From positions 1 through 30,693 of the IMG/VR virus record IMGVR_UViG_3300042544_001048: a stretch of 30,693 bases of DNA. One strand, 5' to 3'. The notes under the pieces are model-generated. The model made no database searches. It had not been told where the DNA came from and worked only from the letters and a program-made list of their open reading frames with translations. Shown one piece after another: positions 1 to 30,693 of this stretch. Made by a program: the position numbers and the translations under genes. The stretch comes from a virus. Every line of letters starts with the position of its first letter. Within the stretch, counting starts at the first letter, position 1.

Positions 1-467
1 ATTCTTATAACGACTTCTTCTTCGTTCTTATGAAATACCGATACATTCTTTTTTGTGGTAAGAACGTCCAAATAGATAATTTGAACTTGTAGTTTGTATG
101 GTGCCGCTGGACTTAACTCATATTCTTTTTCCTGTAAAAATTCTTCCAATGTGTTCTTTACACCAAAAGCCAAGTTTCTGTTACCAGCCAACTTTCCAAT
201 TTTTACCTCGTTGGTAACGCTCTCAACCCATATATGGTCTTCTGCCGTATACCAAACCGATGCCGGATCATTTTTATATCTACCGTCAAATTTGGTATTA
301 AACCAATTGACCACCGAACGTACTCTTTCTTTATCTCCTGATAATTCAAGATACACCATCGTTATTTGAAATAACAAGGCACTAATAACTAAACCAACCA
401 ATAGGTACATAATCCCCATAGCAAGTCTTTCCCTTAACGAAACCGTAATTTGTCTAATTTTTTGCAT
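1..467 (-). CDS. Membrane-anchored protein of unknown function (partial, 3' end outside window)
   Basis: An open frame reads from ATG at 467 leftwards with no stop, giving about 155 residues before the window edge. It begins MQKIRQITVSLRERLAMG, followed by one hydrophobic segment at about residues 18-38 (IMYLLVGLVISALLF and on), then a soluble part rich in charged residues with DVLTTKKNVSVFHKNEEE near the cut end. This suggests an inner-membrane anchor with a domain on one side. I do not recognise the family. A 9-bp hairpin lies immediately upstream of the ATG. The next gene is divergent. The frame is convincing because it is long, uninterrupted and begins with a positively charged stretch before the membrane segment. 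Confidence 0.75.
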   Translation of the reverse strand, partial: MQKIRQITVSLRERLAMGIMYLLVGLVISALLFQITMVYLELSGDKERVRSVVNWFNTKFDGRYKNDPASVWYTAEDHIWVESVTNEVKIGKLAGNRNLAFGVKNTLEEFLQEKEYELSPAAPYKLQVQIIYLDVLTTKKNVSVFHKNEEEVVIR

Positions 468-499
468 AAATCCTGTTTTAACATATCTCCACAGGATTT
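468..499. promoter_or_regulatory. Hairpin abutting the start codon of the minus-strand gene
   Basis: AAATCCTGT (468-476) pairs with ACAGGATTT (491-499) around a 14-base loop. On the minus strand the stem ends directly at the ATG at 467, so it could block or shape translation start. On the plus strand it is followed by a T-run, so it could also terminate plus-strand transcription, although no plus-strand gene lies to its left in this window. Confidence 0.45.
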
Positions 500-657
500 T
501 TTAAAGAGAGGAAATCAAGTAGAGAGGTACATTTATTTTTTGTCTTATCAATAAATACTTTGGTTTAGGAGACTGACAAATATCATCTGGCATTTTTTTG
601 TTAATATTTTGTTTTATCAAAAAAATTGGGTATATTATTATCATTAAATAAAATATT

Positions 658-1437
658 ATGGGTAATTTTAAACATCTTACACAAGAAGAAATCCAGCAAA
701 TGACCTTTGATTGGAGATATCGTGGTTTTACCGCTTTGGATCTTTTAACCGAGGAAGAGTGCGACGAAATCAACGACGAACTTGAGCGTTTACGCCAAGA
801 AAGAATGGGAACAACTACCGATGATGGTAAAGAGTGGGGTGAATGGGATCCATTTGCATATCCACACAAACTATCAGATAAATTGGCGAAATTGTACGCA
901 CATCCTAAATTGATTGAGGCTTGTGAGTTCTTAATGGAGGGTGAGATTGTTGGTATGCAAAGCTGGGCATATTTCAAACCGCCAGGACAATTAGGACGTG
1001 ATCAACACCAAAACGCATTCTACACAGGCTGTAAGCATAATGAAATTATCAACACAGCATTGGCATTGGACAACCACGATGCAGGAAATGGTGCAGTTTG
1101 GAACTACGAAGGATCGCATAGATTACAAACATTACCAATTGAGATCGACGAAGAAAGAGCAAAGACAAACCCATCTTTTTGGAGAAATGAAAGAGGTAAA
1201 CCTTGTATTATGCCAGAAGGACATGACTTCCGTAAAGTGGAAGGTACTTTGAAAAAAGGTCAATGTGTCTTATTACACTCACATTGTGTACATGGTTCAG
1301 AAGCCAACACATCAAATAGAATGAGAAGAAATTTCTTGGGCGGATTCTTGAAGAAAGGTGCATATTATAATCAAGGAACACACATGAAACGTGAACCAAT
1401 TGATATGTACGAATTGAGAGATAAACACTGGAAATAA
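658..1437 (+). CDS. PhyH-like Fe(II)/2-oxoglutarate dioxygenase
   Basis: This 259-residue protein resembles the phytanoyl-CoA dioxygenase (PhyH) family, which uses Fe(II), O2 and 2-oxoglutarate to hydroxylate small or polymer-bound substrates. The metal-binding region is visible as DQHQNAFY (H117) with a distal histidine in HCVHGSEANTSNR (H212), and R221 or R223 would bind 2-oxoglutarate. GNGAVWNYEGSHR (about 143-155) fits the jelly-roll core. The usual HxD carboxylate is Asn here (H117-Q-N119), which is unusual. Length is normal for the family. It stands alone, divergent from the preceding membrane gene and upstream of the tRNA island. The substrate cannot be told; phage relatives are often placed in nucleotide or glycan modification, but that is only a possibility. 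Confidence 0.8.
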   Translation: MGNFKHLTQEEIQQMTFDWRYRGFTALDLLTEEECDEINDELERLRQERMGTTTDDGKEWGEWDPFAYPHKLSDKLAKLYAHPKLIEACEFLMEGEIVGMQSWAYFKPPGQLGRDQHQNAFYTGCKHNEIINTALALDNHDAGNGAVWNYEGSHRLQTLPIEIDEERAKTNPSFWRNERGKPCIMPEGHDFRKVEGTLKKGQCVLLHSHCVHGSEANTSNRMRRNFLGGFLKKGAYYNQGTHMKREPIDMYELRDKHWK

Positions 1438-1456
1438 AAAATAAATTAACCTTTCC

Positions 1457-1487
1457 TTGTTTTAGTATATATTTATATGTATCTTTG
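1457..1487 (+). promoter_or_regulatory. Bacteroidetes-type promoter
   Basis: TTG at 1457-1459, 20 bases, then TATCTTTG at 1480-1487. This matches the TTG / TAnnTTTG form of Bacteroidetes primary-sigma promoters and precedes the 31-aa ORF. A TATTTATA box (1470-1477) also falls between the two elements. Confidence 0.75.
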
Positions 1488-1516
1488 TAAAAGAAAGAAA
1501 AATTAAACAAAATTCA

Positions 1517-1612
1517 ATGAGACAATTTACACATACAACGTCGCCTATGAACCAACAAAATTGGAATGAGCAACCTATGTCTAATAGTCTCGAAGATACT
1601 GATGTTGGTTAA
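1517..1612 (+). CDS. Small hydrophilic peptide (31 aa)
   Basis: A short frame begins MRQFTHTTSPMNQQNWNEQP and ends LEDTDVG. It lies about 30 bases after a good host-type promoter and is followed 23 bases later by an intrinsic terminator, so it has a complete transcription unit of its own. It is polar and rich in Gln, Asn and Thr, with no membrane segment or known domain. Position at the head of the tRNA cluster could also make it a leader peptide. It might instead be a chance frame inside a small RNA; the promoter-ORF-terminator arrangement favours a real gene. Confidence 0.5.
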   Translation: MRQFTHTTSPMNQQNWNEQPMSNSLEDTDVG

Positions 1613-1635
1613 TTTAGTTTAACTTAAAATATTAG

Positions 1636-1674
1636 AAAACCTCGGGACTTAAAAATCTCGGGGTTTTTTGTTTT
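1636..1674 (+). terminator. Intrinsic terminator
   Basis: A 12-bp stem with G-U pairs, AAAACCTCGGGA with TCTCGGGGTTTT, around an 8-base loop, is followed by a T-rich tract. It ends the 31-aa ORF unit just before the first tRNA. Confidence 0.75.
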
Positions 1675-1682
1675 ATACATAT

Positions 1683-1757
1683 AGGGTAATGGACTAATGG
1701 CTAAGTCACTTGCTTTGGGAGCAAGGCATCATGGAGGTTCGAGTCCTCTTTACCCTA
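1683..1757 (+). tRNA. tRNA-Pro(TGG)
   Basis: Acceptor AGGGTAA pairs with TTACCCT, T-loop is TTCGAGT, and the anticodon loop TTTGGGA is closed by CTTGC/GCAAG. The discriminator A is followed by CA, not CCA. First of a five-tRNA run. Confidence 0.92.
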
Positions 1758-1762
1758 CAAAC

Positions 1763-1834
1763 GCTGATTTAGCTCAGAGGCAGAGCACGAAACTGTTAAT
1801 TTCGGGGTCCAGATATCGTAATTCTGAATCAGCG
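1763..1834 (+). tRNA. tRNA-Asn(GTT)
   Basis: Acceptor GCTGATT pairs with AATCAGC, and anticodon loop CTGTTAA is closed by CGAAA/TTTCG. The T-loop (ATCGTAA) is not the usual TTCRANY, so this tRNA may be degenerate or oddly folded. The discriminator G is followed by CA. Confidence 0.85.
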
Positions 1835-1841
1835 CAACATA

Positions 1842-1912
1842 TCCGGTTTGGTGCAATGGAAGCATTTTAGTCTCCAAAACTAACGATTACAGTTCGAGTC
1901 TGTAAACCGGTG
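1842..1912 (+). tRNA. tRNA-Trp(CCA)
   Basis: Anticodon loop CTCCAAA is closed by TTAGT/ACTAA. The T-arm TACAG-TTCGAGT-CTGTA is perfect. Acceptor TCCGGTT/AACCGGT has a T-T first pair. The discriminator G is followed by CA. Confidence 0.88.
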
Positions 1913-1917
1913 CAAAG

Positions 1918-1988
1918 TGTCCTTTAGTATAGCGGTAGTACAGGTGGTTTTGGTCCATCTAGCTGTGGTTCGAGCCCACGAGGGACAA
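1918..1988 (+). tRNA. tRNA-Gln(TTG)
   Basis: Acceptor TGTCCTT pairs with AGGGACA, anticodon loop TTTTGGT is closed by GGTGG/CCATC, and the T-loop is TTCGAGC. The discriminator A is followed by CA. Confidence 0.9.
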
Positions 1989-1996
1989 CACTAACA

Positions 1997-2064
1997 TGCG
2001 GGGAGGAGGGTTCCCGACCAGTCTCATAAGCTGAGTTTTCCGATTTCGATTATCGGCCCCGCAA
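1997..2064 (+). tRNA. tRNA with CAT anticodon (Met, or Ile after lysidine modification)
   Basis: Acceptor TGCGGGG pairs perfectly with CCCCGCA, T-arm CCGAT-TTCGATT-ATCGG is perfect, and anticodon loop CTCATAA is visible. The D-arm (GGAGGAGGGTTCCC) is short and unusual. CAT alone does not separate elongator Met from Ile2. The discriminator A is followed by CA. Confidence 0.85.
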
Positions 2065-2087
2065 CAAAAAAAGATTTAAAAAATATT

Positions 2088-2117
2088 TTGTGATTTCACA
2101 ATTTATTATTATCTTTG
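2088..2117 (+). promoter_or_regulatory. Bacteroidetes-type promoter
   Basis: TTG at 2088-2090, 19 bases, TATCTTTG at 2110-2117: a near-ideal match. It drives the 39-aa gene and probably the tRNA-Thr to tRNA-Glu stretch after it. Confidence 0.8.
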
Positions 2118-2139
2118 TAAAACAATAAAACTTTTAACT

Positions 2140-2259
2140 ATGGCGAGAACGTCAAGAAGAGTTGCAAAAAAAGCGAGTAGCGCTTTGAGAAGTAAAAGAA
2201 CCACAAAGGCTTATAAGTCAGTTGCGGGTTCTGCTTTAAGACAACGTAGGAAGAAGTAG
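2140..2259 (+). CDS. Very basic 39-aa protein
   Basis: The frame starts MARTSRRVAKKASSALRSKR and ends ALRQRRKK. About a third of its residues are Lys or Arg, with Ala and Ser making up much of the rest, so it probably binds nucleic acid. It sits 22 bases behind a strong host-type promoter and 26 bases ahead of tRNA-Thr, inside the tRNA cluster. Composition resembles short histone-tail-like or ribosomal-protein-like peptides, but I cannot place it in a family. Possible roles are RNA chaperone, DNA condensation or ribosome association. The clean promoter and the coherent composition make it very likely real despite its length. Confidence 0.75.
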   Translation: MARTSRRVAKKASSALRSKRTTKAYKSVAGSALRQRRKK

Positions 2260-2285
2260 ATCTTTGAAATATTGGTATAGAATAA

Positions 2286-2358
2286 GCCTCGTTAGCTCAG
2301 TTGGTAGAGCAAGTCATTTGTAATGATTAGGTCTGCGGTTCAAGTCCGTAACGAGGCT
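2286..2358 (+). tRNA. tRNA-Thr(TGT)
   Basis: Acceptor GCCTCGT pairs with ACGAGGC, the D-arm GCTCAGTTGGTAGAGC is canonical, and anticodon loop TTTGTAA is closed by AGTCA/TGATT. The discriminator T is followed by CA. Confidence 0.93.
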
Positions 2359-2730
2359 CAACAGGTGACGACGGTGGTGGAACCCCACTGTCTATAAATC
2401 TCAACACCCGCCTTGATTCGCGGTATTATAGCGGTGAGAGTAGAGTTGCAATAAGTAGGGAGTAATTAACCCAATGGCGAAAGTGTAACCACGGATATAG
2501 CGATATATTTGTTATGATGTGCGAACGGGTACGAAAAACCTGTAATTTATTGAGACTAACTCAACGAGGACTTTGTTAACCAGAGCAAGACTTGGATGGT
2601 GCAATTTAAGGTGAGTTAGGATCAAACGTTAATGTGATAATCACTCCACTAACTCCACATTAGTGGTAAGCATCCGGCAGTAACACCGGACTGGCAATGT
2701 GGTTATTAAGAGGTAAGGAAAAGACTAAAT
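2359..2730 (+). ncRNA. Structured non-coding stretch between tRNA-Thr and tRNA-Leu (novel RNA candidate)
   Basis: These 372 bases hold no credible frame but many strong helices. Examples: GACGGTGG/CCACTGTC (8 bp, near 2370-2395), ACGGGT/ACCTGT around 2530-2550, AACTCA/TGAGTT enclosing 2567-2630, and a long-range CCACATT/AATGTGG pair enclosing a CCGG-CCGG hairpin at about 2655-2703. GC content is clearly higher than in the neighbouring genes, as expected for a folded RNA. It would be co-transcribed with the flanking tRNAs and released by tRNA processing. No RNase P, 6S or SRP signature was seen. Confidence 0.65.
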
Positions 2731-2812
2731 GGCCGAGTGGTGTAATTGGTAACCACGCCAGTCTTAGGAACTGGTGTCGCAAGACGTGAGAGTTCAAGTC
2801 TCTCCTTGGTCA
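2731..2812 (+). tRNA. tRNA-Leu(TAG)
   Basis: A class II tRNA with a long variable arm (TGTCGCAAGACG). Anticodon loop CTTAGGA is closed by CCAGT/ACTGG, and T-arm GAGAG-TTCAAGT-CTCTC is perfect. The acceptor has several G-U pairs. The discriminator A is followed by CA. Confidence 0.92.
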
Positions 2813-2826
2813 CAACGAAAAAATAT

Positions 2827-3393
2827 ATGATAGTAACATTAATTTGTGAACCAAGAACTGGATCAAATAATTTAACTAATTGGTTTAAGACACACGATTC
2901 ATTTGACGTGTTACTTTTACCTTCATATAAAAATTCGCCTGATTTTCAAAATGGATCAACACCTAAAGATTATAAATTTGGTAAAAAGCATTTATTCATT
3001 AAAGAAGAATTTCACCATAAAGATGTAGACTTTAAAGAATTGATTGATATTTCAAATTTTGTCATATTTTTATATCGTGAAAATACTAAAGAACAAATTG
3101 AATCTTGGGTTAATGTAAAAAATAAAAATGATTTTCATAATTTTTGGATTTTTGAAAAAGATGAAAATATTATACCAGACGATGAGATTGAAAAATTTAA
3201 AATATTAAAAAAAGATTTTAAAGAAAAATATTTGGACAATAGTTTTAATTTTAAAATGTCGTATGAAGAATTATATTATGGTGATGGAATTAATAAAATA
3301 GTTTCATTCATTGATATGAACGATTTAAATGTTGCTACATTTCCATTAGGTGAAAGATATCGCATTGAGATCGATAAAAGAAGGATTATTTAG
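2827..3393 (+). CDS. Sulfotransferase-like P-loop protein
   Basis: This 188-residue protein begins MIVTLICEPRTGSNNLTNWF, whose EPRTGSNNL resembles the 5'-phosphosulfate-binding loop (PxRTGSxxL) of sulfotransferases. A second motif, LYRENTKEQIESW (R84, S93), fits the 3'-phosphate-binding helix. Such enzymes move sulfate from PAPS to sugars or other acceptors. The start at 2827 is chosen because an earlier in-frame ATG lies inside tRNA-Leu. The gene fills the gap between tRNA-Leu and tRNA-Met: it starts 14 bases after the former, and the last base of its TAG stop is the first base of the latter. It is much more AT-rich than the flanking RNA genes, consistent with a later insertion. The C-terminal part is not recognised. 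Confidence 0.7.
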   Translation: MIVTLICEPRTGSNNLTNWFKTHDSFDVLLLPSYKNSPDFQNGSTPKDYKFGKKHLFIKEEFHHKDVDFKELIDISNFVIFLYRENTKEQIESWVNVKNKNDFHNFWIFEKDENIIPDDEIEKFKILKKDFKEKYLDNSFNFKMSYEELYYGDGINKIVSFIDMNDLNVATFPLGERYRIEIDKRRII

Positions 3394-3466
3394 GACTTGT
3401 AGCTCAGATGGTTAGAGCAAGACACTCATAATGTCGAGGTCATAGGTTCGAGCCCTATCTGGTCCA
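3393..3466 (+). tRNA. tRNA with CAT anticodon (Met or Ile2)
   Basis: D-arm GCTCAGATGGTTAGAGC and T-arm ATAGG-TTCGAGC-CCTAT are canonical, and the anticodon loop is CTCATAA. Acceptor GGACTTG/CTGGTCC has one T-T mismatch. Its first base is shared with the stop codon of the preceding gene. The discriminator A is followed by CA. With two CAT tRNAs in the cluster, one may read AUA after lysidine modification. Confidence 0.9.
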
Positions 3467-3471
3467 CAAAT

Positions 3472-3542
3472 GGAGAGTTAGTTAATCGGTATAATGTTGC
3501 CTTGTCACGGCAATGTGACGGGTTCGATTCCCGTACTTTCCG
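3472..3542 (+). tRNA. tRNA-Asp(GTC)
   Basis: Acceptor GGAGAGT pairs with ACTTTCC, anticodon loop TTGTCAC is closed by TTGCC/GGCAA, and the T-loop is TTCGATT. The discriminator G is followed by CT, the only tRNA here without CA. Confidence 0.9.
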
Positions 3543-3646
3543 CTCGAAGAGTTTTATAGATTTTCAAACCCATTACGGGTCTCAATCGAAAATCCAATCA
3601 TTGTTTCACTGGTGATTGGGCTAAATGTGAAAGAAAAAATCTATAC
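3543..3646 (+). ncRNA. Small structured spacer RNA between tRNA-Asp and tRNA-Ser
   Basis: About 104 non-coding bases with nested pairing: an outer ATAGATTTT (3556-3564) with AAAATCTAT (3636-3644), and two inner hairpins, ACCC-ATTAC-GGGT (about 3568-3580) and CCAATCA/TGATTGG (about 3594-3619). GATTTTC can alternatively pair with GAAAATC near 3587, which suggests a possible switch. No frame. Function unknown. Confidence 0.5.
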
Positions 3647-3732
3647 GGAGAGATGGCAGAGTTGGTCTATCGCGTCGGTCTTGAAAACCGAAGACTGTTA
3701 CAGGTCCGTGGGTTCGAATCCTACTCTCTCCG
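3647..3732 (+). tRNA. tRNA-Ser(TGA)
   Basis: A class II tRNA with a long variable arm. Acceptor GGAGAGA pairs with TCTCTCC, and anticodon loop CTTGAAA is closed by TCGGT/ACCGA. The discriminator G is followed by CA. Confidence 0.93.
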
Positions 3733-3937
3733 CAGGTCGTCTTTTTTTTGTCCCTCTCGATTAGGGCTGGTTTGTTGAGACGTTAAAGTAACAAACAAAA
3801 GATGTATCGAGCCGTGTTTAAAAGTTTGTACGATAGTCAAAGTAAAGTCCCTTTTGGTGAATACCGTGTTTAGGACTTCCCTCGAAACACAACTATTAAA
3901 GTAAGGACATATGAGTTTACCTGACTCGTCCTGAAAA
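3733..3937 (+). ncRNA. Structured spacer RNA between tRNA-Ser and tRNA-Glu
   Basis: About 205 non-coding bases with several helices: CTCGAT/ATCGAG enclosing GTTTGTT/AACAAAC near 3757-3812, AAGTCC/GGACTT enclosing GGT/ACC near 3845-3881, GTGTTT/AAACAC, and a terminal AGGAC/GTCCT plus GAGT/ACTC hairpin near 3903-3932. No frame. It lies in the tRNA transcript, so processing of the flanking tRNAs would release it. Family unknown. Confidence 0.55.
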
Positions 3938-4009
3938 GCCCCCGTCGACTAAGGGTTAGGTCATCAGGTTTTCATCCTGGAAATTTCGGTTCGAATCCGT
4001 GCGGGGGTA
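3938..4009 (+). tRNA. tRNA-Glu(TTC)
   Basis: Acceptor GCCCCCG pairs with CGGGGGT, anticodon loop TTTTCAT is closed by TCAGG/CCTGG, and the T-loop is TTCGAAT. The discriminator A is followed by CA. Last tRNA of the cluster. Confidence 0.92.
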
Positions 4010-4040
4010 CATTTTTATTTGTGAATTATATTTCTTATAT

Positions 4041-4048
4041 TATTTATT
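4041..4048 (+). promoter_or_regulatory. TATTTATA-like box (TATTTATT)
   Basis: A one-mismatch copy of the phage box, 17 bases before the GIY-YIG start. It may be chance in this AT-rich leader. Confidence 0.35.
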
Positions 4049-4065
4049 AGAATTATAAATCATAA

Positions 4066-4710
4066 ATGGGAAAAACGTACAAATATTATTTTGTTTATAA
4101 AACTACAAATTTAATAAATGAAAAATATTACTATGGAATGCATAGTACCGACAATTTAAATGATGGTTATATTGGAAGTGGAACTAGATTAAAACGTTCA
4201 GTGGAAAAATATGGAAAAGAAAATTTTAAAATTGAAATTTTAGAATTCTTACCTAATAAAGAGAGTTTATTAAAAAAAGAAAAAGAATTAATAAACGAAT
4301 ATGTTTTAAACGATCCTAAATCCATGAATTTACAACCGGGCGGTGGCGGTGGAATATGTAATGAAGAACACGCCTTAAAATTAAAACGTGGTTCATCTGT
4401 TTATCAAAAAGAAAAATGGAAAAATCCAAAATATAGAGAAAATCATCTTAAAATACTAAAAGACAATTTTCCAAAAGTTAAATTGGCACATAATGAAGGT
4501 CGAATAAAGTATGACACTTTTACTGGTAAAAAACATAGCGAAGAATCTAAAATTAAAATGAGTAAAGCTAAAATAGGGCTTTATGACGGCGAGAAAAATT
4601 CTCAATTTGGAACTTGCTGGATAACAAATGGGGTCGAAAATAAAAAAATGAAAAAAGAAGACGCTCTTCCTACAGGCTGGAGATTAGGTAGGATACAAAA
4701 AAACTTTTAA
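4066..4710 (+). CDS. GIY-YIG homing endonuclease with NUMOD-type DNA-binding tail
   Basis: The N-terminal YFVYKTTNLINEKYYYGMHST (residues 8-28) followed by GYIGSG (34-39) is the GIY-YIG nuclease signature of free-standing phage homing endonucleases such as the T4 Seg family. The tail carries GKKHSEESKIKMSKAK (about residues 154-169), typical of a NUMOD3 DNA-binding repeat. At 214 residues it has the usual length. Such enzymes cut a related genome that lacks them and are copied in by repair. It lies between the last tRNA and the promoter of the large RNA, a common kind of site for homing genes. Codons are very AT-rich. No intron borders were seen, so it appears free-standing. Confidence 0.85.
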   Translation: MGKTYKYYFVYKTTNLINEKYYYGMHSTDNLNDGYIGSGTRLKRSVEKYGKENFKIEILEFLPNKESLLKKEKELINEYVLNDPKSMNLQPGGGGGICNEEHALKLKRGSSVYQKEKWKNPKYRENHLKILKDNFPKVKLAHNEGRIKYDTFTGKKHSEESKIKMSKAKIGLYDGEKNSQFGTCWITNGVENKKMKKEDALPTGWRLGRIQKNF

Positions 4711-4717
4711 AAAGATT

Positions 4718-4747
4718 TTGAATATTGAAAAATGTTTCTTATCTTTA
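4718..4747 (+). promoter_or_regulatory. Bacteroidetes-type promoter of the large RNA
   Basis: TTG at 4718-4720, 19 bases, TATCTTTA at 4740-4747. It begins 8 bases after the endonuclease stop and predicts an RNA start near 4753. Confidence 0.75.
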
Positions 4748-4752
4748 TAAAA

Positions 4753-5705
4753 GAAGGGCGAATAACCCGAAAGATAATGTTCTTTGAATAAAAATATTGG
4801 CCGTCTATGGTCAACAAAATAAACCATGAAAGTGGGATAAAGTGAAGAGTCCTTGGTTGGGACAAATTGCGGATTCAGTAATGGATCTCGAGTAGACAAG
4901 TGGAATATCATTTAACCTGAAGTAGTGAGGGTAACTCCGTAGCGAAAGGGTTGGATGACCAAGCAATCCGAGTTGTTTGGTTGAGATGGGAACATCAATA
5001 AGAATAATCCATAGAGTTCATGTAAGAAGTATAGTTATCCGACTATATCATTGCGTAATTCAATACAATGGTGGTCTTAAAACCGTAGCATCGTAAGATG
5101 GAAGGTATGACAAAAAACAGGTGGTGCTGTTAGTGTCCTTGAATAAATCCTACCAAGGGTTTAATCTCGAAGGAAACCAAAAATATGATGACAGGGATGT
5201 CATATCGGGTAGTTTAGTATCAAGTCACTCAAAAGGTGATTTGGCTGGTCACGAACCGCTACCTGGATAATTCGGAAACTAAATTTTTATTTTGGTATAA
5301 AAATCATACATAAAAAGAAAAAGTGTTCGTGCGTGGTGTTCGATAGGTCACTACATAGTTGTGAGGGGTTCACAGCCATAAAGGGTCTCAAGCCCAATAT
5401 GATTTTTAAGAAAGTTCTCTAAACCCGCAAGGTTGAATCAGGTCGGCAGATTTGATGAGTGATGAGTATTAATAGAGTAGGATATCACGAAAGGATTGGT
5501 TAATCTAATTAACCGTGACTGAAACTTACAAATCAAAAGTTTGTGGAAATAAGGGGAAACAAATAATCCTTTTAAAGAGTTTCGTTAAGACATGTATTCT
5601 CAGTGTTTTATTTTCTTTGTTTAGTAAAACAAAGTGGTGGTGAATGTATGTTAAATCATACGGCCTATACAAAATTAAGTCAGAATTATATCTGACTTTT
5701 TTTTT
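4753..5705 (+). ncRNA. Very large ornate RNA (about 950 nt), GOLLD/ROOL-like candidate
   Basis: A stretch of about 950 bases has no believable frame but its own promoter and a strong terminator. It is packed with helices: CCAAGCAA/TTGTTTGG, GATG-GGAA-CATC, TATAGT/ACTATA, CATC-GTAA-GATG (a GNRA tetraloop), ATGACA/TGTCAT, CAAGTCAC/GTGATTTG, ATTTTTAT/ATAAAAAT, GGTTAAT/ATTAACC and others. Size, structure, phage origin and a position beside tRNA genes recall GOLLD RNAs, which are known beside tRNAs in phages, and ROOL RNAs, which are shorter. I cannot confirm a match without a covariance search, so it may be a new class. The end is set by the terminator at 5677-5705; the start is inferred from the promoter. 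Confidence 0.8.
5677..5705 (+). terminator. Intrinsic terminator of the large RNA
   Basis: Perfect 8-bp stem AAGTCAGA/TCTGACTT with a 6-base loop, running into nine T residues. Confidence 0.9.
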
Positions 5706-5715
5706 GCCTTAAATT

Positions 5716-5745
5716 TTGTTTTGTTAAATTATTTAGGTATATTTT
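5716..5745 (+). promoter_or_regulatory. Possible host-type promoter
   Basis: TTG at 5716-5718, 19 bases, TATATTTT at 5738-5745. The last element has one mismatch and lies 4 bases before ATG at 5750, so the message would be almost leaderless. Confidence 0.45.
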
Positions 5746-5749
5746 ATTA

Positions 5750-6100
5750 ATGAAACCTCAAATATCCAATTTACTAATTTCCTTTTTTCTTTTTACAATA
5801 GGATCATTAGGACATTGGTATATTTTATATTGGCAATTCAAAATGGCCAATTGGATTAAAACTCCATATCCTTATTTAATATCAATGGCTTGTGCTTTTA
5901 TTTGGATACTAGCATCTCATTATGGTGTTAAAGCATTTAATGGTGAAATGTGGAGTAATAGGTTTGTGTTTTTTGTAACTGGAATTATTGTGGCATCTTT
6001 TTTATACCCACTTCATTTCGATCAACCAATCACAATGAAAACAGTTGTGCAGTTAATATTGGCGTTGACCATTATTGTTATATCACTTTTTTGGAAATAA
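5750..6100 (+). CDS. Small four-helix membrane protein
   Basis: A 116-residue, very hydrophobic protein with four likely membrane segments at about residues 7-28, 41-60, 70-86 and 96-114. Trp and aromatic residues flank the segments. The size and layout resemble small multidrug-resistance-like or DMT-type proteins, but no family motif is clear. It follows the large RNA's terminator and is 12 bases ahead of another membrane protein, so the two are probably one operon. Function is unknown; holin-like activity cannot be excluded. Confidence 0.75.
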   Translation: MKPQISNLLISFFLFTIGSLGHWYILYWQFKMANWIKTPYPYLISMACAFIWILASHYGVKAFNGEMWSNRFVFFVTGIIVASFLYPLHFDQPITMKTVVQLILALTIIVISLFWK

Positions 6101-6112
6101 AAATTAAATTAT

Positions 6113-6385
6113 ATGTTTGTAGGTTATTATGTTATTTGTGTTATCTATTGTTTCTATCAATTATTCATTAAATTGAATTCTAGATACGATAGTACTCCGA
6201 TGGGTGCGTCCCCGGAATTGGATACCATTATGGTGTTAGTTATGGCATGGGTTCTAGCACCCATTGACATTTCATTAACTTGGATTAGATGGGTTAAAGA
6301 AGCGGAAGAGGCTCGTCGAAGACAAAACCAACTTGAATTGGGTAAAAATTTATTAACTGAAGAAGATAGAACGTCAATATATTAA
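6113..6385 (+). CDS. Small membrane protein with charged tail
   Basis: This 90-residue protein has an N-terminal hydrophobic segment (residues 2-19), a second one at about 39-58, and a charged, probably helical tail (KEAEEARRRQNQLELGK) predicted to lie on the other side of the membrane. It sits between the four-helix protein and a small soluble gene, with gaps of about 12 bases, which suggests shared transcription. Family unknown. Confidence 0.7.
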   Translation: MFVGYYVICVIYCFYQLFIKLNSRYDSTPMGASPELDTIMVLVMAWVLAPIDISLTWIRWVKEAEEARRRQNQLELGKNLLTEEDRTSIY

Positions 6386-6396
6386 AAATTGAAAAT

Positions 6397-6606
6397 ATGA
6401 AATGTATAAAAAACACAAAGACAGGTAGTATCATTAGAATTGATGATAAACAAGCAAATCAAATGGTTGGTTTAACTTGGAAGTTTGTTCCTAAAAGTGA
6501 ATGGAGAGGAACTCCAAGAGTTGCTGAAGAAGTTACCGTTGGTCACGATCAAGGTGGTTCTTATGAAGTTAAAACCGAAAAAAAGTCCAAGAAAAAAGTT
6601 TCCTAA
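6397..6606 (+). CDS. Small soluble protein with Lys-rich end
   Basis: A 69-residue protein: an N-terminal part with KNTKTGSIIRIDDKQANQMVG, then WKFVPKSEWRG, and a Lys-rich tail (EKKSKKKVS). The start resembles small phage proteins in which a short beta region is followed by a Trp-containing motif, but I cannot name the family. It is the last gene before two consecutive hairpins at 6619-6687. Confidence 0.7.
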   Translation: MKCIKNTKTGSIIRIDDKQANQMVGLTWKFVPKSEWRGTPRVAEEVTVGHDQGGSYEVKTEKKSKKKVS

Positions 6607-6618
6607 TTTATTAAAATT

Positions 6619-6687
6619 AGGTGGTGGAGGTATAGTGTGAAAAACCATACGATACCCTATGGGTTAGGGTAAATCCTAGCCCTTTTT
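6619..6687 (+). terminator. Tandem hairpins ending in an intrinsic terminator
   Basis: The first hairpin has GGTAT/ATACC and GTGTG/CATAC around an A-rich loop. The second, GGGTTAGG/CCTAGCCC (6661-6682) with a 6-base loop, runs into five T. The second is a clear terminator for the 5750-6606 genes. The first resembles the 23661-23693 hairpin. Confidence 0.75.
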
Positions 6688-6703
6688 ATGTTTAAAAAAT
6701 TAT

Positions 6704-6711
6704 TATATTTG
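6704..6711 (+). promoter_or_regulatory. Host-type -7 element
   Basis: TATATTTG at 6704-6711, 4 bases before ATG at 6716; no clear TTG upstream. The message would be leaderless or nearly so. Confidence 0.5.
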
Positions 6712-6715
6712 TATT

Positions 6716-7465
6716 ATGAGAATAGTATGTATATCCGATACTCACAGCCTTCATCATCAGATGGAACATCCTTTACCAAATGGTGATGTATTAATTCATG
6801 CGGGTGACATATCAAATAAAGGAGGTCAAAAAGACGTAACCGATTTTATTCATTGGTTCCAAGATTTAGGGGGTTGGGATGCAAAGATATTCATATCTGG
6901 TAATCATGATTATTGTTTTGAAAGGATCAATAAACCCTCTTACAAAGGTACGTATGATTGGTTAACTCCTTTGATGTCTCCCGAGAATTTATCACAATCC
7001 GATGTAACCTATTTGGAAGATAGTTTTATTACAATAGAAACCCCAGAGTTCTCAAGACCAATTAAATTCTACGGTAGTCCTTGGCAACCTTGGTTCTACG
7101 ATTGGGCGTTTAATTTACCAAGACTGGGAAGTGAATTACAAGAAAAGTGGAATATGATTCCCGAAGATACCGATGTATTAATAACACATGGACCACCAAA
7201 CGGATATAGAGATTTGGTTAATAATTGGAGACAACCCAATACAAATGTAGGTTGTGAAATGTTAACAAATCGAATTGGTCAGATAAATCCATTGGTAAAT
7301 GTATTTGGACATATCCATGAAGGTTATGGTTTTGAATATGGTAAAAAGACATTATTTGTAAACGCATCAATATGTACCCCGGAATATCACCCAACAAATA
7401 AACCAATCGTTATTGATCTACTTGAAATTAACGGTAAAATAAAAGCATTATATGTCGAAGAATAA
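6716..7465 (+). CDS. Calcineurin-like metallophosphoesterase
   Basis: All metal-binding blocks of the family are present in order: ISDTH (6-10), GD at 30-31 (HAGDIS), GNHD (62-65), THGPP (157-161) and FGHIHEG (197-203). It should hydrolyse phosphoesters at a two-metal centre; the closest look is to small bacterial phosphodiesterases or phosphatases that carry THGPP and GHxH. Length (249 residues) is typical. Its last 14 bases overlap the next gene, so the two are likely translated together. The substrate cannot be told: cyclic nucleotides, phosphorylated protein or RNA ends are options. Confidence 0.9.
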   Translation: MRIVCISDTHSLHHQMEHPLPNGDVLIHAGDISNKGGQKDVTDFIHWFQDLGGWDAKIFISGNHDYCFERINKPSYKGTYDWLTPLMSPENLSQSDVTYLEDSFITIETPEFSRPIKFYGSPWQPWFYDWAFNLPRLGSELQEKWNMIPEDTDVLITHGPPNGYRDLVNNWRQPNTNVGCEMLTNRIGQINPLVNVFGHIHEGYGFEYGKKTLFVNASICTPEYHPTNKPIVIDLLEINGKIKALYVEE

Positions 7466-8144
7466 AGAATCTGTAAGTGTGGTAATTTCCACTAGAAAAA
7501 TTGATGATGAGTATTTAAAACATGTTGAGAAGATGTTCTCTCAACCTGATACCGAAATATTAGTATATGAAAATGATGGTGTATCATCATTAACCGAAAT
7601 TTATAATATTGGCTTAAAAGAATCCAAAAATGATATAGTTGTGTTTATGCATGATGATCTTATTTTAGAGACGCCAAATATGACACCAAAGATTGTTAAA
7701 CTATTTGAAAAACATAACGATTATGGTATTATTGGTATTGCGGGAACGGACAATTTAACAAGTGGAATGTGGTGGCAAAATCGTGAAAATATGTTTGGGG
7801 TTGTTGGACATATCCATGAAGGTAAAAGACACGTTAATCACTATTCTAAGGGGGTTTTTAACGATGTTCTTAAAGATGTTGTAGTTGTGGATGGTTTATG
7901 GTTTGCAATTCGCAAATCGCAAATTAAGAAGGAATTTAACGAACAATTTAGTGGGTTTCATTTCTATGATATTACGTTCTGCGTTGAGAATTACTTGGAA
8001 GGTGTAAAGGTTGGTTTAACCACAAAATTTGGGGTTACACACAAGTCGATAGGGGCCACAAATAAACAATGGGAAAAGAATAGATTGTTTTTTGAGGCTT
8101 TGTATGAAAAGAAACTTCCATTAATCATACCACATACACTTTAG
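7452..8144 (+). CDS. GT-A fold (GT2-like) glycosyltransferase
   Basis: A 230-residue protein starting with VSVVISTRKID, then YENDGVSSLTEIYNIGLKESKNDIVVFMHDDL. The HDD at 67-69 stands where GT2 enzymes have their metal-binding DxD, and the preceding Asn/Gly-rich turn and helix fit a GT-A nucleotide-sugar site. FSGFHFYDITFCVENYLEGVKVGL fits the acceptor side. It overlaps the metallophosphoesterase by 14 bases. It is compact compared with full-length GT2 enzymes and lacks a membrane anchor, so it likely works on a soluble or virion substrate. Donor and acceptor are unknown. Confidence 0.8.
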   Translation: MSKNKESVSVVISTRKIDDEYLKHVEKMFSQPDTEILVYENDGVSSLTEIYNIGLKESKNDIVVFMHDDLILETPNMTPKIVKLFEKHNDYGIIGIAGTDNLTSGMWWQNRENMFGVVGHIHEGKRHVNHYSKGVFNDVLKDVVVVDGLWFAIRKSQIKKEFNEQFSGFHFYDITFCVENYLEGVKVGLTTKFGVTHKSIGATNKQWEKNRLFFEALYEKKLPLIIPHTL

Positions 8145-8164
8145 AAATTTAGCAATTTTCCATA

Positions 8165-8172
8165 TATTTATA
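8165..8172 (+). promoter_or_regulatory. TATTTATA box
   Basis: Exact TATTTATA, 13 bases before ATG at 8186 and followed by TAAAAAC. Confidence 0.6.
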
Positions 8173-8185
8173 TAAAAACAAATTT

Positions 8186-8407
8186 ATGATGTACGTTATT
8201 TTAATTTTAGCAGTTATTGCAGGTGTGGCTTTTTTATTAATGAAGTCAGGTAAGATCGAAGACAAGAATGGTAACAACATTCCTGATAAATTGGAACCTA
8301 TGGTTGAGGAAGTTAAAGAGGTTGTTAAAAAAGTAAAAAAGGCTGTTGAGGAAACAAAACCAGCTAAAAAAACATCAGCAAAGAAATCAGCTAAAAAAGC
8401 TAAATAA
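8186..8407 (+). CDS. Single-membrane-segment protein with Lys/Ala-rich tail
   Basis: A 73-residue protein with an N-terminal membrane helix (YVILILAVIAGVAFLLM, residues 3-19), then KIEDKNGNNIPDKLE, a sequence with the D-x-N-x-D-x-x-x-D style of a short calcium-binding or dockerin-like loop, and a long Lys/Ala/Val helix ending in repeated AKKSAKKAK. ATG codons at 8186 and 8189 are both possible. The basic tail suggests contact with nucleic acid or acidic surfaces at the membrane. The family is not recognised, though this arrangement (membrane helix, DKNGNNIPDKLE, basic tail) is very distinct. Confidence 0.75.
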   Translation: MMYVILILAVIAGVAFLLMKSGKIEDKNGNNIPDKLEPMVEEVKEVVKKVKKAVEETKPAKKTSAKKSAKKAK

Positions 8408-8432
8408 TTAGTTTTAAATATATTAAATGATT

Positions 8433-8466
8433 AAGGGTTAAAATTAGTTTTTTAACCCTTTTTTAT
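8433..8466 (+). terminator. Intrinsic terminator
   Basis: AAGGGTTAAAA pairs with TTTTAACCCTT around a short loop, followed by T-rich sequence. It separates the 73-aa gene from tmRNA. Confidence 0.8.
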
Positions 8467-8467
8467 C

Positions 8468-8475
8468 TATATTTG
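8468..8475 (+). promoter_or_regulatory. Host-type -7 element of tmRNA
   Basis: TATATTTG ends 10 bases before the first tmRNA base. No good TTG is seen at the usual distance. Confidence 0.5.
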
Positions 8476-8485
8476 TTTATCATAT

Positions 8486-8891
8486 GGGGATGCTTTGGAT
8501 TTGACTGGCGTTTATATGGTAAATGGGCACGTAGTCAGAATTCATCTATGACTTAAATCCACGGTGAAGAAAATCAAACGGCAACGTTTACAACAACATG
8601 GAAATTGCAGGTATCCTTGCAACTTCTAAAGTAGCAGCCTAACCAAGTTAGACTCCTATCTCGGGTCGATGTACATATAACCTAGGAACAGAAGTACTTA
8701 AGGTGTGATACCGCCATAGAGTGTCAAAGGTCTCGTTCAGAGTGCTACCTTAAAGTGAACTCGACACAGTTATTGGTTACAATGTCAAAATAGAAACCAT
8801 TTATTTGTCTGTTGTGAATAACAGAATAAACGTGTAGTCCATTTATGGTATGGCGATTAGGACACGGGTTCGACTCCCGTCATCTCCACCA
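8486..8891 (+). ncRNA. ssrA: tmRNA (transfer-messenger RNA)
   Basis: GGGGATG at the 5' end pairs with CATCTCC at the 3' end, the 3' part has T-arm ACGGG-TTCGACT-CCCGT, and the RNA ends with an encoded ACCA. GGATTTGACTGGCG near the start and the 406-nt length are typical. It rescues stalled ribosomes and tags the unfinished protein. The tag frame ends at TAA (8640-8642); if translation resumes at GGC (8580) the tag is 20 residues, GNVYNNMEIA followed by GILATSKVAA. That is about twice the usual length and ends VAA rather than LAA. The resume codon is inferred from context (AAATCAAAC before it). Confidence 0.93.
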
Positions 8892-8895
8892 AAAC

Positions 8896-8924
8896 AAAAC
8901 CCATCTAAACGATGGGTTTTTTAT
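8896..8924. terminator. Bidirectional terminator shared by tmRNA and the SGNH gene
   Basis: AAAACCCATC/GATGGGTTTT with a 5-base loop and flanking A and T runs. It follows tmRNA and overlaps the 3' end of the convergent SGNH gene. Confidence 0.8.
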
Positions 8925-10656
8925 TTTCTAATTCTCTTATTAAATCTTTGAATAACTCAATATGACCAAATCTACCGATATGTAAATCATCAACTGCACC
9001 ATTGGTTTCCTCCAATATACTTTGATATTTCTTATATGGAATGAAATGCTTATAGCAATCTTTTTTGAAATTTCTAGATTGATAATGTTTTAAATTGAAA
9101 TTATGATAAATAAATTGTCTCGTTTCTTCGGAACATAGTTCTATATTAATAAAAATAATTCTTTTATCGTTTTCCGCAAGATTCTTCATTTCATTTAAAT
9201 TGATGTCTTTAGTTAGATCCACTAAATGATCACAATTTTTTCTCATCAATTCTTGCAATTCTGGTTCAGATTCTGACCAATTATTAAAAATATACGAATG
9301 TTTTAAATCGATACTTTCTTGTGACCATATTCTTGTCGGCAATATAAGGTCTGGTTTAACCCAAGTCCAATGCAATACTTTGTTCTTTTTTAATGTGTGA
9401 TTTATTATTTTAATAAACCCTTCAATCTCTGACCACCAAACCGAATGTGTTTCCTTATTATAACCTATTTGTTCTGTCGATACTTTACTAACATCATCAT
9501 TCTGTTTCGGATGCGGAGTAAAAGGTATAATATCAACAAAGTTATTAACGTTATCAGCAACTCTAAATCTACTTATAGACGTCCAACCAAATATTACAAT
9601 ATCCTTTGGTTTTATTTTTACGTGGTTATTAATAAATGATTCGAATATTGTATAATTTGAACAGCCGCCCATACCATAATTTACCACCTCAATATTGTAA
9701 TGTTCGGCAATTAAATCAGGATAGTTTTTTGGAGTCTCACCTAAATGGTTAATGTATTGTTTTGCCCAGGATAAATCTGATTTATAATGATTTGCAAATG
9801 TTTGAGTATGTGAATCTCCGAACACATAAAGCGTTGGCCTCAATTTACCTTCTAACATTTTGATAACTTTTTCAGCAAAGTTTTTATTACCAAAATATCC
9901 TGGATGCATATCTCCGCTTGCTCCATTCAATTCGTCACATATTCTCATATTTTGAAATGTACAAAACTGATTAACACAATTAAATCCACCAAATTTTAAG
10001 TTCCTTCTTTTATCGTAATCAACGTAAAAATCTTTAAATGGCATTTGTAATGAATCATTATCAAACCAATAAAAATACTCTATATTGTTTTCTTCCAAAA
10101 AACTAAATAAACCAACAAGTTCTCCTACAAATTTATTAAAGTATATCATTGGGTTGTGGTACTTACTCAAGTAATCCTTTACCTCTTCAGTTATTTGTCC
10201 TTTAAAATAATCGTGGTTATATTTTATACCGTCCTTGGTTAAAACGTCTTGCATTTGTATTGATGAAATCGACCCAATATTTCTATCATCATCATACCTT
10301 ACATTTGTTATAACATAATCATTTACCTTTTCCACATATAAATCTACCCTATGTGGAGGATCAGTTATTTCAAATAAAAATAACGTTTTTCTAGCACTAT
10401 CAATACCAACTTCTTGAATATATTCATATGTTCTTCTTACCAATCTTGGTGCTCCTGAACCTGAAAATGCGTCATGCACCAAATTGACACCAAAGTGATC
10501 TGCAATGTATTTTGGATATGTGACATTCTTTTCGTTGTCCCATTCAACTCCATGTTGTTTTTTGTATTCTTGTTTAACCCCATAATCGGATAAACCGCCT
10601 CCTGCTGTTAATGAAGAACCATTGGCGTATATTGTATCAAAATTTATAAATTTCAT
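8905..10656 (-). CDS. Tandem SGNH/GDSL hydrolase-like protein
   Basis: This 583-residue protein contains two SGNH-type halves. Half 1 (about 1-270) has YANGSSLTAGG with Ser at 14 or 15 and GDMHPG with D249/H251. Half 2 (about 275-583) has the classic block FGDSHTQTF (S282), GMGGCSNYT (328-336), VIFGW and a C-terminal DDLHIGRFGH (D556/D557, H559). The start at 10656 is chosen over 10701 because the upstream 15 codons are an AT-rich leader and a TATTTATA box lies at 10668-10675. SGNH hydrolases remove acyl groups from esters, often on polysaccharides, so this could trim host capsule or envelope glycans, or be part of the virion. Substrate unknown. Confidence 0.8.
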   Translation of the reverse strand: MKFINFDTIYANGSSLTAGGGLSDYGVKQEYKKQHGVEWDNEKNVTYPKYIADHFGVNLVHDAFSGSGAPRLVRRTYEYIQEVGIDSARKTLFLFEITDPPHRVDLYVEKVNDYVITNVRYDDDRNIGSISSIQMQDVLTKDGIKYNHDYFKGQITEEVKDYLSKYHNPMIYFNKFVGELVGLFSFLEENNIEYFYWFDNDSLQMPFKDFYVDYDKRRNLKFGGFNCVNQFCTFQNMRICDELNGASGDMHPGYFGNKNFAEKVIKMLEGKLRPTLYVFGDSHTQTFANHYKSDLSWAKQYINHLGETPKNYPDLIAEHYNIEVVNYGMGGCSNYTIFESFINNHVKIKPKDIVIFGWTSISRFRVADNVNNFVDIIPFTPHPKQNDDVSKVSTEQIGYNKETHSVWWSEIEGFIKIINHTLKKNKVLHWTWVKPDLILPTRIWSQESIDLKHSYIFNNWSESEPELQELMRKNCDHLVDLTKDINLNEMKNLAENDKRIIFINIELCSEETRQFIYHNFNLKHYQSRNFKKDCYKHFIPYKKYQSILEETNGAVDDLHIGRFGHIELFKDLIRELENKKPIV

Positions 10657-10667
10657 ATTAAAATATA

Positions 10668-10675
10668 TATAAATA
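10668..10675 (-). promoter_or_regulatory. TATTTATA box
   Basis: Exact box on the minus strand, 11 bases before the SGNH start codon. Confidence 0.55.
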
Positions 10676-10692
10676 ATATTGAAAAGTATATA

Positions 10693-10722
10693 AAACAACA
10701 AAAGGTCCGAAGACCTCTTTTT
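10693..10722 (-). terminator. UUCG-tetraloop terminator, copy 1
   Basis: On the minus strand, AGGTC-TTCG-GACCT followed by TTTGTTGTTT ends the ParB-like gene. Bases 10693-10715 form an exact 23-base repeat with 11182-11204. Confidence 0.75.
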
Positions 10723-10733
10723 CTAATGAATGT

Positions 10734-11156
10734 TTATTTACCTGTTAATTTCTTTTCCATTTTCTTGGTTAAGTTTTTAAACTTAACATCCTTTTCTGGA
10801 ATTACAATACACTTAATAGTTTCTTTTCCTAATTTTTTATATGCGTCGTATCTATGGTGACCATCAATAATTCTATACTTTTTATTTTCTTTAGCGACAA
10901 CTATCGGTAATAATTTTTTCTTTTCTTTTAGTTTCTTTATAATGTGGTCAACCATTTTATTATATTCTTTTTCTAGGTCACCTTGGTCCTCTGGTTGGTT
11001 CTTAATCAATTTATCCAGGGAAATACTAACTGCGTTTTTTTCGTCCATTTCATCATCGGTATTGGTAGTAACAATTGCCCCAACCCCCTTAACTACCTCA
11101 ACAGATATTTCAGATAATAATTTTTTTACTTGTGATTCCAATAAGATTATGTTCAT
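10734..11156 (-). CDS. ParB-like domain protein with N-terminal tag-like segment
   Basis: The 140-residue protein has KYRIIDGHHRYDAYKKLG (about 93-110, D98-G-H-H-R102), the core motif of ParB/Srx-like N-terminal domains, which bind nucleotides (CTP in ParB) and sometimes cut DNA. A preceding part with LPIVVAKENKK fits the strand before it. The first 16 residues, MNIILLESQVKKLLSE, match the recurring N-terminal segment found in several unrelated proteins here. A TATTTATA box lies 4 bases upstream of ATG, and a UUCG terminator follows. No helix-turn-helix of a full ParB is present, so a role other than partition is likely. Confidence 0.75.
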   Translation of the reverse strand: MNIILLESQVKKLLSEISVEVVKGVGAIVTTNTDDEMDEKNAVSISLDKLIKNQPEDQGDLEKEYNKMVDHIIKKLKEKKKLLPIVVAKENKKYRIIDGHHRYDAYKKLGKETIKCIVIPEKDVKFKNLTKKMEKKLTGK

Positions 11157-11160
11157 ATAT

Positions 11161-11168
11161 TATAAATA
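11161..11168 (-). promoter_or_regulatory. TATTTATA box
   Basis: Exact box, 4 bases before ATG at 11156. Confidence 0.6.
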
Positions 11169-11181
11169 CCGAATATTCCAT

Positions 11182-11210
11182 AAACAACAAAAGGTCCGAA
11201 GACCCTTTGC
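11182..11210 (-). terminator. UUCG-tetraloop terminator, copy 2
   Basis: The same GGTC-TTCG-GACC hairpin and T-rich tail as at 10693-10722, including 23 identical bases. It lies downstream of the gene ending at 11293. Confidence 0.7.
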
Positions 11211-11292
11211 CGAGATTTAGAATACCTCCTTTTCGTTTAGAGTTTATCATTTAACGGCGACCAAACCGCCAAACTCTGTTAATAAATATCGT
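11205..11292. other. Short structured gap
   Basis: No gene. AGAGTTT (about 11238) can pair with AAACTCT (about 11272) around a GGCG/CGCC hairpin. It may form a second structure before the UUCG terminator, or a small RNA. Confidence 0.35.
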
Positions 11293-12303
11293 TTATTTCT
11301 TATTAATATACTCTTTTAAAACTTTTTTTACAGATTCTTTAATTATACTTTTGTTCATTATATAATCCCATGTTTTTTGAGTTAGTTCATTATTAGAATT
11401 GGAAAAATTAGCTGTGTTAAGTAATAAATGTTCTAATTCTTTACCATATGTATCGTTAAGTCTATCTCCATTAAATAGTTTTGCATTTAAATCCCCAATC
11501 TTGGTGTTAACACAACCTAATGTAAAAGGGAAATCGATACAATCTTTTGTTGGGACATCAACTTTTTTATCTTTATTAAAATACAAAGGTTTAGATTTTA
11601 CAACCGGAAAAACTGACTTTTTAATATCAGTTTTTATTGTGGTATTTGTAACCGTATCGGTTTTCTTTTCGTCATCCTCGGTTGAAGTAGTGTCCTCATC
11701 ATCCTTACCTGTAATTTTTTTTGCTTTTACTAATTCTTTATATATGTTTACTATTTTAACATTTACACTCAAACTATCTGGTGTGAATGTAACGTTAAAG
11801 TTTGGAATTAAAACTCCTTGACTATTAGATATTGTAAATGTGTCTTTATCTGTTGGAGATAAAGTTAAAAATCGATCGTCACCTATTAATTTACTTAGTC
11901 CAGGAATTTTATCTAAATATATTGAACCTAGGTATAAAACGTCAACATCATTCTCATCTTTTGATGTGTATACTCTAATTTTTTTAATGAGATCATTGGT
12001 GTACTCACCCACATAACTATCTGAATTAACGTTATTAACCCCGCCACAATAACCTAAATTTTGTGCCCAAGGCATGTCACAAGCATACATCTTATAATAT
12101 GTTGCTAAACTGGAAAAAGTTATTTTATCCCAAGTTTTTCCTTTTACTTTTTTCTTTTTGTTTTTTTCAATCTTATCTACAAACGATTCAAATGTTTCTT
12201 TATCGGTAAATTGCGCATCGAACTCCTCTTGTGTAAAATTAGGGGTATTTTCACGAATAATTTTATAGAGTTGTCTTCTATATTTATCTAAATTTTGTGC
12301 CAT
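11293..12303 (-). CDS. Large hydrophilic protein of unknown function, possibly virion-associated
   Basis: A 336-residue protein beginning MAQNLDKYRRQLYKIIRE, then a Lys-rich stretch (KNKKKKVKGKTW), a middle part with CDMPWAQNLGYCGG, and a disordered acidic linker at about 201-218 (GKDDEDTTSTEDDEKKTDT). It ends KESVKKVLKEYINKK, which resembles the recurring N-terminal segment of other proteins. Its start overlaps the stop of the next upstream gene by one base. The three genes 15642, 13916 and 12303 form one cluster. I recognise no family. Confidence 0.75.
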   Translation of the reverse strand: MAQNLDKYRRQLYKIIRENTPNFTQEEFDAQFTDKETFESFVDKIEKNKKKKVKGKTWDKITFSSLATYYKMYACDMPWAQNLGYCGGVNNVNSDSYVGEYTNDLIKKIRVYTSKDENDVDVLYLGSIYLDKIPGLSKLIGDDRFLTLSPTDKDTFTISNSQGVLIPNFNVTFTPDSLSVNVKIVNIYKELVKAKKITGKDDEDTTSTEDDEKKTDTVTNTTIKTDIKKSVFPVVKSKPLYFNKDKKVDVPTKDCIDFPFTLGCVNTKIGDLNAKLFNGDRLNDTYGKELEHLLLNTANFSNSNNELTQKTWDYIMNKSIIKESVKKVLKEYINKK

Positions 12304-13916
12304 TAATTATTTAATTTTTCTAATGCTTTTTTTGCCTTATCTTTACTTGAAAATATTTTAAAGTATTCTTGGAAATCCCTCTCTGCGTCTTTTAACATTT
12401 GTGATTGTTCTTCTGATGATGCATTTTTAAAGTCTTCTTTATTTTTAACATCATTAATAAATTTATCTAATCCGTCTTTATATATTTTTTGTTCGACACT
12501 ACTTCTATTTCTAAATATATCGGAATCTTTGAAATAATAATGTATTAATCTTGGAATTGGTCCCATTAACGCAACGTGTAAAGGTTCTTTTAAAAATTGA
12601 CTAATTGTGGTATCACCAATAAAAGATGCAAAATATTTTACATTATCCGAGGTTGATTCCGGATCACCCGGATTATTCCATTCTTTGGATGGTTCCGTAA
12701 TGTTTAAATTTAAAAAAGATTGACCTTGACTCTCTTTATATTGTGCTAATAATACATCTAAAAGACCGATCGTTACCGCGGTTAAAACAGACCTAACCCC
12801 TAACTCTCTTAGATAAAATTTTCTTTTTCCATAATATCTCACATTTGAGGTCATTTCTTTTTTTAATCTTGCGTCACCAAATATTAAAGCATTGCTAATT
12901 CTATCCCATTCGGTTTTAACACCTGGTTTTAAACTCGCCAACATTTTACCCATAGCACCAAAATAACCATTATATTTATTATCAACATTTTTTATATTTT
13001 GGCTAACATTTTTCAATTCCCCCCAAAATTTTTCTAAATTATTATAAGATAAATCATTTAAATCTCCGCTCAATTTTGTTTTAACATTTGGAGCATTATT
13101 TAGTTGTTGAGTTAGTTGATCAAACACGTCTTTTTGTATTTGTTTGTGATATATTTTCAATTGTCTTAATAATTCATATAACTTTTTTTGGTATCCTTGG
13201 TGATTTACAACTCCAGTACCCGATTTCATTACGTTTTCATACTCGGTAATTAAACTATCAAAATTTTTCTTTAAAGCATCCATTTTTAATTCAGCTCCTT
13301 CAGTTTTAAAATTTTTAATTGTTTTAATGAAAGGATTTAAACCCACATTTTCAATGTAAAAATTATATAACTTATCGGCAATATTTTTCAAAAAAGTTGT
13401 TGATTTAACTGTCGACACATTTTCCACACCAGTTTTAATTATTCTATTCCCTGCTTGTCTATATGCTGTAATTATTCTTCCCATATCGGATGCGGGGTCT
13501 GTTAATCTAACTTTATCTAAAATAATTGGATATATTGCACCGTTCGGACCTCCAGGTCTATAATTTTTTGCATAGTCTTCTAACGCCTCTCTAACTTGCG
13601 GTATTCTAAACAATTCTTCTAATTGAGAGTTGGTTATGTTTTTCATATTTATATTACGAATAATTCCACCTATTTCATCATATTCAATTGCTTTAACTGA
13701 AGGCATATCTAATTTTTTTAAAATATCTTCAACTTCGGGAAACTTTTTTTTGATTGGCCTTAATATTAATTTATTTAATAATTCTGTTAATTTAAATGGC
13801 GCAATTGAAGTGGCGACTTCATTTATATCCAATCTAAGTTCTCCTATAGTATCAAATTGCTCACCAATTAATCTATTAAATTTTTGTTTATATTCGTTTA
13901 ACCTTATTTTACTCAT
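12303..13916 (-). CDS. Large helical protein with one membrane segment, possibly virion internal
   Basis: This 537-residue protein starts MSKIRLNEYKQKFNRLIGE, a looser version of the shared N-terminal segment. It is mostly helical and Lys/Asn-rich, with one hydrophobic region at about 374-393 (VRSVLTAVTIGLLDVLLAQY). The second half, after an apparent linker (LNLNITEPSKEWNNPGDPE), is soluble. A TATTTATA box lies 4 bases before ATG. It is followed by the 336-aa gene with a one-base overlap. A large helical protein with a membrane segment in a tagged cluster suggests an internal or ejected virion protein, but that is inference. Confidence 0.75.
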   Translation of the reverse strand: MSKIRLNEYKQKFNRLIGEQFDTIGELRLDINEVATSIAPFKLTELLNKLILRPIKKKFPEVEDILKKLDMPSVKAIEYDEIGGIIRNINMKNITNSQLEELFRIPQVREALEDYAKNYRPGGPNGAIYPIILDKVRLTDPASDMGRIITAYRQAGNRIIKTGVENVSTVKSTTFLKNIADKLYNFYIENVGLNPFIKTIKNFKTEGAELKMDALKKNFDSLITEYENVMKSGTGVVNHQGYQKKLYELLRQLKIYHKQIQKDVFDQLTQQLNNAPNVKTKLSGDLNDLSYNNLEKFWGELKNVSQNIKNVDNKYNGYFGAMGKMLASLKPGVKTEWDRISNALIFGDARLKKEMTSNVRYYGKRKFYLRELGVRSVLTAVTIGLLDVLLAQYKESQGQSFLNLNITEPSKEWNNPGDPESTSDNVKYFASFIGDTTISQFLKEPLHVALMGPIPRLIHYYFKDSDIFRNRSSVEQKIYKDGLDKFINDVKNKEDFKNASSEEQSQMLKDAERDFQEYFKIFSSKDKAKKALEKLNN

Positions 13917-13920
13917 AATA

Positions 13921-13928
13921 TATAAATA
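13921..13928 (-). promoter_or_regulatory. TATTTATA box
   Basis: Exact box, 4 bases before ATG at 13916, within the short gap after the upstream gene's stop. Confidence 0.6.
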
Positions 13929-13929
13929 T

Positions 13930-15642
13930 TTATTTGTTCTTTTCGTAATCTTGTATTTGTTTATTTAACTCACCATTTGCAACAACATCCAAATTTAATT
14001 TTGGGTTTTCCATAAATTTTTTCATAGTATTTGTTGAAATTGAATAAAATCTAATTTTTGCCCCGTCTCCTTCATCTTTGAATTTATCTTCACAAATATT
14101 ATAGAATTTATCATTAACTTTTTGCATTTGCTCGTCAAATTTAATTAATGTGTTTTCATCTAATTTATCGATATTTTCGAGTACTTGATTATATAATTCT
14201 CGACTACTAAAAAATTGTTTAGTTAATGGAGATGTTCCATTTTTAATATACTCCATACTTTCTATCATTTTCCCCAAGGTTTGTAAATATGAAATACCAA
14301 CTAAAGTACCTAAAAAAAGTGATACGTTTTCAAATCCAAACGTCTTGTAAAATTTTACACTTTCAGCTTTATTTATTTTACCTTGTTTATATAGGTCTTG
14401 TATTGTTTCATACATTTCTCTTATTTTTTCATCTGAAACTTGTTGGGGACCTTTTTTAATAATTTTAATTCTTTCTAATATTGTACTGTTAATTAATTTA
14501 CTAATTTCTTCAGGTTCAATATCTTTTAATTTCTGTAAAATATATCTATCCTGATTTGTTAATAAACGACCAGCAGGTGTTTTACTAACACCGTTTATTA
14601 AATCAACAATTTCTTTTTCGTTTTCGCAAAACTTAATAGCATTAGTTAACCTCCTCGCTTGACTAACACTAACACTACCAATTTTTAAACCAACACTAAT
14701 AAACGGTAAAAATGCGCAAACTAAACCTATAGCGGCACCTAAATTATCTTTGTAATATAATGAACTAGTAACTGACGCTAAATCCAAACCTAAACCCACC
14801 CATAATCCTATTGATCCGGGTATGAAAATAGAAGATGCCACACCAGCAACTAAAAGAATTGTAGACCCCCAATTTTGCCAAAACGAAAGATCATCGTATT
14901 TCAAAGATTCTGGAATTTCGTCAACATTAAAAAATAATTGTTCTTTATAGGAATGGTCAAGATCGTTATAATATCCAATAAATTTCCAAAACACCGGTTT
15001 ATCACTAATTCTTTTTATTTTACCAACATAGCTAATGTTGTTAACAGTAAAAGATCTAAGAGTATTGGGTGGTAAAATTTCTTCTATTTGTTTTACACTT
15101 GGGACATATTTTTCATATTCAGGAACATCCCAATTTTTAAAAAATGATTGTAAAGTTTGTGATGGGTCACCGAAATAACTAACTTTAGTTGTATTATTAC
15201 CCACTTTCAAAGGTATTAATATTGTATTTGGGTATTTAAATCCTGGTGGAATATTGAATATTTTAGCGTTTTTTGTTTTAAGGAAGTCTTTTATTTCTTT
15301 ATCTTCTTTATCGTTTTGAAATTTATCGTAGGATTGTTTAGCTAAGATTGGGTTAAGTCCCGTAAATGAACTCATTTGTTCTTTTAATTGATTTCCTTTA
15401 CCTCTACTCAATTTAGCACCAACAACATCGGCCCATTTGGTTACACCTACCTGATTACCTGGTCCTCTTGTGACACCACTCTCCCATTTACCGACCTGTG
15501 GATATCCTTGACCGCCTGCCTGTTTATCTGATGTGCCCTTTTCAGGTTCAGATGCTGGCGGTTCAGCCTGTTCTGATAATTCCGTTTCCGATATTAAAGT
15601 AAGTAAATGTTTATATTGTTTCTCGCTTAAAGCCAACTTCAT
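13930..15642 (-). CDS. Tagged large protein with hydrophobic core, possible membrane-active virion protein
   Basis: The 570-residue protein starts MKLALSEKQYKHLLTLISE, then a disordered Pro/Gly/Ser-rich linker (about 20-65). Residues 259-322 are strongly hydrophobic with Gly-rich stretches (VAGVASSIFIPGSIGLWVGLGLDLASV and on), suggesting two or three membrane passes or a fusion-like hairpin. The remainder is helical and Lys/Glu-rich. The hydrophobic stretch recalls the Gly-rich domain that precedes toxin domains in some secreted toxins, but no toxin motif is visible. A TATTTATA box lies 4 bases before ATG. A membrane-inserting internal protein released with the DNA is one idea. Confidence 0.75.
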   Translation of the reverse strand: MKLALSEKQYKHLLTLISETELSEQAEPPASEPEKGTSDKQAGGQGYPQVGKWESGVTRGPGNQVGVTKWADVVGAKLSRGKGNQLKEQMSSFTGLNPILAKQSYDKFQNDKEDKEIKDFLKTKNAKIFNIPPGFKYPNTILIPLKVGNNTTKVSYFGDPSQTLQSFFKNWDVPEYEKYVPSVKQIEEILPPNTLRSFTVNNISYVGKIKRISDKPVFWKFIGYYNDLDHSYKEQLFFNVDEIPESLKYDDLSFWQNWGSTILLVAGVASSIFIPGSIGLWVGLGLDLASVTSSLYYKDNLGAAIGLVCAFLPFISVGLKIGSVSVSQARRLTNAIKFCENEKEIVDLINGVSKTPAGRLLTNQDRYILQKLKDIEPEEISKLINSTILERIKIIKKGPQQVSDEKIREMYETIQDLYKQGKINKAESVKFYKTFGFENVSLFLGTLVGISYLQTLGKMIESMEYIKNGTSPLTKQFFSSRELYNQVLENIDKLDENTLIKFDEQMQKVNDKFYNICEDKFKDEGDGAKIRFYSISTNTMKKFMENPKLNLDVVANGELNKQIQDYEKNK

Positions 15643-15646
15643 AGTC

Positions 15647-15654
15647 TATAAATA
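15647..15654 (-). promoter_or_regulatory. TATTTATA box
   Basis: Exact box, 4 bases before ATG at 15642. Confidence 0.65.
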
Positions 15655-15724
15655 TCCAATAAAACTTTTGAATACGATATTGGTATAGGGAAAAATACCC
15701 CTTTTTTGGTTAAAAAGAAAGATT

Positions 15725-16096
15725 TTAATCTTCGTTGTAGATATTCGGGTCTTCCTTGGCGTACATTTTGATGAACTGACCGGCTTTAGCGTTGGCCTCA
15801 TCTTCAATCTCACCCCCAATGTCCGGCGGTTGAACCTTTAAACGACCTTGTTCGAATTGTTTGTGGTGTACCATCTCGTGGGCAATACTTCTACACACAT
15901 CCACCAATGCTCGGTTTTTAGCGCAAACCTTGATTATCTTGTTTTCTTTGGTGTAATCGTAATTTGCGGTTGTTTTTAGACCGTCTCTATGGTTTTGGAT
16001 CTTAACAGTAGGAACGGTTTTAAGTTCTAATTGTTTCTTTACAAATAGAACAAATTTATCTAAAATCTCCCTTTTTTCGTCGTTTAAAAAACTCAT
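15725..16096 (-). CDS. HExxH zinc metalloprotease-like protein
   Basis: A 123-residue protein with CRSIAHEMVHHKQFEQG (H73-E74-x-x-H77), a zincin motif, and a downstream acidic helix EIEDEANAKAG (98-105) that could supply the third zinc ligand. The preceding part (RDGLKTTANYDYTKENKIIKV) would form the beta sheet before the helix. Its size suits a minimal metalloprotease of phage type. A TATTTATA box lies 4 bases before ATG. It sits upstream of the large tagged genes. A role in trimming virion proteins or host wall peptides is possible; a DUF-type inactive relative cannot be excluded. Confidence 0.8.
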   Translation of the reverse strand: MSFLNDEKREILDKFVLFVKKQLELKTVPTVKIQNHRDGLKTTANYDYTKENKIIKVCAKNRALVDVCRSIAHEMVHHKQFEQGRLKVQPPDIGGEIEDEANAKAGQFIKMYAKEDPNIYNED

Positions 16097-16100
16097 ATTA

Positions 16101-16108
16101 TATAAATA
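16101..16108 (-). promoter_or_regulatory. TATTTATA box
   Basis: Exact box, 4 bases before ATG at 16096, starting directly after the stop of the upstream gene. Confidence 0.65.
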
Positions 16109-16357
16109 TTACAAAATTGATTCTTCGGGTAAATCATTTTCCATTGAATATTGATCAATTAACTCAATGACATCGTTTTCGTCCATCTTATACATATCAT
16201 CTTCATGAATAATATTTGGGGAGTAGTACATAACGTCATCAAGAGTCAATTCTAACACCCTATAAGTCTCATCCCGATCATTATCGGTTGAAAACTCGAC
16301 GTACAACATTCTATTGTCGTCATTATAATAGTATTCTCTTATATGCATGGTAAACAA
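16109..16357 (-). CDS. Small acidic protein of unknown function
   Basis: An 82-residue acidic protein (MFTMHIREYYYNDDNRMLYVEFSTDND and on; ATGs at 16357 and 16348 are both possible). It contains a beta-rich first half and an acidic helical end (DENDVIELIDQYSMENDLPEESIL). Its start lies beside that of the divergent gene, and the stop is adjacent to the TATTTATA box of the protease gene. Family unknown; the acidic profile resembles DNA mimics or inhibitor proteins, but nothing specific supports this. Confidence 0.7.
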   Translation of the reverse strand: MFTMHIREYYYNDDNRMLYVEFSTDNDRDETYRVLELTLDDVMYYSPNIIHEDDMYKMDENDVIELIDQYSMENDLPEESIL

Positions 16358-16442
16358 TGATAATTATATTGAATTATTTGAAAATCAAAAATTATACGTT
16401 TTATTGATACAAAATAGAAATATTTTTCTTATTATTATTGAT

Positions 16443-16766
16443 ATGGATTGGTATATTGTTGAATATTTGTATCCGAACGCGTTTAAGAGATTTACGGATA
16501 TTATGTTTCCAAATGTTGGCGTATTGAGTTTATCTACACTGGGATTATACGATTCAAAAAAACTTTATCAGTTTTTTGATAAGGAAGGCGTATACCTAAC
16601 AATTGAAATGTACAACCCACATCAATGGGTTTTTAGCATTTCATTAAAAAACGGGATAGTATTTGGACCAACCCAAGATTCTAAATCTACGAGAGAGGAA
16701 ACTGAAACTGAAGGATTCCTTGAATGTTTTAGGATATTAGATAAAAAACTAAAAGACACTTTATGA
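16443..16766 (+). CDS. Small protein of unknown function
   Basis: I place the start at 16443 (MDWYIVEYLYPNAFKRFTDI), giving 107 residues. The longer frame from 16347 would overlap the divergent gene by 11 bases and adds a hydrophobic, AT-rich lead. Contents: aromatic, mixed alpha/beta, with FDKEGVYLTIEMYNPHQWVFSISLKNGIVFG in the middle and a charged C-terminal helix. It overlaps the next gene by 4 bases (ATGA), implying coupled translation. Similar small proteins occur in phages of this type, but I cannot name a family. Confidence 0.65.
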   Translation: MDWYIVEYLYPNAFKRFTDIMFPNVGVLSLSTLGLYDSKKLYQFFDKEGVYLTIEMYNPHQWVFSISLKNGIVFGPTQDSKSTREETETEGFLECFRILDKKLKDTL

Positions 16767-17083
16767 ACGATATTTATGATAATAGTATGAGTATGTCTGT
16801 CAACTTTCTTTTACAATCAACAAGAATTTTACATAATGACAATTATGATGAGAATGAATTGGAAATGATTACCAATTTTATGGTTGCGGTTGACAATGAG
16901 ATATTAAATGAGTATAATGATACATGTACAATATTGTCTTACGATAATGATTTACAACTTTATATTGAAATATTAGACGCTTTGATAGTTATTTTTGAAG
17001 ATAGAGAAGAATATGAAATATGTGAGATGTTAAAACATAAGAAAGACGATGCGATCGAAATAATTGAAAATAAAACAATATAA
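16763..17083 (+). CDS. Small acidic helical protein
   Basis: A 106-residue, strongly acidic, all-helical protein (MNDIYDNSMSMSVNFLLQSTRI and on). Its C-terminal half, ILDALIVIFEDREEYEICEMLKHKKD, has the same arrangement as the end of the 23741 gene (VSVLWKKNEESENYEFASIL), so the two may be related. It is coupled to the gene before it and ends 2 bases ahead of the next small gene. Function unknown. Confidence 0.65.
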   Translation: MNDIYDNSMSMSVNFLLQSTRILHNDNYDENELEMITNFMVAVDNEILNEYNDTCTILSYDNDLQLYIEILDALIVIFEDREEYEICEMLKHKKDDAIEIIENKTI

Positions 17084-17085
17084 TT

Positions 17086-17226
17086 ATGGCAATTTTAGGA
17101 ATGTCCGATGAGGAAAGAAAGAAAATTTCTGAGCAACATAAACAACTTGAAAAGATTGCTCGTGAAAAAAGAGAAGAATTGAAAAAAGGTTTAAAAAAAC
17201 CTGACGAAAAGAAAACCACCAAATAG
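17086..17226 (+). CDS. Small Lys/Glu-rich coiled peptide (46 aa)
   Basis: The frame from 17086 begins MAILGMSDEERKKISEQHKQ and ends KKPDEKKTTK, a single charged helix. It follows the preceding gene by 2 bases and its stop lies in the loop of a terminator, consistent with the last gene of a three-gene operon. Family unknown. Composition suggests a coiled coil or RNA/protein-binding helix. Confidence 0.65.
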   Translation: MAILGMSDEERKKISEQHKQLEKIAREKREELKKGLKKPDEKKTTK

Positions 17227-17237
17227 GTGGTTTTTTG
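17213..17237. terminator. Bidirectional terminator
   Basis: AAAACCACC/GGTGGTTTT with T and A runs on either side, between the plus-strand 46-aa gene and the minus-strand FkbM gene. Confidence 0.8.
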
Positions 17238-17804
17238 TTATCTCCAATCTTTTATTATAACTTGTTCGTCTTTTAATCTATCTTTTATTTTTTGTGGTTC
17301 ATCTTTAAAATCATTAAAATCCGTACCGTGCCATTCTACCCACAAATTTTTAATATTTTTTTTCCATCCGTTTTCAATCATGGCATTTAACACACTATAT
17401 TCCGCAAATTCAATATCCATTTTAATATAGATATTGTCATCATCGTTAAATTGTTTGATAAAATTGATGAAGTTAATGCACTCAATTTCTATTTCATCAT
17501 AATGATCCGAATACTGCCTATCTGAACCAATTTCTTCAATATACCCACCTTGACTTTTACCATCGGTGCCGGCTCTTTTAAATCTAACATTACCATCTTT
17601 AATCCATACGGCTTTTTTATGTAACGTTATATTGTAACCAACAAGTTGCTTTATTCTATTTTCCGTGTCTAATAATGGATTTGGTTCAAATGTATGAATT
17701 ATCCATGACTCGTCGTTAGGTTGGACGTTAAGTTCTTTTATAATGTCGCAAAGACCTTCGGTATTATGTGTTCCTAAATCTAATAGTATATTACTCATTC
17801 TCAA
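17238..17804 (-). CDS. FkbM-family methyltransferase
   Basis: The 188-residue protein has NILLDLGTHNTEGL (about 4-17) as a SAM-binding motif I, HTFEPNPLL (about 37-45), and DDNIYIKMDIEFAEYSVLNAM (about 125-145), typical of FkbM sugar O-methyltransferases (family motif KMDIEGAE). MSNILLDLG at the third codon is a possible alternative start. It is the last gene of the glycosylation operon and overlaps the preceding gene by 14 bases. It likely methylates a sugar added by the upstream enzymes. Short for the family but with the core intact. Confidence 0.85.
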   Translation of the reverse strand: MRMSNILLDLGTHNTEGLCDIIKELNVQPNDESWIIHTFEPNPLLDTENRIKQLVGYNITLHKKAVWIKDGNVRFKRAGTDGKSQGGYIEEIGSDRQYSDHYDEIEIECINFINFIKQFNDDDNIYIKMDIEFAEYSVLNAMIENGWKKNIKNLWVEWHGTDFNDFKDEPQKIKDRLKDEQVIIKDWR

Positions 17805-18600
17805 ATATTTTAAAGTATTCTCTCCATGTACATTTAACCAAATGATATTTTGATTTGTCTCTTACATAAGTAATATCAAAAACTTTTTCGTCGCTACCAA
17901 TGTATTTGTTATCGATAGACTCATCAATTGTTTTACAAAATTCTTCTGTCAAATAATTCACCATATTTGTTGGTACAAAGAAAGCTGTTCCTTGTATATT
18001 TCTAATTTGAGATAATGATAAGAATTCTTTATCATCAACATTAAAATCTTCACTATGGCTAAAAAATATAATTTTTTCACCTTCAATTTTATTGATCTTG
18101 TTAACACTCGGCCAAACTTTTCCTTTATATAATTCCATAGGTTCTCTTAAGCCACCAGCATCTGCCCAAATAATCAAATCCCCGTCAAAATATTTTTTAT
18201 CAACGGTATCCTTTAACCAAAACATTTTATTGAACATAATCACATTATATAATGGTTTGCACATTTCCGGAACATCAGGAAAAGAAACTTTCTTAATAAA
18301 CTCTTCAGAAAACATTAAATTATTTAATTTTTCATTATATAATTTATAAGCATCTAACTCTTCTAGCTCCTGAACAACCATCACCGTTTTCTCTAAATTA
18401 ACGTCATATTTTTTTCTGAGCTCTATAATTTCATCTTTAAATTTTTCTTGTGTGTAGATAACCATTTCATTATCGATAGATAATGTTCTTTCCATTAGAT
18501 GAATATACCCACCGTAAGATGATGTAAACTTCTCCCATTTATCTCTACCAATATCATATAACGCAGTTACTATTACAGGTTTTTTTATATCCATGACCAT
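17791..18600 (-). CDS. HtrL/YibB-like glycosyltransferase-type protein
   Basis: This 269-residue protein has IVTALYDIGRDKW at the N-terminus, a PLYNVIMFNKMFWLKDTV segment and the hallmark GDLIIWADAGG (140-150), as in HtrL/YibB and WlaTC-type proteins linked to surface polysaccharide. VPTNMVNYLTEEF and SDEKVFDITYVRDK near the end also fit. Expected role: transfer or modification of a sugar. It overlaps the genes on both sides by 14-16 bases, so the operon is strongly coupled. A start at 18594 (second ATG) would reduce the overlap. Confidence 0.8.
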   Translation of the reverse strand: MVMDIKKPVIVTALYDIGRDKWEKFTSSYGGYIHLMERTLSIDNEMVIYTQEKFKDEIIELRKKYDVNLEKTVMVVQELEELDAYKLYNEKLNNLMFSEEFIKKVSFPDVPEMCKPLYNVIMFNKMFWLKDTVDKKYFDGDLIIWADAGGLREPMELYKGKVWPSVNKINKIEGEKIIFFSHSEDFNVDDKEFLSLSQIRNIQGTAFFVPTNMVNYLTEEFCKTIDESIDNKYIGSDEKVFDITYVRDKSKYHLVKCTWREYFKIFENE

Positions 18601-19346
18601 TCTATTTTTATATTTTTATGTTTAATATTAACTTTTTCTACATCAAAAAAATCAGATGTATCGTCAGATTTAATCAACGTATTCAATTTCATTCCATGTT
18701 TGTTTAACATTGTCGGAACAAATCCTTCCGAATAACCGCTTAATCCTTCGTTATTTAAATCTAATAATTTTTTCATTGCTCTATTTGAGAATTTCACAAC
18801 AGGAAAAAATGATCCGAATATTTCTTTAACGTCTTCTGGTACCACATCACCCGGACCCGGAAATCTCAAAAACCAAGCATCACATGAATGTGTATTACTA
18901 TCTATTTTTGGTATTGATAGTTGAGATTCTACATTTTTGTTTTTAAAACAAAAGTAAGATATGAAATCTGAATCATCGTTATCAACCCCATTAAAAAACG
19001 CGTTCCAATCGTCCATTCTAACATCATCATCAAAAAACCAATAGTTGTCGTGATGTGGGTTGTGTATATAATAATTTAACATTCTAAAGTGCGCGTAAAA
19101 CCACACAATGTTTCTATTACCAGCCGAGTTCCAAAAATTTCTTTTATCAACATCTTTATAAAAATTAAGATTCATTCTAATATTGGTTTCGTTATATAAA
19201 AATCCAACATCAAAAGATCCGTCAGAACTAATATCCGACACAAACGTTAACTCTCTTCCAGTTTCTTTAAACGAATCCCAATGTTTCACGTATGAATGAT
19301 ATGTACCCGGTACAGTACATACACAATATGCATTATTTAAACTCAT
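18585..19346 (-). CDS. Putative glycosyltransferase (DDD motif)
   Basis: A 253-residue protein with YCVCTVPGTYHSYVKHW at the N-terminus, NYWFFDDDVRMDDW (102-115; DDD at 106-108 as metal-binding DxD), and WFLRFPGPGDVVP in the middle. These suit a GT-A nucleotide-sugar transferase. The family is not clear to me, and the enzyme lacks a membrane segment. It overlaps the genes before and after by 14-16 bases. Given its neighbours, it probably adds one sugar of a phage-made glycan. Confidence 0.75.
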   Translation of the reverse strand: MSLNNAYCVCTVPGTYHSYVKHWDSFKETGRELTFVSDISSDGSFDVGFLYNETNIRMNLNFYKDVDKRNFWNSAGNRNIVWFYAHFRMLNYYIHNPHHDNYWFFDDDVRMDDWNAFFNGVDNDDSDFISYFCFKNKNVESQLSIPKIDSNTHSCDAWFLRFPGPGDVVPEDVKEIFGSFFPVVKFSNRAMKKLLDLNNEGLSGYSEGFVPTMLNKHGMKLNTLIKSDDTSDFFDVEKVNIKHKNIKIEWSWI

Positions 19347-20151
19347 CTGTTAAAATATCTTTCCATTCTGGTACTCTATTGAATTGATGTACAATATCGT
19401 AAAGTTTATTATCGTTTGTGTAAATTTTTCCATTTACCATTTTAGGAACATTATATCTCCTTTCAATTGTATTTCGAAGTCCCCACGATTCGAAGAATTG
19501 TGTTGGTCCTGAGGTTGAACAATGCATTGCCCACGCATCGTTTAAATTAAAAATCTTTAATCTATCAATTTCGTTTTTAGCAATCATAATGATTAATGCG
19601 GCCTGATCCTTTATATTATGGTTGTTAGTTCCAGATTCACATTTATCGTACATTCGTTTGTATAAAGAAACCAATTGATCTTTCTTTCCACCAATTACGC
19701 CACTACAAATGATTTCGTGGTGCTTACACACCTCAATTTCGCCCGGAAATACTTTATTAACCACATCCGTATTCCAAGGCTCTTCGGACATTAAAATACC
19801 TTCCGCACCCATAAATAAATCGTAATTATTTAAATCAAATTTTTGAAACGGATCAGATTGGAATACCACATCGAACACATCTGTTATCATAAACAAATCG
19901 ATATCAGTATCTTTTAGGAAATTATAGGTATGTTCTAATCTTTTATGATTAATATACCAAGTATCCTCAACAATGACTGGGATTGGTCTAATGTTTAATT
20001 CATTACAAACCTTTATATCTTCTTCATTTGAATTTGCGGCCAACAAAATCACTTCTCCATCTGAAAACTTTCTGAAACTGTCAGCCCAAATTTTAATTTT
20101 TTCTTTATGTTGACTAATATTATTTGATAACCCTAATAATGCTTTTTTCAT
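19333..20151 (-). CDS. Putative glycosyltransferase (TDVFDVVFQ motif)
   Basis: Starting at 20151 (MKKALLGLSNN; an upstream ATG at 20169 would overlap the previous gene by 17 bases), this 272-residue protein has LFMITDVFDVVFQSDPF (about 86-102), the acceptor/metal region of a GT-A family whose members carry DxxDVVFQ. CSGVIGGKKDQLV and NNHNIKDQAALI follow, fitting the nucleotide-sugar pocket. The start choice leaves a one-base gap after the GT60 gene. Second gene of the operon. Donor sugar unknown. Confidence 0.78.
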   Translation of the reverse strand: MKKALLGLSNNISQHKEKIKIWADSFRKFSDGEVILLAANSNEEDIKVCNELNIRPIPVIVEDTWYINHKRLEHTYNFLKDTDIDLFMITDVFDVVFQSDPFQKFDLNNYDLFMGAEGILMSEEPWNTDVVNKVFPGEIEVCKHHEIICSGVIGGKKDQLVSLYKRMYDKCESGTNNHNIKDQAALIIMIAKNEIDRLKIFNLNDAWAMHCSTSGPTQFFESWGLRNTIERRYNVPKMVNGKIYTNDNKLYDIVHQFNRVPEWKDILTDEFK

Positions 20152-20152
20152 A

Positions 20153-21406
20153 CTATATTCTACCTTCAATTTTATTTAACCATCCATTAATTGTTGAGTG
20201 AGGCCAAACAATCCATTTACTCGGCTTTGTCTCGGTGTCAAACGTTCTCCAGATCCTTACAAACTGATCATTATTGTTTAATAATGATTTTATTTCATTC
20301 GGCTCTATATCTTTTCTATGTAAAGGTTGACTAGAGTCATCTTCAAAAATAACCGCCCAAAAATCATAGTCTTCTTCTTTATTGAAAGATCCTTTATGAA
20401 CATCTATACAATGTTTAAATATCTTTAAAAACGAATCTTCAAATTCTTGACCGTATAAAGCTGGATTCGGTGCAATATTATTATCTAACGTGAATTTTTG
20501 AACCGCTCTCTTTTTAAATGATATACCTGCGTATCTTTCATAATCTTCTAATGTTCTTACTTTACCAAAATCATACGGTCCAAAATCAATATCTTTCACT
20601 TCACCGTCCATTTCAAATAATTTCCTATTTCTTTTATGACAGGCATTATTTTTATCCACCCATGTTCTATCATCATCCCATTGTTTAGTTCTATTCTTTC
20701 TTGTATATTCGTGCCACACTAAAGTTTTATGTGGATGGAATAAATCATAACCCCACGTATATGCTCTAACCGCTATTGAGATTTCTTCTCCATGAAAATA
20801 ATATTCTGGATCGTGCGGAACTTCTTTCACAAAGCTACCTGACGCAAATGCAAAATGTGCCGAATAAAATCTTGCTGGAATGGGTTCACTCAATTCTTTA
20901 TAGTTATCAATTCCAGCAGGTAAAAAGAATATAGCACCTTCGGGAATAAATCTATCAAAATTCATTTTCCAAGGAACTTGTACTCTAGCGGCTGGATCGT
21001 TTTCCGGATCAAATGATGAAATATAACTTGTTAATAAAGGTTTTTCATGTCCCTTATTAACTAAACCTTTATACATCGTAATTAATTCCTCATCCCAATT
21101 TTCAACAAATCTATGATGCGAATCTAACTGTAAAGTGTATTCTTCATCATTATATTGTTGTTGTAATTGATTTCTGGCCCAACAAGCACCTTTAGCGTCT
21201 TTATAATCAATGTCAATAATTTTAAATCTTTTGTCATCCTTAAATTCGTCCAAATTGTCCCAAGCATCTTCGGTAGAATGTTGCCATGCAATTGAAAAAA
21301 CTAAATTTTTGGGATTTTTAGCCTTTTCTATACAATCTTTTAATGTCGGTATTAATTGTGGATCTCTGTAAGAAGCAATCTGTACGAAAATTTTTCCTTT
21401 CTTCAT
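20153..21406 (-). CDS. GlcNAc-transferase-like protein (GT60-type)
   Basis: The 417-residue protein has IFVQIASYRDPQLIPTLKDC (6-25), a signature of GT60/GlcNAc transferases that modify protein hydroxyls, with the metal/acceptor site YTLQLDSHHRFVENWD (90-105; D95-S-H97). PARFYSAHFAFASGSFVKEVPHDPEYYFHGEEIS (176-209) fits the donor pocket. Known members add GlcNAc to hydroxyproline or threonine of proteins. The phage enzyme could start a glycan on a virion or host protein. First gene of the operon; the upstream region 21407-21518 has no obvious promoter on the minus strand. Confidence 0.88.
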   Translation of the reverse strand: MKKGKIFVQIASYRDPQLIPTLKDCIEKAKNPKNLVFSIAWQHSTEDAWDNLDEFKDDKRFKIIDIDYKDAKGACWARNQLQQQYNDEEYTLQLDSHHRFVENWDEELITMYKGLVNKGHEKPLLTSYISSFDPENDPAARVQVPWKMNFDRFIPEGAIFFLPAGIDNYKELSEPIPARFYSAHFAFASGSFVKEVPHDPEYYFHGEEISIAVRAYTWGYDLFHPHKTLVWHEYTRKNRTKQWDDDRTWVDKNNACHKRNRKLFEMDGEVKDIDFGPYDFGKVRTLEDYERYAGISFKKRAVQKFTLDNNIAPNPALYGQEFEDSFLKIFKHCIDVHKGSFNKEEDYDFWAVIFEDDSSQPLHRKDIEPNEIKSLLNNNDQFVRIWRTFDTETKPSKWIVWPHSTINGWLNKIEGRI

Positions 21407-21518
21407 GTATAATTCATTTTTTTATAATATAACTAAAAACCCCCAAAAATAAAAGGCGTAGAAATTTCTTTTTATAATATTTTTTGACTATTATTTGTAA
21501 TAGACCAATTTAACGATA

Positions 21519-21872
21519 ATGAGCAAGATATACCAGCCAGTAGTAATTGAAATGACTAATGATATTATAATGGATTTAGTTGAGAGCGAATTTTTTGCCG
21601 ATTATGAAATACAATCCACTGAATTTGCCAAAAAATACCTATTAGATAAATTGACTGAAAAGTTTATATTAGGTGAACTAGAGAATGAAGAAGACGAATT
21701 TCTTGGTGTTTTTAATGATGATGAGTTTGACGTTGTTTTACGTGAAATAGTGGCTGGAAGTGTATTATATGAATTAAAAGAAAAAGGTTTAGTGGATTCT
21801 TATGAAGATGATTCAACAGAAGAGATGTTTTTTCTAACTGAAGAAGGTAAAAAACACATGAAAAAAAACTAA
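21519..21872 (+). CDS. Acidic 117-aa protein of unknown function
   Basis: Acidic and mostly helical, with alternating Glu/Asp and hydrophobics (MTNDIIMDLVESEFFADYEI, then ELENEEDEFLGVFNDDEFDVV, then LTEEGKKHMKKN). The end LVDSYEDDSTEEMFFLTEEGKKHMKK resembles the wing of a winged-helix domain (a beta turn followed by LTEEGK), so it may be a small DNA-binding protein of the MarR/PadR kind. This is only suggestive. It overlaps the convergent flavodoxin gene by 4 bases at the stops. Confidence 0.65.
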   Translation: MSKIYQPVVIEMTNDIIMDLVESEFFADYEIQSTEFAKKYLLDKLTEKFILGELENEEDEFLGVFNDDEFDVVLREIVAGSVLYELKEKGLVDSYEDDSTEEMFFLTEEGKKHMKKN

Positions 21873-22627
21873 TCTAATTCAAACGTGTTGTTGAACTTTT
21901 TTCCTGATTGCTTATAACTTTTTTGTGTTTCGTCTTTAACGTTTTCAGTAAATTGCCAATTCCAAGATAATTCATCTTTAACATCAAACCCAAAAAAGGA
22001 GAGGACTTGTTTTTGTATATCAATAACCTCTTTACCCCTCCAATTTTGACCCGTGGCAATCAATCCACAAGAAATATCCTTTAAAATATTAGTTTCACCA
22101 AGAGTTGTATGTCTATTCTCTAACCAAGATAATCTTTCTATTAAATTTTGATATTGAGCATTCATTTGACCCCATCTAATAGACCCAAAAAACACCACAG
22201 CGTCACATTCAAACAATACTTTTGTTATTTTCCATAATTCATCATCCGGATTATTAATACTTCTCCAACATCTATGATTTCCCGTTGGGTTTTTATCCTT
22301 ATCCTTAAGTACCGATTTCTTAACGCCGCATGAATTACCATCAAAATGCGAAATATTCGCTTCACAGTGATGTATTTGTAATTTTATAGTTTCAAAAAGT
22401 GTACATTTTGACTTACCTAAGTATGATTGTATTGCCTTAGCTAATTTTGTTGATTTTGGCTCTTCTTTAAGTTCCTTCATAGCCCATTCGCCCCTATTTG
22501 AGGTTGTTATAAACAACACTTTTTCCTTTTTTTCAAGAAATTTGACTGTTTTAACAAGATTTTGATAACTTGGGTCAGTTTTCTTTAAATTGGGATCAAA
22601 CTCTTCTATTAGTTGGGTAAGTTTCAT
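21869..22627 (-). CDS. Flavodoxin-fold NAD(P)H-dependent oxidoreductase-like protein
   Basis: This 252-residue protein has KVLFITTSNRGEW (about 36-48) followed by ESKxTKLAKAI-like helix, CDAVVFFGSIRWGQMNAQYQNLIERL (about 141-166), and SCGLIATGQNWRG (about 187-199), the FMN-binding loops of a flavodoxin/FMN-reductase fold. A Cys/His-rich stretch at about 104-135 (HHCEANISHFDGNSCG, then NHRCW) is unusual and could bind a metal. It begins MKLTQLIEEFDPN, a loose match to the shared segment. It starts at the last base of the stop of the preceding tagged gene. Redox partner unknown; chance of misannotation is low. Confidence 0.75.
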   Translation of the reverse strand: MKLTQLIEEFDPNLKKTDPSYQNLVKTVKFLEKKEKVLFITTSNRGEWAMKELKEEPKSTKLAKAIQSYLGKSKCTLFETIKLQIHHCEANISHFDGNSCGVKKSVLKDKDKNPTGNHRCWRSINNPDDELWKITKVLFECDAVVFFGSIRWGQMNAQYQNLIERLSWLENRHTTLGETNILKDISCGLIATGQNWRGKEVIDIQKQVLSFFGFDVKDELSWNWQFTENVKDETQKSYKQSGKKFNNTFELD

Positions 22628-22953
22628 TATTTTTTTTCCTCTATTGTTTGAGAATATAAACTTTTCTTATAATTTCTAATTTTTTCTTTAACAATAACCA
22701 ATAATTTTTGAGAATTCGCCAAATTAGACGAAATCATCGAAATTCTTGATTTTGTAAGATTTTGTAAGCCGCCTGGTATTGAATCTTCAAGTTTTCTCAA
22801 TTCTTTCACAGTTTCGTTTAATGAATTTTGCAATTCTTCTATTTTGAATTGTACTCTACTAAACTCGTTTCTAGAAACTTTTGAGGTCTCCTCCATTAAA
22901 ATCTTATCTAATACGTTTTTTACCTGATTTTCGGTAAGGATAGTGTTTTTCAT
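22627..22953 (-). CDS. Small tagged coiled-coil protein
   Basis: A 108-residue helical protein beginning with a clear tag, MKNTILTENQVKNVLDKILM followed by EE, then a coiled coil (FKIEELQNSLNETVKELRKLEDSI) and a Lys-rich end. The start is preceded by a degenerate box (GGTTTATA). It overlaps the flavodoxin gene by one base, so the two are translated together. It may be structural or an adaptor. No known family. Confidence 0.72.
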   Translation of the reverse strand: MKNTILTENQVKNVLDKILMEETSKVSRNEFSRVQFKIEELQNSLNETVKELRKLEDSIPGGLQNLTKSRISMISSNLANSQKLLVIVKEKIRNYKKSLYSQTIEEKK

Positions 22954-22961
22954 ATATAATA

Positions 22962-23207
22962 TTATAAACCAAAGTTTTTTACTTCTCTGTCGGTCAATTC
23001 TCCATCTTTTTTCATGCCATCTTTAATGTATGTTCTAATCAATTTTGATACTGTCATGTCTTTGTGATTAGCAACCTTTTCGATTTCCTTATAATAAGCT
23101 GGTACCACTCTGAAAGTCAACATTTTAATTAATTGTTTATATTTTGGTTGGTCAGAATGTGGTTTTTCACCTGAAGCCTGCATTTCCTTGTATTTTTTAG
23201 AAGCCAT
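22962..23207 (-). CDS. Ribbon-helix-helix-type DNA-binding protein
   Basis: An 81-residue protein with a disordered head (MASKKYKEMQASGEKPHSD), then MLTFRVVPAYYKEIEKVANHKDMTVSKLIRTYIKDG, in which a beta strand, a helix, a turn (KDMTVS) and a second helix match the Arc/MetJ ribbon-helix-helix layout. It probably acts as a dimeric repressor or anti-repressor. A TATTTATA box lies 15 bases before ATG. It stands between tagged genes and the divergent Nmad1-like gene, so it may control both. Confidence 0.72.
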   Translation of the reverse strand: MASKKYKEMQASGEKPHSDQPKYKQLIKMLTFRVVPAYYKEIEKVANHKDMTVSKLIRTYIKDGMKKDGELTDREVKNFGL

Positions 23208-23222
23208 GTCTATATGTTTTTA

Positions 23223-23230
23223 TATAAATA
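23223..23230 (-). promoter_or_regulatory. TATTTATA box
   Basis: Exact box on the minus strand, 15 bases before ATG at 23207. Confidence 0.55.
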
Positions 23231-23232
23231 TT

Positions 23233-23262
23233 TTGTATTACAAAAGAAAATCGTTATCTTAT
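23233..23262 (+). promoter_or_regulatory. Host-type promoter of the Nmad1-like gene
   Basis: TTG at 23233-23235, 19 bases, TATCTTAT at 23255-23262, 17 bases before ATG at 23280. Confidence 0.6.
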
Positions 23263-23279
23263 AATATAAATCACATTTT

Positions 23280-23639
23280 ATGTCTGAAGAAAAACCACAA
23301 GTAAACCCAGTAATCAAAGAAATTGAGGAGAAGTATCCTGAAATGACTCGAGAATTCAAAAAAATAATGAGAGACCAATATGAGACATTTTGTAAAAAAC
23401 AGTCAAATTACGGTCCCGATAACATCGCATTAGGTAAGGATCTAAGTAAGGAAGAAGATCGTAAATTGTCACAAATGGGCCTTTGGTTCAGGATGAATGA
23501 TAAGATCCAAAGAATCAAACAACTCGTTGTATTAGGGTCACAAGACAACGTTGGCGAAGCCGTTGATGACACCTATCAAGACCTTTCGGTTTATTCAATT
23601 ATTGCACAATTAGTTAAAAATGGTAAATGGGCCAAATAA
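23280..23639 (+). CDS. Nmad1/DUF1599-like nucleotide-associated protein
   Basis: A 119-residue protein with ETFCKKQSNYGPDNIALG (about 36-53) and GLWFRMNDKIQRIKQLV (about 67-83), a layout seen in DUF1599 (nucleotide modification associated domain 1) proteins, which are related to MazG-type pyrophosphohydrolases. The VDDTYQDLSVYSIIAQLV stretch near the end gives the acidic helix. It may hydrolyse or bind non-canonical dNTPs. Host-type promoter upstream, terminator downstream: a single-gene unit. Confidence 0.78.
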   Translation: MSEEKPQVNPVIKEIEEKYPEMTREFKKIMRDQYETFCKKQSNYGPDNIALGKDLSKEEDRKLSQMGLWFRMNDKIQRIKQLVVLGSQDNVGEAVDDTYQDLSVYSIIAQLVKNGKWAK

Positions 23640-23660
23640 TTAAAAGCAATAACCAATTCG

Positions 23661-23693
23661 AGGGGATATAGTATAAAAAACTTATCCCCTTTT
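23661..23693 (+). terminator. Intrinsic terminator
   Basis: AGGGGATA (23661-23668) pairs with TATCCCCT (23683-23690) around an A-rich loop, followed by T residues. Resembles the first hairpin at 6619. Confidence 0.75.
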
Positions 23694-23716
23694 ACATTTT
23701 AGAACCGCATCGCTAC

Positions 23717-23724
23717 TATTTATT
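23717..23724 (+). promoter_or_regulatory. TATTTATA-like box (TATTTATT)
   Basis: One mismatch, 16 bases before ATG at 23741. Confidence 0.4.
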
Positions 23725-23740
23725 TAAAACGAAAAGACAT

Positions 23741-24097
23741 ATGAACGTAAACATTAATCATCCATCGTTTATCTCATTTTTAGACAATGTCTCAACATCA
23801 ATCTTGTCGAATGTTACTGTAAATAATTATTTTACATTAACTCAGGATAAAAAATTGGGTGTTCAGTACATGGTCCTTAAATTGATGAAAAATGCGGTTA
23901 AAGTGAGAGCAAAACTTACCGACAATGAATTAAGGAGTTTTGTTAGTGTTTTATGGAAGAAAAATGAAGAATCGGAAAATTATGAATTTGCGTCTATTTT
24001 GAACGATATCGCACAAAATTTCGATTCGGTTAATGAAGTAATTAAACCCACTAAAAGAACGGTAAGGAAGATAAAAAAAGACCAAGAAAATGGCTAG
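23741..24097 (+). CDS. Small helical protein
   Basis: A 118-residue, mostly helical protein (MNVNINHPSFISFLDNVSTS and on) with a Lys-rich end (PTKRTVRKIKKDQENG). Its middle, LRSFVSVLWKKNEESENYEFASILND, resembles the C-terminal half of the 16763 gene product. It overlaps the following protease gene by 8 bases. Family unknown. Confidence 0.68.
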   Translation: MNVNINHPSFISFLDNVSTSILSNVTVNNYFTLTQDKKLGVQYMVLKLMKNAVKVRAKLTDNELRSFVSVLWKKNEESENYEFASILNDIAQNFDSVNEVIKPTKRTVRKIKKDQENG

Positions 24098-24482
24098 AAC
24101 TATCGATATAGGATCAAAAGTTTATTATGCTGAAGAAGCCTTAAAATGGTGTCAGGATAACTTTGGTCTATGTGATAGAAAAAGGACCGAGTTAAAGTTT
24201 GTTGTTAGTGAAAGAAAAAGGATGATGAAAGGTTGTATTGTTTATGGAAACTATTGTTTCTGGAGAAACACTATCACGCTCTATCTACCAAATAACATAA
24301 CAATTCATGACATCGTATCAACGATCATTCACGAATATACCCATTATTTACAATCCCGCACAAAATATAGAGGGTACGAAAAAACGCATTATTATTCTCA
24401 AAATCCTTTAGAAAAGGAAGCAAAAAGAAATGAAGAAAAATACACAAAAATATGTATTCGACACATTAAAAAATTTATGTAA
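24090..24482 (+). CDS. HExxH zinc metalloprotease-like protein (SprT-like size)
   Basis: A 130-residue protein with DIVSTIIHEYTHYLQSR (H81-E82-x-x-H85) and a following NPLEKEAKRNEEKY (about 105-118) that could give a third ligand. The preceding KFVVSERKRMMKGCIVYGNYCFWRNTITLYLP looks like the beta sheet of SprT-like and other small zincins. It is translationally coupled to the gene before it. Whether it degrades protein, or is a nuclease-like relative, cannot be told from sequence. This is the second zincin in the window. Confidence 0.82.
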   Translation: MARTIDIGSKVYYAEEALKWCQDNFGLCDRKRTELKFVVSERKRMMKGCIVYGNYCFWRNTITLYLPNNITIHDIVSTIIHEYTHYLQSRTKYRGYEKTHYYSQNPLEKEAKRNEEKYTKICIRHIKKFM

Positions 24483-24692
24483 TTAAATAATATCTCTAAC
24501 AACCTCCGCTTCCGGTATTTCCCTTAAAAAAAGTAATGTATCGTCATTATTAACTCGACTTCTCACCACAACATCACATAACCAAAAATCCTTTATATCA
24601 TTAACATAACCATCTTTAATACGGTCTTGTTTTATTTTTTTATAGATATAAAATAGCTTATTTTGGTAATTTACCAATTCTTTATTTAACAT
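24483..24692 (-). CDS. Small protein of unknown function
   Basis: A 69-residue protein (MLNKELVNYQNKLFYIYKKI and on, ending EIPEAEVVRDII), mixed charge, beta-rich in the second half (DFWLCDVVVRSRVNNDDTLLFLRE). It follows the nuclease gene directly, with ATG just after that gene's stop, and its own stop adjoins the stop of the convergent protease gene. Family unknown. Confidence 0.65.
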   Translation of the reverse strand: MLNKELVNYQNKLFYIYKKIKQDRIKDGYVNDIKDFWLCDVVVRSRVNNDDTLLFLREIPEAEVVRDII

Positions 24693-25343
24693 TTACTTAA
24701 ATTTAAATCCCGTTAATTTTTCAATATCGATCTTATCCACCAGATTATTGTGTATTCCGTCTGGTTTTGATGTATTATTATCAAAAAGAAAACACATCCA
24801 TTCTTTAGTCTTTACAAAATATATAACCTTCCAACATTGTTTCGGTACGGCAACTCTACCAATCCTTTTGACTTCTCCAATATTACCACACCATACATGA
24901 ACTGAATCGTCTTTCTTGGCCCACTCTCTTTCCATTGTTTCCACGGATTTCCAATCACCAGCATTTAAACTATGGTATTGTGCTGCCATATTTGAAAAAT
25001 AGAAACTTTCATCTTGAACTGCGGGTGTTTGACATAAATTTTCCGCTGCTGGCATCATGTGACCTCTATCGGTACCTGAACCTTTATAATCCTCTAATAA
25101 ATTGGTTTCATTGGGTAACAATGGATCGGGTTTAAAATTATCTTTTCTAGCCATTGGAGTTGGACAACCAACCTTGGCTTTTGTAACCCACCACTCAACC
25201 ATCACTGGGTATTTTTTTGATTTACTGTAATGTGATGTGTAATTTGTGTGCTTAAGGATTACCACATCTTGTGAAAATGTAACTATACTAACTAATAATA
25301 GCGTCAATGTTAAAGTAAGGTAAGTACTTAATATTTTTCTCAT
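24693..25343 (-). CDS. Secreted non-specific DNA/RNA endonuclease (NUC1-type)
   Basis: Residues 1-24 form a signal peptide (MRKILSTYLTLTLTLLLVSI, then VTFSQ). The body contains the DRGHMMPAAEN motif (D92, R93, G94, H95) and FSNMAAQYHSLNAGDWKSVE with N118 and N127, as in beta-beta-alpha-metal nucleases of the NUC1/EndoG/Serratia type. At 216 residues it is compact but complete. It should be exported to the periplasm or outside the cell. A phage that sends a nuclease there may degrade host or competitor DNA, or feed nucleotide salvage. It overlaps the kinase gene by 4 bases (ATGA). Confidence 0.9.
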   Translation of the reverse strand: MRKILSTYLTLTLTLLLVSIVTFSQDVVILKHTNYTSHYSKSKKYPVMVEWWVTKAKVGCPTPMARKDNFKPDPLLPNETNLLEDYKGSGTDRGHMMPAAENLCQTPAVQDESFYFSNMAAQYHSLNAGDWKSVETMEREWAKKDDSVHVWCGNIGEVKRIGRVAVPKQCWKVIYFVKTKEWMCFLFDNNTSKPDGIHNNLVDKIDIEKLTGFKFK

Positions 25344-25891
25344 AATTTCTTTTCTATTAAATACCTATAAATCTCCAAAGGAGTGTCATTATGAACAGAA
25401 AATTCACTATAAGGTATACTATTAACATCCAATGTTTGTTTAATATCTTCGTCGATCTCCTGAGCTTCTTGTAGACCTTGTAGTCTACCATTTGTATCAT
25501 ATGTTTCATCATTTCTTTTTAATAATATGTTTATGTTGTCATATCTTTTAAATAACCCCCAAAGGAAATTACTTAAACCTGACATTGAGTAATGTGATGC
25601 TGGATAACCCTCACCATATCTTTGTTCGTAAAAACAACCCAACACTATGGGTGAATCTACAATTATATAATCAACCTTCCCATAAAGACGACTAATATTT
25701 CTATGTTGATTTGCTGTTATAAAGAACTGATCTTTTAATTGGGACACATTTCCCTCCCAAGCAACTTCTTTTGGGAACTCGTATGTATATTCAACACTCA
25801 TGTGGTGTTTTTTCATCTCGGTAAATAACCCAGACGCTTGTGTTGACTTACCAATTCCTGGACCACCAAAAAAGTTAATTATTTTACTCAT
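25340..25891 (-). CDS. P-loop kinase or ATPase
   Basis: A 183-residue protein with a Walker A motif NFFGGPGIGKST (6-17), a YIIVDSPIVLG segment (about 75-85) acting as Walker B, and NILLKRNDETYDTNGR (about 122-137), suggesting a lid region as in deoxynucleoside or adenylate kinases. Substrate unknown. It is the first gene of a three-gene operon (kinase, secreted nuclease, 69-aa protein), which would link DNA breakdown to nucleotide handling. Confidence 0.82.
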   Translation of the reverse strand: MSKIINFFGGPGIGKSTQASGLFTEMKKHHMSVEYTYEFPKEVAWEGNVSQLKDQFFITANQHRNISRLYGKVDYIIVDSPIVLGCFYEQRYGEGYPASHYSMSGLSNFLWGLFKRYDNINILLKRNDETYDTNGRLQGLQEAQEIDEDIKQTLDVNSIPYSEFSVHNDTPLEIYRYLIEKKL

Positions 25892-25913
25892 ATTTGTTTA
25901 ATATACATAAAAA

Positions 25914-25937
25914 ATGGGAGCTTAAAAAATCTCCCAT
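25914..25937 (-). terminator. Terminator-like hairpin in the leader of the kinase operon
   Basis: ATGGGAG/CTCCCAT with an A/T loop, followed on the minus strand by T residues. It lies between a possible promoter (TATTTTTG near 25975) and the kinase ATG, so it may act as an attenuator, or end a small RNA. Confidence 0.5.
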
Positions 25938-26100
25938 GTATTAATTTAGAGTGTTTATTTTGTCCCCCGACAACAAAAATAAATAAATCCCTTATTGTTA
26001 AAGTACCCCAAAAACAACAGACTATTTGACAGATATAAATTAATTTGGGATATCTAATCCACTAACTTATAAAAATTAAAAACTTTATTTTTTGTTAGAC
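25938..26100. other. Gap with no recognised gene
   Basis: AT-rich intergenic region between divergent units. It contains a TATTTTTG-like element on the minus strand and a TATTTATA box at its right edge (26101-26108). No small frame of note was seen. Confidence 0.4.
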
Positions 26101-26108
26101 TATTTATA
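26101..26108 (+). promoter_or_regulatory. TATTTATA box
   Basis: Exact box, 5 bases before ATG at 26114. Confidence 0.6.
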
Positions 26109-26113
26109 ACAAT

Positions 26114-26413
26114 ATGGAAAACATTTATTCGGTATTAATCACGGCAGTAACCATTTTAGGTGGTGGAGGTGCTTGGAGGTATTATGAAAGAAGAGCAATG
26201 CATAAAGAAAAAGATGAGGATTTTATCAGACACGACTGTAAAGATCGTATTTCTAAATTGGAGGCGTTGTTACAACAATCAGCTAATGAAAAGGATGAAC
26301 TTCGACAAATGGTTTTAGGTTTAACCAGAGAAGTTGCGGCTTTGAGCGTTAAAGTAGAATACTTAACAAAAGAAAATGAGGAATTACATAAGAAAAAAAG
26401 AACATTAAAATAA
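26114..26413 (+). CDS. Membrane-anchored coiled-coil protein
   Basis: A 99-residue protein with an N-terminal hydrophobic segment (VLITAVTILGGGGAW, about 7-21) and a long charged coiled coil (about 45-99: KLEALLQQSANEKDELRQMV and on). Such a layout is common in phage lysis accessory proteins such as small spanin- or holin-like proteins. A TATTTATA box lies 5 bases before ATG. The next tagged gene starts 1 base after its stop. Lysis role is a guess. Confidence 0.7.
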   Translation: MENIYSVLITAVTILGGGGAWRYYERRAMHKEKDEDFIRHDCKDRISKLEALLQQSANEKDELRQMVLGLTREVAALSVKVEYLTKENEELHKKKRTLK

Positions 26414-26414
26414 T

Positions 26415-26774
26415 ATGAAATATATATTCACAGAAAGTCAAGTTAAAAAGATTATTGATAATCAAATTACGGAAAGTAAAGATTTGCAAGAGCAAGATAT
26501 AGTTAATGATCAAAAATCAGCGATTAACGCAGGAACTAAATCATTTCTAGACGCTAAAAAAGTAATGGGTGTAGATTTAACCGATAGAATAATGAAATAT
26601 CAAAAGTCTATTGGTTGCGAACCAACAGGTCACATGATGGATTGTCAAGGTAAACTACCTCAAAACGACAAAAAGTTATGGCAGTCTTTAATTAATAAAA
26701 ACAAGCCATTATATGATAAGGCGTTAGACTGGTTCAATCGTATGTTGGGATTAGGTCCTGGTAGTGGTTATTAA
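26415..26774 (+). CDS. Tagged small protein, peptidoglycan-binding-like region
   Basis: Begins with the clear tag MKYIFTESQVKKIIDNQITE. The rest (119 residues in all) is helical, with IMKYQKSIGCEPTGHM and QNDKKLWQSLI, which weakly resemble a peptidoglycan-binding repeat. It is in the same operon as the membrane coiled-coil protein and ends at a terminator at 26797. Possible cargo or structural protein. Family uncertain. Confidence 0.7.
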   Translation: MKYIFTESQVKKIIDNQITESKDLQEQDIVNDQKSAINAGTKSFLDAKKVMGVDLTDRIMKYQKSIGCEPTGHMMDCQGKLPQNDKKLWQSLINKNKPLYDKALDWFNRMLGLGPGSGY

Positions 26775-26796
26775 AATATAATTTAATATAAGTTAT

Positions 26797-26829
26797 ACCC
26801 AAATATTTTTTATGATATTTGGGTTTTTC
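26797..26829 (+). terminator. Intrinsic terminator
   Basis: ACCCAAATAT/ATATTTGGGT with an 8-base loop and following T-run. Its 3' arm also contains the TTG of the next promoter. Confidence 0.8.
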
Positions 26830-26850
26830 TTTTAATATACATTACCTTTG
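26819..26850 (+). promoter_or_regulatory. Host-type promoter
   Basis: TTG at 26819-26821, 21 bases, TACCTTTG at 26843-26850. The start ATG is at 26874. Confidence 0.6.
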
Positions 26851-26873
26851 TGTCTTAATCAAAATAAAGATTT

Positions 26874-27227
26874 ATGTCTGAAGAGAAAAAAGAGAAAAGA
26901 TGTTCTGGTTGTAAAACACCGAAAACATTTGACAATTTTTACAAGAACAAATTAGTTTTAGATGGCCACAGTAACTACTGCATTGACTGTACGAGAGAAA
27001 ATTCAAAGAGATATTTTAAAAGAAAGAAAGAAAAACTATCTAAAAACGAAACAGATAGTTTAATAAAGTTAGCACTTTTTGGTGGTCAAACCAATGATGT
27101 TAGTCCTACAGATGCCGACAATTTAATGAAAATCCTTATGATTGAGAGGATGCTAAAGTCGGTTTCCGACGAACTAATCAACCTCAAGAAAAATCTCACA
27201 AGCTCGGATGTATTCATATCGCAATAA
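26874..27227 (+). CDS. Cys4 zinc-finger protein
   Basis: A 117-residue protein with CSGCKTPKTFDNFYKN and YCIDCTRENSKRYF: two CxxC pairs that would bind zinc, as in HNH-like and small DNA-binding fingers. A Lys/Arg-rich linker follows (KRYFKRKKEKLSKNE), then a helical C-terminal half (DADNLMKILMIERMLKSVSDELINLKKN). Phage relatives of this kind often have an HNH nuclease domain, which is missing here. It has its own host-type promoter, and likely binds nucleic acid. Confidence 0.75.
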   Translation: MSEEKKEKRCSGCKTPKTFDNFYKNKLVLDGHSNYCIDCTRENSKRYFKRKKEKLSKNETDSLIKLALFGGQTNDVSPTDADNLMKILMIERMLKSVSDELINLKKNLTSSDVFISQ

Positions 27228-27254
27228 AATACCCATTTTTAATACTCTAAAAGG

Positions 27255-27262
27255 TATTTATT
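27255..27262 (+). promoter_or_regulatory. TATTTATA-like box (TATTTATT)
   Basis: One mismatch, 15 bases before ATG at 27278. Confidence 0.4.
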
Positions 27263-27277
27263 ATATATTTATGTAGT

Positions 27278-29044
27278 ATGAAGATACAAGATCTAGTATA
27301 TGATGTTTTAACTGAAGAAGTAAAAAACAAAAGACAGTTTTCATTTTTATTAAAAAAATGGTATGGTGATAATCCAACTCCTGAGCAAATTAAAAAGGCC
27401 GAGGACAATTTAAGTATATTCTTTGAAAAACAACATGGGTTTACAATTAAAAATCCGGCAGTATATTCATTTTTACTTAGATGGAACGGAAAACACGGAA
27501 AAGGTGTTCTAGCACCTAAATTGGATGATCAGGGTGCGCCCATGGTTGATGGAAATAGGAATGTTTTAACAACTTTAGTTCCATTCAAAATAGAAGATAT
27601 TAAAGACCCGGGTCGTTTTACTGTGGAACAATTTGAGGATTTTGTGGGCGAATTTAAAGAAAATGACTTGGCCCCGGAAGAGGACGAATTTGCTGGAAAG
27701 ATGAATGCCACTGACAAAAAAATACAGGCATCCAAAAAACTTTGGGTGAGTGATATAGATGCGGTTGTAAGTCAAGAAGGGTTCAAAGTAAAATTTATCC
27801 CAACAGCTGGCGTTGCCGTTAAATATGGTTTTTATCAACAACATCTAGTTAAAAAACTTTTAAAAGGAACTACTGGAGACCGTCAATGGTGCGTAACCGG
27901 TCGTAATTCAGACGATTCAAGACAGAATTTGTGGGGAACATATCGACAACCAAATAACTCAAATACAAGAATACCGAGAAGAACATTTTGGTTTATTTAT
28001 GATGAATCAAAAAATCCAGAAGTTGTTGACGATCAAAATATTCAAAAATATCATTTATGTGCTTTACAGTATTGTATTGATGATTATGGGTATACTGGTT
28101 TTAAAATGACCAGTTTGTTCAATGACGGAGATGACAAATATACATGGAATCAAATCGTTTCAATTTACCCTCAAATGGAAGGTCTTGAAGCTGAATTTGC
28201 TAGATATGAAGAATTTGACCCAAGTGAGTTATTTGATAGAAATAAAACAACTAGAATAAATGAATCTGAAGGATCGGCGGACGATTTCGCGGCACAGCCA
28301 AGAAGTTTAAAGAAATATTATATCGAAAGAGGAGGTACATTAAAAAGTGAAAGATCTTGGAGGAGTATGGATGCAAACCTAAGGGTCCTTTACATAATTT
28401 CCACCACCGCGGTTGACGCAGTCGATAAGTTTCAATCTGAAGATTTAATTAAAGCTATTAAAAAAGTTGGTAACGAATTAAAATTATTAGATAATCATCT
28501 GAAATCCTTAGGTGCAAGAGTTGATGAGTATAATAGAGTGACCAATCAAGAAATGGCTGATTTAGGTGTTGGGGTAATATTCAAACGCATTATCAAAGAA
28601 CGTTATAAGATTGCTAAAACAAGTATTGATAATAAAAAAATACAATTACTTGAGAGTAAGGAAAAAAAATACAACGGAAAACCCTTGAGCGGTCTTTATC
28701 ATTTTGGTTATGATGATTGGATGATTGTTGATGGTATAAAATATTTATCGGAATACTATGACGACGGACTTCGACTTTTTGTTGACGACAATGGTGAAAA
28801 CTATTTGGTTGAAACATATATTCATCAAGACTCGAATCAAGAAGATGATAAAACTTTATATACTGTTGCAAAATCTGATAGCGAAGACACTTCTGACGAA
28901 TTATTTGTTCACTTTATTAGCGCAAAGCAGTTTAATAGTTTAAGACAACGAATGCGTGAAAAAGAAGAAGGTGACGACGAAGATTTCGATAGATTTTCCA
29001 ATTTTGATCCTGAAACGGATGTGGATATAAAAGAAACGTATTAA
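27278..29044 (+). CDS. Large protein with WCVTG motif, possibly virion-associated
   Basis: A 588-residue protein starting MKIQDLVYDVLTEE, a loose tag-like lead. Its middle has GDRQWCVTGRNSDDSRQNLW (about 200-219) and RRTFWFIYDESKNPE, then KYHLCALQYCIDDYG, a series of motifs that I recall from uncharacterised virion proteins of large phages, but I cannot assign a fold. The second half contains coiled-coil helices (about 360-450) and an acidic end (EEGDDEDFDRFSNFDPETDVD). It is one of the longest genes in the window and is followed by a terminator. Function unknown. Confidence 0.75.
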   Translation: MKIQDLVYDVLTEEVKNKRQFSFLLKKWYGDNPTPEQIKKAEDNLSIFFEKQHGFTIKNPAVYSFLLRWNGKHGKGVLAPKLDDQGAPMVDGNRNVLTTLVPFKIEDIKDPGRFTVEQFEDFVGEFKENDLAPEEDEFAGKMNATDKKIQASKKLWVSDIDAVVSQEGFKVKFIPTAGVAVKYGFYQQHLVKKLLKGTTGDRQWCVTGRNSDDSRQNLWGTYRQPNNSNTRIPRRTFWFIYDESKNPEVVDDQNIQKYHLCALQYCIDDYGYTGFKMTSLFNDGDDKYTWNQIVSIYPQMEGLEAEFARYEEFDPSELFDRNKTTRINESEGSADDFAAQPRSLKKYYIERGGTLKSERSWRSMDANLRVLYIISTTAVDAVDKFQSEDLIKAIKKVGNELKLLDNHLKSLGARVDEYNRVTNQEMADLGVGVIFKRIIKERYKIAKTSIDNKKIQLLESKEKKYNGKPLSGLYHFGYDDWMIVDGIKYLSEYYDDGLRLFVDDNGENYLVETYIHQDSNQEDDKTLYTVAKSDSEDTSDELFVHFISAKQFNSLRQRMREKEEGDDEDFDRFSNFDPETDVDIKETY

Positions 29045-29047
29045 ATG

Positions 29048-29076
29048 AAAAAGGGACTATAAAGTCCCTTTTTTTA
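29048..29076. terminator. Bidirectional terminator
   Basis: AAAGGGAC/GTCCCTTT around a 6-base loop with A and T runs. It lies between the convergent 588-aa gene and the endolysin. Confidence 0.85.
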
Positions 29077-29916
29077 TGCTAATAAATGATAATATTCTTT
29101 AAAATGTTTAATACGATCAGCAAGACCTATCGTACCACCATTAACCCTTTTAGTGATTTTTGTAACAACAGTATCGGTTGCACCTTCGTCTGCCATTTTA
29201 TGTAATCCATTTTTACTAAAGAACCATGCGGCGGATAATAAAGCATAATCTGAAGCCACTTTATCTGGATTTGATAATATATCTTCATTAATTGATTTAC
29301 CAAAGGCCGTGTAGTTATCTTTACCCGTTAATTGAATATAACCCCTACCACAGAACTTTGAGCCTTCACCAGAAGATTCTGGACCATTACCCATTCTTCC
29401 ACCATAAACCTTATTCGCAATCTTTACTGGTTGTCTTTCATAAGGTTTTGCAGCCGCTTCTGTTGGGAAATACTTCTTAAATGTACCTGTTAAACCTTTA
29501 GCAGAATAGTTTAAATTTTCCTTTGTAAGTCTAAATCCACCACTTTCATGACCACATTGTGCCAAGAAATGCGCTAAACGTAATGGTGTATCTATCTGAA
29601 ATTTAGCTGCTGTGTCAGGTATTTGAGCAATTACCGCATCAGGTATATGTCCCTTTAATTTCTCTAGTTTTAATCCGCCAACACTTCTAACAGGTGCTGG
29701 TTCGGTAATTAAAGTCGGTGCGGATACCGTACCTTCACTGAACAATTTGCCCCATGTACCGTCACCAACAATACCATCTGCGGTTAATCCGTTAGATGAT
29801 TGCCAAGCTTTTACCGCCGCTTCGGTCTTAGGTCCAAACTTACCGATTGGGTCAACACCTAATTTAACTTGTAATTTTTTAACGTCTTCTCCTTCCGATC
29901 CTAATTTTAATAACAT
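29074..29916 (-). CDS. Endolysin: peptidoglycan-binding domain plus GH19 lysozyme/chitinase-like domain
   Basis: Residues 1-60 (LKLGSEGEDVKKLQVKLGVD, then DGIVGDGTWGKLF) are a peptidoglycan-binding type 1 repeat. Residues about 80-280 form a GH19-like domain: LAHFLAQCGHESGGFRLTKENLNYS (E124 and E133 as likely catalytic acids) and CGRGYIQLTGKDNY (189-202). It cuts the glycan strands of peptidoglycan at the end of infection. No signal peptide, so a holin is needed. A TATTTATA box lies 13 bases before ATG, consistent with late expression. It is convergent with the 588-aa gene. Confidence 0.93.
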   Translation of the reverse strand: MLLKLGSEGEDVKKLQVKLGVDPIGKFGPKTEAAVKAWQSSNGLTADGIVGDGTWGKLFSEGTVSAPTLITEPAPVRSVGGLKLEKLKGHIPDAVIAQIPDTAAKFQIDTPLRLAHFLAQCGHESGGFRLTKENLNYSAKGLTGTFKKYFPTEAAAKPYERQPVKIANKVYGGRMGNGPESSGEGSKFCGRGYIQLTGKDNYTAFGKSINEDILSNPDKVASDYALLSAAWFFSKNGLHKMADEGATDTVVTKITKRVNGGTIGLADRIKHFKEYYHLLA

Positions 29917-29929
29917 ACTTTTCTTTTAA

Positions 29930-29937
29930 TATAAATA
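29930..29937 (-). promoter_or_regulatory. TATTTATA box
   Basis: Exact box, 13 bases before ATG of the endolysin. Confidence 0.6.
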
Positions 29938-30011
29938 CCATATATTTTTTCTTAATTATTGGTCTAAAAATATATTTTTAAAGAACCCAGGAATATTTTA
30001 ATTTTTTATAC

Positions 30012-30019
30012 TATTTATA
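30012..30019 (+). promoter_or_regulatory. TATTTATA box
   Basis: Exact box, 18 bases before ATG at 30038. Confidence 0.6.
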
Positions 30020-30037
30020 TAAAAATAAAACATAGAT

Positions 30038-30604
30038 ATGTCAAAAAGAATAGTAAGATTATCAGAGTCTCAACTTAGGGATATGATTAAAAGAGTGGTA
30101 AATGAACAATCTGCTCCAATGGCTAAACCAGCAGCACAACCCGCACAACAATCAGTAGCTAATGACCCTGACTATAAAAAAGCTTGGGGAGTTATGGGAT
30201 TATTAATGGATGCAATTGAAGGTGTTGGAACAAAAGAACCTCAAGTATTAAAGGCGGTACAAAGTATCGGAACTAAAAGAGTTTATGACTATCTTTTACA
30301 AATAGTACAAAAATCACCAACAGTTAAACAAAAAACGGGTAGAAATTATAAATTAGTAATGGAATACATTATGCTTGATTTCCAATTTCCTATTGTTGAT
30401 AAACCTATACATAGCTCATTAAACTACATGCCTGGAACGGGAAAAGAAGTAGAGCCATCGACAAGTAGCTTTGGATTTGGGGCGGATGGTTACAATAATA
30501 GCAGTGCCACTAATGTATCAAAACAATGTGCACGTATTTTGGGTGGGTTTAACGAAAATGAATTTGAACCTTTTAGTAAAGGTACAGAGCGACAATCGTA
30601 TTAA
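30038..30604 (+). CDS. Tagged protein with annexin-like repeat
   Basis: Starts with the clearest tag, MSKRIVRLSESQLRDMIKR then VVNE, followed by a Pro/Ala/Gln-rich linker (APMAKPAAQPAQQ). Residues about 55-80 (LLMDAIEGVGTKEPQVLKAVQSIGTKRVYDYLLQIV) resemble the G-x-G-T-x-E-x-x-V-L motif of annexin-like repeats, seen also in phage and wall-associated proteins. The rest is soluble and ends GTERQSY (188 residues). A TATTTATA box precedes it. Likely a virion or lysis-linked cargo protein. Confidence 0.75.
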   Translation: MSKRIVRLSESQLRDMIKRVVNEQSAPMAKPAAQPAQQSVANDPDYKKAWGVMGLLMDAIEGVGTKEPQVLKAVQSIGTKRVYDYLLQIVQKSPTVKQKTGRNYKLVMEYIMLDFQFPIVDKPIHSSLNYMPGTGKEVEPSTSSFGFGADGYNNSSATNVSKQCARILGGFNENEFEPFSKGTERQSY

Positions 30605-30617
30605 AAAAATAAAACAT

Positions 30618-30646
30618 AAAAAAGGAGGTTTATACCTCCTTTTTTG
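30618..30646 (+). terminator. Intrinsic terminator
   Basis: AAGGAGGT/ACCTCCTT around a TTAT loop, with an upstream A-run and downstream T-run. Confidence 0.85.
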
Positions 30647-30693
30647 TTTTAATGTCATTGTATAAATAAACAACCACAAATGGTGTGATTAGA

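Follow-up and report, generated by a model that had tools for sequence, protein, structure and literature searches.

A GOLLD RNA gene with a lineage-specific 5' domain in a phage tRNA island

Which class of RNA, if any known one, is encoded by a stretch of some 950 nt of viral DNA that contains no reading frame? The locus occupies positions 4753–5705 of the window (the whole stretch of DNA that was analysed, 30,693 nt, from IMG/VR record IMGVR_UViG_3300042544_001048), where a first-pass annotation had described a large RNA with its own promoter and terminator, related to GOLLD or ROOL or possibly representing a new class. Our analysis leaves hardly any doubt that this RNA belongs to GOLLD, and the window copy is a well-conserved new member of an already known family. 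It is also almost certainly functional and under selection. The fuller reading, of a complete and functional phage GOLLD RNA gene with its own promoter and terminator, set in a tRNA and tmRNA island, is very probable. The transcription unit and its domains are as follows.

4718–4747, + strand: promoter of the Bacteroidota type, TTG-N19-TATCTTTA (sequence, and recurrence in homologues)
4753–5705, + strand: predicted non-coding transcript (limits from promoter and terminator; longest frame 68 codons)
4797–5204, + strand: GOLLD 5' domain, about 20 helix segments, outside the Rfam model (alignment A1, 18 copies)
4817–4844, + strand: near-invariant 5' motif, AAATAAAC-NNN-GAAA-NNN-GN-ATAAAGTG (viral matches)
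5205–5606, + strand: conserved GOLLD 3' domain, RF02032 (301.5 bits, full length)
5277–5316, + strand: variable A/U-rich linker (length variation among homologues)
5607–5676, + strand: lineage-specific 3' tail of hairpin, TGGTGG, hairpin and GGCC (TGGTGG in 12 of 78 copies)
5677–5705, + strand: intrinsic terminator, AAGTCAGA-ATTATA-TCTGACTT-T (sequence)

The limits proposed for the RNA proved sound, with a promoter before it and a terminator at its end, and its start is probably near 4753, as judged from the promoter position. No reading frame was found in 4753–5705, where each frame of both strands carries 16–25 stops and the longest open stretch spans 68 codons, as the first-pass annotation had held. 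The strong structure it had described was likewise borne out: the minimum free energy is −250.9 kcal/mol, whereas dinucleotide shuffles give −214.9 ± 9.6 (z −3.8), and in the same shuffle test the 5' half reached z −3.4 and coding controls −1.1 to +1.2. The claimed TTG-N19 promoter is present. Among 76 non-redundant homologues, 29 have a TTG-N17-20-TAnnTTT(G/A) pattern no more than 150 nt before the 5' motif, versus 5% of control windows. Equally, the terminator is perfect as described, with an 8-bp hairpin at 5677–5698 directly followed by a T tract (a U tract in the RNA); among 75 homologues, 50 have a hairpin with a T run no farther than 160 nt from the GOLLD 3' end, versus 6.5% of controls. 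The carriers of this GOLLD group are uncultured, often very large phages. We take this type of promoter pattern to be that of Bacteroidota and, from the pattern alone, these phages probably infect Bacteroidota. A tblastn search with one window protein against phage records gave no match.

The covariance-model search that had been proposed as a check separated the two suggested relatives. Positions 5205–5606 matched Rfam GOLLD (RF02032, gathering score 150) at 301.5 bits over model positions 1–416 of 416; the ROOL model gave no match at E values up to 1 in positions 1400–9000 of the window, so that kinship with GOLLD stood and kinship with ROOL fell away. No other Rfam family matched the rest of 4753–5705, even at E values up to 1. 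ROOL is alike in kind, as a large RNA of phages and mobile elements that lies near tRNAs and forms a cage (PMC12286853), but is unrelated in sequence and structure. The features by which GOLLD membership is judged are found together at this locus: a full-length 3' domain score, a structured 5' domain, a linker (5276–5316, 32–59 nt among homologues, without a tRNA inside) and a phage location near tRNAs. As the first-pass annotation had it, the setting is rich in tRNAs, with ten of them at 1683–4010, before the gene, and a tmRNA at 8486–8891, after it. Between tRNA-Glu and the GOLLD promoter lies a homing endonuclease gene (4066–4710, + strand; phrog_314, E 9e-40), presumably of the GIY-YIG type from our reading of its start, and related endonuclease genes occur in about 13 other loci.

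A strict 3'-domain pattern matched two viral contigs and none of the genome contigs. Pattern and similarity searches yielded the first 27 copies, two of them in the 634-kb and 642-kb genomes of phages LR745206 and LR756502; homologous copies also lie on viral contigs of up to 335 kb. The final set comprises 78 full-length, non-redundant copies whose 5' domains can be aligned, and is large enough for covariation tests of the bridges, the contacts between molecules of the GOLLD cage. Mutual information with APC correction over these copies recovered helices and several tertiary contacts, with the reservation that kinship among the sequences (effective number about 27) inflates covariation.

Few natural RNAs are known to assemble into cages without protein, and GOLLD is among them; hollow cages have been demonstrated for one member, and the published GOLLD cage is a homo-14-mer with D7 symmetry. 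The contacts considered here are listed below.

4967–4971, + strand: loop of the 5'-domain hairpin 4959–4980, partner of 5272–5276 (covariation)
5272–5276, + strand: 5' end of junction J13/15, partner of 4967–4971 (covariation)
5316–5319, + strand: J13/15 side of the L20 kissing contact, bridge B7 (covariation)
5387–5390, + strand: loop L20, partner of 5316–5319 (covariation)
5426–5430, + strand: loop L21a, CGCAA, bridge B8, with a self-pairing palindromic dinucleotide (77 of 78 homologues aligned)

In the cryo-EM structure of the GOLLD 14-mer, L20 with J13/15 and L21a are the intermolecular bridges B7 and B8 (PMC12286853); both dodecameric and 14-mer cages are mentioned in a review (PMC12641628). 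The names L20, J13/15 and L21a follow our own mapping onto the window, through the residue numbers and helix order in PMC12286853. At B7, the pair 5318 × 5388 covaries with a z of 21.4 (CG 35, GC 33, AT 10), and complementarity is kept in all the variants GG/CC, GC/GC, GA/UC and UC/GA. At least two Watson-Crick pairs form between 5316–5319 and 5387–5390 in 11 of 11 distinct segment pairs, the B7 and B8 bridge loops being short, of 2–3 bp. Loop L21a is CGCAA in 60 copies, GUCGA in a further 10 and some other sequence in a few, and a self-complementary dinucleotide (GC, CG or AU) is found in 77 of 77 aligned loops. Because both contacts used by the published cage keep their complementarity, the window RNA is likely to assemble into a cage like the published 14-mer. 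That it works instead as a monomer, or as a scaffold of RNA and protein, is improbable: 5' domains do differ among GOLLD lineages, and the case for a cage in the window lineage is read from sequence, but the intermolecular bridge sites stay complementary through GC, CG and AU changes. Within the favoured cage reading, the published symmetry may not be valid for the 5' domain of the window copy.

Another contact joins distant parts of the molecule. Positions 4967–4971 and 5272–5276 covary as four to five Watson-Crick pairs (GUGG/CCAC, CCGA/UCGG, GUAG/CUAC, ACGG/CCGU and ACCG/CGGU), with z values of 15.3, 9.3 and 9.1 at 4970 × 5273, 4969 × 5274 and 4968 × 5275 in the 78 copies. Four or more such pairs form in 28 of 31 distinct segment pairs, a count that averages 9.9 over 500 shuffles and never exceeds 17 there. 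As judged from this covariation, the contact is one that ties the 5' and 3' domains together; it may already be known from the published GOLLD structure. An equivalent in the GOLLD of Acinetobacter phage Herod was not evident by eye. Two pseudoknot-like pairings, 5249–5256 × 5325–5332 and 5347–5352 × 5514–5519, have support equal to that of the interdomain contact.

What follows the GOLLD 3' end differs among relatives: a terminator, a tRNA within about 11–32 nt or a tRNA-like minihelix. These varied neighbours suggest that the 3' end may arise by two routes, either at a terminator or through tRNA processing. The window lineage has the TGGTGG tail and a terminator, the tail motif being found in 12 of 78 copies (the window and 11 homologues). 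A second recurrent short tail motif, ATGGAGC..ACCGG, lies between the GOLLD 3' end and the terminator in eight homologues. We discarded the idea of a tRNA relic in the 3' tail of the window copy, where no tRNA match was obtained at E values up to 1. The minihelix, seen right after the GOLLD 3' end in loci L014, L087, L116, L132 and L167, consists of an acceptor and a T arm (GGTTCGATTCC), lacks an anticodon arm and occupies the position taken by a complete tRNA in other phages; its acceptor strands vary between loci yet are complementary by eye, and it is perhaps a processing signal. In phage DSS3_MAL1 (L091), a tRNA-Arg lies within the GOLLD match (2570–3525), in the linker region, and a tmRNA begins 58–84 nt past the GOLLD 3' end.

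The same surroundings bear on whether 4753–5705 could be a long structured leader, regulating in cis the 116-aa ORF at 5750–6100. This ORF does begin only 45 nt past the terminator, on the same strand, but a strong terminator stands between the two and the downstream neighbours vary among homologues (terminators, tRNAs and tRNA-like minihelices), making a leader very unlikely. The terminator before the ORF and the intact structure led us to reject the leader reading together with a pseudogene reading.

The part matched by Rfam corresponds to the 3' region that the literature describes as universally conserved; GOLLD RNAs have in addition a 5' region that is conserved less strongly (PMC12286853). 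The first-pass annotation had also pointed to compensatory changes among homologues as a check, and these were found: in alignment A1, of 18 copies of the 5' domain, RNAalifold gave a structure of 105 pairs, of which 68 have changed on both sides, and 97.7% of the cells hold standard pairs. Because A1 also served to derive this structure, the figures are biased in its favour; slid versions nevertheless reach no more than about 40%, and its measures were equalled by none of 500 shuffles and by no slid version. That the locus might be a decayed GOLLD relic without function, as its position beside a homing endonuclease gene and the tendency of phage islands to gather debris could suggest, is highly improbable against this proportion of standard pairs, the near-invariant loops, the intact structural elements and the presence of both promoter and terminator.

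The 5' motif matched at least 120 viral stretches, and 48 of 50 tested contigs carrying it have a GOLLD core above the cut-off. Three further matches, among 84,980 bacterial and archaeal genomes, lack GOLLD and score 13–16 bits with a covariance model of the 5' domain (4797–4899, built from 20 copies), and we set them aside as chance. In phage Herod, the same model matches the 5' half of GOLLD at 48.7 bits (E 3.7e-12), 244 nt before the Herod GOLLD core; it gave no match in the GOLLD phages of Mycobacterium and Streptococcus or in DSS3_MAL1 (Ruegeria). Given this co-occurrence with GOLLD cores, the Herod match and the lack of matches in the other phages, the 5' half is, on comparative grounds, a lineage-specific GOLLD 5' domain and not a new RNA; the Rfam GOLLD model omits a conserved 5' half. 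A new giant-RNA class unrelated to GOLLD and ROOL, which the absence of a Rfam match to the 5' half and of 5'-model matches in the GOLLDs of phages of Mycobacterium, Streptococcus and Ruegeria might favour, has a negligible chance, being refuted already by the full-length 301.5-bit GOLLD in the 3' half and further by the Herod 5' match and by the 48 of 50 contigs in which the 5' half accompanies a GOLLD core; with both halves assigned to GOLLD, and the 5' half shared with that of an isolated phage, the suggestion of a new class was abandoned.

The window GOLLD shares with those of the Lactobacillus brevis prophage and env-38 the full-length 3' domain, a length above 800 nt, the phage location near tRNAs, a variable linker and the bridge sites B7 and B8. 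It differs from them in its 5' domain outside the Rfam model, its probable Bacteroidota promoter, its own terminator and TGGTGG tail, and a linker without a tRNA. Herod GOLLD (MW316732, L088) has in common with it the core (225.2 bits), the 5' subdomain (48.7 bits) and the tRNA island, whereas a tRNA begins 10 nt past its 3' end, in place of tail and terminator. In the huge phages LR745206 and LR756502, both domains are present and core identity to the window copy is 56–58%, but a tRNA-like gene follows directly.

These elements can be arranged into a possible course of events. The gene would be transcribed during infection from a host-type promoter, and the RNA, of about 900 nt, would fold into a lineage-specific 5' domain and a universal 3' domain, both shown by covariation, with the variable A/U-rich linker between them. 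Given the kept bridges B7 and B8, it would then self-assemble into a closed homo-oligomeric cage like the published 14-mer. The likeliest use of such a cage, put forward tentatively, would be to bind or hold ribosomes, phage tRNAs or other parts of the translation machinery late in infection. GOLLD expression goes up during lysis, and ribosomes bind GOLLD in pull-downs (PMC12286853). A translation-related role is a first guess, made because tRNAs and a tmRNA are constantly nearby, and we consider it possible but tentative for the window copy. In the L. brevis prophage, GOLLD is dispensable for phage production (PMC7567579), and the role may therefore be conditional. It is doubtful that the cage with its covarying 5'-3' lock, the RNA of about 185 nt described below, the tRNAs and the tmRNA form a coordinated set that reshapes host translation, with the cage as scaffold. 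The comparative set helps in choosing isolates, such as phage Herod, for knock-out work.

The tRNA island contains other conserved elements. Between tRNA-Thr and tRNA-Leu lies a conserved structured RNA of about 185 nt (2360–2543, + strand), which matched no Rfam family. Its 5'-end pattern matched 33 viral stretches, one of which (L266) aligned poorly and is probably a chance match; across its 19 distinct copies, standard pairs fill 98.7% of the pair cells and 14 of 37 pairs are doubly changed, values reached by none of 500 shuffles. Several copies stand directly behind a promoter of the Bacteroidota type and others behind a tRNA. This RNA is a possible new phage RNA class. A small, very basic ORF (MARTSRRVAKKASSALRSKRTTKAYKSVAGSALRQRRKK) lies in the island at 2140–2259 (+ strand), and 1993–2065 (+ strand) is tRNA-like by eye, with a CAT anticodon, and was called by neither ARAGORN nor Rfam. 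After the RNA of about 185 nt comes a second conserved stretch (2631–2728, + strand), CCGGCAGTAACACCGG ... AAGACTAA, whose counterparts in L011, L036 and L188 have a tRNA-like gene just before them.
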